Made by a program: the position numbers and the translations under genes
The notes under the pieces: model-generated
Told to the model about the DNA's origin: nothing
Databases searched by the model: none
The model's input: the letters and a program-made list of their open reading frames with translations, nothing else
Shown here: piece after piece, positions 1 to 64,000 of the stretch
How positions within the stretch are numbered: position 1 is the stretch's first letter
How the letters are laid out: each line of letters starts with the position of its first letter
DNA from: Phycisphaerales bacterium
GTDB taxonomy: Bacteria > Planctomycetota > Phycisphaerae > Phycisphaerales > UBA1924
Direction: 5' to 3'
DNA length: 64,000 nt
Assembly (NCBI GenBank): GCA_023382935.1
Contig: JAHDXL010000011.1
Location: forward strand, 1-64,000

Positions 1-56
1 CATCCGACGCGGCCGCGCACTGCGGCCCAGCGCGCCCATCCGGTCGCGATGGTCGA

Positions 57-109
57 CCGCGCTTGCAGGATCGCGTCCGAAAAAGCAAAAGCCGCGCTTG
101 CAGGATCGC
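57..109. repeat. Short direct repeat (18 bp, two copies)
   Basis: An 18-base word beginning CCGCGCTTGCAGG occurs at 57-74 and again at 92-109, separated by an A-rich spacer. It lies downstream of the minus-strand hydratase gene in a stretch with no convincing gene. Its function is unknown; it may be the worn edge of a repeat region that continues left of the window. Confidence 0.6.
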
Positions 110-132
110 AGGCCCGATTTCCCGTTCCGGTG

Positions 133-279
133 GGTCGCGTCCGAACTCTCCGGCAGCCCGTCCGCCCTCTCCAGACGCCCGTCCGCCCTCTTCGGACGCC
201 CGTCCTCGCCACCCAGACCAGCTCCCGTGCCTTCCGAACCCCCGTCGCCGTTCCCCGGACTGCCCTCACCTCACGCCTT
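133..279. repeat. Degenerate 21-bp tandem repeat array (array 1)
   Basis: Seven consecutive 21-base units can be laid out at 133, 154, 175, 196, 217, 238 and 259. Most share a core like CCCGTCCGCCCTCT and end in a CGG- or CAG-like triplet. Similarity decays from left to right, so the array looks old. On the minus strand one unit (175-195) matches a unit of the array at 61360-61590 at 15 of 21 positions by eye. It sits 3' of the hydratase gene, and nothing else was recognised in 1-308. Open reading in several frames here follows from base composition and the period being a multiple of three, so it is not taken as coding. Confidence 0.6.
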
Positions 280-308
280 CCAATCACCAAATCACAAATA
301 ACCAGATC

Positions 309-1253
309 TCAATTAGCAGCCGCCCGCAGCGACGCGACGGCCGCGGGCAGCAGATCCGCCAGTTCCATCGCCAGCATGCCTGCGTCGGCATCGCGGTGCT
401 TGGTCCACGCCGCGGCCGCGCGGGCGTGCGCCTCCACGCCCATGCACGCCAGGTCAAACAGACTCGGCCCAGGCGCCCGCCCGGCCATCGCCAGCAGCGG
501 GTTCGGAGGATGCTGGGCCACCAGCCCGGCGATCAGGCCCGCCAACACGTCGCCCGTGCCGCCGGTGGCCAGGCACGCCGAGGCCGCGCCGCTCGTCCAC
601 ACGCGATGCCCGTCGCTCACGACGGTGTGCGCGCCCTTGAGCACCACGATGGCCCCCAGCCGGCGCGCCATCTCGCCGGCCGCGTCGGCGCGCTGCGCCG
701 CGTCGGTCGGGTCCAGCGTGACTCCCAGTGGCCCGGCCAGCCGCCGGAACTCGCCGGGGTGCGGCGTGAGGATCAACGACCCGCGCATGTCGCGCCAGAA
801 CTGGCGTACCTCGGCCAGCGCGTTCAGCGCGTCGGCGTCGATCACCGCCGCCACGCGCTCCTGCCCGGCCGCCCGCATCGAAAGCGCCCGCGTGGTCTGG
901 TCCAGGCCCAGCCCCGGCCCGATGGCGACCGCCTGGCACACGCCGAGTTGCGCATCGAACGCGGTGATGGCCGCCTGTCCATCCATCATGCCGTCCGCAT
1001 CACACGGCACCGCCACGCCGGTCGCGTGCGTGGCGCTCCCGAGGATGTCATTGATGATCAACTCGGGCGCCAGCACCCGCGTCAGCCCCGCGCCGGCCCG
1101 CGCCGCCGCCACGGCCGCCAGCGCCGGCGCCCCGATCATGCGCGTCGCGCGCGCGCACCCGCCCACGATCAGCACGGTGCCGAACGTGCCCTTGTGCCCG
1201 GCGGCCGGCCTGCCCGGAAGCGACGCCAGCGTGTCCACGCGCTCCATCTGCAT
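309..1253 (-). CDS. nnrD: ADP-dependent NAD(P)H-hydrate dehydratase
   Basis: This cytoplasmic repair enzyme of the ribokinase-like YjeF C-terminal family dehydrates the S-epimer of NAD(P)HX back to NAD(P)H using ADP. The 314 residues contain the family signatures in order: an N-terminal KGTFGTVLIVGG, the central TPHPGEFRRL, VLKGAHTVVSDG, and the nucleotide-site TGGTGDVLAGLIAG near the C terminus. The epimerase half (YjeF N-terminal domain) is absent, so this is the stand-alone dehydratase form. The ATG directly follows the TGA of the upstream transglutaminase gene (TGAATG), which implies translational coupling. The product call is well supported. Confidence 0.9.
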   Translation of the reverse strand: MQMERVDTLASLPGRPAAGHKGTFGTVLIVGGCARATRMIGAPALAAVAAARAGAGLTRVLAPELIINDILGSATHATGVAVPCDADGMMDGQAAITAFDAQLGVCQAVAIGPGLGLDQTTRALSMRAAGQERVAAVIDADALNALAEVRQFWRDMRGSLILTPHPGEFRRLAGPLGVTLDPTDAAQRADAAGEMARRLGAIVVLKGAHTVVSDGHRVWTSGAASACLATGGTGDVLAGLIAGLVAQHPPNPLLAMAGRAPGPSLFDLACMGVEAHARAAAAWTKHRDADAGMLAMELADLLPAAVASLRAAAN

Positions 1254-2729
1254 TCAGTCCAGAGTCTCCACGTCGATCGCCAGACGCCCCATGAGCGGGG
1301 CCAGCGACACCAGCCCGTTGACCACTTCTCCATCCTTGAGCGCGCTGAGCCCCAGCGCAATGTGCGTCGCGTCATAGTCGAGCGCCCCGGGCAGCGTCGC
1401 GTCGAGATCCACCCAGCGCTGCGCGCCGTCGATGGTCAGCAACGCCTGCGTCCACATGTGATACCCGAAGATGCCCTTCGACCCGGCGAACTCGTCGACG
1501 TACACCACGCCCGAGACCACCCGCGACGGAATGCCGTCGGCCCGCAGCAGCGCGGCCAGCAGCGTGCCGTGCTCCGAGCAGTCGCCCTGGCACGACCTTG
1601 CCACCTCGCTGGCGCTGGCGAAGCCCACGCCCAGGTTCTTGTCCTCGATGTACCCGTGCACGAAGCGCCGCAGCGCCTCGGCCCGCGCCGGCTTGTCCCC
1701 GCCCGCGCCCTCGAGCGCCCGCCCGCACAACTCCCGGATCTTCTCGTCGGCGGTGTCGAGCATGGTCGAACGCTCGAGATACGCGCCCGCGTCCACCTCG
1801 CCGGCGGCGGTGAAGGAGCCCGCGTTCACGATCACCCGGACGCGGCGCTCGTCCACCCGCTCGACCTTCTGCGAGCCGGTCTCGGGCGGAGCGGCCAGTT
1901 CGCCCTCGGGCACGTGCAGCAGGTACGTGGCCCTCTTGAGCGTCCGAGCGCCCGGAATCGCCTTGTTCGGCCGGATGAATAGCGAGGCCATCATCTCCGG
2001 GGCCTGCACCTCCGACATCGCCAGTTCGCGGTCCGAGGCGATCATCACGATCGTCAGACCGCCCATGCCCATCTCCGTCCGCAGCGCCTCGCCGCGGTCG
2101 TCGAGGTACTCAGTCGAAGTGACGCCCGGCGCCGCCGAGTTGCTCGACGTGCACTTCCACGCCTTGACCGTCCGCCCCAGCAGTTCGAGCGTCGTCAACT
2201 CGAAATCGGTGTACGTGATCGTCACCGGCTGAATCCCCATGGTCGGATCGACCGTGCGCAGCGTGATGGCTTCCGGCTCGGCCTTGAGGCGCTCGGTCAG
2301 GAACGTCCGCGTCTCCCACGGCGTCAGCCACACGCCCTCGATGGGCGGGAGCGTGGTCTTGGTGACCTGTCCGGCGTTGTCGGTCTCCTGCACGATGCCG
2401 TCCGGTTGAAAGATGTACGTCGTCGTCGTCGCCACGGGCCCGCCCATGGCCATGCTCGAACGGGCCGACACCGGCTCACCCTCGGCCGTCTCGATGAAAG
2501 ACGAGTCGATGCGGATGGCGATGTCCACGCCGGCCCGGTTCAGTTTCATGTGCATCGCCGTGTCGGTGCGGAGACGCTGATCGTCCTCGCGTGTGACGCG
2601 CGTGTGCGTCCACCCGGACCGCTGGCCCATCATCTCGAGGACGTACCAGCGCTCGTGCAGGGTGTCCTGCCCGGGCGTGTTGGGAACCAAGCCCAGCAGG
2701 GCGATCAGGGCGACGAGTATCCGAAGCAT
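1254..2729 (-). CDS. Exported transglutaminase-like protein
   Basis: 491 residues with a signal peptide at the N terminus (MLRILVALIALLGLVPNTPG) and a C-terminal transglutaminase-like cysteine-protease fold. The presumed catalytic Cys384 lies in GDCSEH, His424 in GYHMW and the Asp in VDLDAT near 441-443. The middle region is beta-rich and unassigned. The start was chosen at an ATG preceded by AGGAGG at 5 bases and by a hydrophobic leader; longer upstream reading would run into the divergent tatD gene. A -10-like TACCAT lies 20 bases before the ATG (2750-2755, minus). Members of this superfamily act as proteases or amide hydrolases; the substrate cannot be told. It is coupled to nnrD with no obvious functional link. 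Confidence 0.8.
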   Translation of the reverse strand: MLRILVALIALLGLVPNTPGQDTLHERWYVLEMMGQRSGWTHTRVTREDDQRLRTDTAMHMKLNRAGVDIAIRIDSSFIETAEGEPVSARSSMAMGGPVATTTTYIFQPDGIVQETDNAGQVTKTTLPPIEGVWLTPWETRTFLTERLKAEPEAITLRTVDPTMGIQPVTITYTDFELTTLELLGRTVKAWKCTSSNSAAPGVTSTEYLDDRGEALRTEMGMGGLTIVMIASDRELAMSEVQAPEMMASLFIRPNKAIPGARTLKRATYLLHVPEGELAAPPETGSQKVERVDERRVRVIVNAGSFTAAGEVDAGAYLERSTMLDTADEKIRELCGRALEGAGGDKPARAEALRRFVHGYIEDKNLGVGFASASEVARSCQGDCSEHGTLLAALLRADGIPSRVVSGVVYVDEFAGSKGIFGYHMWTQALLTIDGAQRWVDLDATLPGALDYDATHIALGLSALKDGEVVNGLVSLAPLMGRLAIDVETLD

Positions 2730-2779
2730 GAGCACCTCCTGTCGGGCGGATGGTACCGCGCCGGCCGCTGCTGCGCCCC

Positions 2780-2785
2780 TATCGT
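2780..2785 (+). promoter_or_regulatory. -10-like hexamer (TATCGT) just before tatD
   Basis: TATCGT ends 8 bases before the tatD ATG and there is no Shine-Dalgarno sequence between them, so a transcript starting about 7 bases downstream would be leaderless or nearly so. No convincing -35 box is visible. Confidence 0.35.
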
Positions 2786-2793
2786 GCTGGCGG

Positions 2794-3591
2794 ATGATCG
2801 ACACCCACTGCCACCTCGCCTTCCCCGACTTTGCCGGCCGCGTTGACGACGTGATGGCCGACGCCGCCCGCGTCGGCGTCGCCGGCGCCATCACCATCTC
2901 CACCTCTTCCCACGACGCCGAAGCCTGCATGCTGCTCGCCGAATCGCACGAGAACATCTGGTTCACCGTCGGCGTCCACCCGCTTTATTCCGACCAGGAA
3001 CCGCATGACTGGAACCTGCTCGGACGCCTGGCCCGACACCCCAAGTGCGTCGCCTGGGGTGAACTGGGGCTGGACAACCACCACGCCAAGCCCCCGCGAC
3101 CAATCCAGGACGCCGTGCTGGCCGACGAACTGGCCTTTCTCGAACGCTGCCACGACGAGGGCATCGTCCACCCCGTCATCCTCCATTGCCGCAAGGCCTT
3201 CGACGACCTGATCCCGATTCTCCGCGCCACCCGCCTCGACCCCTCGCGCATGGTCTTTCACTGTTTCACAGGCGGGCCGGACGAAGCTCGGCTTGCACTG
3301 GACTTGGGCGCGATGATCTCCTTCACCGGCGTGGTCACCTATCGCAACGCCAAGGACGTCGCCGAGGCCGCCCGACTCGTCCCGGCCGACCGCATCATGA
3401 TCGAGACCGACGCGCCCTTCCTCACGCCCGAGCCGGAGCGCGGACACTGGCCCTGCACGCCCGCCCACGTCCGCCACACCGCCGCCTTCCTCGCCCGGAT
3501 TCGCGGCCTGGCCCTGCCCGACTTCCTCCGGCAGACCGACGAAAACGCCGAGCGCTTCTTCGGCATCCCGGCCGTGGCGTTGGGAAACTAG
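2794..3591 (+). CDS. tatD: TatD family metal-dependent hydrolase
   Basis: 265-residue TIM-barrel metallohydrolase of the TatD family (DNase or exonuclease-like, cytoplasmic). The metal-binding residues appear in the expected order: HCH in MIDTHCHL at the very N terminus, Glu in WGELGLD, His in ILHCRK, His in FHCFTG, and Asp in ETDAPFL, followed by the usual NAERFF near the end. The ATG placing MIDTHCHL first matches family N termini. It is divergent from the transglutaminase gene and followed three bases later by lgt, so the two form a likely operon. Confidence 0.9.
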   Translation: MIDTHCHLAFPDFAGRVDDVMADAARVGVAGAITISTSSHDAEACMLLAESHENIWFTVGVHPLYSDQEPHDWNLLGRLARHPKCVAWGELGLDNHHAKPPRPIQDAVLADELAFLERCHDEGIVHPVILHCRKAFDDLIPILRATRLDPSRMVFHCFTGGPDEARLALDLGAMISFTGVVTYRNAKDVAEAARLVPADRIMIETDAPFLTPEPERGHWPCTPAHVRHTAAFLARIRGLALPDFLRQTDENAERFFGIPAVALGN

Positions 3592-3594
3592 GAC

Positions 3595-4668
3595 ATGACC
3601 ATCCTCACCCTGGCGAGCGATCTCGGCGGCTGGACCCACGACCTCAACCCGATCATCTTCACCGTCTTCGGGCTCTCGGTCCGCTGGTACGGCCTGTCCT
3701 ACCTGGCCGGCATCTTCGTTGGCTACCTCCTGCTGCGTCGCCTGGCCCGCCGCGGCCTGGTGCTCATCCCCGCGCACCGGGCCGAGGACTTCGTCCTCAT
3801 CATGGCCTTCGGCATCATCCTCGGCGGACGCCTGGGCTACTGCCTCTTCTACGAGCCCGATCTGCTGTGGACCTTCGAGCCCTCGTTCCCCTTCTGGGGC
3901 GTCCTCATGATCACGCGCGGAGGCATGGCCAGCCACGGCGGCATGATCGGCGTCATCCTCGCCGCCTGGCGCATCAGCCGCGGATTTCGCACCTCCGACG
4001 GCGCGATCGAGGGCCGAGTCCCCTTCCGCCACGTCGCCGACGTCGTGGCGGCGCTGTCTCCCTTCGGCCTGTTCTTCGGGCGCCTGGCCAACTTCATCAA
4101 CGGCGAACTGCTCGGCAAGATCGTCGCCATGCCCGGACAGAAGGCCCCGTGGTGGGCGGTGCGCTTTCCGCAGGAACTGCTCACCGGACATGCGCCGGAA
4201 CTGTCTCTCGATCAGCACATCCGCCTGACTCACCTCATCGAGGCCAACCGCTTGCCCAATGAGCCCGACGCCGCCGCGGTCGAACGCATGATCGCACGCC
4301 TCCAGCATGGCGCGCCCGACCTTCAATCGCAACTCGAGCCGCTGCTGGCGGCGCGGCACCCGTCGCAGTTGTACCAGGCCGCGGCCGAGGGCCTCGTGCT
4401 CGGACTGGTGCTCTGGTGGATCTGGCGCAAGCCGCGCACGCCCGGCGTGGTGGGCTGCTGGTTCCTCATCACCTACGGCGTGCTGCGGGTGGCGACCGAG
4501 TTCTGGCGACTGCCCGACGACAACCTGGCCATGCCGCGCCTGGCTGGCCTGAGCCGCGGGCAGTGGCTCAGCGTGCTGATGGTGCTCGCCGGGGTGGGTG
4601 TGCTGGCCTGGGTGAAGAAGGTGGGCGGAGAGAAGGCGGGCGGGTGGATGCGACCGCGCCGAGCCTGA
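3595..4668 (+). CDS. lgt: Prolipoprotein diacylglyceryl transferase
   Basis: Integral inner-membrane enzyme that transfers diacylglycerol from phosphatidylglycerol to the lipobox Cys of prolipoproteins. At 357 residues it is longer than many Lgt proteins. Visible signatures are VRWYGLSYLAG near the N terminus, GGRLGYCLFY, RGGMASHGGMIGV, GRLANFINGELLGK and a late HPSQLYQ. Between the NGELLGK and HPSQLYQ signatures sits a polar, charged segment of about 60 residues with no membrane character, probably an insertion in an external loop. Several lipoproteins in the window carry lipoboxes and are presumptive substrates. The gene ends 16 bases from the convergent fabG stop with no terminator hairpin between. 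Confidence 0.92.
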   Translation: MTILTLASDLGGWTHDLNPIIFTVFGLSVRWYGLSYLAGIFVGYLLLRRLARRGLVLIPAHRAEDFVLIMAFGIILGGRLGYCLFYEPDLLWTFEPSFPFWGVLMITRGGMASHGGMIGVILAAWRISRGFRTSDGAIEGRVPFRHVADVVAALSPFGLFFGRLANFINGELLGKIVAMPGQKAPWWAVRFPQELLTGHAPELSLDQHIRLTHLIEANRLPNEPDAAAVERMIARLQHGAPDLQSQLEPLLAARHPSQLYQAAAEGLVLGLVLWWIWRKPRTPGVVGCWFLITYGVLRVATEFWRLPDDNLAMPRLAGLSRGQWLSVLMVLAGVGVLAWVKKVGGEKAGGWMRPRRA

Positions 4669-4684
4669 CGCGCCCGCCCCATCC

Positions 4685-5443
4685 TCAGCACATCGTCAGC
4701 CCGCCGTCCACGCAGATCGTCTGCCCGGTCAAATAGCCCGCCTCGTCGCTGGTGACGTAGGCCACCGCGGCGGCAATGTCCTCGGGCGTGCCCAGCGTCC
4801 GCACCGCCATGCCCGCCCGGACCTGCTCGACCACCTGCTCGGGAAGGTTTGCGGTCATGTCGGTCTGCACGAAGCCGGGCGCAATCACATTGCACGTGAT
4901 GCCCTTGCCGCCCAACTCGCGTGCCACCGACTTGGACAAGCCGATCAGCCCCGCCTTGGCAGCCGCGTAGTTGCTCTGCCCGGCGTTGCCCACCACGCCC
5001 GAAGTCGAGGCGATGTTGCAGATGCGCCCGAAGCGTTGCTTCATCATCGCGCGGGCCGCGGCGCGAATGGCCACGAAGGCCGACCGCAGGTTGGTATCAA
5101 TCACCGCGTCCCACTCTTCGTCGCTCATCCGCAGCACGAGGTTGTCGCGCGTGATGCCCGCGTTGTTCACCAGGATGTCCAGCCGCCCGTGCTCACTGAC
5201 CACTGACTCGATCGCCGTCGCCAGCGCCGCCCCGTCGGCCACGTCCACAGCGCGCACAGAGGCACTACCCCCGCCAGACTCGATCTCGGCCTTGAGATCG
5301 TTCAGAGGCCCCTCGGAACGACTCACCAGCACGACGTGACGGCCCTGCCCGCCCGAACCGGCCGGCGCCGCCAGGCGCTTGGCAATGGCCCGCCCGATGC
5401 CGCGACTGGCCCCGGTAACGAATGCGATGCGCGTCTCAGCCAT
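4685..5443 (-). CDS. fabG: 3-oxoacyl-ACP reductase
   Basis: 252-residue short-chain dehydrogenase/reductase that reduces 3-oxoacyl-ACP with NADPH in fatty acid elongation. It has the Rossmann signature TGASRGIGRAIA at residues 10-21, NNAGITRDNL, the catalytic Ser in STSGVVGN, YAAAK (Tyr and Lys), and the FabG-like PGFVQTDMT and EDIAAAVAYVTSDEA segments. It is the last gene of a minus-strand cluster with fabD, separated from it by a lipoprotein gene; the gap to the lipoprotein stop is 21 bases. SDR proteins are numerous, but the sequence and the fabD linkage favour FabG. Confidence 0.88.
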   Translation of the reverse strand: MAETRIAFVTGASRGIGRAIAKRLAAPAGSGGQGRHVVLVSRSEGPLNDLKAEIESGGGSASVRAVDVADGAALATAIESVVSEHGRLDILVNNAGITRDNLVLRMSDEEWDAVIDTNLRSAFVAIRAAARAMMKQRFGRICNIASTSGVVGNAGQSNYAAAKAGLIGLSKSVARELGGKGITCNVIAPGFVQTDMTANLPEQVVEQVRAGMAVRTLGTPEDIAAAVAYVTSDEAGYLTGQTICVDGGLTMC

Positions 5444-5464
5444 GAGCAGCGTGTCCCCCGGGCC

Positions 5465-6550
5465 TCAGCCCTCGAGCAATGCGTTCAACTCCGACATGCT
5501 CATGTTCAGAATGTTCGCCAGTTCCTGCATCGTCGACTCGGCCGTCAGGCCGAACATCTCGCCGCCGAACATCGACATCATGCCCAGACTCTGGCCGATC
5601 AGGTCGCGCAGCAGGCGCAGATCCTCGGCACTGGGCCTCTCCCCCTGCTCCACCGCCTTCTTGCCTTCCTCGTACTTGGCTGTCAACTCGCTGACGCTCA
5701 GGCCGATTTCGCCGGCCGTCTGCGCCAGCAACTCGTCGCGCCCCGGAGCACGCGGCAGCCCGGGCGGAAGATTGGGGTTCTCATACACCTTGGCAACCAA
5801 GCGGCTGCTCAGTTCCGTGGCAATGTAGATGATCTTGGGGTCGCGGAGCATCGCCTCGTTGACGCGACGGTCCAGCCCGGCCGCGCTGGCCGCCTCAGCG
5901 GACGCCGTCGCCTCGGCCGTCAGTTCGGCCACCGAAGCCGAGTCCCAGTCCGACGCACGCGCCTTCACGTCCGGCGTCGACCACGCTTGCCCCCACACCC
6001 ACCGATCCCCCGCACCCTTGGACGCCGACCAGGCCAGCACAAAGGACTCCCCGGGCCCCTGCACCGCCAGGTACATCGTGCCCGAATGCGCCTGTTCCTC
6101 TTCATTGGGACTTTGCACGAACTCGACAATCCGCACGCCCTCGATGTCCGCGACCGACTCGTCCCAGTCCCCCGAGCCGAGCAGGTCATCCAGCGTCGCA
6201 CGCGTCGGCAGCGTCATCATGTCCGACAACGCATCTGCATCGGCCGCCGCAAATGCCGACGCAAACGCCAGCCCCGCCTCGGCCAGCGAACGGTCGTAAA
6301 TCTCCAGGTCGTCCGACACATGCACCCGCGCATCCACGCCCACTTCGGAAATCAGCGCTTCGAACACGATGCGGTCCGGCACCTCCGGCGGCGGAGGCGG
6401 GGGCGGCGGGGGCGGGGGCGGAGGCTCCGCCTTCTTGCACGCGGTAAGCAGGCTCACTCCGCCCACGCACAACGTCAGCATCCCGCCCAACTGCGCGGCC
6501 ACAATGCCGGCGGACGCAAGGCCCAGCACGCGATTACGCAACCTCGTCAT
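5465..6550 (-). CDS. Proline-tract lipoprotein of unknown function
   Basis: 361 residues with a hydrophobic leader ending in lipobox LLTAC, giving a lipidated Cys38. This is followed by a short charged linker and a run of 13 consecutive prolines (43-55), then a globular region without recognised motifs and a helical C-terminal third (AELTAEATASAEAASAA and later). The proline run probably spaces the domain from the membrane; such runs usually need EF-P for translation. Its first 17 bases overlap the end of fabD and its end lies 21 bases before fabG, so it is embedded in the fatty-acid cluster. No function is assigned. Lipidation is well supported, a fatty-acid role is only positional. Confidence 0.7.
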   Translation of the reverse strand: MTRLRNRVLGLASAGIVAAQLGGMLTLCVGGVSLLTACKKAEPPPPPPPPPPPPPEVPDRIVFEALISEVGVDARVHVSDDLEIYDRSLAEAGLAFASAFAAADADALSDMMTLPTRATLDDLLGSGDWDESVADIEGVRIVEFVQSPNEEEQAHSGTMYLAVQGPGESFVLAWSASKGAGDRWVWGQAWSTPDVKARASDWDSASVAELTAEATASAEAASAAGLDRRVNEAMLRDPKIIYIATELSSRLVAKVYENPNLPPGLPRAPGRDELLAQTAGEIGLSVSELTAKYEEGKKAVEQGERPSAEDLRLLRDLIGQSLGMMSMFGGEMFGLTAESTMQELANILNMSMSELNALLEG

Positions 6551-7481
6551 GAGTCTCCACCTTCAAGTTCCGGTCGATGCGACGCATCAACCCGGAAAGT
6601 GTTTTCCCCGGCGCCAGTTCGTGATACGCAGCCCCCGCGTACCGCTCGCCCAGCCAGCGACCGTTGTCCGCCCAGCGCACCGGGCTGGTCAACTGCTCGA
6701 CCAGTCGACGACGGATCACATCCGCACAGCCTTCCCCCGCTTCGTGTGCCACGCCCGTCACGTTCGACAGCACCGGACAACGCGGTGCGACGATCCGCAC
6801 CGATGCCAGCGCCGTCGCCAAACGATCGGCCGCCGGCTTCATCAGCGGACTGTGAAAAGCCCCGGCCACCGCCAGCCGCGTCGCCTTCAGACCCATCTCC
6901 GACGCCACGCGCTCGGCCCGTTCGCAGGCACCCAGGCTGCCCGACACCACGACCTGCCCGGGCGCATTGAAGTTCGCCGGCACCAGCACCTCCGGCCCCC
7001 GCGCCCGCTCGCACAGTTCCCGCGCCTGCCCCTCGTCCGCCCCGATCAGCGCCACCATGCCCGAGGGCGACGCTACCGCGGCCTCCTGCATCGCTCGGCC
7101 ACGCAGCGTCACCAGTTCCAGCCCACTGGCAAAGTCCATTGCCCCCGCCACCGTCAGGGCCGTGTACTCTCCTAGGCTCAGCCCCGCGCACGCCGCCAGT
7201 GGAAGTTCACCATTCCCCGCACCCCACTGGGCCCGCAGCCCCGCCAGACACGCCATCGACGTGACGTAAATCGCCGGCTGGCTCACGTCCGTCTGGTTCA
7301 GCCGCTCCGGCGGACCCTCAAAGCACAGGCTCGATATGGGAGCGCCCAGCCGATCGCCCAGGATCTCGTCGGCCTGTGCGAACACGCGGGCAGCCTCGCG
7401 GCTGCGCTCCGCCCAGACCCTCCCCATCCCCACAGCCTGAGCCCCTTGTCCGGGGCAGAGAATCACAAGCGGACTTGGCAT
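6534..7481 (-). CDS. fabD: Malonyl CoA-ACP transacylase
   Basis: 315-residue acyltransferase that moves malonyl groups from CoA to acyl carrier protein. It shows the N-terminal CPGQGAQAVGMG, the nucleophile Ser102 in GLSLGEYTAL (GxSxG) and His210 in AGAFHSPLM. FabH, AcpP and FabF are not in the window. No Shine-Dalgarno sequence precedes the ATG; instead TAAGAT lies 6 bases upstream, consistent with a leaderless message. The gene leads the cluster fabD - lipoprotein - fabG. Confidence 0.92.
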   Translation of the reverse strand: MPSPLVILCPGQGAQAVGMGRVWAERSREAARVFAQADEILGDRLGAPISSLCFEGPPERLNQTDVSQPAIYVTSMACLAGLRAQWGAGNGELPLAACAGLSLGEYTALTVAGAMDFASGLELVTLRGRAMQEAAVASPSGMVALIGADEGQARELCERARGPEVLVPANFNAPGQVVVSGSLGACERAERVASEMGLKATRLAVAGAFHSPLMKPAADRLATALASVRIVAPRCPVLSNVTGVAHEAGEGCADVIRRRLVEQLTSPVRWADNGRWLGERYAGAAYHELAPGKTLSGLMRRIDRNLKVETHDEVA

Positions 7482-7487
7482 CGCCCG

Positions 7488-7493
7488 ATCTTA
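7488..7493 (-). promoter_or_regulatory. -10-like hexamer (TAAGAT) just before fabD
   Basis: Read on the minus strand, TAAGAT is followed by six bases and then the fabD ATG. There is no ribosome-binding site in that gap. No good -35 match is seen at 16-18 bases. Confidence 0.4.
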
Positions 7494-7568
7494 GCGAGCC
7501 CAAAGACCACCCGCCGGGCCTTGGCCAACCCAAGTGCAACTTCTCACATGTGGAATCCGGGCACGTGG

Positions 7569-7946
7569 TCAGGCGCGGCGCTGCCCCACCTGCTGATTGA
7601 CCGAGCCGCACGTCGGGCACACCGCCCCATACTCGCCGGTGGGCTGGTTGCCCAGGTCGCCCCCGCAATTCCAGCAGTGCGGTTCGCCCAGTCGACTGGT
7701 GAACCCGTGCACCATCGCCGCCACCGTCAGCACCGTCGCGCCGACCACCGGCAGCACCGGCCAAGCGAAAAAGTTGATCAACGCGAACGCCGCCAGAATC
7801 CCCCCGAGAAGGACCGCCAGCACACGAAGTCGAATCTTGTGAAACCAGTTCAAGACGCCGCTCCAGCACACGAACCCAGCCGTGAAAGACTCTATTGAAC
7901 TCGCCTCCCGGCTCCGCGTCCACCCGAAACTTCTCCATCGGCACAA
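7569..7946 (-). CDS. Small membrane protein with C-terminal zinc ribbon
   Basis: Up to 125 residues. The middle is two closely spaced hydrophobic helices (LAVLLGGILAAFALINFF and a second after it); the C terminus is a zinc ribbon with CWNCGG and CPTCGS Cys pairs. The longest reading starts at a TTG that directly abuts the TGA of the upstream PH-domain gene (TGATTG); an internal GTG about 28 residues in is an alternative start, because the first part is Arg/Trp rich and not convincing. It is likely co-transcribed with the PH-domain gene, which also begins with a zinc ribbon. Function unknown. Confidence 0.55.
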   Translation of the reverse strand: MCRWRSFGWTRSREASSIESFTAGFVCWSGVLNWFHKIRLRVLAVLLGGILAAFALINFFAWPVLPVVGATVLTVAAMVHGFTSRLGEPHCWNCGGDLGNQPTGEYGAVCPTCGSVNQQVGQRRA

Positions 7947-8603
7947 TCAATCCAGCGGACGGTAAAGATCGATCACCTGCTGAAGCCTTTGTGGTCCGGG
8001 AATCCGGTCCATCTCGATCTCGATTCCATCCTGCCCCGAACTGGAGATCCCGATCGACCCCACCCCCCATACCCGCTGCCAGAACGTCTGCTCGATCTGC
8101 ACGTTGCGAATGTTGTCGTGCAGCACCTCGCTGGTCGAGCGGCTCAATATCCCCCGTCGGGCCACCGTCCGCTTGTTCGTCACCTCCAGCGCCGCCGACA
8201 AACTCTCTACCCACCACCACAGCACCACCCCGCCAAAACCCACGGCCGCCAGCACCGCGACGATCGCCGCCCACTTCGGCACCGCCGCCGGGCTGACCAG
8301 GTGAGTCAACCCCAGCACCACTCCGCCCGCCGCCAGCAGCAAAGCGCCGATCGCCCGGAACGGCCTGGACCTCACCCACGCCGGCCGCACCATCAGAACA
8401 CGCTGCTCAGGCCCGAAGTCCGGCGGATAGCCCGCCGCCTCCGCCCGACCCGAACGCACACCGGGGGAAGCCGGCACATGCGTCCCGGCCAGCGCCGGCA
8501 TCGTGTTCATGTCCCCGCAATACGGACACTCCACCTTCGCGCCGGCCTGCTCGTCGGGAAACTCGATGGTGCGTTCGCAGCGATCGCAGGACTTGGAAAC
8601 CAT
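7947..8603 (-). CDS. Membrane protein with N-terminal zinc ribbon and bacterial PH domain
   Basis: 218 residues. A zinc ribbon with CDRC and CPYCGD opens the protein, followed by a linker, two transmembrane helices (about residues 85-125) and a C-terminal bacterial PH-like (bPH2/YdbS-type) domain. Typical features of the PH part are EVTNKRTVARRG, STSEVLHDNIRNVQIEQTFWQRVWGVG and the terminal DLYRP. Such proteins are membrane associated with poorly known roles in envelope stress or homeostasis. The pairing with a second zinc-ribbon membrane protein directly downstream suggests a two-component module. Confidence 0.75.
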   Translation of the reverse strand: MVSKSCDRCERTIEFPDEQAGAKVECPYCGDMNTMPALAGTHVPASPGVRSGRAEAAGYPPDFGPEQRVLMVRPAWVRSRPFRAIGALLLAAGGVVLGLTHLVSPAAVPKWAAIVAVLAAVGFGGVVLWWWVESLSAALEVTNKRTVARRGILSRSTSEVLHDNIRNVQIEQTFWQRVWGVGSIGISSSGQDGIEIEMDRIPGPQRLQQVIDLYRPLD

Positions 8604-8660
8604 GACCCCGACCCCTTTCGTACACCTTCTTCGGCTTCCGCACCCGCCGTTGTCGCCTGC

Positions 8661-9821
8661 TCAATCGTTCCAGTTCTTCAGCGCCGGCCCCGTATACGCC
8701 GCGATCGGACGGATCAGCCGGTTGTTCGCGTGCTGCTCCATGATGTGCGCCGCCCACCCCGTTACCCGCGCGGCCACGAAGATCGGCGTGTACTGCGGCA
8801 CCGGAATCCCCATCGTGTAATACGTCATACCGCACGGGAAATCGACGTTCGGATGGATCTTCTTCTCCAACAGCATGATCCGCTGCACTTCTTCGCCCAA
8901 CTCGAACAACCTGACATACTGCTCGCCCGTCTGCCGGGCCAACTCGCGCCCCAGCGCGTGCAGGATCGGCGCCCGGTGGTCTCCGTTCTTGTACACCCGG
9001 TGCCCGAAGCCCATCAGTTTCCGCTTGTCGGCAAACGCCTGGTGCATCCACGCCTCGATCTTCGCCCGGTCGTTGGCCGGCCCGATGTCCGCGCGGATCT
9101 CCTTGAGCATCTCCATCGCCGCCTCGTTCGCCCCGCCATGCAGCGGGCCCTTCAACGCGGCAATCGCCCCGGTCACCGCCCCGTGCAGGTCCGACAGCGT
9201 CCCCGCGATCACTCGCCCCGCGAACGTCGATGCGTTGTAGTCGTGCTCGGCGTACAGCATCAGGCTCACGTCCATGATGTGCTCGGCCTGCGCGGTCGGC
9301 TTCTTCCCCGTCATCAGGTACAACAGGTTCCCCGCGTGACTGAGCGCCGGATCTCCCCCAGTCTTTGGCGCCACCAGCGGCACGCCGTCATACAAGTTCT
9401 GCATGTGCCCGATGATCGTCGGAATCTTGGCCATCAGACGCTTGGACTTGCGCAGGTTCGCCTCCGCCGAGTTGTCCTGACAGTCCGGGTCCGTGTGCGC
9501 CAGGATCGAAACCGCCGTCCGCAGCACGTCCATCGGCACCGCCGTCCCCGCACGCAATGGTTCGACACTGCTGTGCAGAAAATCGACCACCGAACCAGGC
9601 AGCGCCCGCTCGCTCACCAGTTCCTGCTTGAAAGACGCAAGTTCGTCCGGCGAGGGCTTGTGCCCCACCAGCAGCAGATAGGCCACTGCCTCGAACGTCG
9701 CGTTCTTCGCCAGGTCGTGAATCTCGTACCCACGATAGATCAACGCCCCCTGCTCGACCGAGCAGATCTGCGTCTCACCGGCGATGACACCCTCAAGTCC
9801 GCGTGAAATGGCCTGCGTCAT
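8661..9821 (-). CDS. gltA: Citrate synthase
   Basis: 386-residue enzyme condensing acetyl-CoA and oxaloacetate in the TCA cycle; the length fits the short dimeric type rather than the long proteobacterial type. Catalytic signatures are present: PLHGGANEAAM (His), GFGHRVYKNGDHRAP (His and the CoA/oxaloacetate-binding region) and VDFPCGMTYYTMGIP (Asp). A 2-methylcitrate synthase role cannot be excluded by eye, but no prp genes are nearby. An AGGAG lies 7 bases before the ATG, and TACCAT about 33 bases upstream could be its -10 box, so this gene has an ordinary leader. Confidence 0.88.
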   Translation of the reverse strand: MTQAISRGLEGVIAGETQICSVEQGALIYRGYEIHDLAKNATFEAVAYLLLVGHKPSPDELASFKQELVSERALPGSVVDFLHSSVEPLRAGTAVPMDVLRTAVSILAHTDPDCQDNSAEANLRKSKRLMAKIPTIIGHMQNLYDGVPLVAPKTGGDPALSHAGNLLYLMTGKKPTAQAEHIMDVSLMLYAEHDYNASTFAGRVIAGTLSDLHGAVTGAIAALKGPLHGGANEAAMEMLKEIRADIGPANDRAKIEAWMHQAFADKRKLMGFGHRVYKNGDHRAPILHALGRELARQTGEQYVRLFELGEEVQRIMLLEKKIHPNVDFPCGMTYYTMGIPVPQYTPIFVAARVTGWAAHIMEQHANNRLIRPIAAYTGPALKNWND

Positions 9822-9889
9822 GAATACTCCTTCTCACCCAGAACACCAATGCCCCATGGTAGGGCCCGGCTCCCAGACCTTCAGCCCGC

Positions 9890-11182
9890 TCAGCCCTCCG
9901 CCGCACCCAGTCGCTCGGCCCTGTAGCCCCCCGACGCCCGATCCCGCAGGTAAATCGCCCCGAACACCACCACCAGCACCACCGGCAGCCCCGCCACGTA
10001 CTTGAGCGTCTCTGCCCCACCCTCCGCCTGCGCCTCGGCCCACACCTTCCCCTGCGCCGTACCCGCCGTCGACTGACGCAACTGCTCGACCGTGTACGTC
10101 GCCGGTATCGCCGACGCCGTGTTGCGGTCGTACATCGCCCCCATCACGGGCAGAATCAGCGACACCGCCAGCATGCCGGCCCCGCCCATCGCAGACAGGC
10201 CCAGCGCCCCCGTCTTCGGCAGACGCTCGGCCACGAAACCCAGCATCGTCGGCCAGAAATAGCACACCCCCAATGCAAACACCGTCGCCGCCCCGAACGC
10301 CGTCACCTGCGAGTCCGCCTGACTCAGAAGAAACAGCCCGACCCCCGCCAGCACCGCCGACGCCAGCAGCACGCCGGAAGGCGACAACTTATGCACGATC
10401 GGCCCGGCTAACCCACGCCCCACCGCCATCAGCCCGTTGATCCAGCACAACACCAGGATCCCTGATACCCCGGCCGTGAACGTCAGTATGTTCGGAATCC
10501 ACTGCCCAGGCCCCAGTTCCGTTGACGCCGTCAGCAGCATCGACAGGATCATCACGATGAACAGCGGACGCAGGCACTCGCGGAACATGCGCCCCATCGA
10601 TACCCCGCTGGCCACACGCTCCGTCACCGGGAACTGCTGCCCGAGAAACATCGCCGCGTAGCCGACCAGCGGAACAGGCATCAACCCCATCTTCCACTGC
10701 CAGTTCATGTCCAACTGCGATAGGGCAAAGCACCCCAGCCCGCCGATCACGATGCCGCCAGGGAACCACACGTGGAAGTGGTTCAGTTTCTTCGTCTTCT
10801 CCTCGGGATAGACCGTGGCGATCAGCGGATTGCACGCCGCCTCGACAAATCCGTTGGCGATCCCGATCGCCAGAGTCCCGCCGAACAGCGTCCAGAACCC
10901 GTTGGCGAAAATTGTCGTCACGATACCGGCCAAGTGCCCTGCGAATGCAAACCAGACCAGCCGCTTCATCCCCAGCACGTCGCACAGCGGCCCGCCGACG
11001 ATCATCGCAAGCGTGAATCCCCAGAACGCCGTGCTCGCAATCGTCCCCAGTTGCTCCTTCGTCAGCGAAAACTGCACCTCCAGCGCCCCCATGATGTCGC
11101 CACGGATGGCAAAACTCATGGCCGTCACGATCAACGCGACACAACTGGCAACAAAGAGACGTCCGCGATTGGTGGTAGACAT
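9890..11182 (-). CDS. Major facilitator superfamily transporter
   Basis: 430 residues with about 12 hydrophobic helices and the MFS loop signature (GGPLCDVLGMKRLV) between helices 2 and 3. The segment IANGFVEAACNPLIATVYPEEKTKKLNHFH resembles sugar permeases of the FHS/fucose-permease type, so a carbohydrate substrate is possible but not shown. The start is placed at MSTTNRG rather than ten codons upstream, because the longer version has no initiation signal and TACGAT sits 6 bases before this ATG. It lies downstream of the EF-hand protein gene in the same direction, with a gap of 216 bases. Confidence 0.75.
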   Translation of the reverse strand: MSTTNRGRLFVASCVALIVTAMSFAIRGDIMGALEVQFSLTKEQLGTIASTAFWGFTLAMIVGGPLCDVLGMKRLVWFAFAGHLAGIVTTIFANGFWTLFGGTLAIGIANGFVEAACNPLIATVYPEEKTKKLNHFHVWFPGGIVIGGLGCFALSQLDMNWQWKMGLMPVPLVGYAAMFLGQQFPVTERVASGVSMGRMFRECLRPLFIVMILSMLLTASTELGPGQWIPNILTFTAGVSGILVLCWINGLMAVGRGLAGPIVHKLSPSGVLLASAVLAGVGLFLLSQADSQVTAFGAATVFALGVCYFWPTMLGFVAERLPKTGALGLSAMGGAGMLAVSLILPVMGAMYDRNTASAIPATYTVEQLRQSTAGTAQGKVWAEAQAEGGAETLKYVAGLPVVLVVVFGAIYLRDRASGGYRAERLGAAEG

Positions 11183-11188
11183 GCGGGT

Positions 11189-11194
11189 ATCGTA
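11189..11194 (-). promoter_or_regulatory. -10-like hexamer (TACGAT) just before the MFS gene
   Basis: TACGAT, six bases, then ATG on the minus strand, with no Shine-Dalgarno sequence in between. The 216-base gap to the upstream gene also holds a 14-base perfect palindrome of C and G at 11357-11370; nothing else was recognised there. Confidence 0.35.
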
Positions 11195-11398
11195 CAGAAA
11201 CCCGAGAGACACTGCGGGCCGCCGACGTTGCCACCGGGGATACCCTCCTCGCTCGCGCCGGTCGAGCCCCTTGTGTCATCGACGCCCCCCGTGACAGCGA
11301 GGGGGTCCGATCAACTCCGCGACACACTTCCCTTGCTCGCGCCGAGGCTCGAATCACGCGCCCGGGCGCGCCAGTTTCGAACACCCGTGCCCACTGCC

Positions 11399-12805
11399 TC
11401 ACTGCTTCGTGTAGTTCGCCATCATCGCCTGCAAGTCCAAAACGTTCACCACCCCATCAAAGTTCGCATCCGCCCGGACGCTGCCGGCCTTGTGCCAGTC
11501 GAGGAATCGCATCAGTTCGGTCGAATCGACGCGCCCGTTCCCGTCCAGGTCGTAACTACGAAGGAACAGGCGCTTCTCGCGTGCCGCCAGCAGATCCTCC
11601 AGGCGCATGTCCCACTCCCGGTCAGACAACCGCCCGTCGCCGTTCAGATCATGCTCCCGCATCGCGTGCTCGAACCCCATGCGCATCACCCGGGCGGTCT
11701 GCCTGGCTGACCATTCGGCGATCTGCTTCTGGTATTCCTGCGCCGCGGCCGCGAACGCCTCCCCCTCAATCCCGTCGATCTGCCCGTCCCCGTTCTCATC
11801 AAAATCCATCTGTTCAGGCGCTTTGGGAACAACCTGCATCATCTGCTCACCCAGCAGGTTCTTGTCCATGTTCTCCACGCGCATCGCATCCAGCAGACTC
11901 TGTGCCAGCGTCTGCACTGCCAAAATCTCCCGCCGCGCTTCCATCGCCTTCAGCGTTGAAGGCCCAAATCTCTCCGTCGGCGTCTGCTTGACCGCCTCCT
12001 GCTCGTTCTGATCGATCAGCGATGCATCGCTGACCACCTCGATCGGCCCATCCTCGTGAATCTCCACGCTCGCCAGCGTCGCCTCCATCCCGGCCAAGGT
12101 CTCGGCCTCCGTCAGCGCCCCATCGAGGTCAACGTCCCAACTCTCGATCTTCGCTCGCTCCGCCACCCCACCGATCGCGTTCTGCATGCTGGCCAGATCG
12201 TGCAGCACTGACACCTCTCCGGCCGGCCCTTGCCCATCGCGGTTCGCATCCAGCCTCGACCTGATGTATGGATGATCCAGCATTGCGAGCATGTTCAGAT
12301 TCTCTGCAGCAAAAGTCTCTACTTCCGCGTCGGTCACCACGCCATCGGCATTGGCATCGAGGGCGCGCACCATCTCCACCTCGAGCATCGCCGCGTTCAT
12401 CGCCCACAGGATCGAGCCCTCCTGCCCGTCAAGGGCCGTCTGGGTCAGCGCAAGCATCCTCGCCTCCAGATCGTTGTAGGGTCGCTCGGGAGGCCTGTTC
12501 GCACGCACCCACTCCCACGCCGCCGCCAGGCGCTCTTCGTCCGTCCGCCCGACCGTCGCCGGCGCGAGCGCCAACTCGGCCTCCAACCTCAGCAACGCCT
12601 CGTCGTCGATGCGCATCATTGCCGGCGCGCCGCTCGGGCCGCCACCGCCTTCCGATTCGGCCAGAAGATCCACATCGTGCGGCTCCACACCCTCGCGGCT
12701 CGAAAGGCGCGAGCCACCCGCACTCGGCTGCGACGTCAGAAACCATCCCAACGCCCCGGCCAGAACCACGCCCATGATGAGGAGGAAGCCGATGACCCAG
12801 CGCAT
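11399..12805 (-). CDS. Membrane-anchored EF-hand repeat protein
   Basis: 468 residues. One N-terminal transmembrane helix (VIGFLLIMGVVLAGALGWFL) anchors a long, acidic, helical extracytoplasmic region with seven EF-hand-like calcium loops: LDANADGVVTDAE, LDANRDGQG, VDLDGALTEAE, FDENGDGQIDGIE, HDLNGDGRLSDRE, YDLDGNGRVDSTE and ADANFDGVVNVLD. The last one, followed by LQAMMANYTKQ, resembles half a dockerin module but lacks the terminal Cys-Pro found in four other proteins here. The ATG was chosen because AGAGGA lies 7 bases upstream. Calcium binding is likely; the role is unknown. Confidence 0.75.
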   Translation of the reverse strand: MRWVIGFLLIMGVVLAGALGWFLTSQPSAGGSRLSSREGVEPHDVDLLAESEGGGGPSGAPAMMRIDDEALLRLEAELALAPATVGRTDEERLAAAWEWVRANRPPERPYNDLEARMLALTQTALDGQEGSILWAMNAAMLEVEMVRALDANADGVVTDAEVETFAAENLNMLAMLDHPYIRSRLDANRDGQGPAGEVSVLHDLASMQNAIGGVAERAKIESWDVDLDGALTEAETLAGMEATLASVEIHEDGPIEVVSDASLIDQNEQEAVKQTPTERFGPSTLKAMEARREILAVQTLAQSLLDAMRVENMDKNLLGEQMMQVVPKAPEQMDFDENGDGQIDGIEGEAFAAAAQEYQKQIAEWSARQTARVMRMGFEHAMREHDLNGDGRLSDREWDMRLEDLLAAREKRLFLRSYDLDGNGRVDSTELMRFLDWHKAGSVRADANFDGVVNVLDLQAMMANYTKQ

Positions 12806-12922
12806 CCCCAATCCTCTCGCCTACCGCCCGTTCCTGCCCCTCGGCCCTGCCGGGCAACACCCACCCACCCCCGCTTCTGTTCAGGTTACTCGCAAAACCC
12901 CCCGAAGCACGACTCTTCCTTT

Positions 12923-13822
12923 TCACGGCGCGCTCAACACGGGGACAACTCCTGCATCGACCGACACTTCCATCTCCAGTCCGCGCGCGTCGATCACGCA
13001 CGAAGCCGTCTCACCATCGACCTGATAACACGCCCCCCCAGCCTCGACGCGAATCCGCACCTGGCGACCCCGGCACTCGATCGCCCCCGCCCCCGTCAGG
13101 TCGGACTTCCGCGCGCACCGCATCAACCAGTGCGCACAGCCCAGAGATGATCGAGCCGGCATGAACAGCACATCGACCAGACCGTCGTCCATCTGCGCAC
13201 GCCGCAGGGGATTGAGCCCCAGTGCATACTGGGCTGAGTTGGCCACAATCACCCACCCGCGCCTCTCCTCCACCAGCACTTGCCCATCCACCTGCACCCC
13301 CAGCATCGGGAGCATCGGGGCAAGCACCTCCCCCAATACGGGAAGCGTGTAGGACGCATGCCCCAGCGCCCGCCGGCGCGAACGGCTCAGGCGGCGAATG
13401 ACCCCCGCATCCGGCCCCACCGAGCACATCAATAAGAATGGTTCCCCGATCCCGCCCACGCGCACGCGCCCGAGGTCGACCCGGCTCACACGCCGCGCTT
13501 CCACAGCGCAGCGCAGCGCGCGCACGTCGCTGGTCATCCCAAACTGGCGGCTGAACAGGTTCTCGTTGCCCGTGGGCAGGTGGTAGATGGGGCAGTCGGC
13601 CTTGGCGCTCGCTTCGGCACACCGCAGCACCGTCCCGTCACCCCCCACCACAACCAGCGCCGAGGCCTTCTCCAGCCGAACCGGGTCGAGCAGTTCGTCG
13701 CCCCCGACTTCGAGATGCTTGACCCTGTGCCCCGCCGAGGAAAGCGCATGGATGGCCTGAAGAGCCAGACGCCTCGCCCGTCCGGCACCTGACTTTGGAT
13801 TGGATAGAACCACCACGTTCAC
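12923..13822 (-). CDS. Diacylglycerol kinase family lipid kinase
   Basis: 299 residues of the DagK/YegS-like lipid kinase family, which phosphorylates a lipid alcohol with ATP at the inner membrane. Motifs are NPKSGAGRARR at the start, VVVGGDGTVLRC, PTGNENLFSRQF, and a beta-rich C-terminal domain. The start is set at a GTG giving M-N-V-V-V-L-S-N-P-K, the usual family N terminus; TACGCT lies 9 bases before it. A TTG eight codons upstream is the alternative. It is divergent from map, about 56 bases apart. The lipid substrate is unknown. Confidence 0.82.
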   Translation of the reverse strand: MNVVVLSNPKSGAGRARRLALQAIHALSSAGHRVKHLEVGGDELLDPVRLEKASALVVVGGDGTVLRCAEASAKADCPIYHLPTGNENLFSRQFGMTSDVRALRCAVEARRVSRVDLGRVRVGGIGEPFLLMCSVGPDAGVIRRLSRSRRRALGHASYTLPVLGEVLAPMLPMLGVQVDGQVLVEERRGWVIVANSAQYALGLNPLRRAQMDDGLVDVLFMPARSSLGCAHWLMRCARKSDLTGAGAIECRGRQVRIRVEAGGACYQVDGETASCVIDARGLEMEVSVDAGVVPVLSAP

Positions 13823-13831
13823 GCGGGAGCA

Positions 13832-13837
13832 AGCGTA
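13832..13837 (-). promoter_or_regulatory. -10-like hexamer (TACGCT) before the lipid kinase
   Basis: Lies 9 bases upstream of the GTG start with no ribosome-binding site. Together with the map hexamer on the other strand it would make a compact divergent promoter pair. Confidence 0.3.
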
Positions 13838-13865
13838 GACCCCCAACTTGGGCGACCTCGCGCCC

Positions 13866-13871
13866 TACCAT
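13866..13871 (+). promoter_or_regulatory. -10-like hexamer (TACCAT) before map
   Basis: TACCAT overlaps a first possible ATG (13870) and lies 7 bases before the second (13879), which favours the second as the true start and implies a leaderless message. Confidence 0.35.
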
Positions 13872-13878
13872 GCCGCCG

Positions 13879-14700
13879 ATGCATGCCCGGGTCACCAGCA
13901 CGAAGGATGTGAAGGGCGCCACGGACGCGGCCGAGATGGTCGTCCGCGTGCATGAACGCCTGGCGCAGTTCCTGGCGCACGGACACACGCTGGCGCACAT
14001 CGACAACTTCGTGGCCCGGACGCTGGACGATCTTGGGTGCAAATCGTGCTTTCGCGGATATCGCGTCCCGCGAATGCCACCCTTCCCTTCGCATGCGTGC
14101 CTGTCGGTCAATGAGTGCGTGGTTCACGGCACGGCCGGGTATCTCACGCGACCCATGGAAGCGGGTGACCTGCTCAAGGTGGATATCGGAGTCTCGTATC
14201 ACGGCTGGATTGGTGATGCGGCCTGGACCTACTCGTTCGGAAAGCCGACCGACCAGGCGCGCCGCCTGATGGACGCGGGCAAGAACAGCCTGAAACTGGG
14301 ATGCGCCGAGTTGAGGCCTGGAAACACGTTCATGGCATGGGCGCGGCAGGTGCAGCGCCACGTTGAAAAGGAATGCGGGTTTCACCTGATCCGCGGGCTG
14401 GGCGGACACGGGTATGGACGGCGTCTGCACGAGCCGCCGTTCATTTCCAACGTGGTTCCGGCGTTCTCGGGCGAGTGGCCGGATGGTTCACGGCACTGCG
14501 AGCCGGGAACGTTGATCGCGGTGGAGCCGATGATCGCGGTGGGAACCGGGCAGACGGCGCAGGCTCGAAACGAGTGGCCGATCTTCACCGCCGACGGCTC
14601 GCTCTCGGTGCACTATGAGCACGACGTGCTGATCACACCTGAGGGACCGCGCGTGCTGACGGCCGGGCTGGAGCAGATCAACGATGTCATCGAGCGCTGA
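13879..14700 (+). CDS. map: Methionine aminopeptidase, type I
   Basis: 273-residue metalloprotease removing N-terminal Met from new proteins. The five metal ligands are in the expected places: Asp in KVDIGVSYHG, Asp in WIGDAAWTYS, His in GLGGHGYGRRLHEPP, Glu in AVEPMIAVG and Glu in VHYEHDVLIT. SVNECVVHG is the usual substrate-pocket segment. An ATG three codons upstream overlaps a -10-like TACCAT, so the inner ATG is preferred. The last 17 bases overlap the start of trpA, so the two are co-translated, an unusual pairing. Confidence 0.9.
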   Translation: MHARVTSTKDVKGATDAAEMVVRVHERLAQFLAHGHTLAHIDNFVARTLDDLGCKSCFRGYRVPRMPPFPSHACLSVNECVVHGTAGYLTRPMEAGDLLKVDIGVSYHGWIGDAAWTYSFGKPTDQARRLMDAGKNSLKLGCAELRPGNTFMAWARQVQRHVEKECGFHLIRGLGGHGYGRRLHEPPFISNVVPAFSGEWPDGSRHCEPGTLIAVEPMIAVGTGQTAQARNEWPIFTADGSLSVHYEHDVLITPEGPRVLTAGLEQINDVIER

Positions 14701-15502
14701 GACTTCGACCAATCGCATCGAGCGGATATTCGCGGACCTTCGGGCGCAAAACCGGCGGGCGCTGATGCCTTTCCTGTGCGCGCAGCATCCCACGCCCGAC
14801 GCGACAGGCCCGCTGATCGAGGCGTGCGCGCGGGGCGGGGCGAGCATCATTGAGGTCGGGTTTCCGTTCTCCGATCCCATCGCCGATGGGCCGGTGATCG
14901 CGGCGGCAATGCACGAGGCGCTCGTTCAGGGCTCGCGGCCGGGGACCATCCTCGAACAGGTGCGCGCCGTGCGCGATCGCGTGGACGTCGGGCTGGTGGC
15001 GATGGTCAGCGTGTCGATCGTGCATCGCATCGGCGTCGAGCGGTTCATCGGGCGTGCGAAGGAAGTGGGGTTCGACGGGTTCATCTTCCCGGATGCGCCG
15101 CTGGAATCGTCGGAAGAGTTGACCGCCCGGGCTCGGGAGGCGGGACTGATCGCCAGTCTGCTGATCGCACCGACCACGCCGCCGGAAAGGGCTGCGAAGA
15201 TCGCCGGGGCGTGCAGCGGGTTTGTCTACCTGCTGGCACGTGCGGGAATCACGGGTGAGCGTGATGAAGCGCCGCGGATTGATCGTCGCGTGCGGCAGTT
15301 GCGGGAAGTGACGGACCTGCCGATCGCGTGCGGATTCGGCATTTCGACGCCCGAGCAGGTGCGGGCGGTGGTACAGGAGGCCGACGCGGCCATCGTCGGC
15401 AGCGCGCTGGTGCGACGGATCGACAAGGCGCGGCGGGAAGGGCGTAGCCCGACCGCTGAGGCCGAGGCCTTTGGGCGCGAACTGGCGGGCGGGCTCCGGT
15501 GA
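14684..15502 (+). CDS. trpA: Tryptophan synthase alpha chain
   Basis: 272-residue TIM-barrel subunit that cleaves indole-3-glycerol phosphate to indole and glyceraldehyde-3-phosphate. Catalytic Glu57 lies in IIEVGFPFSDP and Asp68 in PIADGP; phosphate-binding CGFGIST and IVGSALV are at the C-terminal side. The segment GLVAMVSVSIVHRIG replaces the usual Tyr/Asn-rich loop 'MTYYNP..', a mild divergence. No other trp gene is in the window; trpB must lie elsewhere. It overlaps map by 17 bases and shares its transcript. Confidence 0.88.
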   Translation: MSSSAETSTNRIERIFADLRAQNRRALMPFLCAQHPTPDATGPLIEACARGGASIIEVGFPFSDPIADGPVIAAAMHEALVQGSRPGTILEQVRAVRDRVDVGLVAMVSVSIVHRIGVERFIGRAKEVGFDGFIFPDAPLESSEELTARAREAGLIASLLIAPTTPPERAAKIAGACSGFVYLLARAGITGERDEAPRIDRRVRQLREVTDLPIACGFGISTPEQVRAVVQEADAAIVGSALVRRIDKARREGRSPTAEAEAFGRELAGGLR

Positions 15503-15550
15503 GCGCTGTAGTTGGAGGAGGACACTGACAGGACGCCCCGGCCAGCATGA

Positions 15551-17521
15551 CTATGCGCCCTGCGCCGAGGTCGGCGTGCGGGCCGACCTCGAGCCGAGCA
15601 CGCGGACACCTTCGATGACGATCCAGAGTTCGAGCACGAGCATGAGGGCTGACACGACGACCAGGTGCCATTTCACCGGCTCTCCGGACGAGAGCGGGAG
15701 GAGAAACTGCTGCATCAACCCGACGATGGCCCAGCCGGTCATGCCGAGCATGAAAGCCATGGGTATGGCCGTCGCCCACGCGGGGATGCGCCGGCGAACG
15801 AGCCAGACGGTGATGACCAGTAGCGCCAGTCCGCCGAGCAGTTGGTTGGTCGCGCCGAACACCGGCCAGAGGATCAGTCCACCCATGCCGGCCCTGGTCA
15901 GCCCGACACTCGGGGCGTCCGAAAGGGCCAGGGCGCCCGCGGTCAACACCGCGATGGACGTTGCGACGTATCGGTTCCCCACCACGCCGGCGAGGCGCGA
16001 TTGCGGCGCCCGCTCCGGGCGGCGCAGGTCAGCATTGCACTCGGGACACCGCGTCCCCGACGCCAGCCCGCGCACGCTGCAACCGCACGAGCCGCACACG
16101 CTCGCGCTGCAGAGGTTGTCAGGACGCGCGCCGGCCAGTTCGGCGATGACGTAACGCTGCAGGCGCGTGGCCGAGTCCAGCGTGGTCGCGGCAAAGGAAG
16201 CGACAAAGACGCCCATGATCGCAACGGCCAGCGCATGACTGACGCCGATCGACTCGATCATGTTGGCCGATCCGATGACAAAGGGAGCGAGCATGGAGCC
16301 GAGCCCGGCCTCTCCGCCCCAGGTGGCATAGTGGTGCTGCCAGGCAACGACGCCGGTGAGCGTCCCGCCGACACTCGCATACTCGTGCCCGAGGGCGGGC
16401 GAAGCGGGGATAGGCGTCAGGAGTGTCGGATCGAACGTCCCCATACCGATCCCCGCACAGCACGCCAGAATCACGAGCACCGCCAGGAACCCCTCCGTCA
16501 GCATCGCACCATACCCCACCATCGGCGCGTCGGCTTCCGTCTTCAACTGCCGACTCGAGCACCCCGACGCCACCAGGCAGTGAAACCCGCTGATCGCCCC
16601 GCAGGCAATGGTCACAAACAGGAACGGCACGAACGGCGGGACGAAGCCGCCCGGCCTGGCAGGCTCGGGCCTCAATCGCACAGCCTCGGCCACCATCGGC
16701 GGGTGTGCGACGACCAGGCCGATGACCAGCAGACCCATCGCGATGAGCAACTGGTGGCTGTTGATGTAGTCACGCGGCTGGAGCAGCGTCTGCACCGGCA
16801 GAACGCTGGCAAGAAAGACGTACGCAAGCAGCACGAGCGTCCAGAAGCCCACCGGTGAGATGACGTTGGTGATCACGGGCGAGAGCGTGATCTGGGCCCA
16901 CTCGTAGTTGGCCGACAGGACGATGGAGCCGTACATGAGCACCACCGCCACGACCGTGCCGATGAGCAGGCTGCCACCTCGTCTCATCCACATCCCCAGC
17001 GCTACGGCGATGGGTACTTGGAGGATGTTGGGCAGGATGCTCGAAGGGTAGAGTTTGAAAATGGTCGCGATGACCAGCCCGAAGACGGCCAGCACGATCC
17101 ACAGCCCGACGAGCACGACGAGCAGGAACAGCACGCGGGTCGTGGGCGTCACCACGTCGCTGGCCAGGTCGGCGATCGTGCGCCCCTTGTGACGCATCGA
17201 GATGATGAGCGAGCCGAAGTCGTGCACCGCGCCCATGAAGATCGAGCCGACCAGCACCCAGATGAGCGCGGGCACCCAGCCCCACACCACCGCGACAGCC
17301 GGGCCGACGATCGGGCCGGTGCCCGCGATGGATGTAAAATGGTGCCCGAAGACGAGTTCGCGCCGGCTGGGAACGTAATCGACGCCGTCGTTGAACTCTT
17401 CGGATGGGGCGAGGCGTTCGGGTTCGATGCGGAAGATGCGCCGGGCAAGGTAGCGCCCGTAGGTGTGGTAGGCGACGAAATAGAGGACGAGCGAGCCGAG
17501 GGCGATGACGACGGTGAGCAT
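15551..17521 (-). CDS. cstA: CstA family carbon-starvation / pyruvate transporter with internal zinc ribbon
   Basis: 656-residue polytopic membrane protein of the CstA family (peptide or pyruvate uptake). The N-terminal block FVAYHTYGRYLARRIF, then FGHHFTSIAGTGPIVGPA and HDFGSLIISMRHKG, are diagnostic; later QLKTEADAPMVGYGAMLTEG and ATTLDSATRLQRYVIAEL also fit. Unusually, a zinc-ribbon segment with CGSC and CPEC pairs (bases about 16034-16105) is inserted in the loop after the AELAGARPDN segment, before the last helices. It is divergent from psuG. The ribbon could be regulatory; this is inference. Confidence 0.85.
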   Translation of the reverse strand: MLTVVIALGSLVLYFVAYHTYGRYLARRIFRIEPERLAPSEEFNDGVDYVPSRRELVFGHHFTSIAGTGPIVGPAVAVVWGWVPALIWVLVGSIFMGAVHDFGSLIISMRHKGRTIADLASDVVTPTTRVLFLLVVLVGLWIVLAVFGLVIATIFKLYPSSILPNILQVPIAVALGMWMRRGGSLLIGTVVAVVLMYGSIVLSANYEWAQITLSPVITNVISPVGFWTLVLLAYVFLASVLPVQTLLQPRDYINSHQLLIAMGLLVIGLVVAHPPMVAEAVRLRPEPARPGGFVPPFVPFLFVTIACGAISGFHCLVASGCSSRQLKTEADAPMVGYGAMLTEGFLAVLVILACCAGIGMGTFDPTLLTPIPASPALGHEYASVGGTLTGVVAWQHHYATWGGEAGLGSMLAPFVIGSANMIESIGVSHALAVAIMGVFVASFAATTLDSATRLQRYVIAELAGARPDNLCSASVCGSCGCSVRGLASGTRCPECNADLRRPERAPQSRLAGVVGNRYVATSIAVLTAGALALSDAPSVGLTRAGMGGLILWPVFGATNQLLGGLALLVITVWLVRRRIPAWATAIPMAFMLGMTGWAIVGLMQQFLLPLSSGEPVKWHLVVVSALMLVLELWIVIEGVRVLGSRSARTPTSAQGA

Positions 17522-17584
17522 GGTGTGTGGCCGGTGGTGTCCGGCGGGCAGCGTACCGCAAACGCGCGAGAACGGAAAGTGGTG

Positions 17585-18469
<885 letters not shown>

Positions 18470-18687
18470 GCCAGAGTGACAACCGAGAAGATGACTTCAA
18501 ACATGGAGCGGCACGAAGTCGCACAACGCCTCGACGAGCAACATCAAGTCAATCACCAAACCCATTGTGTTGCCAGCGGTCAAATGCAGCGCCCATCTGC
18601 TTCAGAACTTCGTGAAACTCCCTGTCACTCCGTGGCGAGAGGGGAATCCGCCCCCGATCCCGATGCGCCCTCCGCCCGGCCCTCGTC
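18470..18687. other. Intergenic gap between psuG and the subtilase gene
   Basis: The 218 bases between two convergent stops hold no hairpin with a T run. On the minus strand a short open segment encodes DREFHEVLKQMGAAFDRWQ, which has a protein-like composition and could be a gene remnant, but there is nothing to identify it. Confidence 0.3.
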
Positions 18688-21600
18688 TCACGGGCACGCG
18701 GCGGCGAAGAAATTGAGAAAGGTCTGCACGTCAAAGAAGTTGAACTGTCCATCGGAGTTGAGATCGGCCGCCAACTGGCGCGCCGCGAACGCATTGAGGA
18801 AGAATTGAACATCAAAGAAGTCCACGGCCCCGTCCGCGTTGAGATCGCCCGGACATGCAAGTTGACACGATCGGCTCAGCACGCGCACATAGTCAACCCC
18901 AGCCTCGGTCACCGAGTCGTTGGGCTCGTCGGCGATGGTGAAGCGCAGGCGAACGCTGGAAACCGGCCCAACGAGCCAAGCCGCGTCCAGCGTGTGATCG
19001 CGCCAGGCGAAGCCGGAGCGAAGTGTCGCCGCGGGCAGCCAGGTGACGCCGTCGTCGGCCGAAATCTCGACCGACAGGAAATCCTCGCCAGGCTGCCCGG
19101 CGTCATCGCAGTTGAGCCAGTAGGCAAAGGTGATGAGCGGATCGGGAACGCCCGACAGATCAATGCGCGCGGAAGTCAGGATGGCCGAGCCGCCGTCCAC
19201 ATCCGTGTCGCCGGCCGCCCGGTTGGTGAGCCATGCTTTACCGGAGCCATCGGCATCGTTCGGCGGGTCGCCTCGCAGTCCGCCGCCGAGTGGGGTGCCA
19301 AAGTTCCAGCCCCCGCCGGTCAGGCCTGGCGTCGCGCTGGACGTCCACCCGCTGCTCCCCGTGAAAACCTGCGTGAACAGCGTGCGTTCCATTCCCGTCT
19401 CAATGCCCAAGCCCGAGGCAGGCCAGGCCTGCGGCCACCAGGTGACCTGTCCGTCTGCTTGCTCGACGCGCAACGCGACTTCGCTGGTCTGCCCGCACCC
19501 AGCCGCCGGCAACCTGAAGGAGTACGTCGTGTCGTCAACATCGAATGGTGTGAGTTCGCCCGACAGGCCGCCGTCGGTGCGCCAGACGAGGCTGACAACC
19601 TGCACCGGTGAGCCCACCGCATCGACGCGAAATGCGAGGGGCATGGACACATAGGGTGCGCGGCGCTGGGGAACGCCGGCGGGCGCACTGATCTGCACCT
19701 CGGTCGGCCTCGGCACCACGCCCGATGCGACCAGCGCATAGGTCGCGTCGAGTTGGGGAGTGGCGGGGTAACCGTCAGCGGTGAACTCGTCCGCCACCAC
19801 CTCGATGGTCCACCGGCCCGGCACGGGCTTGGGCACGATGACCTGCTCCACGGTGTTCTGCCGGTCGAACCTCCCGCCCGCCTGTGAATACGGCGAGTCG
19901 AGCAGCCCGTAGTTGCCGAGAAAAACCAGCCCGTCCGGTGAGGTGACCCGGAGTGAGAGATCGTTGACCAGTTGAGCAAGCGAGCCGGGCATGCCCGGAG
20001 GGTCGGGATACACAAGCGTGACTTGCAGCACGTCCTGCATGGGCTCAACGTCAGCCACGTACACGCGGCTTTGGCCTGGAGCGAGCAGGTCGGTCTGGTC
20101 GACGATCAGCATGCGTTCGCGCTGGTCGTACAGACGCGACACGCTGGCATGGCCCCAGCCTTGGCGGAACCGGCCCAGATCGTCGGCCATGGACGCAAAG
20201 TTCCACTGTCGCGCGCTGTTGATGAGCATCGCCTTGGTCGTGGCCGCGTGCGGACGCGCATCGAACACATCTCCGCCGGAGGTGGCATTGCCGAACAGAC
20301 CGCCCGCATACATCTGTATGGCCAACGCCCCGCAGCCGGCGGTGATCGGCGTGGCGGCGCTGGTGCCCCAGAAGTTCTCATGCGCGGTGTTGCTTGACGA
20401 CGCGATGGTCCACACGTCCTCGTAAATGTGCGCCAGGTCGGGCTTGATGCGCCCGTCGATGGCTGGCCCGCAACTGGCCTGCTGCATCCACCCATCATCG
20501 ATGAGCGTCGCCGTGTTCCCATGCACCACGCCACCGACGGAGACGACGTTTTTCGCCCACGCCTCGGGGCGGGAGTCCTGGTTCCCCGCGTTGCTCTGCG
20601 ACTGAAAAATGACGACGTCGGTGTCAAAAGCGATCTGGTCAAGTTCCGCCGAGACGCTGGTGTAAAGGCGCGAGCGCGCCGCCCCCCAACTGTTGCTCTG
20701 GAATACGGCCCGGTAGGGCGCTTCGAGCAGCGATCGGGTGTGGGCCGCCCGATCGGTCATGTTGTTGTACGAAGCGAAGATGCCCTGGGCATCGGGGATC
20801 ATGCCGCGCGAGGGGGCGCTGGTGGCACCTGAGCCGAAGAGAATGCCGAATACAGGCGTGCCGTGCGTGGGGTCAGACCCGTTGGCGGTGTGCATGAGCG
20901 GCGGACGATGCACCAGATCGGCGTGCGTGGTCAGCAAGGCCGCGTCCATCACCTCGCCGGAGACACCCTGGCCAGTCATTCCGGCCAACGATTCGAGGGC
21001 GTCGGCGCCACTCATCGCACGCGCGATGTGCATGTCGGGCTCGGGCGCCGACCACCCGTCGATCCACAGGACTTCGGGACTGTGGGCCAAGTCGCGCAGG
21101 CGCGATGCCGGGGCATGAACGACGACGCGCCGACTGGTGGTCGCCGGTTCAGACACCGTGGCTCCGCAGGCCGCCGCGTGAGCCTTGAGGCGCGCCAGGG
21201 TGTCTGGCGTTGCATCCCAGGCGAACACGTTGACGGGCACGAGTGCCTGCGCGTCCGCGTCCGCAGAAGCAAGAAGTTGGGAATCGACTCTGAACTCGGC
21301 CGGAAAGGCCGCCCCCGCGTCGATGCACCTGGGACGCGAGGCTCCCGCGCCGCCCCGCCTTGCCACGAACACTCGGTCGCCCAGATGGGGCCCAAGTTCG
21401 ATGCCGGCCTGTGCTAACTCCTGCAAGAGGTCGTCTGTGAGGGCCCGATCGACGTGAACGAGAAACAAAGCGCCAGAGGTGTCAAACTGGGAAAGATCGA
21501 GCGTGATCGAACGGCCATTGAACGCCACGGAAGGGGGCTGGGCCGGTGCCGAGAGCGACATCGATACCAACGCCAGGGATACGAGGTGCCCATAGCCCAC
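18688..21600 (-). CDS. Exported subtilisin-like serine protease with dockerin-like tail
   Basis: About 970 residues. Signal-like leader (LVSLALVSMSLSAPAQ), then an S8 peptidase domain: Asp219 in SGEVMDAALL, His246 in PTHGTPVFGILFG, oxyanion Asn in QSNAGNQ (about 337-340), Ser414 in FWGTSAATPITAG. Downstream are beta-sandwich regions with a jelly-roll-like segment, and the last 57 residues form a double DxNxDG-FFDV dockerin-like module ending in AAACP. GTG was chosen because GGGGA lies 7 bases upstream and a -10-like TAGTAT overlaps the earlier ATG at 21633. Secreted or surface protease; substrate unknown. Confidence 0.8.
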   Translation of the reverse strand: MGYGHLVSLALVSMSLSAPAQPPSVAFNGRSITLDLSQFDTSGALFLVHVDRALTDDLLQELAQAGIELGPHLGDRVFVARRGGAGASRPRCIDAGAAFPAEFRVDSQLLASADADAQALVPVNVFAWDATPDTLARLKAHAAACGATVSEPATTSRRVVVHAPASRLRDLAHSPEVLWIDGWSAPEPDMHIARAMSGADALESLAGMTGQGVSGEVMDAALLTTHADLVHRPPLMHTANGSDPTHGTPVFGILFGSGATSAPSRGMIPDAQGIFASYNNMTDRAAHTRSLLEAPYRAVFQSNSWGAARSRLYTSVSAELDQIAFDTDVVIFQSQSNAGNQDSRPEAWAKNVVSVGGVVHGNTATLIDDGWMQQASCGPAIDGRIKPDLAHIYEDVWTIASSSNTAHENFWGTSAATPITAGCGALAIQMYAGGLFGNATSGGDVFDARPHAATTKAMLINSARQWNFASMADDLGRFRQGWGHASVSRLYDQRERMLIVDQTDLLAPGQSRVYVADVEPMQDVLQVTLVYPDPPGMPGSLAQLVNDLSLRVTSPDGLVFLGNYGLLDSPYSQAGGRFDRQNTVEQVIVPKPVPGRWTIEVVADEFTADGYPATPQLDATYALVASGVVPRPTEVQISAPAGVPQRRAPYVSMPLAFRVDAVGSPVQVVSLVWRTDGGLSGELTPFDVDDTTYSFRLPAAGCGQTSEVALRVEQADGQVTWWPQAWPASGLGIETGMERTLFTQVFTGSSGWTSSATPGLTGGGWNFGTPLGGGLRGDPPNDADGSGKAWLTNRAAGDTDVDGGSAILTSARIDLSGVPDPLITFAYWLNCDDAGQPGEDFLSVEISADDGVTWLPAATLRSGFAWRDHTLDAAWLVGPVSSVRLRFTIADEPNDSVTEAGVDYVRVLSRSCQLACPGDLNADGAVDFFDVQFFLNAFAARQLAADLNSDGQFNFFDVQTFLNFFAAACP

Positions 21601-22031
21601 GGTAGAGTCCCCATCGCCGAAGCGAAGCGGCATACTACCGGGAGCGGCGCCGAAGCGAAAGTATGGACTGGACAGAAGTTGCAGTTTGTTCGCCCGATTG
21701 TGCCGAGAACCGGGGGTAAGGTCCGGGGAGGCACTGGGAGCGGGCAAAGGGCGATCGGAAAGTCGGCGGGCTCTCGGACGTTGAGGCGTGTGAGAATTCG
21801 GTTCAGAAGCGAGGAAAGACCGCCCAACCAGCCGACCACCCGATTGCTCGTGCGGTGGGAGAGACTACACTCACGGAAGGAAGTCGGTCTCGGAGCGGCC
21901 AGGGAGCGGAGAAGCCCGGTCCGAGAAACTGCTGGTCATCGTGCAGACGGAATCAGTGCCGTGCGGGCGACACATCGCCCATCCTGTCGGCTCCGGTCGG
22001 GGCCCACACCAGTCGAGGAGAACAGAACGTG
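21601..22031. other. Divergent promoter region between two exported-protein genes
   Basis: 431 bases without a convincing gene. A -10-like TAGTAT (21632-21637, minus strand) could serve the subtilase gene, leaving a leader of about 25 bases. On the plus strand TTGCTC (21844-21849), 16 bases, TACACT (21866-21871) is a candidate promoter for the next gene, with a leader of about 150 bases. The rest shows nothing recognisable. Confidence 0.4.
21844..21871 (+). promoter_or_regulatory. Candidate sigma-70-type promoter
   Basis: TTGCTC and TACACT separated by 16 bases upstream of the exported protein gene at 22032. The hexamers match four of six consensus positions each, so this is a moderate candidate only. 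Confidence 0.3.
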
Positions 22032-24134
22032 ATGAAGCACCGTGGCATGTACATGGGAGTGGTCGTGGCCCTTGCCGGGCTGGCCGGGTCAGCCTATGCG
22101 CAGGACAGCGTGAGCAACCAGGGCGCGTCATTGCCTGGCGATGCGTTGTCGCCCTGGGACACCGGGCTGCAGAAGACTTCCTACGTGGTGGACATGACCC
22201 CCTTCCAGACCTCGTGGGGCACCCAGTTCGGCATCGCCCCGCTGATTAAGACCTCCAAGGCGTCAACGTCGTTCACCAGTTCGTTGGGCAGTTCTCAGTT
22301 CCTGTCCAATGACATGCTCACCGGCGTGCCGTATGCATCCAGCCAGTACAAGTTGTGGCAGAACGCGGCCGGACAGGGCATCAACCCGCAGACCAACGCC
22401 GCGACGGGGACGATCACGGCACCCGCGGGCAACAGTTACCAGTTTGCCGCCGCGATGACCGAGTTTGCGACCAGCACCGGCGGATTCAATTACAACGGGC
22501 TCATCGGGGCGGTGGTGAACTACAACCCGTCCAACAGCGGGCGTCTGTATGTGACGCGCGTCGTCGGGGCCGTGAACACGACCAACGCCACCTCGGGCGA
22601 CTCGTCGCAGTTGGGCTTCGGCTCGATCGATGCGAACGGCAACCTGTACTACCGGGCCGATGCGTTCGGCATCGTGGGAAGCCCCGGTCTGCCCAGCGTC
22701 TCCGGCAACAACCTCTACCGCACCGACCTGCTTTCACGCGGCAGCGTGCTCAACCAGATCATCGGCAACCCCGCGGCTCTCAACGCGACGACGGCGCTGC
22801 TGACCGCCTCGACTGTTTCGCACAACACGCCGAATCACATCCCGCAAAGCGTCGCGGGCAGCGCCATTCTGGCAGGGACCAACTTCAACAATGAGTACGT
22901 CCGTGGTGCGACGGCACCATTGACGGCCGATAGCAGCCACCTGGCCGCAGGCGTGACCAACCACCGCGGCGGGCTGGGCTCGACCACGGCCCAGGTACTC
23001 GGCTCGGGCGTGGCCACCTTCGGACTCCTTGCTCAGACTGGCGGGCCCACCACGTCTATCAACCTCTTCAGCGTCAACGCCGCCGGAAACGTGATCGACA
23101 AGGGGAATCTGACCGCACCGGCCAGTGTCACCGACAACTCGGACGGCTTCACAATCAACTACACCGCCGCCGCCGAGTTCCGTCAGTACGTCAGCCAGAC
23201 CGCCGCACGCGGGGGTAATGGCCAAGTTGCCCTGGGTCGAGATCGCAACGGCATGGGGCTCATCGCGGCCACCATCCATGAAAACGGGCTCAACGACGAC
23301 TTCTCCAACCAGATCCTCGTCGCCCGGCGCAATCCCAACACCGGCGCCACCCAGTGGACCATCGCCGCCTATATCGACCAAGCGTTTGTCTCCGGCCGCA
23401 GCGGCAAGGAAGTGCTCGATGGCTCGGGCGCGGTCATCGGCGTGCTCACCCCCTTATTCAATGTCACCGGCGGGTCGCCGCTGGGGCCCTCTATTTCCAG
23501 CCCGGTGATCGACGCCGCGGGCAACATCTGGTTCCTCTCCGCCGTCGAACTCTTCAACCGCCTTCCCGGTGGGGGCAGCGACTTCGACAACGCGCTGTTC
23601 CGCGCCGTGTACGACGAGGCGACCTTCAGTTACCGCCTCGAACTGGTGCTCGAACTCGGCTCGGTCTTCGCCGGGCAGAACTCCGGGCGAAACTATCAGG
23701 TCCAATTCCTGGCGATCGCCGACAGCAACTCGATTGACTCGGCGACGGTCTTCAGCGGCAATGGCACCAGCCACACCTGGAACAACGTCCCGCTGTCGGA
23801 ACTGACCAACCGCGATCCTCGCACCAGCGGCGGGTTCGTGCTCCAGGCGAGCATCGTGTACGACGTGGATGCCGACGGCACGTACAACACCGCCGGCGTG
23901 GATGAGCAGTACAACGCGCTGCTCTTCATCGGGTCGATGATCAACGCCGGACCGCAGCCCTGCAACCCGGCCGACTTCGCCGAACCCTATGGCGTGCTTA
24001 ACTTCTTCGACGTCCAGGCGTTCCTCCAGGCCTTCTCGGCCCAGAATCCCGCCGCCGACCTCAACAACGACGGCTTGTTCAACTTCTTCGATGTCCAGAC
24101 GTTCCTCCAGGCCTTCTCGGCCGGCTGCCCGTAA
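22032..24134 (+). CDS. Large exported protein with dockerin-like tail, function unknown
   Basis: 700 residues with a clean signal peptide (KHRGMYMGVVVALAGLAGSA, cut after AYA) and no recognised catalytic domain. The body is rich in Asn, Thr, Ser and Gly with beta-strand character, like a surface or periplasmic beta protein. The last 58 residues form the dockerin-like module with NFFDVQAFLQAFSA and NFFDVQTFLQAFSAGCP, bracketed by Cys residues. GAGGAG lies 11 bases before the ATG (8 before an in-frame GTG just ahead of it). A strong terminator hairpin follows. Probably secreted or surface displayed. Confidence 0.75.
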   Translation: MKHRGMYMGVVVALAGLAGSAYAQDSVSNQGASLPGDALSPWDTGLQKTSYVVDMTPFQTSWGTQFGIAPLIKTSKASTSFTSSLGSSQFLSNDMLTGVPYASSQYKLWQNAAGQGINPQTNAATGTITAPAGNSYQFAAAMTEFATSTGGFNYNGLIGAVVNYNPSNSGRLYVTRVVGAVNTTNATSGDSSQLGFGSIDANGNLYYRADAFGIVGSPGLPSVSGNNLYRTDLLSRGSVLNQIIGNPAALNATTALLTASTVSHNTPNHIPQSVAGSAILAGTNFNNEYVRGATAPLTADSSHLAAGVTNHRGGLGSTTAQVLGSGVATFGLLAQTGGPTTSINLFSVNAAGNVIDKGNLTAPASVTDNSDGFTINYTAAAEFRQYVSQTAARGGNGQVALGRDRNGMGLIAATIHENGLNDDFSNQILVARRNPNTGATQWTIAAYIDQAFVSGRSGKEVLDGSGAVIGVLTPLFNVTGGSPLGPSISSPVIDAAGNIWFLSAVELFNRLPGGGSDFDNALFRAVYDEATFSYRLELVLELGSVFAGQNSGRNYQVQFLAIADSNSIDSATVFSGNGTSHTWNNVPLSELTNRDPRTSGGFVLQASIVYDVDADGTYNTAGVDEQYNALLFIGSMINAGPQPCNPADFAEPYGVLNFFDVQAFLQAFSAQNPAADLNNDGLFNFFDVQTFLQAFSAGCP

Positions 24135-24169
24135 TGGGTCGCCTCGCTGAGAAATCGACTTGACTTCAC

Positions 24170-24203
24170 GGCCGCCCGTGTCGAAAGACGCGGGCGGCCT
24201 TTC
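24170..24203 (+). terminator. Rho-independent terminator
   Basis: Arms 24170-24182 (GGCCGCCCGTGTC) and 24187-24199 (GACGCGGGCGGCC) pair over 13 bases with one G-U wobble, closed by a GAAA tetraloop and followed by TTTC. It separates the exported protein gene from the endonuclease/phosphatase-like gene. Confidence 0.75.
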
Positions 24204-24236
24204 GCTGGAAGCACACTTCTCGACGGAGATTCGACC

Positions 24237-25601
24237 ATGCCCAAGTCCGCCGCCCCACTGCTGCTGTTCTGCGGGGTCGCCCTTTCCGCTCACGCCCAGT
24301 GGGATCCTGCCAACGGCTCGTGGGGCAAACAGGAAGCCACCGACATCCGCGTGATGACGTGGAACATCCAGGACGGCATTGTCTCGACCTCCACGACCAA
24401 GAACCCCGGATTCAATGACTGGAACGCGCTGGTCCACATCGTCGCGGCTCTGCGCCCCGACGTCCTGATCCTTCAGGAGGCCGGCGACCGCAGCGGCAGC
24501 GGCACGGGCACCGGAGTTGACAGCGTCGGCGAACTGACCACCACCATCGGCCTGTTCCTGCGCGGAGGAAACGACCCCTTCCTCGGCAATGTGCCGGTGA
24601 CGGCCTACGTCCAACTGCACGCGCCCGACTACGACCTGCCCTACGTCTTCGTGTCCAACATTACCGACGGCTTCAACCGCAACGTCATCCTGTCACGCTT
24701 CCCGATGGCCGACATCAACGGCGACGGAGTAGCGACCTTCTCCAACTTCGTGCTGCTCCCCGACGCCTATCAGAGCGGCGGCAACGGCGGCATCCGCGAC
24801 TTCATGCACGCGGAAATCAACCTGCCTGATGGCATCTATCAGGGCGACTTGGTCATCGGCAACTGCCACTTGCGATCGGGCAGCGAGGCCACCGACCTGG
24901 CCGACCGGCTTACCGCCGCGAAAAACATCGCCTACTTCGTCGACTACTTCTTCAACGGCGCAGGCATGGGACTCGCGGATCCGAACAACAAGATCGTGTT
25001 TCCTGCCACGACGCCCTCTTTGCTCAACCAGTACACGCCGGTGGTCTGGGGCGGCGACCTGAACGAGAACGAGGCGACCAACGGCCGCAAGGGCCCCGCC
25101 GAGTGGTTCGCCCGCGCCAACCTCACCGGCGGAACCGACGGCACCGACCGCGACCGGTCCGACTCCACCTGGGATTCGGCCGCGCAACCGATCTCCGGCG
25201 AGACGGGCACCTTCGGCAGCAGCACCAACAAGTTGGACTACTTGGTTTTCCAGGACAGCGTGGCGCCGGTTCGCCGGCAGTTCATCTTCCGCTCCAGCGG
25301 CTCGGGCATGACGGCCGCCCAACTCCCGCTGCCGGTGCGCAACTTCCCGACGCAGCCCCTGCTGTGCAGCAGCATGGCCTCGGACCACCGTCCCGTGATC
25401 ATCGACTTCATCCTGCCGCTGGTCCCGGTCCAGTGTGCGGCCGACTGGAACGCAGACGGATCGCTCGACTTCTTCGACGTCGCCGCTTTCCTCGCCGACT
25501 TCTCCGCACAGCAGCCCAGAGCCGACCTGACCGGCGAAGGCGCGTTTGACTTCTTCGATGTGGCCGCGTTCCTGGCCCTGTTCAGCAGCGGCTGCCCGTA
25601 A
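24237..25601 (+). CDS. Exported endonuclease/exonuclease/phosphatase-family protein with dockerin-like tail
   Basis: 454 residues: signal peptide (PLLLFCGVALSAHAQ), then an EEP (DNase I-like) fold. Matching motifs are VMTWNIQDG with the Asn, LILQEAGDR with the metal-binding Glu, GNCHLRSG, WGGDLNENE (Asp and Asn) and the final SDHRPVIIDF with Asp-His. The last 56 residues are the double FFDV dockerin-like module ending in SSGCP, with a Cys at its start. Substrate may be nucleic acid, phospholipid or a phosphate ester; the fold does not say which. GGAG lies 8 bases before the ATG. Its stop is 6 bases from the convergent btpA stop. Confidence 0.82.
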   Translation: MPKSAAPLLLFCGVALSAHAQWDPANGSWGKQEATDIRVMTWNIQDGIVSTSTTKNPGFNDWNALVHIVAALRPDVLILQEAGDRSGSGTGTGVDSVGELTTTIGLFLRGGNDPFLGNVPVTAYVQLHAPDYDLPYVFVSNITDGFNRNVILSRFPMADINGDGVATFSNFVLLPDAYQSGGNGGIRDFMHAEINLPDGIYQGDLVIGNCHLRSGSEATDLADRLTAAKNIAYFVDYFFNGAGMGLADPNNKIVFPATTPSLLNQYTPVVWGGDLNENEATNGRKGPAEWFARANLTGGTDGTDRDRSDSTWDSAAQPISGETGTFGSSTNKLDYLVFQDSVAPVRRQFIFRSSGSGMTAAQLPLPVRNFPTQPLLCSSMASDHRPVIIDFILPLVPVQCAADWNADGSLDFFDVAAFLADFSAQQPRADLTGEGAFDFFDVAAFLALFSSGCP

Positions 25602-25607
25602 GCCGTT

Positions 25608-26411
25608 TCATCGCACCGCGGCCGCGGCGTTCACGATCGCCTCACAGCGGTGCGGGTCCAGCGCGTTGCTCCACAGCCCGTCCCGCTTGAGATACGAGCC
25701 CACCACCAGCGCGTCGGCGTGCTCGAAAAGCGGAGCCACTGTTTCAGGTGTCACACCGCTGCCGACCATCACCGGCAGGACCGTGCTGCGCCGCGCCAGC
25801 GCGACGTCTTCAATCGACGTGGGCTTGCCCGTGGCTGTTCCCGTGATGATGACCGCATCGGCGCCGAAGAACTCGGCGGCCTCAATGCAGTCGGCCAGCG
25901 ACAGATCCGCCGTGATCGCGTGCGACGCGTGCTTCTTCTTCACATCGCAGCAGATGGCCACGCCCTCGGCGCCGATGGCCCGACGGTATCGCAACAGCGC
26001 CCCGGCCTCGGCCTCGGGCAGAAGACCCTCGTCGGCCACATGACTGAACACGAAATTCTCGCAGCGAATATATCGCCCCCCCGTCGCGTGCGCCACCGCC
26101 AGCGCGTGCCGGTTGCCACCGCTGAGAATCTGCACACCGAAGGGAATGTCAATGGCCTCGGCAACCTTGGCGCTGATGAGCGTCATGCCCGCGACAATCT
26201 CCGGGCCCATCTTGTCCCCATGCACGTAGGGTCGATCGTGCATGTTCTCGATGATGATGCCGTCAAAGCCGGCGTCCTCGAGCAGCCTCGCTTCGTCGCA
26301 CGCGCGCGTGGTGATTGAATCCAGGTCTTCGCCGCCGCGCGGCGTGCCGGGCAGCGCGCCCACATGCACCATTCCGATGAGCGTCTTGCGGGCAAAGAGC
26401 GAGCAGGTCAT
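25608..26411 (-). CDS. BtpA/SgcQ family protein
   Basis: 267 residues of the BtpA/SgcQ TIM-barrel family. Diagnostic segments are LIGMVHVGALPGTPRGG at the start, IIIENMHDRPY, RCENFVFSHVADEGL, CDVKKKHASH, TGTATGKPTS and MVGSGVTPE. BtpA in cyanobacteria affects photosystem I, but family members in non-photosynthetic bacteria such as SgcQ lie in sugar operons, so no specific reaction is assigned. The ATG, with GGAG 6 bases upstream, overlaps the methyltransferase stop by four bases (ATGA), so the two are translationally coupled. Confidence 0.85.
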   Translation of the reverse strand: MTCSLFARKTLIGMVHVGALPGTPRGGEDLDSITTRACDEARLLEDAGFDGIIIENMHDRPYVHGDKMGPEIVAGMTLISAKVAEAIDIPFGVQILSGGNRHALAVAHATGGRYIRCENFVFSHVADEGLLPEAEAGALLRYRRAIGAEGVAICCDVKKKHASHAITADLSLADCIEAAEFFGADAVIITGTATGKPTSIEDVALARRSTVLPVMVGSGVTPETVAPLFEHADALVVGSYLKRDGLWSNALDPHRCEAIVNAAAAVR

Positions 26412-28039
26412 GGGCTTCTCCGCAGAGTGGTGCGACCCCGGGCCGGCTCGCAGCCGACCGAACACTCGCGATCGACCGTGCAGCGGCCATCGAATCCATA
26501 GGCGTCGACCACGCGCAGCGTGACATCGAATGCGCAGCCCGCGGCCGGCAGCAGGCTGGCGTCGATCCGCTCAGGCGGACAACCGCGACCACGCGCCAGC
26601 AGCCGGCCGTCCGCCACGAGCATCCACGAGGCGATGGACTCGATGCCAGCGGCCCCTTCGATCCATCGGGCCTGGCCCTGCCGGCGCAGGTAACGGCCCT
26701 GCATCGACCAGCGCAGCCGCCCGTCGGCTTCCAGCTGCGCGTCGAGCACGAAGCCCGAGGCAAAGCACAACGGGCCAGGCGAAACGCTTGACGGGCTCTC
26801 CGGGTGACAACGCCAAACGCCGGTTCGCCCCGCGTCGAACGCAGCACAGGCCTCGACGCCCGAACCAACAAGGAACACCCAGTCGCAGTCGCCCTTTGCG
26901 GCCCGCTCGACTCGGTCCGTCACCAGCACCCGGCGATCGCCCAGGCGGCCTCGAATGCCCCTTGCGTCCGAGTGGCGCTCTTCCAGTTCCAGCAGGCTCG
27001 CCAGGCGTTCGAGTGATGCAGGCTCCTGCACCACCAGATCGGACACTTCGACGCCGGGTGGCCCATCGAGCGCGAGCAAGCGCACCAGGGTCGTCTCAAC
27101 GGCCAAGCGTCCCGCGTCGCCAGCAATCCAGCGGCGTCCGAGCCGCTGTGCCACCGCCGGCGTCGTGCCGCTGCCGCAGAAGAGGTCAACCACCAAGTCG
27201 CCGGGGTCGCTCGACGCCTCGATGATGCGTTCGAGCAGTCGCTCGGGCTTCTGCGTCGGATAGCCCGTGGATTGCTCAAGGATCGGCGAGCGGGCGCTCA
27301 TCGAGGGACAGTCAGTCCAGACCGACCCGACCGCGCGGCCCTCATCGGCGTAGTAGCGGTACTCGCGCCCGTTGATCTGCCGCAGGCGATAGCGCCGGCC
27401 GCTCTCGTCCACGCTTCGGAAGTGCGCGCGGACGCTGCCATCGGCAAAGGGCTCGCGCAGCACCGCCCGCTCGCTCCGCAGATGGAAGCGATCACCCTTC
27501 GAAAAGCACAGGATGTCGTTGTGCGCACAGCCCCACTGCCGCCGGGCCTTCACGCCGTTGCCCATGTGCCAGGCGATGACGCCGCGGTCACGTGAGAGCC
27601 CGAACACCTCCTGCATGATGCAGCGCACCCAGTGCGAGACGCGCTGATCAACGTGGACATAGATCACGCCGTCCTCGCGCAGCAGGCGGTGGCACAGCAC
27701 CACTACCTCACGCAAAAGGCACAGATAGACGCCCGGGCTCGCCCAGCGATCGCTGTACGCGAAACACTTCTCGCCAGTGCCGGCGCCGGTGGTGGCCAGA
27801 AAGTCGCTCCCGACGAGAAACGGCGGATCGACATAGATCAGGTTCACCCGGCCCTCGTGCGCTTCCATCAGGTGCGCCGCTGCGTCGCGCGCGTCGGCCC
27901 GCAGCAGCAGCCCGCCCGGAACCGCCCCTTCCACGTTCAAAATGCTGCGGCTTTCAAAAAGGCGCTGCCCGGGCGGACATTCCTTGCCATCCCAATCCAG
28001 CGAGGGGATCCCGGCTGCCTTGCGTGATCGATGGCTCAC
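26408..28039 (-). CDS. Site-specific DNA methyltransferase, apparently without a restriction partner
   Basis: 543 residues. Amino-methyltransferase motif IV (IYVDPPF, residues 68-74) precedes the SAM-binding motif (DLFCGSGTTPA, 285-295), with TGYPTQKPERLLERII between; this order is typical of beta-type N6-adenine or N4-cytosine enzymes related to type III Mod. The last 230 residues, beyond about 310, match no family known to me. The GTG start overlaps the nucleoside transporter stop by four bases (GTGA). No helicase or nuclease gene lies nearby, so it is an orphan methylase, perhaps epigenetic. Confidence 0.8.
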   Translation of the reverse strand: MSHRSRKAAGIPSLDWDGKECPPGQRLFESRSILNVEGAVPGGLLLRADARDAAAHLMEAHEGRVNLIYVDPPFLVGSDFLATTGAGTGEKCFAYSDRWASPGVYLCLLREVVVLCHRLLREDGVIYVHVDQRVSHWVRCIMQEVFGLSRDRGVIAWHMGNGVKARRQWGCAHNDILCFSKGDRFHLRSERAVLREPFADGSVRAHFRSVDESGRRYRLRQINGREYRYYADEGRAVGSVWTDCPSMSARSPILEQSTGYPTQKPERLLERIIEASSDPGDLVVDLFCGSGTTPAVAQRLGRRWIAGDAGRLAVETTLVRLLALDGPPGVEVSDLVVQEPASLERLASLLELEERHSDARGIRGRLGDRRVLVTDRVERAAKGDCDWVFLVGSGVEACAAFDAGRTGVWRCHPESPSSVSPGPLCFASGFVLDAQLEADGRLRWSMQGRYLRRQGQARWIEGAAGIESIASWMLVADGRLLARGRGCPPERIDASLLPAAGCAFDVTLRVVDAYGFDGRCTVDRECSVGCEPARGRTTLRRSP

Positions 28040-29370
28040 AGGACGATCCCCGCGACTGCGGCCGTCATCCACGACGCAAAGGCTCCACCGATCATCGCAC
28101 GCAGCGCCAACTGCGTGAACTCCCGGCGCTTGCCGGGCGCCAGCGCGCTCAGCCCGCCGATCTGGATGCCGATGGAGGCGAAGTTGGCAAAGCCGCACAG
28201 GGCATACGCAGCGATGGCGGCCGACCGCTCCGACAGTCGCGGCTCGGCGCTGTTCACGTCGGTGGCCAAATCTACGTACGCGAAGAACTCCGTAAGGATG
28301 ATCTTCTGCCCCAGCAGCCCGCCGAAAAACCCGCATTCTTCCCACGCAATCCCGAGCGTCCAGGCGATGGGCGCAAAGACCCAGCCAAAGATCACTTGGA
28401 GATTCAGTTGCTCGATGCCTCGAGACTCCAGCCATCGATGCAGCGGTGGAAAGTGCTCGCCGAGGGCCTCGATCGGCCACGAGATCAGCGCCAGCAGCGC
28501 CACGAACGCGATCAGCATGGCGCCAACGTTGAGCGCCAGACGCAGTCCGTCGGTAGCGCCGATGGCGGCCGCATCAAATACGTTCGCCGACCTCTCCGCA
28601 CACGCAATCGCGCTGACATGCTCGTCCGGTGGCGTCTCGGTCTCGGCAACCAGGATGCGCGCCATGATGAACGCCGCTGGCGCCGACATCACGCTGGCCG
28701 TGATGAGATGCTTGATCCACATCGCGCGCTGCTCGAGCACCGCCTGGGAGAGCCTGCCCGCCTCGTCGATCTGCCCCGGCGCCAGGAACGCCACGTACGC
28801 CGCCAGCACGCTGCCCGCGATGGTGGCAAAGCCCCCCACCATCAGCGTCATGGTCTGCGCCCGCGTCATCTTCTCCAGCATCGGGCGGATGCACAGCGGG
28901 GCCTCGGTCTGCCCGACAAACACGTTGCTGGCCATCGCCAGCGCTTCGGCGCCGGTCACGCCCAGCGAACGCCGCAGCAGCCACGCCAGCGCCGCCACCA
29001 CACGCTGCATGACACCGAGGTGGTAGAGCACGCTCATCAGCGCCGCGAAGAAGATGATGATCGGCAGCACGCGCACCGCGAAGATGTACCCCCATTCCCC
29101 TTGCACCGTCACCAGTTCGCGGCTGAACACGAATGCGATGCCCGCGTCGGCCTTGGAGATCACCCCGGCGACGCCCTTCGAGAATACGCCCAGCGCCTGC
29201 GCGGGCCCGGGCACCTTGAGCAGAACCACCGCGAGCACGAACTGCAGCGCCACGCCGAAGATCACCAGTCGCCAGTCCAGGCGACCCCGGCGCTCGCGGA
29301 TGAGCCAGGCCAGCCCAACCAGCACCACGATGCCGATGAAGCCCTGCAAACGTGCCACGTCCACGCGCAT
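28036..29370 (-). CDS. nupC: Concentrative nucleoside transporter, NupC family
   Basis: 444-residue inner-membrane symporter for nucleosides. Recognisable features: N-terminal FIGIVVLVGLAWLIRERR, the ALAMASNVFVGQTEAPLCIRP block with the conserved GQTEAPL, MTLMVGGFATIAGSVLAAY, and C-terminal YALCGFANFASIGIQIGG. The start MRVDVARLQ gives the usual family N terminus; AGGAGG is close upstream. An ATG six codons earlier shares a CATG with the opposite strand and is less likely. TACCAT (29387-29392, minus) 16 bases upstream may be the -10 box. First gene of the coupled nupC - methyltransferase - BtpA set. Confidence 0.88.
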   Translation of the reverse strand: MRVDVARLQGFIGIVVLVGLAWLIRERRGRLDWRLVIFGVALQFVLAVVLLKVPGPAQALGVFSKGVAGVISKADAGIAFVFSRELVTVQGEWGYIFAVRVLPIIIFFAALMSVLYHLGVMQRVVAALAWLLRRSLGVTGAEALAMASNVFVGQTEAPLCIRPMLEKMTRAQTMTLMVGGFATIAGSVLAAYVAFLAPGQIDEAGRLSQAVLEQRAMWIKHLITASVMSAPAAFIMARILVAETETPPDEHVSAIACAERSANVFDAAAIGATDGLRLALNVGAMLIAFVALLALISWPIEALGEHFPPLHRWLESRGIEQLNLQVIFGWVFAPIAWTLGIAWEECGFFGGLLGQKIILTEFFAYVDLATDVNSAEPRLSERSAAIAAYALCGFANFASIGIQIGGLSALAPGKRREFTQLALRAMIGGAFASWMTAAVAGIVL

Positions 29371-29408
29371 GCCCTCCTGAGCGGGCATGGTACCGCCTGC
29401 TCGCCGCG

Positions 29409-29414
29409 TATGGT
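29409..29414 (+). promoter_or_regulatory. -10-like hexamer (TATGGT) before the kinase gene
   Basis: Lies 5 bases before the GTG start chosen for the kinase; no ribosome-binding site is visible, consistent with leaderless expression. Confidence 0.3.
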
Positions 29415-29419
29415 TCGGC

Positions 29420-30058
29420 GTGAACGTACCCCCCGATTCCCGTGCCACGCCCTGGTCCCACGCGCCCGAACGCATCGCGCGACTCCTCCTCGAACGCACA
29501 GGTCAGCCCGGAGGTCTCGTCGGCATCGGCGGGCCGGTGGGGGCCGGAAAGAGCACGCTGGCCGCCCTCCTCGACGGGCTGGTCGTGCGGACGGACGACT
29601 ATTTGCCGAACTACAACGAACTGCCTGAGCACGAGCGCGACGATCCCCGGCACGCCGACCTGAGCGCTTTGGCTCGGCATCTGGCCGACCTTCGTCGCGG
29701 GGCCGAGGTCGATGCGCCGGTCTGGTGCTTCAAGACCCACCGGCGCATCGGCGTCCAGCGCCTCTCGCCGCGCCCGCTGGTCGTTTGCGAAGGCATCCAC
29801 GCCCTTCATCCACTGGTGCGATCCGTGCTCGACGTGGCAGTGTTCGTGGATGCCCCGACGGATGACCGCTGGGCCCGGTGGGAGGCCATCGAGGCACGGG
29901 GCGAACGCGGATGGGGCGTCGAGCGCGCCAGAGCCTATTTTCACGGCGTCGCCGAGCCGACCTTCGCCCGGGCCGCTGCGGAGTATCGAGCCAGCGCCGA
30001 CCTCATCGTTCTCAACCCCCAGGCGCGTACACTGGGCTCATGCCGCGAAACTTCGTGA
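29420..30058 (+). CDS. Uridine-kinase-like P-loop kinase
   Basis: About 212 residues with a Walker A GPVGAGKST at residues 38-46 in a GIGGPVGAGKS context, a VRTDDYLPNYNE segment typical of uridine kinase/phosphoribulokinase relatives, and VVCEGIHALHP (PRK/Udk-type strand). It probably phosphorylates a nucleoside or sugar-phosphate; the substrate is not identifiable. Start: a GTG with TATGGT 5 bases upstream; the ATG 33 bases earlier overlaps the divergent nupC region. Its 3' end overlaps the M61 protease start by 19 bases. Confidence 0.72.
   Translation: MNVPPDSRATPWSHAPERIARLLLERTGQPGGLVGIGGPVGAGKSTLAALLDGLVVRTDDYLPNYNELPEHERDDPRHADLSALARHLADLRRGAEVDAPVWCFKTHRRIGVQRLSPRPLVVCEGIHALHPLVRSVLDVAVFVDAPTDDRWARWEAIEARGERGWGVERARAYFHGVAEPTFARAAAEYRASADLIVLNPQARTLGSCRETS
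30028..30033 (+). promoter_or_regulatory. -10-like hexamer (TACACT) before the M61 gene
   Basis: Inside the end of the kinase gene, six bases before the M61 ATG, with no Shine-Dalgarno sequence. It could give an internal leaderless transcript. Confidence 0.35.
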
Positions 30059-31923
30059 TTCTGCTCCTGCTGGCGGCATTGGGCCGTCTCGGCCCGATCG
30101 CGGCCGGCAAGCCCGAGTTGCGCTACACGCTGGTGCTCGATCGCCCGCAGACCCAGACGCTCCGCGTGCTCATGGAGATCGACCGCGCCTCCGGCCCTGA
30201 AGTCAGCGTGCAGTTGCCCGCGTGGCGACCCGGGCGATACCTCATCCTCGACCCGGCCAGCGAGGTGCGGTGGCTTGTCGCCCGCACCGCCGACGGACGC
30301 GAGTTGCCCAGCAGCAAGACCGACAAGTCCACCTGGGTGATCCAGACCGGCGCCGCCGAGGGCGCCGCCACCGACCTAAGCATCGAATACGAAATCTACG
30401 CCAACGAACTGAGCCTGCGCACGCGGCACGTCGATGCCTCGCATGCCTTTATCAACGGCGCGACCGTGTTCATGCTCTTCCCACCACGCCGCCAGGAGCC
30501 GCTCACGCTGCGCGTGCAGGCCCCCGCCGGCTGGCAGGTCTCGTGCGGCCTGCAGGCGGCTGAAGACGGACTGCTGCTCGCGCCCGACTATGACATGCTC
30601 GTCGACTCCCCGCTGGAGATCGGCCGACATGCCCGCCTGCAGTTCCAGGTCGCCGGCGTTCCCCACGAAATCGCCGTGTGGGGCGAAGGCAGGTGGGATG
30701 CCGAACGCCTGCGTCGCGACTTCGCCGACATCGTGCGCGAGCAGGCTTCGATCTTCGGCGATCTGCCCTACGACAACTACGTCTTCCTGCTGCACGTTCA
30801 GCCGGGCATCGGCGGGGGCACAGAGCACTACAACTCGACCATCCTCCAGACCCGTCCATCGTCGTTTGATACGCCCGACGCCTACCGCGACTTTCTCGGC
30901 CTGGTCAGCCACGAGTTCTTTCACACCTGGAATGTCAAACGCTTCCGCCCCGCGGGGATCCATCGCTACGACTATTCGAACGAGAACTACACGCGCTCGC
31001 TCTGGGTCGCCGAGGGCACGACCAGTTACTACGACGACCTGACGCTGGCTCGGGTCGGTCTGATCGACATCAGGGAATACATGAAACGCCTGGGCTCGTC
31101 GATCGAGGGACTGCGCTCGCGCCCCGGTGAGCGCGTGCAGAGCCTTGAAGACTCGAGCTTCGACGCCTGGATCAAGTTCAACCGCCCTGGGCCCGATCGC
31201 GACAACACCACCGTGAGTTTCTACGGCAAGGGCGCTCTGGCCAGCCTTGTGCTCGACATGGAACTGCGCCGGAGCACTGGCAACGCACGCAGCCTCGACG
31301 ACGTGATGCGAACTCTCTACCAACGCTTTCCGCTCGGCGGACCGGGCTTCACCCCCGAAGATCTGGTCAGCATCGCCTCGCAAATCGCCGGCACCGATAT
31401 GGGCCCAGTGTTCGCCGCGCACGTCCGCGGCACCGAGCCGCTGCCGCTGGAAGAAGCCCTTGCCACCGTCGGGCTCGAACTCTTTCGCGAGCCCGTGAAG
31501 GACTCGTGGGACGATGAGGAAGGCCGTCGCCCGCGCGAGCAGCGCGGCTACCTCGGTCTCAGTGTTGTCGCCGGCTCGGCGGGCGCCAGGGTGCGCTCGG
31601 CACTGGAAGACGGGCCTGCCTTCGAAGCCGGCATCATCGCGGATGACGAGATCATCGCCGTCGACGGGCGCCGCGTCGATGCCGACAGTTTCTCGCGTTT
31701 GGAACGCGACCTGGAACCGGGGCAGCGGGTCGAACTGGCCTTGTTCCGGCGCGAGCGGCTGATGACCTTCTCTTTCAAGACCGCCGCGAAGCCCAACGCC
31801 ACTTGGAGCGTGCGCCTGGTCGCACAGCCCAGCCCCGATCAGATCGCCGCGTTTGAGAAGTGGATGGACCGACCCTGGCCGGGCGAATCCGGAGATGACG
31901 CCTCCGACGAAGATGAAGGCTGA
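30040..31923 (+). CDS. Exported M61 family peptidase with PDZ domain
   Basis: 627 residues. A hydrophobic leader (FVILLLLAALGRLGPIAAG) directs export. The glycyl-aminopeptidase-like M61 fold carries the zinc site H291-E292-x-x-H295 in VSHEFFHTWNVKRFRP, with the third ligand Glu325 in WVAEGTTSYYDDL. A PDZ domain (RGYLGLSVV onward, about 530-600) follows, and an acidic tail closes the protein. Role: periplasmic aminopeptidase or protein quality control. Overlaps the kinase by 19 bases; the guanine deaminase start follows 9 bases later. Confidence 0.85.
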   Translation: MPRNFVILLLLAALGRLGPIAAGKPELRYTLVLDRPQTQTLRVLMEIDRASGPEVSVQLPAWRPGRYLILDPASEVRWLVARTADGRELPSSKTDKSTWVIQTGAAEGAATDLSIEYEIYANELSLRTRHVDASHAFINGATVFMLFPPRRQEPLTLRVQAPAGWQVSCGLQAAEDGLLLAPDYDMLVDSPLEIGRHARLQFQVAGVPHEIAVWGEGRWDAERLRRDFADIVREQASIFGDLPYDNYVFLLHVQPGIGGGTEHYNSTILQTRPSSFDTPDAYRDFLGLVSHEFFHTWNVKRFRPAGIHRYDYSNENYTRSLWVAEGTTSYYDDLTLARVGLIDIREYMKRLGSSIEGLRSRPGERVQSLEDSSFDAWIKFNRPGPDRDNTTVSFYGKGALASLVLDMELRRSTGNARSLDDVMRTLYQRFPLGGPGFTPEDLVSIASQIAGTDMGPVFAAHVRGTEPLPLEEALATVGLELFREPVKDSWDDEEGRRPREQRGYLGLSVVAGSAGARVRSALEDGPAFEAGIIADDEIIAVDGRRVDADSFSRLERDLEPGQRVELALFRRERLMTFSFKTAAKPNATWSVRLVAQPSPDQIAAFEKWMDRPWPGESGDDASDEDEG

Positions 31924-31932
31924 GGATGCGCC

Positions 31933-33144
31933 GTGCTCATCGCAGGACTGCTCTTTCAACCTGACTCCAAACCCCGTGGGCTCGTGCCCGGCTGGTTGCT
32001 CGTTCAGGCCGCCACGATTCTCGATGTCGGAACTGGCCCTCCACCGGCGCGCCCCGACCTCGGAGGCGACGACTGCTGCATCTTCCCCGGCTTCATCGAT
32101 GCACATGTGCACCTGCCGCAGTTTGACTCCATCGGCGTGGCCGGCCTCGAACTGCTTGACTGGCTTGAGAAGGTCATCTTCCCCGCCGAATCACGCTGGG
32201 AAGATCCCGCCTTCGCCGCCGACATGGCCGAACGCGCCACCGATGAACTGATTTCCTTCGGCACCACCGCCTTCGCCGCCTACGGCACGGTGCACTCGGA
32301 GAGCGTGCGCCAGGCCATGACCCAGGTCGCCTCACGCCACGTCCGCGCCCTCTTCGGACCTTCGCTCATGGACCGCAACGCCCCGCCGAATCTCTGCTAT
32401 CTCGCCGACGATCAGATCGAAGCACTGTCGAGATTTACGACACTCGACCGCGTCGAACCGGCGGTGACGCCTCGCTTCGCCGTCGCCTGTTCACCAGATC
32501 TGATGACGCAGGCAGCCCAACTGGCTCGAGCACGCGGCTGGGCGATCCAGACCCACCTCGCCGAGACCCATGCCGAACTTGCACTCGTTTCCTCTCTCTT
32601 CGCCGGACGGCCGTACACGCAGGTCTATGAAGATTGCGGATTACTCACCCCGCGCACAATCCTCGCGCACGGCATCCATCTCGATGATGCTCAACGCGCC
32701 CTGCTGCACCAGCGCGGCTGCACCCTTGCTCACTGCCCCACCGCCAACAGGTTTCTGCACGCCGGCGCCATGGACCGCGCCGCCACACTCGCAGGCGGCG
32801 TACGCCTCGCGCTGGGCAGCGACGTGGCCGGAGGGCCAGATCGCTCGATGGTCCGCGTCGCCCGCGCCATGATTGAGACCGCCTGGTCGCTCGGGCACGA
32901 AGCCCCCTCCGCCCGCGACTGTTTCCACCTGATCACCCGCGGCAACGCTGAAGCACTGGGCTGGAGCAACTGCGGCCGCCTCGCGCCCTCCTTCGAGGCC
33001 GACCTGGTCGTCATTCGTCCGACCATCACGCTGGATAAACACCCCGACCCGCTCGGCGCCCTGCTGCACGGGTGGGATGATCGCTGGATCCAGCAGACCG
33101 TCGTCGCCGGCGTGGTGGAATACGATATCCGCTGGCGCGCCTGA
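31933..33144 (+). CDS. guaD: Guanine deaminase / amidohydrolase
   Basis: 403-residue cytoplasmic metallo-amidohydrolase, best matched to guanine deaminase (guanine to xanthine plus ammonia). Zinc-site motifs are in order: FPGFIDAHVHLPQ (HxH), QTHLAETHAEL, AHGIHLDD, LAHCPTANRFLHAG and LGSDVAGGPDRSM (Asp). HxHxPQ after PGFID and the CPTAN segment are typical of GuaD among relatives. It starts with GTG; GAGG lies about 7 bases upstream within the end of the M61 gene. Another purine or pterin deaminase activity remains possible. Confidence 0.82.
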   Translation: MLIAGLLFQPDSKPRGLVPGWLLVQAATILDVGTGPPPARPDLGGDDCCIFPGFIDAHVHLPQFDSIGVAGLELLDWLEKVIFPAESRWEDPAFAADMAERATDELISFGTTAFAAYGTVHSESVRQAMTQVASRHVRALFGPSLMDRNAPPNLCYLADDQIEALSRFTTLDRVEPAVTPRFAVACSPDLMTQAAQLARARGWAIQTHLAETHAELALVSSLFAGRPYTQVYEDCGLLTPRTILAHGIHLDDAQRALLHQRGCTLAHCPTANRFLHAGAMDRAATLAGGVRLALGSDVAGGPDRSMVRVARAMIETAWSLGHEAPSARDCFHLITRGNAEALGWSNCGRLAPSFEADLVVIRPTITLDKHPDPLGALLHGWDDRWIQQTVVAGVVEYDIRWRA

Positions 33145-33157
33145 CCTCGCCCCTGCG

Positions 33158-34579
33158 ATGAAAGCACGCGAACTGAACAACCTGGGCATGCCCAAGGGTC
33201 CGGCCACGCGCCTGATGCTCGAAACCATCGGTCGCGCCGGCCTCTCACGCGAACAGGTGCGCCAACTCGTTCCCCGCCTCTTGGCCAACCCCGCCTGCTT
33301 CCGCGACGACCCGATGCTCGGGCAAGTCGCCCGCGAACTGTCCGGGGGCGGGCCGAGCGACTCGTACCGCCTCGACGCCAAGGCCCCGTTGCGCGTCTGG
33401 GGCCGCGTCGGCCAAGACTTCGACCAACCCTCCCTCGACCAGATGGAAAACGCGCGCCGCCTCCCCGTCTCCGTCGCCGCCGCCATGATGCCCGACGCCC
33501 ACGTCGGCTACGGGCTGCCCATCGGCGGCGTCCTCGCGGTCCGCCACGCCGTCATCCCCTATGCCGTCGGTGTCGACATCGCCTGCCGCGTCAAACTCAG
33601 CGTCCTCGATCTTCCCCCCGACACGCTCGACTCCGAGTCCGGGCGCGAACGTCTCACCCGCGCGATCGAGACCGAGACGGCCTTCGGCATCGGCGCGGCC
33701 TTCAAGAATCGGCGCTCTCACCAAGTCCTCGATGAAGACTGGTCCGTCTCGCCGATCACCGCCCAACTCAAGGACAAGGCATGGTCGCAACTGGGCACCT
33801 CCGGCTCGGGAAATCACTTCGTCGAATTCGGTACTCTCACCATCGAGCAGACCGACGTTCAAGACCAACTCGGTCTGCCGCCTGGAACCTATCTCGCCCT
33901 GCTCAGCCACTCAGGCAGTCGCCGCGCCGGCGCAGCCGTCTGCGAGCATTACTCGCGCCTTGCGATGGACCTTCACCCCAACCTTCCAAGGCAACTGCGC
34001 CACCTCGCCTGGCTCGGCCTCGACACGCAGCCCGGGCAGGAATACTGGGCCGCCATGAACCTCATGGGTCAGTACGCTTCCGCCAATCACGCCTGCATTC
34101 ATCACCACATCGCGCGACACCTCGGCGCTCACGTGCTGGCCGACGTTGAAAACCACCACAACTTCGCCTGGCTCGAAACCCACGATCTCGGCCAGGGACC
34201 GCAGCCCTACATCGTCCATCGCAAGGGCGCCACCCCGGCCGGCAGAGGCGCCCTCGGCGTCATCCCCGGATCCATGGTCGATCCCGCCTACGTCGTTCGC
34301 GGCAGGGGCGGCCAAGGCTCCATCGACTCGGCCAGCCACGGCGCCGGACGCCTCATGAGCCGCACCGCCGCACGAAACACCCTGCGATGGTCGAATGTGC
34401 GCGACATCCTGCGCCAGCGCGGCGTCACCCTCCTCTCGGCCGGCATTGACGAAGCCCCCGGCGTCTACAAGGACATCCGCCGCGTCATGTCGCTCCAGAG
34501 CGACCTGGTCACCCCCATCGCCCGCTTCGATCCGCGCCTCGTAAAAATGGCCCCCGAGGGCGAAAAGGCCGAGGACTAG
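33158..34579 (+). CDS. rtcB: RNA-splicing ligase RtcB family protein
   Basis: 473-residue GTP-dependent RNA ligase that joins 2',3'-cyclic phosphate or 3'-phosphate ends to 5'-OH ends. Manganese-site and guanylylation features are clear: MPDAHVGYGLPIGGV, GVDIACRVKLS (Cys), GSGNHFVEFG, LSHSGSRRAG, ENHHNFAW, VHRKGATPAGRG, and a final SASHGAGRLMSR with the His used for GMP attachment. The ATG was chosen 13 bases after the guaD stop. No archease or RtcA gene is adjacent. Confidence 0.92.
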   Translation: MKARELNNLGMPKGPATRLMLETIGRAGLSREQVRQLVPRLLANPACFRDDPMLGQVARELSGGGPSDSYRLDAKAPLRVWGRVGQDFDQPSLDQMENARRLPVSVAAAMMPDAHVGYGLPIGGVLAVRHAVIPYAVGVDIACRVKLSVLDLPPDTLDSESGRERLTRAIETETAFGIGAAFKNRRSHQVLDEDWSVSPITAQLKDKAWSQLGTSGSGNHFVEFGTLTIEQTDVQDQLGLPPGTYLALLSHSGSRRAGAAVCEHYSRLAMDLHPNLPRQLRHLAWLGLDTQPGQEYWAAMNLMGQYASANHACIHHHIARHLGAHVLADVENHHNFAWLETHDLGQGPQPYIVHRKGATPAGRGALGVIPGSMVDPAYVVRGRGGQGSIDSASHGAGRLMSRTAARNTLRWSNVRDILRQRGVTLLSAGIDEAPGVYKDIRRVMSLQSDLVTPIARFDPRLVKMAPEGEKAED

Positions 34580-34656
34580 GTTCTCCGGGCTGACACGCAC
34601 GTCCCGCCGTTGCGCAGTCTCGCACTCTGCAACAACGAGCCAGGTCACAACGTGCG

Positions 34657-34680
34657 ACCGAAGTCGTCTTCGACTTCGGT
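34657..34680. other. Perfect inverted repeat downstream of rtcB
   Basis: ACCGAAGTCG, loop TCTT, CGACTTCGGT: a perfect 10-base stem without a T run on either strand. It may end transcription of rtcB or slow it, or be a protein site. The remainder of 34580-34808 shows nothing else. Confidence 0.45.
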
Positions 34681-34808
34681 GCGACTCAAGCACACAACTC
34701 ACTTGCCTCGAAGACTCGGGCTAGGTGTGGCGCCCATGTCACAAATCGACGACCGCCCGCGGGGGGCGCGAGCGGCCGTGCGGAGGAGAGGAAAGCCCCA
34801 CTCCGCGT

Positions 34809-35174
34809 TCAGCGGCGGCCACGCACGCCGATCAGCGCAGCGCCAGCCCGCATGCACACACTTGCCGGAGCGGGAATCACGGTGATCGTCATCGACGTGA
34901 AGTCCATTCCAAGCACATCCTCAAAAAACCCGACGTTCACGCCCATGCCGAACACGGTCAGCCCGGTGTAGTCGTATGTGCCCACGGCGTCGAGGATGTT
35001 CAGCGTGCTCAGCGTCGTGCCTTCATACGACACGTTGAACCGCACCGCGAAGTTGCCAACGCGCCCGACCTCCGTCGTATCCAGCGCCGCCGGCCAGTCG
35101 GCGTGGTTGCTGATCATGAACCCGTCGGCCACCGGATCGCTCTCCCGGATCACGAACATCGGCGTGCCGTCCAT
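34809..35174 (-). pseudogene. 3' fragment of a PEP-CTERM-like exported protein
   Basis: The open stretch encodes up to 121 residues without a signal peptide or start signal. Its end, ITVIPAPASVCMRAGAALIG then VRGRR, has the shape of a planctomycete PEP-CTERM sorting tail: Pro-rich motif, hydrophobic helix, Arg cluster. A TGA lies eight codons before the first ATG, so the upstream part of the parent gene is missing. No exosortase is in the window. Best read as a truncated remnant at a rearrangement point. Confidence 0.5.
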
Positions 35175-35229
35175 GTACGGGCTGAGCAGCCCGACTCAGG
35201 CCGAGCCCTCGCACGAGAACGACCCGATC

Positions 35230-35778
35230 ATGCTCATGCGGGAGTTCTGCTCCCAACCACTCCCGGGATTCCGGACACTCGAAATTGACGGGCACACGCG
35301 TTACCAGTTGCTGCCCGGGCCGATCGGCAATCGAGGAAGGCACACATGGATCTACGGGGAGGCGGTGCGGCGATTCGCTCCGATCCATCGCGACGAGGTC
35401 AACCAGTTTGGTGAACACGCAGTGCAGGTGGAATGCCCCGTGGAGTGGCTGCTGTGTGACTTGCAGGTGCACGAGTCGCTGGAGTTCGCCCTCTCGCCAC
35501 GGGTGCTGACCTATGGGTTGCATTCTCTCACACCCAGGCCAGGCTCGGAAACCGAGTACGATCGCCTTCCGGTGGCCGAGACGATTCAGAGCATCGGGCG
35601 CTCGCCTCCGGTCGTGTCGACGCCGCTCATCCCGCGTTACCAGGCGATGGTCGAGCGGGTGTACGATCGCATGGAATGGCGCGCAGACCAGATGTGCGGC
35701 TTCCGCTTCGAGATGAAGTACCCACCGATGCCGATGTCAGTGGTCGTGCAACACGACCTGGCTGACCCGCGTGCTTGA
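35230..35778 (+). CDS. Hypothetical protein
   Basis: 182 residues from MLMREFCSQPLPG to the stop. Composition is protein-like, with YQLLPGPIGNRGRHTWIYG, VECPVEWLLCDLQ and EMKYPPMPMSVVVQHDL segments, and no signal peptide or membrane helix. No family recognised. The start is uncertain: GAGAA about 9 bases upstream is weak, and the gene begins only about 30 bases from the broken end of the PEP-CTERM-like fragment, so its own 5' end may be missing. Confidence 0.45.
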   Translation: MLMREFCSQPLPGFRTLEIDGHTRYQLLPGPIGNRGRHTWIYGEAVRRFAPIHRDEVNQFGEHAVQVECPVEWLLCDLQVHESLEFALSPRVLTYGLHSLTPRPGSETEYDRLPVAETIQSIGRSPPVVSTPLIPRYQAMVERVYDRMEWRADQMCGFRFEMKYPPMPMSVVVQHDLADPRA

Positions 35779-35798
35779 CAGGAGCGACGTTTCGCAGA

Positions 35799-36050
35799 TC
35801 ATTTGCCCGCGGCAGGCACGCTGCGCCGGCGACGGCGCGGGATACCCGAGATCACCCCACCATAGACATAGTGTGGGTTATCCTCGCTCAGTTTGGCCTG
35901 GCACACCGCGCAGGCCAGTTCCCACTGCCCGTTGGCGCGGCACTTGATCCGGTAAAGTTTGCGCGTGGGGTGAGCGCACATCGGACACACCCTGACCGGA
36001 ACGGGTGGGTTTCCAGGTTGTCCGGGCTTTCCGGGGGTGTCCTGCTGCAT
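35799..36050 (-). CDS. Small zinc-ribbon protein
   Basis: 83 residues. An N-terminal Gly/Pro stretch is followed by two Cys pairs (CPMCAHP and CAVCQAK about 25 residues apart), a tidy treble-clef or zinc-ribbon layout, then a basic tail (PRRRRRSVPAAGK) that could contact nucleic acid. It starts at ATG in MQQDTPGKPGQ. Function unknown. Confidence 0.5.
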   Translation of the reverse strand: MQQDTPGKPGQPGNPPVPVRVCPMCAHPTRKLYRIKCRANGQWELACAVCQAKLSEDNPHYVYGGVISGIPRRRRRSVPAAGK

Positions 36051-36389
36051 CACAAGAGTTCCATCACGCAAGTGTGGATGTTCAACCACTTCAACGCCGT
36101 CGCGATTCCGATGTTTCTGACATTGAACACGCCAAGCGATAGACTGTTCGGATTTTCACTCTGGGCATTTCGCCCGTCGTTCCTCGGCTGAGCATGTATC
36201 GGGAATCGCAGGGCGATTGCGTGAGCCGGGAGCAGATTCCGGGGCGCGACAGGCTGGCGCCTCCCGCACATTCTCCCCGCGCGCAAAAAATGCCCCGACA
36301 AGGGGAGTCATCGGGGCTGGTAGACCGAGAACCTGTCCGATGACCGCCCTCTAGGAGCGGACGACCCGAAATGGTCCGCAGACGTGCGG
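36051..36389. other. Intergenic region with minus-strand terminator
   Basis: 339 bases with no convincing gene. The only structure recognised is the terminator at 36285-36317, which ends the cyclophilin-TolC transcript. Confidence 0.5.
36285..36317 (-). terminator. Rho-independent terminator of the TolC-cyclophilin operon
   Basis: On the minus strand GCCCCGA, a 12-base loop and TCGGGGC form a 7-base stem, followed by A and six T residues. It lies about 73 bases after the cyclophilin stop. Confidence 0.85.
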
Positions 36390-37064
36390 TTATCCGCCTG
36401 TGCCGACCCGAATAGCCCTTTCGATCGTGACTGGCTCGACGGGCACATCCTGGTGCCCGGCGCGGGAAGTGGTGGCGACCCTGGCAATCGCGTCGACCAC
36501 CTCGGTTCCCTCGATGACCCGCCCAAACACGGCATATCCGGCCCCATCGCGGGGCTGATCGAGGAACCCGTTGTTGGAGACGTTGATGAAGAACTGAGCG
36601 GTGGCCGAGTCGGCCTGCCCGCCGAGGCGAGCCATCGCGATCGTGTACATGCGGTTCGACAGCCCGTTCTTCCACTCGTTCTTGATCGGTGCCTTGGTGG
36701 GGCGTTGTCTCATGTCGGTCCCGAAGCCGCCGCCCTGAATCATGAACCCCTCGATGACGCGGTGGAAGATGGTGCCGTCGTAAGAGCCGGCGTCGACGTA
36801 GGAGAGGAAGTTCTCAGTGGAGATGGGAGCCTTCTCCCGGTCGAGTTCGAGGACGATGGCTCCCATGGTGGTTTCGAGTTTGACCTGCACGACGTTCTCC
36901 TTCGAGGGCGCGGGTGTGGGGTTTGAGGCGGTGGAGTTGGTGGGCGGCGAACTGGTGGAGGCCTTCTTCTCGATGGACTCGCGGTTCTTGCACGCGGGCA
37001 GCACCAGTGCAGCGCCCAGCGCCATCGCCAGGACAAGCCTGACGCCAACGGACCGGTGACTCAT
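36390..37064 (-). CDS. Peptidyl-prolyl cis-trans isomerase (cyclophilin) lipoprotein
   Basis: 224 residues. Lipobox LPAC gives a lipidated Cys25, followed by a Ser/Thr/Pro linker and a cyclophilin domain: FHRVIEGFMIQGGGF (active-site Arg), TIAMARLGGQADSATAQFFIN and YAVFGRVIEGTEVVD. It catalyses proline isomerisation, probably at the periplasmic membrane face. Its ATG overlaps the TolC-family stop by four bases (ATGA), so it is translated together with it and may assist folding of envelope proteins. Confidence 0.9.
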   Translation of the reverse strand: MSHRSVGVRLVLAMALGAALVLPACKNRESIEKKASTSSPPTNSTASNPTPAPSKENVVQVKLETTMGAIVLELDREKAPISTENFLSYVDAGSYDGTIFHRVIEGFMIQGGGFGTDMRQRPTKAPIKNEWKNGLSNRMYTIAMARLGGQADSATAQFFINVSNNGFLDQPRDGAGYAVFGRVIEGTEVVDAIARVATTSRAGHQDVPVEPVTIERAIRVGTGG

Positions 37065-38878
37065 GGATTGTTCTCCTGCGGGTTGTCATCGGCGGGTGGA
37101 GCATCAGCCCGAAAGTCGGGCAGGCGCTCCTCGGTGATTTCGGCCAAATCGTCGGGCGGAACGATCCAGCCGTCGCGCCCGACGCGCAGTTGCCCACTCT
37201 GGAGCAGGTAACGCAGCACGGTGACCTGGAGGTCTGATCTCGCCTGATCCCTCGCATTGCGCGCGTTGTTGAGTTCGATTTCGGTGTCCACACGTGACTG
37301 CGGTTCGAGTTCGTCCGCCCGTGCGATCTGCTCCTCGAGACGGCGCTGGTTGATTGCGACCTGCTGCTCGGCCAGCATCAGCCGGAATCGAGCCAGTTCG
37401 ATGTTCCGCAGCGCCTGGCGTGCCTCGATGATGACGGTGTCGCGGGTCTGCTCGTAACTGCGCAATTGCCGCTCATAACTGATCAGCGCCTGCCGCAGCC
37501 CCAGTCGCTCGATGCGCCGGTCCAGAGCCCAGCCCAGAGTCATCGAGGCTGAATACTCCACCTCGTCGGGGTCGAGTCCGAAGCCTCCTTCGTTGAGACG
37601 GGGATCAGTGGGCACCGCCACCTCCCCGCCCAGGTTGAGGTCGGCCTGCAACTGATTGCGAGCCACCTGGACGGCCCGCTTCTGATCTTCGACGGCGTCA
37701 CGCTGATTCTGCAGGTCCAGGCGATAGTTGAGAGCGGCCATGGTCGCCTCTTCCAGCGTGGCACTCGGCTCGGGCAGGTTGAGCGTCGTCTTGGTCATCT
37801 GCACCGGCTGATCGAGCGGAAGCCCCAGGCGGATGCGGAACCGATCGAGCTGAAAACGAAAGGACTCTTCCTGGCTGGCCAGGGTCGACTGGGCGCTGAG
37901 CACCTGACTGCGGGTCAGTTCCTCCTGGAAGGCGCGAAGTCGGCCAGCCTGCACCAGCGCCGCGGTCTGCTGCTGAAGCCCCTGCAAACCGGCGATCTGG
38001 TCGCGTTGATTCTCGATGCGCTGCATGGCCGCGACCAAGTTGAAATAGTCCGAGGCGATGTCAACGAGCAGTTCGCGGCGGAATTGTTCGAAGTTGCGGG
38101 CTGCGTACACAAGGTCGCGCTCGCTCTGGATCAGAGACTCGCGAGCGACGCGACCGGCGCCCCGCAGCAGCGGGATGTCGGCCGACAACGCCAGTTCAGA
38201 GGACTGGCGATAGCGCCGGGTGGCGACGTTGCGCAACTGCTCGGTGGCGTTCCAGACCAGGCGGGCCTCGACCTGCCCGCCATACGGCAGCCGCTGCGTG
38301 GCGCGCAGCGTGTTGATGATATTCAGCGCGTGGTCAAACTCGCCCTCGTCGCCCGCGCCGGAGGCACGCAACGAGGAATCGGCAAAAAACCGCGGACCCC
38401 AGCGGTGCTGCTCGATGAGCAGGCGAATGGCCGCCAGGATGTAGTCCTCCTCCGCGCGGCGATACTCACGCGAATACTGCTGCGCCAGCCGCAACGACTC
38501 GGCCAATGTGAGTTCCACCGCGCTGCCCACCGCCGCCTGGTCGCCGTACGCCGCCAACCGGGCACGCACGTCCCGGGCCTCGTCGGCCACGGTGTACTTG
38601 AGTTCCGCCGCCGCGGGGTTCACCGTGTGCGGGGCGCGATCGTCGTCGGGAGAAGGGCGCGAATCGGACATCGGCAGGTAATCAGCGCGGGGAACCGCCG
38701 TTTCAGGCCCGAGCAAGCGCGTGCGCTCTTCCAGCAGTTTCTGAGTGCGTGCATCGACCCTGGACAGCGGCTGGACGCACCCGCCCACGATCGCCAGCAG
38801 CGCGATCGGCATGCCCATGCTCACGCGGCAGTTCACCCGGGAAGGGGGAGGATCGAAGGGGGGCGGGCCTGGCGGCAT
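37061..38878 (-). CDS. TolC family outer-membrane efflux protein
   Basis: 605 residues: an N-terminal leader ending in IVGGC (lipidated Cys34), then long amphipathic helices in two TolC-type repeats, with LTLAESLRLAQQYSREYRRAEEDY and a second half beginning at LEEATMAALNYRLDLQNQRDAVEDQK. It probably forms the trimeric channel-tunnel of a tripartite exporter; no pump or adaptor gene is adjacent. GGAG lies 5 bases before the ATG, and a -10-like TACACT (38915-38920, minus) about 36 bases upstream. First gene of the pair with cyclophilin. Confidence 0.85.
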   Translation of the reverse strand: MPPGPPPFDPPPSRVNCRVSMGMPIALLAIVGGCVQPLSRVDARTQKLLEERTRLLGPETAVPRADYLPMSDSRPSPDDDRAPHTVNPAAAELKYTVADEARDVRARLAAYGDQAAVGSAVELTLAESLRLAQQYSREYRRAEEDYILAAIRLLIEQHRWGPRFFADSSLRASGAGDEGEFDHALNIINTLRATQRLPYGGQVEARLVWNATEQLRNVATRRYRQSSELALSADIPLLRGAGRVARESLIQSERDLVYAARNFEQFRRELLVDIASDYFNLVAAMQRIENQRDQIAGLQGLQQQTAALVQAGRLRAFQEELTRSQVLSAQSTLASQEESFRFQLDRFRIRLGLPLDQPVQMTKTTLNLPEPSATLEEATMAALNYRLDLQNQRDAVEDQKRAVQVARNQLQADLNLGGEVAVPTDPRLNEGGFGLDPDEVEYSASMTLGWALDRRIERLGLRQALISYERQLRSYEQTRDTVIIEARQALRNIELARFRLMLAEQQVAINQRRLEEQIARADELEPQSRVDTEIELNNARNARDQARSDLQVTVLRYLLQSGQLRVGRDGWIVPPDDLAEITEERLPDFRADAPPADDNPQENNP

Positions 38879-38927
38879 CGGATCTCCGACAACACGTCAA
38901 AGGACGGGGGCTGGAGTGTAGGACGCA

Positions 38928-38956
38928 TTGCCGAACGATGAAGAGGCTCCTACTAT
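38928..38956 (+). promoter_or_regulatory. Promoter candidate for the GH35-like gene
   Basis: TTGCCG, 17 bases, TACTAT. The transcript would start near 38963, leaving a leader of about 120 bases. It is back to back with the TACACT box of the TolC-family gene. Confidence 0.5.
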
Positions 38957-39083
38957 CTTGGTCCAAGCCGAACTCGATGGTTATATCCCTGAATCAGGTG
39001 GCTTTGATTGGGATGTTTGGACCAGTTGTCCCGAACCGGTGCGGAAACCGTTTGGGAATCAATGAGCCAAGGAGCAACGCTGC

Positions 39084-41873
39084 ATGCCTTCCGTGACCTA
39101 CGACGGGCGGAGTTTCATGATCGACGGCCGTCGGATCTGGATCGTCAGTGCGAGCATCCCGTTCAACGCGATACCGAGGTCGAGTTGGGAAGACCGGATC
39201 CATGCAGCCAAACTCGCAGGCTTCAACACCATTGAGGCGCCGGTGGTCTGGTCGCGGGTGGAGCCTCGGCCCGGGCAGTTCGACTTCAAGGGCGAGGGCG
39301 ATGTCAAGCACTTTGTGCAACTGGTCGCCAAGGCGGGGATGTGGTGCATCCTGCGACCGGGTCCGTACACCGGAGATTCGTGGGAACTGGGCGGGATTCC
39401 CGCGTGGATCCAGAGCCACGCGGACATCAGGCTGCGCGCGCCCAGCCAGCCTTTCCTCGAAGCGTGCAGTCGTTACATCGGGGCCCTGGCGCATCAGTTG
39501 AGCGACCTGCAGGTGACCGCCGCGGGCAAGGGCGGGCCCATCCTGCTGATCCAGGTCGAATCGCAGTGGGCGTGCAGCCACGAGGACATGGCCGCGTCGT
39601 ATCTGGGCGAGTTGAATCGCTACCTTCGAGAGTCAGGGTTCAACGTGCCCACAATCAATGCCAACAACCTGTGGCAGGGCGTCGAGAGCGAAATCGACTG
39701 CTGGGTGGGCGAGAAGGAAATGCTCCGGACGATGCGCCAGTTGACAACGGTGCTGCCCGACCAGCCGCGCCTGGTCATCGACTTTGGGCCAAAGTCGCCG
39801 GGGCGCGTGGGCGAACCGGCGGGGCAGGCGATCGATCCGCTGCTGGTGCAGCGCGAGATGGGAGAGATTCTCGCCGGCGGCGCCCAGTTCAACCTGGTGC
39901 CGTTCGCCGCGGCCCAGGTGCCGGGTTTCTGGGTCGGACAGTCGCACGCGGGCAAGTGCCGCTTCCTGACGCCGCTGAGCGACCTGCACGCGCCGATCGA
40001 CGTGCTGGGCCGGCCGACGGAGCGGTACCACGCCGTGCGCGCGGTGGCGACCTTTGCGTCTCACTTCGGCAAGGTGTTCGCAAACCTTGATCCCGCCGGG
40101 CACGACGTGGTGCTCGACCCGACGCATCCGGGCGGGTCCAAGCAGGGCCGTGCCGACTTCGGGCCCACGGTGGTGCACCGGCGCGGGTCGCAGGGGTCGG
40201 TGGTATTCATCTTCTCCGACGCCGAGCGGGGGACCAGCCGCTCGCGCGGCAACCTGTCCTTGTTGCTGCCGGACGGGTCACGCCTGCCGGTGGAGTTGAG
40301 CGGCGGGCTGGTGCACTGGTGCGCCTTCGACGTGCACCTGTCCGGGCGTTCGGTGCTGACCTATTCGAGCCTGTGCGTGCTGGGCCTGTGCGGGCAGGTG
40401 CTGGTGGTCTTCGGCGGCGCGGGGACGGTGGGGCACGTGGCCATCAACGGCTCGCCGCTGGAGGTCGAGGTTCCCGCGGCCAAGACGCCGCTGGTGATCA
40501 AGCACGAGAATGTGCACCTGGTGGTGGTGAGCGACGCGATGGTCAGCCAGACGTTCATCGCCCCGGACGCGGTGTACGTCGGGGTGCAGTCGCTCGACGC
40601 GCAGGGCAACGCCTGCGCGGCGGGCCGGTACACGCGCATCGCCTCCGACGGATCGGTGAGCGCGGGCGGCAAGACCTCGAAGAAGGTGCGGGTGAGCAGG
40701 TTGAACGTCGGCGCGTGGGAGGCTGCTCCGGCGCGCGACCATGCCGACGGCACCAACCCGCGCTACGCGACGATTCCCGGCCCGGCCAAACTGGCCGACC
40801 TGGGCGCCACGCAGGGCTACGGGTGGTATCGCGCCGCGGTGAAGATGGGCAGCACCCGCAAGGTCAGGGTCATGGCCCCGGGCAGCGAGGACCGCTTCCA
40901 GTTGATCGTCGATGGGATACCCGCCGGCGTGATGGGCGCCGGGCCCGGGGCCGAGGCGCAGGTGGCCCTGTCGCTCAAGAAGGGCGACCGGACCATCGTG
41001 GTGCTGGCCGACAACATGGGTCACCTCTGCGAGGGGTCCAACCTCGAGTGGCGCAAGGGCCTGTGCGGGCCGCTGTGGGAGGTCAGCCCGGTCAAACTGG
41101 GCAAACCGAAACTGGTCGAAGGCGCGCCGATGCAGCCGATGTCGTTCCGGGCGCCGCTGTTCGGGATTCGCGACGACGACCAGACGCATCCCCGGCGGGT
41201 GTCGTGGACGGTGGCGCACCGGCGCAAGACGCCCCTGTTCATGGTGATCGAGCACGGGCCGGCGCGCGGGCTGGTGCTGGTCAACGACGCGCCGGTGCGA
41301 TTCATGGACGCCGGCGAGAGCGCGACGATCACGCTGGAGGCCGAGTCGCTCAAACGCGGCAACAACGTGCTCGAGTTCGCCCCGGTGCACGAGTTCGGCG
41401 ATGAAGACGCGGCCGAGCGGGCGGTGGCGCACGCGGCCGAGGCGCTGGGCGCCTCGGTGAGCCTGTGGGAGGGCGTGGGCGAACTGACCGGCCGGACCGG
41501 CTGGGCCTTTGCCAAGTGGGAACGCCCGATGGACGCCAGTTACGGGCCGCCGCCGCCGCGGGCCGGCGAGTGGGCCGGGCCGACGTGGTGGCGGGTGGCC
41601 TTTGACCGCTCCGACCCGGCCGACTCGGTGGTCCTGCACCTGGCCGGACTGACCAAGGGGTTCGTGTTCGTCAACGACCGACCCGTGGGACGCTACTTCG
41701 TGGCCAGGGCCGACGGGACGCCGGTGCCCCCGCAGGAGACGCTGGTGCTGCACGCGGCCCTGCTGGCCGAGGGGGCCAATGAACTGCTCATCTTCGACGA
41801 GCACGGGGGCAACCCCGCCAAGTGTAAACTGACGCCCGAGCGACCCGATGAGGCGATCTTCGCGGCCGGGTGA
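39084..41873 (+). CDS. GH35-like (beta-galactosidase fold) protein with altered active site
   Basis: 929 residues without a signal peptide. The first 300 are clearly glycoside hydrolase family 35: VTYDGRSFMIDGRRIWIVSA, AAKLAGFNTIEAPVVWSRVEP, then LRPGPYTGDSWELGGIPAWI. Where family members have Q-V-E-N-E-Y, this reads Q-V-E-S-Q-W, so the usual acid/base Glu is Gln161; at the place of the nucleophile Glu there is Asp233 in LVIDFGPKSP. The rest is several beta-sandwich domains with jelly-roll-like segments. It may be inactive or have changed chemistry. AGGAG lies 9 bases before the ATG. Confidence 0.75.
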   Translation: MPSVTYDGRSFMIDGRRIWIVSASIPFNAIPRSSWEDRIHAAKLAGFNTIEAPVVWSRVEPRPGQFDFKGEGDVKHFVQLVAKAGMWCILRPGPYTGDSWELGGIPAWIQSHADIRLRAPSQPFLEACSRYIGALAHQLSDLQVTAAGKGGPILLIQVESQWACSHEDMAASYLGELNRYLRESGFNVPTINANNLWQGVESEIDCWVGEKEMLRTMRQLTTVLPDQPRLVIDFGPKSPGRVGEPAGQAIDPLLVQREMGEILAGGAQFNLVPFAAAQVPGFWVGQSHAGKCRFLTPLSDLHAPIDVLGRPTERYHAVRAVATFASHFGKVFANLDPAGHDVVLDPTHPGGSKQGRADFGPTVVHRRGSQGSVVFIFSDAERGTSRSRGNLSLLLPDGSRLPVELSGGLVHWCAFDVHLSGRSVLTYSSLCVLGLCGQVLVVFGGAGTVGHVAINGSPLEVEVPAAKTPLVIKHENVHLVVVSDAMVSQTFIAPDAVYVGVQSLDAQGNACAAGRYTRIASDGSVSAGGKTSKKVRVSRLNVGAWEAAPARDHADGTNPRYATIPGPAKLADLGATQGYGWYRAAVKMGSTRKVRVMAPGSEDRFQLIVDGIPAGVMGAGPGAEAQVALSLKKGDRTIVVLADNMGHLCEGSNLEWRKGLCGPLWEVSPVKLGKPKLVEGAPMQPMSFRAPLFGIRDDDQTHPRRVSWTVAHRRKTPLFMVIEHGPARGLVLVNDAPVRFMDAGESATITLEAESLKRGNNVLEFAPVHEFGDEDAAERAVAHAAEALGASVSLWEGVGELTGRTGWAFAKWERPMDASYGPPPPRAGEWAGPTWWRVAFDRSDPADSVVLHLAGLTKGFVFVNDRPVGRYFVARADGTPVPPQETLVLHAALLAEGANELLIFDEHGGNPAKCKLTPERPDEAIFAAG

Positions 41874-41938
41874 GTGGTGCGCGGGCCGGCCCGTGGCGCC
41901 GCCACCGGCCGGGCCGCGTGGCAGGAGGGGACTCGCAC

Positions 41939-42448
41939 ATGGAAGCAACCCTGTGGCAGCGGGCGGCCAGTTTTGCCGCGCGGGCCCACGCCGGCGGCCT
42001 GCGCAAGGACGGCTGCACGCCCTACGTGGCCCATCCCTTCCGCGTGGCCATGACGGTGCGGCACGTCTTCGGCTGCGACGATGACGTCGCCATCGCCGCG
42101 GCGCTGCTGCACGACACCATCGAGGACACCGCCACCGACTACGACGAGATCCACGAGCACTTCGGGGCCCGCGTGGCCGACTGCGTGGCCGCCCTGACCA
42201 AGAACAAGTCCCTGCCCGAGGGTGAGCGCGAGGCCGCGTATGACGCGCACCTGGCGCGCGGGCCCTGGCAGGCCCGGCTGGTCAAACTGGCCGACGTCTA
42301 CGACAACACCATCGACCGCACGCCGCGCACCCCGCAGACCGCCGAGAAGATGGGCCGACTGCGGGCCCGCGCCCTGCGACTGGCGGCCGCCGACGCGGAT
42401 CGCCCGGAGGTGGCGCGGGCGATCGAGGCGGTGCGGGCGCTGGGCTGA
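41939..42448 (+). CDS. Small alarmone hydrolase-like HD-domain protein
   Basis: 169 residues, a single HD domain like the (p)ppGpp hydrolase half of RelA/SpoT or animal MESH1. Motifs: YVAHPFRVAMTV (first His), AAALLHDTIEDTATDYDEI (His-Asp and Glu-Asp), ALTKNKSLPEGERE and LVKLADVYDNTID (last Asp). No synthetase or TGS domain. Role: breakdown of (p)ppGpp or related nucleotides in the cytoplasm. AGGAGGGG lies 8 bases before the ATG; the longer in-frame start lacks signals. The 21-bp array follows 22 bases after its stop. Confidence 0.82.
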   Translation: MEATLWQRAASFAARAHAGGLRKDGCTPYVAHPFRVAMTVRHVFGCDDDVAIAAALLHDTIEDTATDYDEIHEHFGARVADCVAALTKNKSLPEGEREAAYDAHLARGPWQARLVKLADVYDNTIDRTPRTPQTAEKMGRLRARALRLAAADADRPEVARAIEAVRALG

Positions 42449-42470
42449 GCGGCGGCGGGCGGCGGCGGCC

Positions 42471-42785
42471 GTGCCGGACGATCCGGAAGGTGTGCCGGAC
42501 GATCCGGAAGGTGTGCCGAACGATCCGGAAGGTGTGCCGAACGATCCGGCAGCCGTGCCGAACGATCCGGCAGCCGTGCCGGACGATCCGGCAGCCGTGC
42601 CGAACGATCCGGCAGCCGTGCCGAACGATCCGGCAGCCGTGCCGAACGATCCGGCGGCCGTGCCGGACGATCCGGAAGGTGTGCCGAACGATCCGGCAGC
42701 CGTGCCGGACGATCCGGAAGGTGTGCCGAACGATCCGGCGGCCGTGCCGGACGATCCGGAAGGTGTGCCGGACGATCCGGCCCGG
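42471..42785. repeat. 21-bp minisatellite, 15 units (array 2)
   Basis: Fifteen perfect-length 21-base units fill exactly 315 bases. Each starts GTGCCG, then G or A, then ACGATCCGG, then either AAGGT, CAGCC or CGGCC; only these two positions vary, and the last unit ends differently. Units with the G variant contain GCCGGA-CGA-TCCGGC-like hairpins. All units are near-identical, so the array is recent or kept uniform. It has no spacers, so it is not CRISPR. It lies between the alarmone hydrolase and the first member of the 219-residue orphan family. In one plus frame it would encode V-P-(D/N)-D-P-x-x heptads in phase with the next gene, but translation is doubtful. Confidence 0.95.
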
Positions 42786-42914
42786 CCCCTCCCGTGTGCG
42801 GCCGCGCGGGCCATTCTCCTTCAGTCGGCGACCGATCCGGCCGACGGCGGTCGGTCCGGGCCGCATGGGGCGGTCCGCCGCATGGCCGCGCGCCGGCCAG
42901 CCAAGGAGCACGAC

Positions 42915-43574
42915 ATGGCCACGTTACCCAAGGGCATCGCCGAACGACTCGCCTTCTTTGAACAGCACGCCCCGGTCTGGGCCGCCAGCCCGGCGGCCAT
43001 CGGCCTGACGGCCGCGCAGGTCACGGCCCTGGCCTCGCTGGTCAACACCGCCCGCACCGCCTTCAACGCCGCGCAGAACGCCCGCAGCGCCTCCAGGGCC
43101 GCCACCGTCAGCCAGACCGACGCCATGGGCTCGCTGTCGGACTACGGGGCCGATCTGATCAAGACCATCCGCGCCTTCGCCGAAACCACCAAGGATCCCT
43201 CGGTCTACTCCAAGGCCCAGATCCCCCCCCCGGCCGCGCCCAGCCCCGTCGGCCCGCCCGAGATGCCCACCGAACTGGCCGCCTCATTCCTCTTCCCCTG
43301 GGGCGTGCGGCTGACCTGGAAGGGCTCGGTGTCCCAGGGCGCCTACTTCGGCGTCTTCCGCCGCCTGCGCGGGGAAACCCAGTTCACCTTCCTGCAAATC
43401 ACCAAGGACCGGTTCTTCGACGACACCGGACTGCCCGCCGGCGCCACCGGCGCCGACTACTACATCGCCGCCTTCCGCGAGCAGCACCAGGTCAACGCGC
43501 CGCCCATCGCGCTGCAGTTTGCCCCCGGCGCCGACGGCTCGACCACCGTGACCAGCCTGGGCCTGGCGGCCTGA
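42915..43574 (+). CDS. Uncharacterised 219-residue protein with FnIII-like end (paralogue A)
   Basis: 219 residues, no signal peptide. The N-terminal half is helical (LAFFEQHAPVWAASPAAIGL, then a long Ala-rich helix with ASRAATVSQTDAMGS and DLIKTIRAFAETT); a Pro-rich linker (IPPPAAPSPVGPPEMPTE) leads to a beta-sandwich like a fibronectin type III domain (LTWKGSVSQGAYFGVFRRL). The protein at 60633-61292 has the same length and layout, with identical short blocks such as AIGLTA and TIRAFA. AAGGAG lies 6 bases before the ATG. Function unknown; a planctomycete-specific family is likely. Confidence 0.7.
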   Translation: MATLPKGIAERLAFFEQHAPVWAASPAAIGLTAAQVTALASLVNTARTAFNAAQNARSASRAATVSQTDAMGSLSDYGADLIKTIRAFAETTKDPSVYSKAQIPPPAAPSPVGPPEMPTELAASFLFPWGVRLTWKGSVSQGAYFGVFRRLRGETQFTFLQITKDRFFDDTGLPAGATGADYYIAAFREQHQVNAPPIALQFAPGADGSTTVTSLGLAA

Positions 43575-43627
43575 AGCAGGCCACGCGGACCAGGCAGCGC
43601 CCCGGGAGGCGTCGGGGATGAGCACAT

Positions 43628-43667
43628 CGAGGGGGGGCGGCGCCGTGCCGCCCCTCGTTTGGTTTCT
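43628..43667 (+). terminator. Rho-independent terminator
   Basis: GGGGCGGC (43634-43641), loop GCCGT, GCCGCCCC (43647-43654), extendable outward by CGAG/CTCG with a bulge of three G, then TTTGGTTTCTT. It follows paralogue A. Confidence 0.6.
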
Positions 43668-43742
43668 TCCCGTGCACCGTGGGCCGATGCCCGATGGCCC
43701 GATCCAACTCCCGCGGCGGCGCTGCGGGCCGGCCGGCCGACC

Positions 43743-44192
43743 TTACACCCACACGTTGATGATGAGATTGGGCTCCTTGAGTTTGCCCGTCCACTCCCCC
43801 ACCGTCGTGGTCACGAGTTTGACCTCATAATTCGGGTTGGCGTCCAGCCACTCGTTGATCTGCTGATCGAGGAACGACAGCGAATCGCCGGTGAGTTTGC
43901 AGTGGAAACTCTTGACGTGGATGGCGCCGGCGCCGGTCTTGTTGGGCTGGCGGGTGCACACGTCGGTGTTGGCGGCGCCCAGCGCCTGGGCAAAGGTGCG
44001 GATCTTCGAGCCGCCGCCGCCGGTGCCGGTCGGCTCGGGCGGCTGGTCGGGCCCCTCGTCGGCGTGCTCGTCGGGCTTGGCCACGGGGCTGCCCAGCGGA
44101 GGGCCGGAGGTGTGCCGGATCATCGGGCGAGGCTGTCCGGGCGCGCCGCCGCCACCGATCGGATCTCCCGTGTCGTACCACAGCCCGGGCAT
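43743..44192 (-). CDS. Hypothetical protein with conserved-looking C-terminal domain
   Basis: 149 residues. The first half is low-complexity Gly/Pro (GDPIGGGGAPGQPRPM and PEPTGTGGGG). The second half is a compact alpha/beta domain: HVKSFHCKLTGDSLSFLDQQ, INEWLDANPNYEVKLVTTTV, ending GEWTGKLKEPNLIINVWV. The strongly patterned end suggests a real, conserved domain, but I do not recognise it. Start: an ATG with AGGAG 6 bases upstream, preferred over one eight codons earlier. It is convergent with paralogue A. Confidence 0.65.
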   Translation of the reverse strand: MPGLWYDTGDPIGGGGAPGQPRPMIRHTSGPPLGSPVAKPDEHADEGPDQPPEPTGTGGGGSKIRTFAQALGAANTDVCTRQPNKTGAGAIHVKSFHCKLTGDSLSFLDQQINEWLDANPNYEVKLVTTTVGEWTGKLKEPNLIINVWV

Positions 44193-44294
44193 GGCAGGCT
44201 CCTTTCCGGCTGGCATGATCCCGCCGGGCGCAGATCCGGCCCGGCGGCGTGATGCGATCGGCCCAGACTAGCACGCGGCCGCGCAGGCCGCAAG

Positions 44295-44708
44295 TCAACC
44301 GCAGCGCCGCCGCCCGCGCCCGCGGGGCTCCTGCCGGTGCGGCGTGGGCCGGGAGAAGTGGAAGTGAACCCCGTCGGTCGAGACGCCTGCCAGATCCACC
44401 TGCCCGCCGTCGGTGAGGCAGCGGATCACCAGGCCGCCGCCGCGCCGGCGCAGGTCGGCCCGCCCGGCCGCGATGCGCTCGACGTGCCCGCGGAGGCCGC
44501 CCAGGTCGCCCTGGAAGTCGAGATAGCGCGCGCGATGATCGCCGATGCGCTCGGCCTCGAAGGCGGGCGCCTCGGTGGGAAGGACGGCGGTGCGAAAGGT
44601 CAGCAGCGTGCGATCATCCGGCCCGGCCGAAGGGCGCGTCTCGATCATCCAGTCAAAGTGCCAGGCCCCGTCGGGCGCGGTGTGCCGGAGGACGACGAAG
44701 CGCAGCAT
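44295..44708 (-). CDS. Stand-alone LigD-type 3'-phosphoesterase-like domain protein
   Basis: 137 residues. LRFVVLRHTAPDGAWHFDWM, then MIE, and the later ERIGDHRARYLDFQGDLGGL then RGHVERIAAG, follow the pattern of small proteins related to the N-terminal phosphoesterase domain of LigD (H-x-D/W-D-x-M-x-E, then DHR-x-x-YLDYEG). LigD trims 3' ends during DNA end joining; whether this short form does so is unknown. No Ku or ligase gene is nearby. TACACT sits 5 bases before the ATG and there is no ribosome-binding site. Confidence 0.6.
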   Translation of the reverse strand: MLRFVVLRHTAPDGAWHFDWMIETRPSAGPDDRTLLTFRTAVLPTEAPAFEAERIGDHRARYLDFQGDLGGLRGHVERIAAGRADLRRRGGGLVIRCLTDGGQVDLAGVSTDGVHFHFSRPTPHRQEPRGRGRRRCG

Positions 44709-44713
44709 GGGCA

Positions 44714-44719
44714 AGTGTA
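44714..44719 (-). promoter_or_regulatory. -10-like hexamer (TACACT) before the LigD-like gene
   Basis: Minus-strand TACACT, five bases, ATG; no Shine-Dalgarno sequence. Confidence 0.35.
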
Positions 44720-44819
44720 CCGGCCGCGCCGGCGGGGTCGATCGGCTCTCCGCGGTGATGCACCGGCAGCGTGCGCGGGCGCGGTGTACCATGTGCGACT
44801 GGATGACGGAGGATCTCCC

Positions 44820-45494
44820 ATGGATGGTCGATGGCGGATGGGCATGGCGGCGCTGGTCGGATCGCTGGCGCTGCTGGGCGGGTGCTCGAAGTACGCACGC
44901 TCGCTGGACATGGTGCGGGCCGACGCCAACGAGGCCTACGCGGCCGGCAAGTTCACGGTGGCGCTGAGCGACTACCAGGAATACATCGAGCGCAAGCCCG
45001 GATCGACCGACGTGCGGTTTCGACTGGCCGAAACGCTCATGCAGTTGCACCGCCCCACCGAGGCCGAGTCGCACTTCCGCGCCGTCTATGACGTCAACCC
45101 CAACGACGTGAAGAACGCCAAGGGACTGGCCTCGGCGATGATCGCCGGCGGACGCGGGGGCGACGGACTGGACTTCTTCCGCGCCTATCTCGACCAGCGC
45201 CCCACGGCCGAGGGCTACTTCGCCCTGGCCGACCTGGCCATGCAGGCGGGCGTGCCCGACGACGCCGAGCGGGCCCTGCTCATCGCCGCCAAACTCGACG
45301 GCACCACCTCGCCCGAGCCGCACCGGCACCTGGGCCGGTTCTACGAGCAGATGCACAAGGATGAACTGGCCGTCCCGCGCTGGCGGGCCGTGCTGTTCTT
45401 CGACGTGATGGACACCGAGGCCCGCGACCGCCTGCGCGCGCTGGGCCAGGTGCCCGGCCCGTCGGCGGCGCTGGATCCCTCCCGCCTGGACTGA
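44820..45494 (+). CDS. TPR-repeat lipoprotein
   Basis: 224 residues. Lipobox LLGGC gives Cys22. The remainder consists of about four tetratricopeptide-like helix pairs (DANEAYAAGKFTVALSDYQE, FRLAETLMQLHRPTEAESHF, YFALADLAMQAGVPDDAERA, HLGRFYEQMHKDELAVPRW). Probably an envelope scaffold for protein complexes. GGAGG lies about 7 bases before the ATG, so this gene has a normal leader; TACCAT about 26 bases upstream may be its -10 box. Confidence 0.8.
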   Translation: MDGRWRMGMAALVGSLALLGGCSKYARSLDMVRADANEAYAAGKFTVALSDYQEYIERKPGSTDVRFRLAETLMQLHRPTEAESHFRAVYDVNPNDVKNAKGLASAMIAGGRGGDGLDFFRAYLDQRPTAEGYFALADLAMQAGVPDDAERALLIAAKLDGTTSPEPHRHLGRFYEQMHKDELAVPRWRAVLFFDVMDTEARDRLRALGQVPGPSAALDPSRLD

Positions 45495-45590
45495 CCATCG
45501 GAAAGGCTGTGGGGACAAGATTCGCGTGCGTGCGGCGGGGCCTTTGGTTATGCTCCGTCCTTCCTCCATTTCCGGGAAAGGACGGGACTG

Positions 45591-47828
45591 ATGCACATGG
45601 CAGGCTGGTGGGCGCTGGCGGGCGCGGGGCTGGCGGTGACCTGGACCCACGCGCAGCAGGCCGCCCCGGATCCGCCGCCGACGCCGCCGGCAAGCGAGCC
45701 CGGCCGGGTGGTCGAGTCGGCCCCACCGGCCAGCGGCCAGGACGCCGCCGGTCCGGGAGAGGCCGGCGATCCGCGGGAATCGGGTGAGCCGGTCCGCCGA
45801 CGCGAGCGCCCGGCACTGGCGGGGCCCACCTCGCCAGCCGGCTACCGCGACCCCTTCGGCCTGCGCGGGACGCACATCTTTGCCCCACTGGACTGGCCCA
45901 CCCCGAATGAACGCAGGCTGGCCTCGGGCGCCCCCGGGCCGGACTACTGGCAGCAACAGGTCGATTACCGCATCGACGCGACGCTGGACGCCCAGGCCAG
46001 GTCGATCAGCGCCACGGCCGCCATCACGTACCACAACAACTCGCCCCACCGGCTCACGTACCTGTGGATGCACCTGGAACAGAACCTCTTCAAGCCGGAC
46101 AGCATCGGCGCCCTGACCACGGAGCCAGAGTCCCGCTTCGGCTTCCGCAAGGGCACGCACGGGGGCTTCGACATCGCCTTCGTGCGCGCCGGCGGCGCCG
46201 ACCTGCCGATGCACGTCTACGACACGATGGGGCGCATCGACCTTCCCCAGCCGATCGAACCGGGCCAGAGGTTTCGATTCGAGATCGCCTGGTCGTACAC
46301 GGTGCCGCAGATGGGCGCCGATCGCACGGCCGTGGAAGAAGTCGAGCAGGGCACCATCTTCGAGATCGCGCAGTGGTTCCCCGCCGTCGCATGCTACGAC
46401 GACGTGAACGGCTGGAACACGATGGGCTACCTGGGGCAGGGGGAGTTCTACACCAACTTCGGCGACTACGAGGTGGCCATCACCGTCCCGCGCTCGCACA
46501 TCGTCGTCGCGTCGGGGCAGTTGCAGAACCCCGAGCAGGTGCTGACCGATGAGCAGCACAGCCGTCTGCGCGAGGCGCTGGCCAGCGATGAAACCATCGT
46601 CATCCGCTCGGCCGAAGAAGTCGGCGACCCGTCGAGCCGTCCGCCCGGGCAGGGTCCGCTGACATGGCGCTTCCGGTCACAGGGCATGCGCACCTTCGCG
46701 TGGGCCTCGAGCGATGCGTTCATCTACGACGCCGCCGGTCTGGACGTCAAAGGCTCCCGATACGCGCCCAATGGTCGCGTGCTGGTGCAGGCGGCCTATC
46801 CAAAGGAAGCAGTCGAGGTGTGGAGCAAGGCCGTGCAAATGGCCCGGCACTCCATCGGCTTCAACTCGATCCTGTGGCACCCCTATCCGTATCCGACGGC
46901 GACGAACGTGAACGGGACCGTCGGCGGGATGGAGTATCCCGGTTTCGTCTTCTGCGGCGGGCGACGCAGCGAACGCGGGCTCTACGGCGTGACCAACCAC
47001 GAGTTCGGGCACACATGGTTCCCGATGATGGTGAACACTGATGAACGCCGCCACGCTTGGATGGACGAGGGCTTCAACAGTTTCATCAACATGTATGCCG
47101 GCGCCGACTACCGCGAGCCGGGCGGCCAGCCCGATCGCGAGTCGGCCCGTGTCGGGCGCGGCGTGCCGCGCGCCAACCAGCAGCCGATCATGACCTATCC
47201 CGACTCCATGCGCCCCGGCCTGCTGGGGCCCCTGGCCTACAGCAAGACGGCCAACGGGTTGTTCCTGCTCCGCGAGTTCGTGCTCGGTCATGAACGCTTC
47301 GACCGCGCGTTCAGGGAATACATCGCTCGCTGGGCCTTCAAGAGCCCGCAGCCGAGCGACTTCTTCCGCACCATGGAGGACGTCGCGGGCATGGACCTGT
47401 CGTGGTTCTGGCGCGGGTGGTTCTACGGCACAGGCACGCTGGATCAGGCCATCGCAGGCGTCGAGCAGGTGACCGATGCCGACGAGCGGGCCGAGGGCGA
47501 GCAGGCCTGGGTGTACATCGATCTGGCCAACCGCTCGGAAATGGTGATGCCCGTCCGCCTGCGCGTGACTTTGGACGACGACTCGACGCGGACGATCGAC
47601 CTGCCGGTGCAGATATGGGCAGCCACGAACGAGTGGACCGCCGGGTTTGACCCGCAGGGACGATCCGTCACCAGGGTCGTCATCGACCCCGACCACATCC
47701 TGCCGGATGCGGACCGCTCGAACAACGCCTGGCCGCACCCCGAGCCTGAGCCTGAGCCGCGGGGCCCGGGGCGATTCCGCGGACGCGGGGGAGAGGGCGG
47801 ACGGGGCGGGCCGTCCGGGTCGGACTGA
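45591..47828 (+). CDS. Exported M1 family metallopeptidase
   Basis: 745 residues. Short leader (GWWALAGAGLAVTWTHAQ), Pro-rich linker, then an aminopeptidase N-like fold: exopeptidase motif GGMEYPGFVF, zinc site H470-E471-F-G-H474 in NHEFGHTWFPM and third ligand Glu493 in AWMDEGFNSF. The C-terminal region has a beta-sandwich (DLANRSEMVMPVRLRVTLDD) and a Gly/Arg-rich tail. It probably trims peptides outside the cytoplasm. GGAC-type sequence upstream of the ATG is a weak ribosome-binding site. Confidence 0.85.
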   Translation: MHMAGWWALAGAGLAVTWTHAQQAAPDPPPTPPASEPGRVVESAPPASGQDAAGPGEAGDPRESGEPVRRRERPALAGPTSPAGYRDPFGLRGTHIFAPLDWPTPNERRLASGAPGPDYWQQQVDYRIDATLDAQARSISATAAITYHNNSPHRLTYLWMHLEQNLFKPDSIGALTTEPESRFGFRKGTHGGFDIAFVRAGGADLPMHVYDTMGRIDLPQPIEPGQRFRFEIAWSYTVPQMGADRTAVEEVEQGTIFEIAQWFPAVACYDDVNGWNTMGYLGQGEFYTNFGDYEVAITVPRSHIVVASGQLQNPEQVLTDEQHSRLREALASDETIVIRSAEEVGDPSSRPPGQGPLTWRFRSQGMRTFAWASSDAFIYDAAGLDVKGSRYAPNGRVLVQAAYPKEAVEVWSKAVQMARHSIGFNSILWHPYPYPTATNVNGTVGGMEYPGFVFCGGRRSERGLYGVTNHEFGHTWFPMMVNTDERRHAWMDEGFNSFINMYAGADYREPGGQPDRESARVGRGVPRANQQPIMTYPDSMRPGLLGPLAYSKTANGLFLLREFVLGHERFDRAFREYIARWAFKSPQPSDFFRTMEDVAGMDLSWFWRGWFYGTGTLDQAIAGVEQVTDADERAEGEQAWVYIDLANRSEMVMPVRLRVTLDDDSTRTIDLPVQIWAATNEWTAGFDPQGRSVTRVVIDPDHILPDADRSNNAWPHPEPEPEPRGPGRFRGRGGEGGRGGPSGSD

Positions 47829-47867
47829 GCGCGCTCCTGAAGAATGCAGTCAGAGGGGTTCCTCCGC

Positions 47868-47895
47868 CCATTCATCCGGATCAACGGATGAATGG
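47868..47895. promoter_or_regulatory. Perfect inverted repeat: probable ArsR-family operator
   Basis: CCATTCATCCG, spacer GATCAA, CGGATGAATGG: 11-base perfect arms. It ends 15 bases before the TATACT -10 box of the ArsR-methyltransferase gene, where a -35 box would be, so a bound dimer would block RNA polymerase. ArsR proteins commonly bind such symmetrical AT-containing sites and autoregulate. No other strong palindrome is seen in this gap. Confidence 0.7.
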
Positions 47896-47910
47896 TCTGG
47901 TTGGGCTGAG

Positions 47911-47916
47911 TATACT
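47911..47916 (+). promoter_or_regulatory. -10 box (TATACT) of the ArsR-methyltransferase gene
   Basis: TATACT matches five of six consensus bases, six bases before the GTG start, so the message is probably leaderless. The -35 position falls inside the inverted repeat and is a poor match. Confidence 0.55.
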
Positions 47917-47922
47917 CTGCCC

Positions 47923-48879
47923 GTGAAGCCCGGAGCCGCCCTCAGCCCCATCATCGAGCGCATCGCCATGCTGAGCGAGCCGGCCCGCTTTCGTGCCCTG
48001 TGCGTCCTGGAGCGGGAGGAGTTGTCAGTTGGGGAACTATCCCGCGTGTTGCAGGCGCCTCAGAGCACGGTGAGTCGGCACTTGAAGTTGCTGGCCGGAG
48101 CGGGGTGGGTGCGGAGCAGGACCGAGCGGACGGCCACCTACCACCGCCTGTCACTGGACGATCTGGCCGAGTCGGACCGGGCGCTCTGGAAACTGCTTCG
48201 GGAGCAGGTGGACGGTCGCGGCGAGGTGGCGGCCGACGCACGGCGCCTGGCCGAGGTGCTGGCCGAGCGCCAGACCGACAGTCTGACGTTTTTCGGGCGG
48301 GTGGCGGGCGAATGGGACGCGGTGCGGCATGACCTGTTCGGCGACCGGTTCACCAGCGAAGCGCTGCTCTCGCTCATCCGCCCGAACTGGGTCGTGGCCG
48401 ACGTGGGGTGCGGGACGGGGAACGTGGCCAGCCTGCTGGCGCCGGTCGTCGAGCGGGTGATCGCGGTGGACCAGTCGGGCCCGATGCTCGAGGCGGCGCG
48501 GCAGCGGCTGGCGGGGGCCGACAACGTCACGTTCGAGCAGGGGGCCGTCGAGGCACTGCCGATCGAAACTGGAAGCGTGGACGCGGCGGTGTGCGCGCTG
48601 GTGCTGCACCACGTGGACGATGTCGAGGCGGCGTGCGCCGAGTTGAGCCGCGTGCTGCGGAGCGATCGCGGGGGCGGGGTGGCGCTGGTGATCGACATGT
48701 ACGCGCACGAGCGCGCCGAGTATCGCCTGCAGATGGGGCACCGGCACCTGGGATTCGACCCGGCCGAGGTTTCTTCTCTGCTGCTCGCGGCGGGGTTCGG
48801 GTCAACACTGGTGCGCGCGCTGGCGTGCGGTGGATCGGCCAGGGGGCCGGGGTTGTTTGCGATCAGCGCGTGGAAGTAG
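47923..48879 (+). CDS. ArsR-family regulator fused to a SAM-dependent methyltransferase
   Basis: 318 residues. Residues about 5-85 are a winged helix of the ArsR type (RIAMLSEPARFRALCVLE, then LSVGELSRVLQAPQSTVSRH with the recognition helix). From about 125 a class I methyltransferase follows: VVADVGCGTGNVASLLAP (SAM site), VIAVDQSGPML, and VDAAVCALVLHHVDD. The start is a GTG just after a TATACT box. It precedes ahcY by 120 bases in the same direction. The arrangement suggests a regulator sensing SAM or SAH through its methyltransferase domain and controlling the methyl cycle; the sensing role is inference. Confidence 0.85.
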   Translation: MKPGAALSPIIERIAMLSEPARFRALCVLEREELSVGELSRVLQAPQSTVSRHLKLLAGAGWVRSRTERTATYHRLSLDDLAESDRALWKLLREQVDGRGEVAADARRLAEVLAERQTDSLTFFGRVAGEWDAVRHDLFGDRFTSEALLSLIRPNWVVADVGCGTGNVASLLAPVVERVIAVDQSGPMLEAARQRLAGADNVTFEQGAVEALPIETGSVDAAVCALVLHHVDDVEAACAELSRVLRSDRGGGVALVIDMYAHERAEYRLQMGHRHLGFDPAEVSSLLLAAGFGSTLVRALACGGSARGPGLFAISAWK

Positions 48880-48901
48880 GAGTGAGGGGAGAGAGAAAGA
48901 G

Positions 48902-48929
48902 CAGCAGCCTCCCAGGACGGGGGCTGCTG
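48902..48929 (+). other. Hairpin in the ahcY leader
   Basis: CAGCAGCC and GGCTGCTG pair over 8 bases around a 12-base loop. A further 6-base pairing (GAGGGG near 48883 with CCCCTC near 48950) could enclose it. There is no T run, so it is not a clear terminator; it may be part of a structured leader. It does not fit the SAH riboswitch consensus as I remember it. Confidence 0.4.
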
Positions 48930-48999
48930 GCACGAGGCGAACACGAGGCCCCTCTCTGGCGGTCGGGGCTCTTTGGTGAATATGGAAACGGAGATCACG

Positions 49000-50484
49000 A
49001 TGACGGCGATGGCGACCAGGAGCGGCGGCAAGAACAAGACCAGCGGGCTGGAGTTTCAGGTACGCGACCTCGCGGCCGGTGAACTGGGGCGCAAGGAGAT
49101 CCGGCTGGCCGAGCACGAAATGCCGGGGCTGATGGCGTTGCGTGAGCGCTACGCGGGCAGCAAGCCGCTGAACGGCGCCAGGATCGCCGGCTCGCTGCAC
49201 ATGACGGTGCAGACAGCCGTGCTGATCGAGACGCTGGTCGAACTGGGCGCCGCGGTGCGCTGGGCGTCGTGCAACATCTTCAGCACGCAGGACTCGGCGG
49301 CTGCGGCGGTGGTGATCGGCAGGGACGGGACGCCGGAGAACCCGAAGGGCACGCCGGTGTTCGCGTGGAAGGGCGAGACGCTGGACGAATACTGGTGGTG
49401 CACGCGGCAGATCCTCAACTGGCCCGACGGGCAGGGGCCAAACCTGATCCTCGACGACGGCGGCGACGCGACGATGATGGTCCTCAAGGGGCTGGAGTAC
49501 GAAACGGCCGGCTCGATTCCGCCGTTCAACCCGCACGAGCATCCGGAGGAGTTCGGGGCGTTTCTCCGGCAATTGAAGGAACAGGAGAAAGAGCACCCGG
49601 GGTGCTGGGCCCGCATGGCCTCCCAGATCCGCGGGGTCTCCGAGGAGACGACAACGGGCGTGCACCGGCTGTACGAGTATGCAAGAAAGGGGCTGCTCCC
49701 GTTCCCCGCGATCAACGTGAACGACAGCGTGACCAAAAGCAAGTTTGACAACATCTACGGGTGCCGTCACAGCCTGATCGACGGGTTGAACCGCGCCAGC
49801 GACGTGATGCTGAGCGCCAAGGTGGCGGTGGTGTGCGGGTACGGCGACGTGGGCAAGGGCTGCTGCCAGGCGCTGCGGGGCCAGGGCTGCCGCGTGATCG
49901 TCACCGAGATCGACCCGATCTGCGCGCTGCAGGCGGCGATGGAAGGCTACCAGGTGACGGTGCTCGAAGACGTGGTGGAGACGGCGGACATCTTCATCAC
50001 CACCACCGGCAATCGCGACATCATCACGCTCGAACACATGAAGCGGATGAAGGACAAGGCCATCGTCGGCAACATCGGGCACTTCGACAACGAGATCCAG
50101 ATGGAGAAACTGACGAAGGACCGGGACGTGGAACGGATCAACATCAAGCCGCAGTTTGACGAGTTCCGCTTCCGGAGCACGGGGCGGAGCATCCTGGTGT
50201 TGGCCGAGGGACGGCTTCTGAACCTGGGCTGCGCGACGGGGCACCCGAGTTTCGTGATGAGCGCCAGTTTCACCAACCAGGTGATGGCGCAGATCGAGTT
50301 GCACACGAAGAACTCGGAGTATCAGAACAAGGTGTACATGCTGCCCAAGCACCTGGATGAAGAGGTGGCACGCCTGCACCTGGGCAAACTGGGCGTGAAG
50401 TTGACCAGGTTGCGCCCCGAGCAGGCCGAGTACATCGGGGTGCCGGTCGAAGGGCCCTACAAGCCCTCCCATTACCGATATTGA
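49000..50484 (+). CDS. ahcY: Adenosylhomocysteinase
   Basis: 494-residue NAD-dependent enzyme that cleaves S-adenosylhomocysteine to adenosine and homocysteine, relieving product inhibition of methyltransferases. Signatures: [47 protein letters not shown], the NAD-binding [18 protein letters not shown] and the C-terminal [20 protein letters not shown] then PYKPSHYRY. The extra length over many forms lies in the usual catalytic-domain insert. The ATG has GGAG 7 bases upstream; a GTG nine codons earlier is possible. Likely controlled with the ArsR-methyltransferase gene. A terminator follows. Confidence 0.95.
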
Positions 50485-50506
50485 ACAGGCCAAGTCGAAT
50501 CGACAC

Positions 50507-50542
50507 AGAGCCTTCCGCCGCGGCGGGAGGCTCTCTTCTTGT
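50507..50542 (+). terminator. Rho-independent terminator after ahcY
   Basis: AGAGCCTTCCGCC (50507-50519), loop GC, GGCGGGAGGCTCT (50522-50534): 13 pairs with one G-U wobble, then CTTCTTGT. Given the two-base loop the innermost pairs probably open. Confidence 0.75.
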
Positions 50543-50604
50543 GCGCGCGCAAGGGAGACCGGCCGCGCATCCGTTCGCCGGACGAGCGCAGGAACGCCCC
50601 GAAT

Positions 50605-51357
50605 TCACCCTTCGGGCCAGAGCCACAGCACGAGCGAGTAGATCACCATTGCGACCAGCGCCATGGTGATGCCGATGCCGATGCCGATCCACAGCGGCGG
50701 GACGGCATGGCGCTGGACGGAACCGTGGTCAGGCGTCCGCGGGCGCGGACGTTCGACGTGCTCGAAGCCGAACTCGGGTGCCGAGGCAAGCGTCTCGGCG
50801 CCGAGGGTCTGTTCGCCGGTGGCTGGAAGGCCCGGCCCAACCGGGCGGAAGGCGGCCTCATCCCAGCGCGTCACGTAGCGGATGGTGGAGGCGCCGATGC
50901 GGATTTCATCGGCGTGGACGAGGACGTGGCGAGCATCGAGTCTGCGCCCGTTGACCTGCGTGCCCCAGCGGCTCTGGCAGTCTTCGACGGTGTGCCCGCC
51001 GGCAACGGCGGTGATCTTGAGGTGCACACGCGAAACATGCTCATCGGGGACGACCACATCACAGGCGCGGCGGCTGCGGCCGAGGACCACAACCCGGCCG
51101 TCGTCGGTGGGCAGCGGACAGCGCAGGCGCTCGCCGGACCTGGAGGCGGCGAAGATGAGCAGTTCCGGTCCGGACCAGGTCAGCGGGTCGGCGCCGCGCG
51201 CGACGCGCACGGACCAGCCCTGGATGACGCGCGGGTCGGCGTCGGGCTCCAGATCGGCCGAGCCGGCGCGGATCGAGCCGTCGGGCTGGACGCGCAGTTC
51301 GATGACTCCGGGTTCGTCGTCGGCCGGGGCAATGTGAATGGTGATGGCGCGGTCCAT
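50605..51357 (-). CDS. FHA-domain membrane protein
   Basis: 250 residues. The N-terminal 75 are beta-rich; residues about 90-160 form a forkhead-associated domain (VVVLGRSRRACDVVVPDEHV, SRVHLKITAVAGGHTVED, SRWGTQVNG), which binds phosphothreonine peptides. A single C-terminal transmembrane helix (WIGIGIGITMALVAMVIYSL) anchors it, with the FHA domain in the cytoplasm. It implies Ser/Thr kinase signalling, common in planctomycetes; no kinase is in the window. It is convergent with ahcY and divergent from argS. Confidence 0.85.
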   Translation of the reverse strand: MDRAITIHIAPADDEPGVIELRVQPDGSIRAGSADLEPDADPRVIQGWSVRVARGADPLTWSGPELLIFAASRSGERLRCPLPTDDGRVVVLGRSRRACDVVVPDEHVSRVHLKITAVAGGHTVEDCQSRWGTQVNGRRLDARHVLVHADEIRIGASTIRYVTRWDEAAFRPVGPGLPATGEQTLGAETLASAPEFGFEHVERPRPRTPDHGSVQRHAVPPLWIGIGIGITMALVAMVIYSLVLWLWPEG

Positions 51358-51400
51358 GGCGTTGGCGAAGGGTAGACGCGGAGCGGCGGCGTGTCGGTGC

Positions 51401-51406
51401 TACAGT
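51401..51406 (+). promoter_or_regulatory. -10-like hexamer (TACAGT) before argS
   Basis: TACAGT, eight bases, ATG; no ribosome-binding site. Confidence 0.35.
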
Positions 51407-51414
51407 GCCGGGCC

Positions 51415-53259
51415 ATGCAGACCTTCGACCCCATCGAAATCCTCGGCGCCCGGTTTCGCGAGGGCATCGCCCGCGCCTATCCGCAGGTCGGGATGGACGC
51501 TGATCCGCTGATCTCGGCGTCCCGCCAGGCGCAGTTCGGAGATTTTCAATCCAACGCGGCCATGCCGCTGGGCAAGCGCGTGGGGGCGAATCCGCGCGAG
51601 GTGGCCAGGGCCATCGTGGCGCAGATCGACGTGTCGGACATCGCCGAGCCGCTGACCGAGCGGTCCATCGCCGGGCCGGGGTTCATCAACGTGCGGCTGC
51701 AGCCGAAGGCGCTGGCCACTCTGCTGGACGGGCTGGACCACACCGAGGTCGGGCTCCCCGCCGCCGAGCACCCGATGACGGTGGTGGTCGACCTGTGCGG
51801 AGTCAACCTGGCCAAGCAGATGCATGTCGGGCACCTGCGCGCGACGATCATCGGGGACACGATCGCGCGGCTGTACGAGCGGCTGGGGCACAGGGTCGTG
51901 CGGCAGAGCCATGTCGGCGACTGGGGGCTGCCGATCGCGATGGTCACGGCCAAGTTGCTGGACCTGGAAGCAAGGGGGGAACTGCCGGCGCGGCTGGACC
52001 TGGACGATCTGAATCGGCTGTACAAGTTGGCGCAGGCCGAGTGCGCGGGCGAGCAGCGGGCGCTGGCGTTTGTACGGCGCTTTGGGAGCAACGCGAAGAT
52101 CGAAGCCGAACTGTCGGAGATCGACGCCGAGGCCGACGAGCACCTGGCGCACGCCAAGCGTGTGCTGGTGGCGTTGCAGTCCGGCGATGCGAAGGTTCGG
52201 GCGGTGTGGCAGCGCATCTACGACGTGACGATGCGCGAGTGTCTGCGGATGTGCGCGCGCCTGCACACCCTGATCACGGATGAGCACTCGGCCGGGGAGT
52301 CGACCTACGCAGAAGAACTGGCCGGCGTGGTGGCAGACCTGGCGGCGCGCGGAGTGGCCGAAGAATCGGACGGGGCTCTGGTGGTGCGCGTGGAGGGGAT
52401 CGAGGAGCCCTGCCTGGTCCGCAAGAGCGATGGCGGGTTTCTCTATGCCACCACGGACCTGGCGGCGATCCGGCGCCGCGTGCAGCAGATCGGCGCCGAC
52501 CTGGTGGTCTATTGCGTGGACGCGCGGCAGAGTTTGCACTTCAAGCAGGTGTTTGGGGCAGCCACGCGGGCGGGATATGCAACCAAGTTGGGAGCCACGG
52601 AGCCTTCGCACCTGAAGCACGCGGCCTTCGGAACAATCCTGGGCGAAGACGGCCGGCCTTTCAAGACGCGCTCGGGCGAGAGCGTGAAACTGGCCGATCT
52701 GCTCGACGAGGCGGTGTCGCGGGCCCGGGCAGAGGTCGAGCAGCGCTCGATCGACTTGAGCGATGCCGAGCGGCAGGAGATCGCCGAGGCCGTGGGAATC
52801 GCGGCGATCAAGTATGCGGACCTGTCCAACGACCGCGTGAAGGACTACGTGTTCAACTTTGACCGCATGCTGGCCTTCGAGGGCAACACCGGGCCGTACC
52901 TGCTCTATGCGCTGGTGCGCATTCGCAGTCTCTTCCGCAAGGCCGAGGCGGAGGGAATTCCCTTCGACCCGCACGCGGCGATTTCGATCGAGCAGCCGGA
53001 AGAGAAGGCCCTGGCACTCGAGTTGCTGCGCTATCCGAAGACGGTGCGCAGCGCGGCCGAAGCGTTGGAGCCGCATCGACTTTGCGGGTATCTCTACGAG
53101 GTGTGCGCGGCGTACAGCACCTTCTACGATCGGTGTCACGTGCTCAAGGCCGAGAGCGAGCCTGTGCGGGCGTCGCGCCTGCGACTGGTGGAACTGACCG
53201 GGCGCGTGCTGGCCGACGGGCTGCAAACACTCGGTCTGCCGACCGTGGAGCGTATGTAG
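51415..53259 (+). CDS. argS: Arginyl-tRNA synthetase
   Basis: 614-residue class I enzyme charging tRNA-Arg. N-terminal additional domain (SRQAQFGDFQSNAAMPLGKR, GPGFINVRL), HIGH motif as HVGH in KQMHVGHLRATIIGD, VRQSHVGDWGLPIAM, the ArgS-type active-site loop (KTRSGESVKLADLLDEA) in place of KMSKS, and the C-terminal DALR domain ending in LGLPTVERM. The ATG matches family starts; TACAGT 8 bases upstream suggests a leaderless message. Confidence 0.95.
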   Translation: MQTFDPIEILGARFREGIARAYPQVGMDADPLISASRQAQFGDFQSNAAMPLGKRVGANPREVARAIVAQIDVSDIAEPLTERSIAGPGFINVRLQPKALATLLDGLDHTEVGLPAAEHPMTVVVDLCGVNLAKQMHVGHLRATIIGDTIARLYERLGHRVVRQSHVGDWGLPIAMVTAKLLDLEARGELPARLDLDDLNRLYKLAQAECAGEQRALAFVRRFGSNAKIEAELSEIDAEADEHLAHAKRVLVALQSGDAKVRAVWQRIYDVTMRECLRMCARLHTLITDEHSAGESTYAEELAGVVADLAARGVAEESDGALVVRVEGIEEPCLVRKSDGGFLYATTDLAAIRRRVQQIGADLVVYCVDARQSLHFKQVFGAATRAGYATKLGATEPSHLKHAAFGTILGEDGRPFKTRSGESVKLADLLDEAVSRARAEVEQRSIDLSDAERQEIAEAVGIAAIKYADLSNDRVKDYVFNFDRMLAFEGNTGPYLLYALVRIRSLFRKAEAEGIPFDPHAAISIEQPEEKALALELLRYPKTVRSAAEALEPHRLCGYLYEVCAAYSTFYDRCHVLKAESEPVRASRLRLVELTGRVLADGLQTLGLPTVERM

Positions 53260-53400
53260 GCTCGCCTTTCGTATGCGCGGCGCACAAACCGCGCCGCCAT
53301 GCGGAGAGATTCGTCTCCCCCGTGCAGAGCGGGAGCGAGGGTGTCGTTCCGGGCTTCCCTCGGCCCGCGGGAGCCGATCCCGCCTTTCGGGGGCCATGCC

Positions 53401-54717
53401 ATGATGAGGACGATTGGATCGTTGTTGCTGACCTGCACCGCCGGGCAGGCGATTGGGCAGGCCTACTCGCCCGACTGGTCGCCCGTGGGCGTCGGCATGC
53501 CGACGGAGGTGTACGCGCTGGCGGAGTTTGACGACGGCACCGGGCCGGCGCTGTACGCGGGCGGCGCATTCTCCAACTTCAGCAACTTCATGCCGGCCAA
53601 CTACGTCGGCAAGTGGGACGGCAGCAACTGGTCGAGTTTGGGCAGCGGGCTGAACGGGCGCGTCTTGGCGCTGACGGTGTATGACGACGGCTCGGGCGAT
53701 GCGCTGTACGCCGGCGGGGCATTTACTGTCGCGGGCGGCGCGACGGCCAATCGCGTCGCCAGGTGGAACGGGAGCGCGTGGAGCCCGTTGGGCTCGGGCA
53801 TCGGCGGCGGCACCACGCCTCGGGTGTTTGCGCTGACCGTGTTCAATGATGGCTCGGGCGATGCGTTGTATGCCGGCGGGCGGTTCAACAACGCGGGCGG
53901 CTCGGCGGCCACGACGATCGCCAAGTGGAATGGAACCTCGTGGTCGGCGCTGGGAAGCGGAACCAACGTCGAGATCTGGGCGCTGTGCGCGTTCAACGGT
54001 TCGTTGTACGCGGGCGGCATGTTCACCATGGCCGGGGGAACGCCGGCGAACTACCTGGCCAGGTGGAACGGGTCCACATGGTCACCCGTGGGCGTGGGGA
54101 CCAACGGGGTGGTGCGCGCGCTGGCGGTGCACAACGATGGAACAGGGAACGCGCTCTATCTCGGCGGGCACTTCACGACGGCAGGCGGCAGTCCGGCAGC
54201 AAGCATCGCCCGGTGGAACGGAACCGCGTTCTCGTCGCTCGGTTCGGGCGTGGCGCCGGGCACGTTTGCACCGGGGGTGCGAGCGCTGCTCGCGTTTGAT
54301 GACGGCTCCCCGGCGGGAACGGCGCTTTATGCCGGCGGTGACTTCTCCACGGCCGGAGGTGTGAGCGTAAACAACATCGCGCGGTGGAACGGCACCGCAT
54401 GGAGCGCGCTGGATACGGGCACCAACGACATCATCGAAGGTCTGTGCTCGTCGGGGCTTTCCGGGCGGCCGGCGCTGTATGCGGGCGGGTGGTTCACCAC
54501 GGCCGGGCCGGTGAGCGCCGATCGGGTGGCGAGATGGGCGTGCGACTGCCCGATTGACTTTGCCCCCCCCTACTGCTGGCTGGATTTCTTCGACGTGATG
54601 GCATTTCTGAATCTCGCGGCCACGGGCAGCCCGCTGGTCGACCTCAACGGCGACGGCATCTTCGACTTCTTCGACGTGCAGGCCTTCCTGATGATGTACG
54701 CGAGCGGGTGTCCCTGA
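53401..54717 (+). CDS. Exported beta-repeat protein with dockerin-like tail
   Basis: 438 residues. Signal peptide (MMRTIGSLLLTCTAGQAIGQ), then about seven repeats of a propeller-like unit of about 50 residues with the core L-Y-A-G-G-x-F-x-x-A-G-G and x-x-A-R-W-N-G-x-x-W-S-x-L-G-x-G. This resembles Kelch or delta-60-like beta-propeller blades. The final 58 residues are the dockerin-like module (WLDFFDVMAFLNLAATG, FDFFDVQAFLMMYASGCP) with Cys at both ends. Likely surface or secreted; ligand unknown. Confidence 0.8.
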   Translation: MMRTIGSLLLTCTAGQAIGQAYSPDWSPVGVGMPTEVYALAEFDDGTGPALYAGGAFSNFSNFMPANYVGKWDGSNWSSLGSGLNGRVLALTVYDDGSGDALYAGGAFTVAGGATANRVARWNGSAWSPLGSGIGGGTTPRVFALTVFNDGSGDALYAGGRFNNAGGSAATTIAKWNGTSWSALGSGTNVEIWALCAFNGSLYAGGMFTMAGGTPANYLARWNGSTWSPVGVGTNGVVRALAVHNDGTGNALYLGGHFTTAGGSPAASIARWNGTAFSSLGSGVAPGTFAPGVRALLAFDDGSPAGTALYAGGDFSTAGGVSVNNIARWNGTAWSALDTGTNDIIEGLCSSGLSGRPALYAGGWFTTAGPVSADRVARWACDCPIDFAPPYCWLDFFDVMAFLNLAATGSPLVDLNGDGIFDFFDVQAFLMMYASGCP

Positions 54718-54741
54718 ATGACACGGCGCGCGGCCAGTCAG

Positions 54742-54775
54742 CCGGGGAGCGGGCGGCCGCTCCCCGGTTTGCTTC
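54742..54775 (+). terminator. Rho-independent terminator
   Basis: CCGGGGAGCGG (54742-54752), loop GCGG, CCGCTCCCCGG (54757-54767): perfect 11-base stem, followed by TTTGCTTCC. It separates the beta-repeat protein gene from the convergent DUF1080 gene. Confidence 0.8.
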
Positions 54776-54783
54776 CTCTCGGC

Positions 54784-56100
54784 TCAGGGAGTGTTGAGTT
54801 CTCGCAGCATGATGTGGCGCCAGCGGACCTGCAAGGGATCGGCCCGGTCGCCCACGCCGTGGACCTGCAGCCCGATGAAGCCGGAGGCGGCGTTGTCATC
54901 GATCAGGTCAGCGGCCGGGACGCCGTTGATCCAGGTGCGGATGTGATGGCCGTGCGCAACCACCCGCATGCGGTTCCACTGGCCGTTGCGGTAGGCGGTG
55001 CGGGCGGCGACGTTGTCGTCGAGGTTGTCGAGCCACCCGCGACCCTGTTCCTCATAGATGCCGCAGGTGTACGCGCGGTTGGAGGGGTCGATCTCGACCT
55101 GGTAGCCGTGGACGGCGCCGTCGCGGTAATCGGGCCTGGAGTGTGAGCGGATCTGCACGCCCGAGTTCAGGGCGTCGTCAATCTTGAACTCGAGATCGAG
55201 TTCAAAGTCGGCATACTCGCGCTCGGTGCACAGGAAGGTGTTGGGCTGGTTGGGACGGGTTTCGCCGACGATCGCGCCGTCTTCGACGCGGTAGTCGGCC
55301 CTGCCGCCGCGCTGCACCCAGCCATCGAGCGTCTGCCCGTTGAAGATGGGGCGGAAGAGCGGCGGCGTGTCCTTCGACAGAGCGTGGGCTTTTTCGACTA
55401 CCCAGATGTTGCGGAAGCGGATGGCGTCGCCATGGTCCTGGAGCATGATCGGCCCGGTGGCGGCCTCGGTGCTGGAAAGTCCGCCACCGGTGGGCCCTGG
55501 GATGGCGACGCGCTCGTGGATGACCACGCCGTTGAAGATGACGGTGGTCATCGCTTCGGCGGTCTTGTTTCCTCGGTGATCAAAGCGCGGCGGGGCGAAG
55601 TCGATGTCATAGGTCTGCCACTCGCCGGCCCGGCGCGCAGCGTTGACGAGCGGGGCTTGGATCCCGTAGATGCCGCCCGCCAAGTTGCTGGCCGGCGCCG
55701 CGTCGAACGCGTCGAGGATCTGAATCTCGTAGAGCCCCGCCAGATACACGCCGCTGTTGCCCCTGGCCTGACCGCTCACCTCCTCGGGCGAAGGCGGGAT
55801 GCAGAACTCGATGTGCAGGTGCATGGGGCCGAAAGCCTGTCGCGTCTGAATCGAGCCGGTGCCGGGCTTGATAACCATGTCGCGTTCATGGAGCGTCCAC
55901 GGCGCGGACTTGCCCTCGGCCGTCTGCCACGCGCCGAGGGACGAGCCGTCGAAGAGGACGATGGCTTCGGGCGGCGCCGCGGCGCGTGCCTTGGCCGCTT
56001 CGACACCGGGCGGAGACTGGTGCTCATGCACCGTCTGCTGGGCAAATGCGGGCGAAACGAGACACGCACACAGGGCGGCGATGCAGGCAATCTGCTTCAT
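54784..56100 (-). CDS. Exported tandem 3-keto-disaccharide hydrolase (DUF1080) protein
   Basis: 438 residues. Signal peptide (MKQIACIAALCACLVSPAFA) and two DUF1080 domains (concanavalin-like beta-jelly-roll): IVLFDGSSLGAWQTAEGKSA near residue 50 and PIFNGQTLDGWVQRGGRADY in the second half, the latter with GVQIRSHS and YQVEIDP. The family hydrolyses 3-keto-glycosides outside the cytoplasm. The ATG overlaps the CxxCH gene stop by four bases (ATGA), so the two are coupled: the neighbour would oxidise sugars, this one cleave the product. Confidence 0.88.
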   Translation of the reverse strand: MKQIACIAALCACLVSPAFAQQTVHEHQSPPGVEAAKARAAAPPEAIVLFDGSSLGAWQTAEGKSAPWTLHERDMVIKPGTGSIQTRQAFGPMHLHIEFCIPPSPEEVSGQARGNSGVYLAGLYEIQILDAFDAAPASNLAGGIYGIQAPLVNAARRAGEWQTYDIDFAPPRFDHRGNKTAEAMTTVIFNGVVIHERVAIPGPTGGGLSSTEAATGPIMLQDHGDAIRFRNIWVVEKAHALSKDTPPLFRPIFNGQTLDGWVQRGGRADYRVEDGAIVGETRPNQPNTFLCTEREYADFELDLEFKIDDALNSGVQIRSHSRPDYRDGAVHGYQVEIDPSNRAYTCGIYEEQGRGWLDNLDDNVAARTAYRNGQWNRMRVVAHGHHIRTWINGVPAADLIDDNAASGFIGLQVHGVGDRADPLQVRWRHIMLRELNTP

Positions 56101-58664
56101 GGCTGAACCTCGGGTGGAAGAGAATCGAGTTCGTCGGGCTTCCACGGGCGTGTGCGGCCGCGCGTCTCGGCGCGCACTCTTGCAACCAGTTCGGGCGACA
56201 CGGGATCGGCGCTGTTCCCGAAGTTGGCGCGGATGAACGACATGACCGCGGCAAACTCGCGATCGTCGGCCAGCGGCGCGGGCGGCATGGAGTCATTGTA
56301 AACAACGCCGTGGCGCTCGATGGGGCCCTCGAGCCCGTGGAGCAGGACGCGGGCCAGGTGCTCGGGCGGCCCCAGGACCCGGGGCGAGTCGGCCAGAGGA
56401 GGATACTGCGAGCCCATGCCCTCGCCGTTCGAGCCATGGCAGCCCTGGCAGTAGACGTAGACCTGCGCGCCGCGGGCCAGCAGGAGGCGCTGGCTGGAGG
56501 TGAGCGCGGCCTTCTCGGGCTCGGGGCGCCCGGGCCAGGCAAGATGGCGATCGCTGCGTGCGGCCTGCTCGGAAAGGTGCCCCAAACCGGCCAGCACCAG
56601 TTCGGTCCAGCCACGCGGCTCGCGTGAAAGCGTCAGCGTGCGCGGGCGCGCCTCGGCGAGTTTCTGGGCCGCCGCGACGCGCGCGAGAATCGCCTCGGCA
56701 CGGGCGTGTGAGGCTGACGCCAGGCGCACGAACAGGTCGAAGACGCTCACGGCGTTGCCTGATCGCAACGCCGTGTCGATCAGTTCGGCCATCATGGCCC
56801 GATCGGCCGCGTCGGCGGGCCACATCTCATCGACCAGCAGCATGGCGACGGCGCCGACTTCGTGCCCAGCCAGGCTGTTCACGATGGCCGACCGCATGTA
56901 CTCATCCCCCGCGTATCGGCGGGCCAGCGCGACCAGTGCCTCGCGCGAGGCCTCGGTCTGAAGGGCGCCCAGCGACAGCGCCGCCTGCACGCGCAGGAGT
57001 CGCTCGGGGCGCTGCGCTGCCAGCACGAGGGCATCGAGCACCTCGAACGGGTCCATCGCCTCGGCGACCTGGCAGGCGTGGGCGACGACGCGCGGATCGG
57101 CGTCGCCCAGCGCCAGCAGGACTTCGCGCAGCGTGATCCGCCCGATGCCCTCGAGGGTGCGCATCGCGTGCATCCGGGCCAGCGGATGGTCACCGTGCGC
57201 GAGCATGTCACGCAGGGCATCGGCGGCATCGGTCGCCCTTCGCTCGACCAGCAGACGCTGGGCGGTCAATCGCTGCTGCTGGTTGTCGCTGGCAAGCAGC
57301 GCGACCAATTCGGCGTTGCTCGCCTGGCTCAGGCGGCGAACCTGCATCGCCGGCGTGCCGGCCGGCGCGATACGGTAGATCCGCCCCAGCCCCAGCGGCT
57401 TTTCCAGGTCGCGGGCGCGGATCTCCCCGGCCAGGTACTCGGTCAGATAAGTCCGGTGCTGGATGATGCCGCGGTACATGTCGCAGATAAACAGCGAGCC
57501 GTCCGGAGCGATCTGCGCGTCGGTCGGGCGGAAGCGTTCGTCGGTCGAGGTCAGGAACTCGTCGTCGCTATACGCATTCACCCAGAACGGCAGCCCGTTC
57601 TGCTCGCGCGGCACGATGCGCTTGATGATGTTGGCTGCGGGCTCGCAGAGGAATACGTTGCCGGAAAACGCGGGCCCGAACAGGTCGGCGTGGTACATCG
57701 CCGGCCCGCAGGCCGAGGTCAGCGTCGCCAGCCGCTTGTCGGACAGCAATTGCTCGGGGCGATAGCCACGGTTGACTCCGGTGTTGGGGCGGGCGGAAAA
57801 CACCGTCACATCGCGCCCGACGCGGGTGTAGATGCCGCGCAGCCCGCCCTGCGGGTCGTTGCGGGCGCGGTAGTGCTTGGGCACGTAGTCCATGTAGAGC
57901 GAGTCGGAGTTGGGCGTGTAGTAGGCGCGCCCCTGGTCGTCGAAGGTCATCCCCCACTGCCCGACGCGCGGCACGGGTCGCGTCACGGCCTTTTGCCCGT
58001 CGAACCTGATGTCGATTTCAAACTGCGAGAGGTGAATCCAGTTGTCCAGACCCCACCGCAGCGCGTTGCCCGCGTGCTCGGGGTTCTCGTGCCCGTCGAA
58101 ACCGGTGAGGAGGACTTTCCTCTCGTCAGCGCGGCCGTCGCCATTCGTGTCGCGGCAGAACAGCAGATTGGGCGGCTCGATGACCAACGCCCCTCCGAAG
58201 CACGGCAGGACCGCGCGCGGCAGCACCAGCCCGTCGAGGAAAACCCTGCTCTTGTCGGCCCGCCCGTCCCCGTCCGTGTCTTCGAGCACGACCACCCGGC
58301 TGGCCGGCGCCAGTTCGCCGTCGCCCTCGATGTTGGGCATGTAACTCTGCATCTCGACGACCCACAGGCGCCCGTCCTCGTCGAAGGCCATCGCCACCGG
58401 GTCCTCGATCATCGGCTCGCAGGCGAAGAGCGAGACTTCAAAGCCCGGCGCCAGGTCAAAGCCGGCCAGGGCCTGCGCCGGAGTCTGCACCGGGCTGCGG
58501 TCCCACTCCCCCGGCAGCGCGGCGCGGTCGACGCGGCCCGGGTCGCCCGGACCGGGCGCACTGCGCGCGCCGATGACGGCGACGAGAACCAGCGCGGCGA
58601 CCGCCCCGACCGATCTGGCAACGGACGAAGTTCGAATCACCACCCTGCGTGCCGTGTGCCCCAC
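56097..58664 (-). CDS. PVC-type heme-binding CxxCH dehydrogenase
   Basis: 855 residues: leader helix (SVGAVAALVLVAVIGARS), a beta-propeller membrane-bound dehydrogenase domain (FEVSLFACEPMIEDPVAMAF, RLWVVEMQSYMP, GNVFLCEPAANIIKRIV, DGSLFICDMYRGIIQHRTYL), HEAT-like helical repeats in the middle, and a C-terminal cytochrome c domain with C739-x-x-C742-H743 in VYCQGCHGSNGEG and a distal Met in NDSMPPAP. Periplasmic electron-transferring sugar or alcohol dehydrogenase; substrate unknown. GTG start with GGAGG about 6 bases upstream. Confidence 0.9.
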   Translation of the reverse strand: MGHTARRVVIRTSSVARSVGAVAALVLVAVIGARSAPGPGDPGRVDRAALPGEWDRSPVQTPAQALAGFDLAPGFEVSLFACEPMIEDPVAMAFDEDGRLWVVEMQSYMPNIEGDGELAPASRVVVLEDTDGDGRADKSRVFLDGLVLPRAVLPCFGGALVIEPPNLLFCRDTNGDGRADERKVLLTGFDGHENPEHAGNALRWGLDNWIHLSQFEIDIRFDGQKAVTRPVPRVGQWGMTFDDQGRAYYTPNSDSLYMDYVPKHYRARNDPQGGLRGIYTRVGRDVTVFSARPNTGVNRGYRPEQLLSDKRLATLTSACGPAMYHADLFGPAFSGNVFLCEPAANIIKRIVPREQNGLPFWVNAYSDDEFLTSTDERFRPTDAQIAPDGSLFICDMYRGIIQHRTYLTEYLAGEIRARDLEKPLGLGRIYRIAPAGTPAMQVRRLSQASNAELVALLASDNQQQRLTAQRLLVERRATDAADALRDMLAHGDHPLARMHAMRTLEGIGRITLREVLLALGDADPRVVAHACQVAEAMDPFEVLDALVLAAQRPERLLRVQAALSLGALQTEASREALVALARRYAGDEYMRSAIVNSLAGHEVGAVAMLLVDEMWPADAADRAMMAELIDTALRSGNAVSVFDLFVRLASASHARAEAILARVAAAQKLAEARPRTLTLSREPRGWTELVLAGLGHLSEQAARSDRHLAWPGRPEPEKAALTSSQRLLLARGAQVYVYCQGCHGSNGEGMGSQYPPLADSPRVLGPPEHLARVLLHGLEGPIERHGVVYNDSMPPAPLADDREFAAVMSFIRANFGNSADPVSPELVARVRAETRGRTRPWKPDELDSLPPEVQP

Positions 58665-58776
58665 CAGGCCCCTCCCGCGTGCTGATGCGGAAAGATAGCA
58701 GGCCGGGTCACTGCTGCCTCACGGCCGGAATCCCGGCGATGGATCATCCTCAGGTCGACGCCGCCTGAAAACGGGG

Positions 58777-58804
58777 TTGACACTCGCAGCACCATCGCCA
58801 CAAT
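58777..58804 (+). promoter_or_regulatory. Sigma-70-type promoter
   Basis: Perfect -35 TTGACA, 16-base spacer, -10 CACAAT (four of six). The predicted start near 58811 leaves a leader of about 30 bases to the amine-oxidase-like gene. Confidence 0.55.
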
Positions 58805-58841
58805 GGGCCTCTTGTCCAAGGTCCGGATTCGTGAGGTGATC

Positions 58842-60557
58842 ATGCATTCAAGACGCCAGGCGCTCAAGGCCGGACTGGGGCTCTTTGCGTACGCAGCCGC
58901 CGATTCCGCGCTGACCCGCACGATCGCGCGGGCTTCTCCTCCGATGTCGCGCCTGTCGGGGATTCCTGACAAGTCGAGCCGACCGCTGGCCGCTCGGCAA
59001 CCGGACCCGAATCCCCGCATCATCGACGGGCTGCGCTTCAAGAACTGGTTTGAGGGCGACGACTTCAACGATGGTCTGAACATCCCCTTTCACAGCGCCG
59101 AGAACAACTTTCCCGGCGGCGTGCCGCCCGAGCCCGACGAGTTCGTGCCGGTCGCCATTGTGGGCGGCGGGATTTCCGGCCTGGCCAGCGCCCATCTGCT
59201 GCGACGCTACAACCCCGTCGTCTTTGAACTGCATTCCATCTTCGGGGGCAACGCGCAGGGCGGCGTCATCAACGGCGCCGAATACCCGCTCGGCAGCGCG
59301 TACGTCATCACCCCCGACCCCGGCAGCGCGCTTGACCACTTCTATCGCGAACTCGGACTGCACCATGTGGTGCGCCCTGACATCGCGGCCGCTCCCGTGG
59401 AGATGGACGGCCTCATCCTCGACGACGTGTGGTCGGGCATGGGCGTGCCGCCCGAGGATGTGCCCGCGTTCGAGGCCTACCGCCAACTGGTTCTGCGCAT
59501 GGCCGACAACTACCCCGACGTGCCGTTCCCCGAGGCCTGGATGCGCGACCTGGACCGGCTCAGCCTGCGGCAGCACATCGAGCAGGAGGTCGCGCTGCCG
59601 ATTCCCGCCCCGCTGGCCGCCGCGGTGCAGGCCTATTGCTACTCCTCCTTCGGAGCCGGCTGGGAAGAAATCTCGGCGCTGCTGGGGTGGAACTTCCTGG
59701 CGGCCGAGGAGTTCGGGCGCTGGGTCTTTCCCGGCGGCAATGCGTGGATGGCCGATGCGCTGTGGCAGCGCATCTCCCGGCTCGATTCGACCGACCCCGG
59801 ACATGCGCCGCACCTGCGGGCCGCTTGGCGCGTCGTCGACGTGCGCGTCCTGCCCGACCGCACCGTGCAGGTCACCTGGCGCACGCCGGAAGGGCGCTTC
59901 GGCTCCATGATCGCCCAGCGCGTGGTGATGGCCTGTCCCAAGCATGTCTGCCGCCACGTCATCCACGACCTCGAACGGATCGACGCGACCCGGTACAACG
60001 CCATGAACCTGCATCGCCGCGCCTATGTGGTGGCCAACGTCTTTCTCGACCGCCCGGTCCCGCGCGACTTCTATGACATCTTCCTTCTCGGCCACCCCCA
60101 GTCATTCCCGATGGACTCCGGGCAGGCGACCAACTTCTGGCGCTACACCGACGTGCTCAACGGAAGTTATGCCAGCCGTCGCAACGGCCTGCCCGCGCCG
60201 CCGCACGTCCTGACGCTCTACTGGCCGCTCGCCTACGACAGTGCCCGCTTCGATCTGGTGATGGGAGATCCCATCCTTGCCTTCGGGCAGGCGCTGGCGG
60301 CCCAACTCAACGAAACGCTGGCCCTGCTGGACCTGCCGCGCTCGGCCGTTCAGGAGGTTCGCTTCACGCGCTTCGGGCATGCGCTGCCGGTGGCGCAGGT
60401 GGGCTTCGTGGCCAACGGCATCGCCCACGCGATCCGGCGTCCGTTCCAGGATCGCGTGTACTTCGTCAACCAGGACAACTGGGCCCTGCCCGCGGTGGAG
60501 AACAGTTTGTACGACGCCTTCGAGGCCGCCGACGCCATCGCCGCCGCGCTGGGCTGA
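58842..60557 (+). CDS. Tat-exported FAD-dependent amine-oxidase-like protein
   Basis: 571 residues. A twin-arginine signal (SRRQALKAGLGLFAYAAADS) sends it folded across the membrane. An FAD-binding Rossmann fold starts at VAIVGGGISGLASAHLLRRY, about residue 105; FVNQDNWALPAVENSLYDAF near the end is the usual FAD-contact region of flavin amine oxidases and protoporphyrinogen-oxidase relatives. Substrate unknown. GAGGTGATC precedes the ATG, a good ribosome-binding site; the longer in-frame start would break the Tat signal. Confidence 0.8.
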   Translation: MHSRRQALKAGLGLFAYAAADSALTRTIARASPPMSRLSGIPDKSSRPLAARQPDPNPRIIDGLRFKNWFEGDDFNDGLNIPFHSAENNFPGGVPPEPDEFVPVAIVGGGISGLASAHLLRRYNPVVFELHSIFGGNAQGGVINGAEYPLGSAYVITPDPGSALDHFYRELGLHHVVRPDIAAAPVEMDGLILDDVWSGMGVPPEDVPAFEAYRQLVLRMADNYPDVPFPEAWMRDLDRLSLRQHIEQEVALPIPAPLAAAVQAYCYSSFGAGWEEISALLGWNFLAAEEFGRWVFPGGNAWMADALWQRISRLDSTDPGHAPHLRAAWRVVDVRVLPDRTVQVTWRTPEGRFGSMIAQRVVMACPKHVCRHVIHDLERIDATRYNAMNLHRRAYVVANVFLDRPVPRDFYDIFLLGHPQSFPMDSGQATNFWRYTDVLNGSYASRRNGLPAPPHVLTLYWPLAYDSARFDLVMGDPILAFGQALAAQLNETLALLDLPRSAVQEVRFTRFGHALPVAQVGFVANGIAHAIRRPFQDRVYFVNQDNWALPAVENSLYDAFEAADAIAAALG

Positions 60558-60632
60558 AACGGCACGCGCCGGCGGGCCTGCAGGAAACGCCGCGACCGAG
60601 CCTGCCGCGGGCGCCGCCACCTCGTCCGGGCC

Positions 60633-61292
60633 TCAGGCGGCGCGTCGCGCGGCGGCGGTGGTTCCACCGCGGCCGAACGTGACGATCATGGGCGGCGTGC
60701 CGACGGAGTGCTGGTCGCGTCGAGCCTGGATGGAATACGTCAGTTCGGTCGTTCCGGGCGGAATGGTCGTGTCGACGTAGTTCTTGCTGGTGATGGAGTC
60801 CAGCAGCGTGAAGTCTCTCTGGCCGGGGATCCGGCGATAGATGCAAAAGTACGCGCGGCGGGCCACGCTGCCCTTCCATCGCAGGCGCAGGCCGCCGCTG
60901 GGCAGCAGTTCGAAGCGCACATCGGTCGGCTGCGGCGGCGGGCCGGACGGACTGGGATCCTTGGGTGGCGGGATCAGTGCGGCGGCGTACACGCCCATGT
61001 TGTCGCTGCGGTCGGCGAAGGCGCGGATGGTCTGGACCAGGTCGCTGCCGAACTCGTACATCGCGTCGTTGGCCAGTTTGTGCGCCAGCGTGGCCGCCTC
61101 GGCGGCGCTGCGAATGGCTTCCAGTTCGACATACCGCTGTCTGGCCGTGCTGACGCGCGCCGCCAGTTGCGCCACTTCGCCCGCGGTCAGGCCGATGGCG
61201 GCCGGATCGGCGCTCCACGCGGGCAGACGGCGCTCGAAGAACTCGAGCCGGCCCAGGAATGTCTTGGGCACCGTGGTCACGTCCGCCAGCAT
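60633..61292 (-). CDS. Uncharacterised 219-residue protein with FnIII-like end (paralogue B)
   Basis: Same length and layout as the protein at 42915-43574: helical half (LEFFERRLPAWSADPAAIGL, then DLVQTIRAFADRS), Pro-rich linker (LIPPPKDPSPSGPPPQPTD), and FnIII-like half (LRWKGSVARRAYFCIYRRI). Shared blocks include AAIGLTA, TIRAFA and W-K-G-S-V. No signal peptide. An in-frame TGA lies 11 codons before the ATG, so the start is near-certain within that range. A degenerate 21-bp array lies 68 bases upstream. Function unknown. Confidence 0.7.
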   Translation of the reverse strand: MLADVTTVPKTFLGRLEFFERRLPAWSADPAAIGLTAGEVAQLAARVSTARQRYVELEAIRSAAEAATLAHKLANDAMYEFGSDLVQTIRAFADRSDNMGVYAAALIPPPKDPSPSGPPPQPTDVRFELLPSGGLRLRWKGSVARRAYFCIYRRIPGQRDFTLLDSITSKNYVDTTIPPGTTELTYSIQARRDQHSVGTPPMIVTFGRGGTTAAARRAA

Positions 61293-61359
61293 CGTCCGGC
61301 CGCGCGGGGAACTTGAGTTTCACAGCGGCGGGACGGGGATTGGACGCCCTGAGCCGCGC

Positions 61360-61590
61360 CAGGGGCGCCGGCCAGGGGTCCGGTCACCTGCGGGCGTGCC
61401 TCCGCCCCCCGCAAGCGGCCTCCGGGACTCTCAAGGGCGCCTCCCGCGCCGCGAACGCCGCCTGCCGCGCCCGAGCGGGGCGCTGCGGGGGCCTGGCGGC
61501 TCGCTCCGGCAGCAGGACGGCACGCCCCGGTGCCAAGAGGGCGCACTGCCGCGCCTGGCCGGCGCGCTCCGGCGCGGCGCCGCAGCGCGA
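61360..61590. repeat. Degenerate 21-bp tandem repeat array (array 3)
   Basis: Eleven 21-base units in exact phase (61360, 61381, 61402 and so on to 61570). Rough consensus: C-C/G-G, variable core, then GGCGCnCTC or GGCGCACTG. The units at 61444-61569 are the clearest; copies differ strongly. No stop-free frame continues into paralogue B. One unit matches array 1 on the opposite strand at 15 of 21 positions. Confidence 0.65.
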
Positions 61591-62181
61591 CGGCGCCGCC
61601 GCGGCGTCGGCCATCGCCGCCGCAAAGCCATGCCCGACCCTGGGGAGGCACGGTTCCACCGCCTCGGGCCCGACGCGCCGAACATCCTGTCAGGCCTGGG
61701 TTTCCGACGCCGGCGGCGAACCCGTCCCGCTCTCTCGGCCGCCACCACCACCTCGACCGGCCGCCAGATTCCCCCGCGTCACCTGCACCTGGCCCCATCG
61801 GCCGGACCTGACCGGGCGTGGTTCTTCGGCCCCAGTCCGGACGCCTCCGGGCGAGCGGGGCTTCTCTGGCCGAGTCGGGGAGAGCGGACACCTTTCGACC
61901 GCTCGCCCACACCCCCCGCGCCGATGGCCCTGCCCACGCCGCCAGACCCACCGGCCGCGCTCTCGGTCTTGAAGCCGAATTTGGGGGTCCGAGGGCAACG
62001 CCGACGGTTGCTCTGGCCCCGCGACCGGGGGCGGCGGCGACCCTCTCGGACTCTGGCGCTCTCTGGTTGACGCCCCCCGCCAGGGAAACAGCAGGGTTGC
62101 TCTCGGGGGCCTTTGGCCGGGTTCCGAATCCGTCGCCGGTGTCATGCACCGAGCGTCACCTGCGACCGAAGCCAGATCCGC
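61591..62181. other. GC-rich gap without a recognised gene
   Basis: About 590 bases of high-GC sequence with many overlapping open frames, none with a plausible protein composition or start signal. Possible further decayed repeats; nothing can be named. Confidence 0.4.
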
Positions 62182-63110
62182 ATGAACAGACCCCAGTTCG
62201 CCGAGAGACAGTACGAAGCCGCAGTTCACATCGAGCCGCTCAGGGTGGGGCCAGTCCGTTCGTACCGACGCGGCGGATCGAGGCCTCCCTGGGGATCGAC
62301 GCGGCCGCCGATCCGGACACGTTCCACGCGATCTGGCGCATCTTGAGCATCCGCATTCCCCGACGCACCGCGCTCTCGCCAGCACGGTGGCCGGCGCTTC
62401 CGCATCGGTTCCATGACCAAGTGCCGCGGCGCTTCTGCAGCCTGTTCCTGCAGTTCAAGACGCCCGTGTTTCAAGACAGCCCGCGGTCCAAGTACCACGG
62501 GCGACTCGGCGGTCCCTTGTTCCAAGTCGGGATCACGTCGCATCAGCAGCGGGCCCTGCTCCAACTCCAGACGAAGGTCCGCAATCGGGCTGCGGCGCGA
62601 TACGCCTCACCGGCGTTCTGGTCGCGCGCCGACTTGGACCTCCACGATGAGAAGCGACAGGTTCTTGTGAACAGTGCCTTCGCCGCTCCGTCGCGCGTGA
62701 AGAAGCACAGGAAGTGGATGTACACAGGGGCTACGGGAAAGGCGCTCTTCAACCCGGAGCCCGAGGATGCAGACGGTGAGGGATGGAGCGGTCTCATTGG
62801 CGAATTAGCCGAACTCGCAGAGGAGGAAGTATCGCTGCGAGCGCACGTGTTGGCCTTGGCCGCCGCGATCCAAGAGCGCGAGGAGTGGCAGGCTGAGTCG
62901 GCAAGCGTGTCGTGGATCGAAAGACTCTCGCCGTACGGCCGGTTCTCGTCTGAGGACAGACACCTCCGTCTGGCTCTCAGCGTCGTCGCGGAGGCCGCTG
63001 AAGCGGCAGACTCGACATGGCTGGTGTTGCTGCTTCCGAACGAGGAACATCGAGTTTGGTTCGATGAGCGACAGAGGCATTGGCGCTGGGGGCCGCCTTG
63101 GTGGTTCTAA
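62182..63110 (+). pseudogene. Frameshifted hypothetical gene
   Basis: Reading from ATG gives MNRPQFAERQYEAAVHIEPL, then the frame loses sense; one base back it continues as ASPFVPTRRIEASLGIDAAA then DPDTFHAIWRIL to a stop after RHWRWGPPWWF. The switch lies between about 62230 and 62250, in a G-rich stretch (CAGGGTGGGGCC). The joined product would be about 309 residues with FLQFKTPVFQ, SHQQRALLQLQ and YASPAFW segments and a C-terminal helical part. The family is not recognised. A sequencing error or a programmed -1 shift would also explain it. Confidence 0.55.
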
Positions 63111-63158
63111 TCCGCCCGTCGTTCACGCAACTCGGCCCCTCCATCGCGTAGGTATCCA

Positions 63159-63187
63159 GTTGCCAGCGGCGGCGTGCCGCTGGCGAC
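63159..63187. other. Strong hairpin after the frameshifted gene
   Basis: GTTGCCAGCGGC and GCCGCTGGCGAC pair over 12 bases with one wobble around loop GGCGT. There is no T run on either strand; possible transcription pause or processing site. Confidence 0.45.
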
Positions 63188-63246
63188 CGATCCCTCCTCA
63201 CCACGACCGACCACGGACGGGTGAGCATCTCCGGAAGGAGTACCCG

Positions 63247-63423
63247 ATGTCGCTGCGCCCATGCCCCGGAGCAGATCCCGCCGACCCGGCGGACATGTCG
63301 CCCGACGAGCGGCTGGACGAGATCGCGAGCATCTTGGCCCGCGGGGTTCTGCGGCCGCATGGGCGAGCCGGGCGGATATCCCACCGCCGCAGAGTCTGGA
63401 GAATCCTGGCCGACATGCCTTGA
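63247..63423 (+). CDS. Small 58-residue protein
   Basis: MSLRPCPGADPADPADMSPD then ERLDEIASILARGVLRPHGR, ending HRRRVWRILADMP. AAGGAG lies 6 bases before the ATG, a strong ribosome-binding site. The D-E-R-L-x-E-I-A-x-I-L-A-x-G-V-L-R pattern resembles tiny proteins found next to recombinases and transposases in many genomes, but no such gene is adjacent. Function unknown. Confidence 0.55.
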   Translation: MSLRPCPGADPADPADMSPDERLDEIASILARGVLRPHGRAGRISHRRRVWRILADMP

Positions 63424-63505
63424 ACGGTCCGCACCTTCCAGCCCTGATGGCGTCGCTGGTTCGCGGCCAGAGAATGGCGGCCAACGCGATGGTGGAGGCG
63501 GCTGG

Positions 63506-64000
63506 TTATGCCCGCAACGTCATCAGCCGCGCGAACTCGTCGTCCTGCTCTTCCGGCGACACGGCCGTCTCGGCGGTCACCTCACGCAGCACGATCTTCA
63601 TGCGTTTCCGCACGACTTGCAGCGCCGAGGCCAGGTGCTGGGCCGAGGCAAAGCCCAGGTCGGCGGCCAGTTGGGCGCGGTCGGGTGACGCGGCCCCGCT
63701 CATCGCCGGAAGGAGCACCGCCCGCCGGAAGCCCTCCCAGTGGGCGCTCAAACCGGCGGATGTGAAGTACCGCGCGCAGCGGTCGATGGCCTCGTCGAGC
63801 AGCGCCAGCATCCACCGGCGCTCGAACACCTGGCACGGGTCGGAGTCGCGCTCACCGGCCAGGAACCGCTCTTCGGCCTCAAGATCGCCCAGTCGCACCC
63901 CATGCACCACCGCTCGCGTCCTGGTACGTCGGTGCTGATCGAGCAGGTAGTTCTTCAGGGCCGCGTGCATCAACGTGCGAAAGCGCCCGCGCGTCGCGTC
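63506..64000 (-). CDS. ECF-like RNA polymerase sigma factor, planctomycete type (partial)
   Basis: The 5' end lies beyond the window; 164 residues are visible, from DATRGRFRTLMHAALKNYLL on. Features match the planctomycete-type sigma-70 group: F-R-x-L-x-x-x-A-L-K-x-Y-L-L-D near the start, F-E-R-R-W-M-L-A-L-L-D-E-A-I, then a region-4 helix-turn-helix (AQLAADLGFASAQHLASALQ, VVRKRMKIVLREV). Likely directs transcription of a small regulon; no anti-sigma gene visible. Confidence 0.75.
   Translation of the reverse strand, partial: DATRGRFRTLMHAALKNYLLDQHRRTRTRAVVHGVRLGDLEAEERFLAGERDSDPCQVFERRWMLALLDEAIDRCARYFTSAGLSAHWEGFRRAVLLPAMSGAASPDRAQLAADLGFASAQHLASALQVVRKRMKIVLREVTAETAVSPEEQDDEFARLMTLRA

Follow-up and report, generated by a model that had tools for sequence, protein, structure and literature searches.

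The window analysed here, a stretch of 64,000 nucleotides from a Phycisphaerales bacterium, carries four open reading frames whose C-terminus is a dockerin-like tail of two hands, with one Cys at its start and another close to its end, as had been predicted from the DNA itself. The tails and the bodies in front of them are as follows:

18691-18855, minus strand: GC-type dockerin tail ending in ACP (NF041540, 39.8 bits; match in the whole-genome scan at G000:C11:18694-18855)
18856-21600, minus strand: body with a subtilase (Peptidase_S8) domain (Pfam PF00082, 54 bits; ORF 18688-21600)
22032-23960, plus strand: body with a signal-peptide-like start (heuristic; ORF 22032-24134)
23961-24131, plus strand: GC-type dockerin tail ending in GCP (NF041540, 46.0 bits; ORF 22032-24134)
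24237-25433, plus strand: endonuclease/exonuclease/phosphatase (EEP) body (Pfam PF03372, 27.4 bits; cut-off 24.5)
25434-25598, plus strand: GC-type dockerin tail ending in GCP (NF041540, 48.7 bits; ORF 24237-25601)
53401-54546, plus strand: DUF5122/Rax2-like beta propeller body (Pfam PF17164, 39 bits; PF12768, 36.4 bits)
54547-54714, plus strand: GC-type dockerin tail ending in GCP (NF041540, 32.1 bits; ORF 53401-54717)

Each tail opens with a Cys, continues with two loop-helix hands whose helices resemble FFDVxxFL, and closes with Cys-Pro (AACP in 18691-18855, AGCP in 23961-24131, SGCP in 25434-25598 and 54547-54714). All four lie above the 29-bit cut-off of the NCBIfam model NF041540 (dockerin_GC), under which the tail already has a name, "GC-type dockerin" (GC-type dockerin domain-anchored protein); a published description of it was not found in a literature search that covered its sources in part. 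When one mismatch is allowed, the DNA encoding FFDVQxF is present five times in the window, as compared to 0.00 expected from 100 shuffles, and these occurrences sit in three of the four tails, while the tail at 25434-25598 reads FFDVA instead. With respect to the bodies, homologues of the subtilase are found in 52 of 61 genomes of the family (E<=1e-20), the EEP protein has a signal-peptide-like start by the same heuristic as its neighbor, the start of the propeller protein at 53401 resembles a signal peptide by eye, and the body at 22032-23960 has no Pfam match at E<=0.1.

The first calcium loop had been described as degenerate, which holds for two of the four tails, where AEPYG and APPYC replace NxDG (the non-canonical DFAEPYG type in 23961-24131, DFAPPYC in 54547-54714). 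Among the 98 parsable tails of the genome, a canonical DxNxDG-type loop is present in 54 first and 42 second loops; the DxAxPxG form accounts for 17 of the first loops and 5 of the second.

Two F-hands are clear by sequence in the tails, and a putative dockerin-like fold is supported by an AlphaFold model of the 25434-25598 tail (mean pLDDT 96.7), which has two helices. In a structure comparison, 28 chains were re-aligned and 17 reached Z>=2, with a best Z of only 4.7; all 14 PDB entries listed were cellulosomal dockerins, and a fold missing from this list may still be a match. The best Foldseek match to the model had an E-value of 0.62, which is weak in absolute terms, and a profile built from 64 tails matched the dockerin 2y3n_B at E 0.003. 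The gathering score of Pfam Dockerin_1 (PF00404) was missed by the best window tail (20.9 vs 22.9 bits), and the remaining three had no match to this family at E<=0.1. The tail would be a dockerin-type docking domain with putative calcium binding.

Abundance, C-terminal position and the cysteine pair

The original prediction counted four tail proteins, which is correct for the window; the 3.7 Mb genome as a whole has 116 NF041540 matches, 104 of them over the cut-off. The bodies of 101 tail-bearing proteins fall into 66 clusters, and by a crude rule 93 of the 101 proteins begin like a signal peptide, both of which favor the proposal that the tail specifies the location of unrelated exported bodies. 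In all, some hundred apparently exported proteins, most of them unrelated to one another, end in the same tail. All 61 sampled genomes of the family contain NF041540 matches, 60 of them over the cut-off and 45 with 50 or more (high values in the per-genome match tables are lower bounds, from 28 upwards in one table and from about 81 upwards in the family survey). Carriage of the tails by viruses was considered and dropped, as only one distant match was found in viral contigs.

The tail is C-terminal and not commonly internal, as predicted. In 101 of 105 tails of this genome, the Cys is followed by no more than three residues (by 9-51 in the other four), and the position is C-terminal in all 80 loci examined among named records (the best-scoring 80 of 381). 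In six of these 80 the first Cys was scored as missing only since the match began further upstream, and by eye all six have it; one of the analyses (A2) drew on 60 of the 80. The Cys-Pro end, which had been taken to be fixed, fared differently for its two residues: the near-constant one is the Cys, preceded by Gly in 94 of the 105 tails that have a Cys at the match end, while the terminal Pro is optional, being kept in just 67 of the 105 and often replaced or missing.

A disulfide clasp between the two Cys, also part of the original prediction, predicts that they are present or absent together, and this is mostly seen. In the tails of this genome, 97 have both, 8 have neither and 5 are discordant (six of the 116 matches, with coverage under 48 aa, are left out, and two of the 97 are untypical: C1_439549 has 29 residues beyond the Cys, and C6_20843 scores below the cut-off). 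Among 69 tails from relatives of the same family, the numbers are 64, 4 and 1; the window for the first Cys was slightly wider here than for the own tails, and widened further for one row (L047), and these tails were mostly drawn from high-ranking matches (80 of 100 prepared), such that they lean towards the NF041540 model. The pairing is loose in 23 tails from another family of the order (12 both, 5 neither, 6 discordant), which speaks against the clasp, and the Fisher tests on pairing ignore shared descent. Within the family, the joint presence and absence of the residues is indirect support for a disulfide that would link the Cys immediately ahead of hand 1 to the one that lies within 0-3 residues of the C-terminus.

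Recognition letters and their inheritance

Six positions of each hand (10, 11, 13, 14, 17 and 18) are treated here as recognition letters, which together make up the code of a tail; positions 10 and 11 are the specificity determinants of dockerins according to the available part of an earlier study (PMC8063739). The letters are alike within one genome and unlike between genera, even on homologous protease bodies, in that the homologous S8 bodies of other genomes carry different letters. Identity in the code columns is 0.74 among the own tails and 0.31 between these and the tails of one other genome (G032), the respective values for the calcium-binding and structural columns being 0.83 and 0.76.

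This can be followed on 27 homologous subtilase tails, namely the own tail and 26 of 29 homologous ones, with hand cores picked by eye and with three left out (L348, whose tail is out of frame; L359, which has no terminal Cys; L369, at a contig end). Within a tail, the two hands have 77% identity across 11 core positions, as compared to 27% between genomes, and a permutation on 26 of the 27 tails gave 0/10000. At position 10 the two hands agree in 27/27 tails (14% between genomes), and at position 11 in 74% of them (8% between genomes). In hand 2, positions 10, 11, 13 and 14 give 24 different letter sets among the 27 tails, and some of these sets are mutually close.

The codes grade into each other between genomes. 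A tail of genome G224 used as query finds 149 tails in G224 itself and at least 150 in G217, but 6 in the window's genome and none in G119 and G207; it also matches 86 tails in G003 and 81 in G205. The own tail, at weaker scores, finds at least 150 tails in G003, 121 in G245, 101 in G200 and 98 in G203. For G119, the percentages obtained with a regular expression for the hand letters are low because the expression also catches off-register hands. Detection by NF041540 differs between codes. When ten tail codes were each scanned alone, seven scored over the cut-off, one below it and two had no match. Of the 11 family genomes (out of 61) with fewer than 20 NF041540 matches, three have 66-96 matches to another code, and in G198 a tail of that genome used as BLAST query (E<=0.01) finds 82 matches, including a few fragments, where NF041540 (E<=0.001) finds 3.

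The likeness of letters within a genome could reflect a recent, lineage-specific spread of one tail sequence that involves no common partner. One pair of own tails is in fact identical and another reaches 0.895, and among 70 indel-free own tails, codons for the same amino acid agree at 0.65, which exceeds the 0.56 expected from the codon usage of the bodies. However, the median DNA identity of these tails is 0.65, only 2 of 2415 pairs exceed 85%, and the codon agreement between hand 1 and hand 2 within a module (0.695) is barely above that between modules (0.661). Furthermore, in orthologues from the same genus, the matching tail ranks 1 of 101 in six of six clear cases; the loci for this test were collected with own tails as queries and so lean towards own-like tails, though not towards the orthologue. 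One orthologous pair was set by hand (L347, the same-genus homologue of the window's subtilase, whose tail has the same code as 18691-18855). Codon agreement, low DNA identity and orthologue ranks thus mostly reject recent copying or conversion, and a spread of this kind, which would also have to account for different letters on homologous bodies of different genera, has very little probability in our view. Within the genus, the tails descend with their bodies in all of the clear cases.

A proposed shared receptor and its rivals

Letters that are similar throughout a genome and rewritten from genus to genus point to one shared receptor per organism. We consider it fairly probable that the dockerin-type tails of one genome dock about a hundred clients on one such receptor, and that the code follows the receptor between genera. 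The apparently exported proteins, with their mostly unrelated bodies, would present the docking domain at the extreme C-terminus, its ends tied together by a Cys-Cys disulfide where a Tyr-Pro clasp is reported for a cellulosomal dockerin. Since the two similar hands show the same letters twice, the domain can probably bind two ways round, like many cellulosomal dockerins. A single receptor outside the inner membrane would bind all tails of the genome, and roughly a hundred proteases, propellers, nucleases and others may thereby be kept on the cell surface or within an extracellular complex. As this receptor would change between genera, its clients would be re-coded in parallel, as expected if some hundred of them are adapted to one co-evolving partner. 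Against the proposal stand the lack of a receptor among the candidates searched, the weak structure matches, the loose Cys pairing in the other family of the order, codes that grade into each other, and the small number of NF041540 matches in 11/61 genomes.

An extended form of this proposal is possible, if more doubtful than its core. The family would display dozens to at least 150 proteins per genome through a private lock and key, with a disulfide-closed dockerin as the key and one fast-changing receptor of a novel type in each genus as the lock; the keys would be re-coded in parallel on about a hundred genes, and calcium would be replaced by additional Cys in each hand in some genera (G224, G217, G245).

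The diversity of codes is compatible with other common partners as well, for example a secretion machine. The tail might be a C-terminal sorting or secretion signal, likened to the type IX C-terminal domain, that is read by one outer-membrane machine which the code follows. Its C-terminal position, the signal-peptide-like starts in 93/101 proteins and the likeness of letters within a genome would all agree with this. PEP-CTERM and LPXTG tails consist of a motif followed by a transmembrane helix and basic residues, and exosortase substrates carry such a transmembrane segment and basic end. This arrangement is missing from the tails, in which the 0-3 residues that follow the Cys (in 101/105 own and 80/80 named tails, the latter being the best 80 of 381) leave no possible transmembrane segment. 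Sortase was found in 0/61 family genomes, in a search whose controls were positive in 3/14, and exosortase in 61/61, its presence being uninformative because it is universal. A sortase-type sorting signal, as originally suggested, is therefore not supported, and since a binding module would better account for two hands that are alike and carry the specificity positions of dockerins, a secretion signal seems improbable to us. Still less can be said for the tails binding each other, a homotypic assembly with one code per genome that needs no receptor: it would account for the like letters within a genome and for the missing receptor, but it explains neither why the tail is nearly always last nor why the code sits at the specificity positions of dockerins, and we regard it as highly unlikely.

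A further candidate for the partner is a classical cohesin scaffold, with the tails being ordinary dockerins and the cohesins too diverged to be detected. Cohesin-dockerin complexes, named the "planctosome", were proposed by Andrei et al. 2019 for Nemodlikiaceae, freshwater Phycisphaerae (available part of PMC6461901), and divergent cohesins are described as escaping profile models in the section seen of PMC11557425. The genome of the window has one Pfam cohesin gene (contig C8, 26.1 bits, cut-off 24.1), with HYR and dockerin matches below their cut-offs, and flanked on one side by a small protein that by eye is cohesin-like and has a PEP-CTERM-like end, and on the other by a GC-tailed cohesin-like protein. 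However, Pfam cohesin was found in only 4/41 family genomes, this one included, by a profile that would miss diverged cohesins, such that it was rejected as a universal partner; the matches in one of the four (G205) come from a contig of 3.6 kb and seem to be foreign. The small protein, for which neither a Pfam or NCBIfam match nor a convincing PDB sequence match was found (two matches, E 0.26 and 0.47), has matches in 5/41 family genomes; by eye, the G216 match is to the PEP-CTERM-like end of a different protein and the G212 match is to a membrane protein. It was dropped as the receptor since its relatives are clear in just 3/41. Its counterpart in G207 shares 49% identity with it, and the S8 tail code of that genome differs strongly. 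A cohesin scaffold thus seems to us rather unlikely, if the best of the alternatives.

If one receptor does hold about a hundred clients that are re-lettered in each genus, these genomes would contain a natural record of lock-and-key co-evolution with some hundred replicate keys each, as well as a stock of orthogonal docking pairs. It would also offer a direct route to the missing receptor, which should be the protein that varies in step with the code, and would probably explain by what means these planctomycetes retain their exported proteins.

Comparison with known systems

Like the tails covered by NF041540, those of this genome are C-terminal with a Gly-Cys near the end, whereas the code of G198 is mostly missed by that model. 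With the cellulosomal type I dockerins (PF00404; PDB 2vn5, 1ohz) and 2y3n_B they share duplicated loop-helix hands with two-fold symmetry and, as far as the accessible parts of the two sources go, would share positions 10 and 11 as specificity sites (PMC8063739) and ends held by a clasp, which is a Tyr-Pro clasp in the cellulosomal dockerin reported there (PMC4728124). In contrast to these dockerins, they are 54-55 aa long, fall below the Pfam cut-off and have a Cys pair in place of Tyr-Pro. The many copies, C-terminal position and unrelated exported bodies resemble PEP-CTERM/exosortase and LPXTG/sortase tails, but there is no transmembrane or basic end, and the exosortase that is present has its own signals.

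The planctosome is similar in its Phycisphaerae host, its peptidase bodies and a cohesin-HYR-dockerin adaptor that resembles the contig C8 protein, as far as the published description was available. Unlike both the planctosome and cellulosomes, 37/41 family genomes lack a Pfam cohesin, and in contrast to cellulosomes no glycoside hydrolase is found among the 25 listed of 68 body families. The Cys pair and the genus-specific code are features of the present tails that do not occur in the part of the planctosome description at hand. What appears to be new, as read from the sequences, is the abundance of 116 matches, the pairing of the Cys at the two ends of a C-terminal domain, its presence throughout the family, letters that are alike within genomes and specific to the genus, and the vertical descent of the tails.

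Distribution and architecture of the GC tail

The GC tail, a C-terminal two-hand module with one Cys before hand 1 and a second near the terminus, is real, abundant and already named, and it is a putative docking module, dockerin-like in its working. The four window proteins for which the original prediction claimed such a tail all carry it and end as claimed, each with a Cys directly preceding hand 1, two loop-helix hands and a terminal Cys-Pro. The tail is a member of NCBIfam NF041540 ("GC-type dockerin domain-anchored protein"), with all four examples above the cut-off of 29 bits:

18691-18855, minus strand: GC tail, NF041540 39.8 bits; body with a subtilase domain
23961-24131, plus strand: GC tail, NF041540 46.0 bits; body without a known domain
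25434-25598, plus strand: GC tail, NF041540 48.7 bits; body with an EEP domain
54547-54714, plus strand: GC tail, NF041540 32.1 bits; body a DUF5122/Rax2-like propeller

The DNA pattern for FFDVQxF, with at most one mismatch, occurs five times in the window, within three of the four tails, and none is expected by shuffling. The tail fails the Pfam cut-off for type I dockerins: with Dockerin_1 the best window tail reached 20.9 against a cut-off of 22.9, and the remaining three had no match at E≤0.1. Thus, the module is known as a family, and no account of its biology turned up in the literature searched, which did not yield the term "GC-type dockerin" and mostly lay outside subscription journals and preprints. 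It is likewise undescribed in the accessible portions of PMC6461901, PMC4728124, PMC11557425, PMC12484212, PMC8063739, PMC2930009 and PMC8542988. Elsewhere in the window, 11399-12811 (minus strand) encodes a 470-residue protein with a membrane-like N-terminal segment and several EF-hand-like repeats, which matches NF041540 weakly (24.6 bits, below cut-off) and has no Cys pair.

In the window's own genome, of 3.72 Mb in 35 contigs, NF041540 matches 116 times at E≤0.01; 104 matches lie above cut-off (one only jointly with its neighbour). On contig C6 of this genome, 11 successive tail-bearing genes lie on a single strand with short intergenic gaps (L122, 93621-113060). Across 198 genomes drawn from the class, 60 matched at E≤1e-4 and 43 above cut-off; the window's family and one further family of the order (f4) were richest, single tail-rich genomes outside them being G106 and G058, and none of 14 control genomes matched. 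Within the family, all 61 genomes drawn matched at E≤0.001 (60 above cut-off), 45 with 50 or more matches, 31 with at least about 81 and 11 with fewer than 20. The best 80 of 381 named relatives are titled Phycisphaerales, Phycisphaerae or Planctomycetota, some just "bacterium". Among these 80, the record RHKP01 (contig RHKP01000009.1), which bears the name Cyanobacteria bacterium CYA N2_1, seems to belong to the window's genus. One distant dockerin-like match lies in a viral contig (L345, IMGVR_UViG_3300032373_001064).

That the bodies are mostly unrelated holds well beyond the window, whose four differ in domain: the 101 bodies of full-length own-genome matches with a near-terminal Cys sort into 66 clusters by BLAST, of which the largest has 18 members. 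When 93 of these bodies were scanned with Pfam at E≤1e-4, 68 families appeared; the 25 listed include FG-GAP (5), subtilase (5), reprolysin (3), PA14 (3) and propellers, among others. A crude hydrophobicity criterion assigned a signal-peptide-like start to 93 of the 101; the window protein starting at 53401 counts as one of the eight failures because an upstream start was used.

The tail is C-terminal, as predicted. Of the 105 own matches ending in a Cys, at most three residues follow it in 101 (one in 87, none in 10, two in 2, three in 2) and 9-51 in the other 4; the distance is 0-3 residues in all of the best 80 of 381 named loci. The supposedly fixed terminal Cys-Pro fared less uniformly: the Cys is near-constant and the Pro is variable, present in 67 of the 105 own tails (64 GCP, 3 ACP), in 2 of 9 from the related genome G032 and in 2 of 14 from G090. 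Other own tails have D, N, S, V, H, another residue or nothing after the Cys. The tail at C6:174352 ends at Gly without a near-terminal Cys and has two Cys preceding hand 1. Furthermore, three single-hand matches end in a near-terminal Cys (C3:442885, C6:119109, C5:100973) and are possible half-dockerins, which are reported as functional in Ruminococcus flavefaciens in the accessible part of PMC8063739.

A putative genus-specific recognition code

The letters of the hand helices are alike within a genome and unlike between genera. They read FFDVQ in the own genome and G189, IFDFLAFQN in G032 and G046, FADLN in G090, NGDF with long loops in G119 and AADLA-like in G096 and G084, with FFDVS and FFDVL as further types among the best 80 of 381 named relatives. 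When numbered by eye from the loop's first Asp, positions 10-11 are FF, IF, FA, NG or AA; the part of PMC8063739 available describes these two positions in each hand as determinants of dockerin specificity.

Of 61 family genomes, 52 encode homologues of the window's subtilase body (E≤1e-20), for which strict orthology is not claimed because the family is large and paralogous. Nearly all of the 29 homologues' tails read have two hands, a near-terminal Cys and letters unlike the window's: IFDFLAFQN (G003), FSDYL (G253), ANDFQCFL (G224), IDDIDCFV (G245), VNDISYVLFRL (G198), DQDIEAFF (G207). The exceptions are single loci that are out of frame (L348), cut at a contig end (L369), without a terminal Cys (L359, L372) or with the Cys further in (L375). 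In 27 homologous subtilase tails, position 10 is identical in both hands in 27/27 versus 14% between genomes, position 11 in 74% versus 8%, and 11 core positions agree between hands at 77% within a tail versus 27% between genomes; a permutation test on 26 of the tails gave 0/10000. In indel-free tails (70 own, 9 G032), own and G032 agree at 0.31 in code columns (own versus own 0.74), and at 0.76 in calcium and structural columns (own versus own 0.83).

Single tails used as queries gave the following match counts.

Matches per genome, by query tail
G224 tail: 149 in G224, at least 150 in G217, 86 G003, 81 G205, 66 G245, 36 G203, 24 G223, 6 own genome, 6 G200, 1 G090, 0 in G119 and G207
Own tail C6_207462: 114 own, at least 150 in G003, 121 G245, 101 G200, 98 G203, 84 G205, 82 G090, 47 G224, 45 G223, 36 G217, 3 G207, 0 in G119
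G198 tail: 96 in G237, 82 G198, 66 G219, 3 own, 2 G242, 2 G213, 0 in G207, G209 and G199

For the own tail, the top hundred rows are almost entirely from the own genome. The counts alone show kinship between codes, and scores and letters the difference. The NF041540 model under-counts some codes, since it saw just 3 tails in G198, 10 in G237 and 12 in G219.

Alike letters within a genome might reflect recent copying of tails. Where own tails share an amino acid, their codons agree at 0.65, a rate that codon usage in the bodies would put at 0.56; of 2415 tail pairs compared as DNA, a single one is identical and another reaches 0.895. Their median DNA identity of 0.65 mostly rules recent copying out, as does comparison with a same-genus genome, in which the orthologue's tail was the best of 101 for all six clear orthologous bodies (at least 77% identity); a seventh pair (34% body identity) ranked 6 and an eighth had no body match. 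Within the genus, tails are thus inherited together with their bodies, yet from one genus to another the letters have changed on one tail after the next. The simplest reading of both is selection by a shared, changing partner.

Candidate partners

A partner sortase, one of two genes suggested for a search, was found in none of 61 family genomes, with 3 of 14 controls positive; an exosortase is present in 61/61. For the other, a cohesin, Pfam matched in 4 of 41 family genomes and had no match in the rest; a cohesin system is a candidate only. The own genome contains a set of cohesin-like genes:

G000:C8:56351-60768: three-gene set (L148, L158, L159)

One gene encodes a small protein that looks cohesin-like and has a PEP-CTERM-like end (both judged by eye), without a family match. 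Since its clear relatives occur in 3 of 41 genomes, it is not a general receptor, unless the rest are too diverged to detect. The product of another has a Pfam cohesin match, plus HYR and dockerin matches below cut-off, and closely resembles the planctosome model's adaptor as described in the accessible part of PMC6461901. The third encodes a cohesin-like protein that itself bears a GC tail, with 51 further residues after it, a rare internal case; its counterpart in G228, of the window's genus, has a long extension after the tail with a GDSHAE motif. Separately, a three-cohesin protein with TPTP linkers lies on a short contig (L147, G205:C283, 3593 bases), which is perhaps foreign to the G205 assembly.

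Fold, calcium loops and the Cys pair

With a 64-tail profile, the dockerin 2y3n_B (E 0.003) was the one PDB match at E≤0.01. An AlphaFold model (mean pLDDT 96.7) has helices at 13-24 and 40-51; its best Foldseek match is the dockerin 2vn5_D (E 0.62), with EF-hand proteins also present at lower probability. VIA-align of Foldseek's 28 best chains listed 14 entries at Z≥2, cellulosomal dockerins throughout (best Z 4.7, 52 residues, 3.0 Å). The modelled fold is dockerin-like, with modest absolute scores for a domain of such small size.

Loops were parsed in 98 of 101 own tails (3 unparsed). First loops were canonical in 54, near-canonical in 17, DxAxPxG in 17 and other in 10; second loops in 42, 26, 5 and 25, respectively. 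As the DxAxPxG loop recurs, one hand may be able to do without calcium.

The two Cys mostly occur together: among 110 own full-length matches, 97 have both, 8 neither, 1 the first only and 4 the last only (Fisher p 1e-8, shared descent ignored). In 69 tails of relatives in the same family the numbers are 64, 4, 1 and 0, and in 23 tails from a different family in the order they are 12, 5, 5 and 1 (p 0.05). Such joint loss is what the predicted, still putative disulfide would entail. In G224, G217 and G245, the tail read in each has two additional Cys per hand at repeated places, possibly an additional disulfide.

In a cellulosomal dockerin, Tyr-5 stacked on Pro-66 keeps both ends together, according to the accessible part of PMC4728124, which makes a Cys-Cys link at the tail ends plausible. 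Where the cellulosomal dockerin joins its ends by Tyr-Pro stacking, the GC tail has a Cys pair, predicted to form a disulfide.
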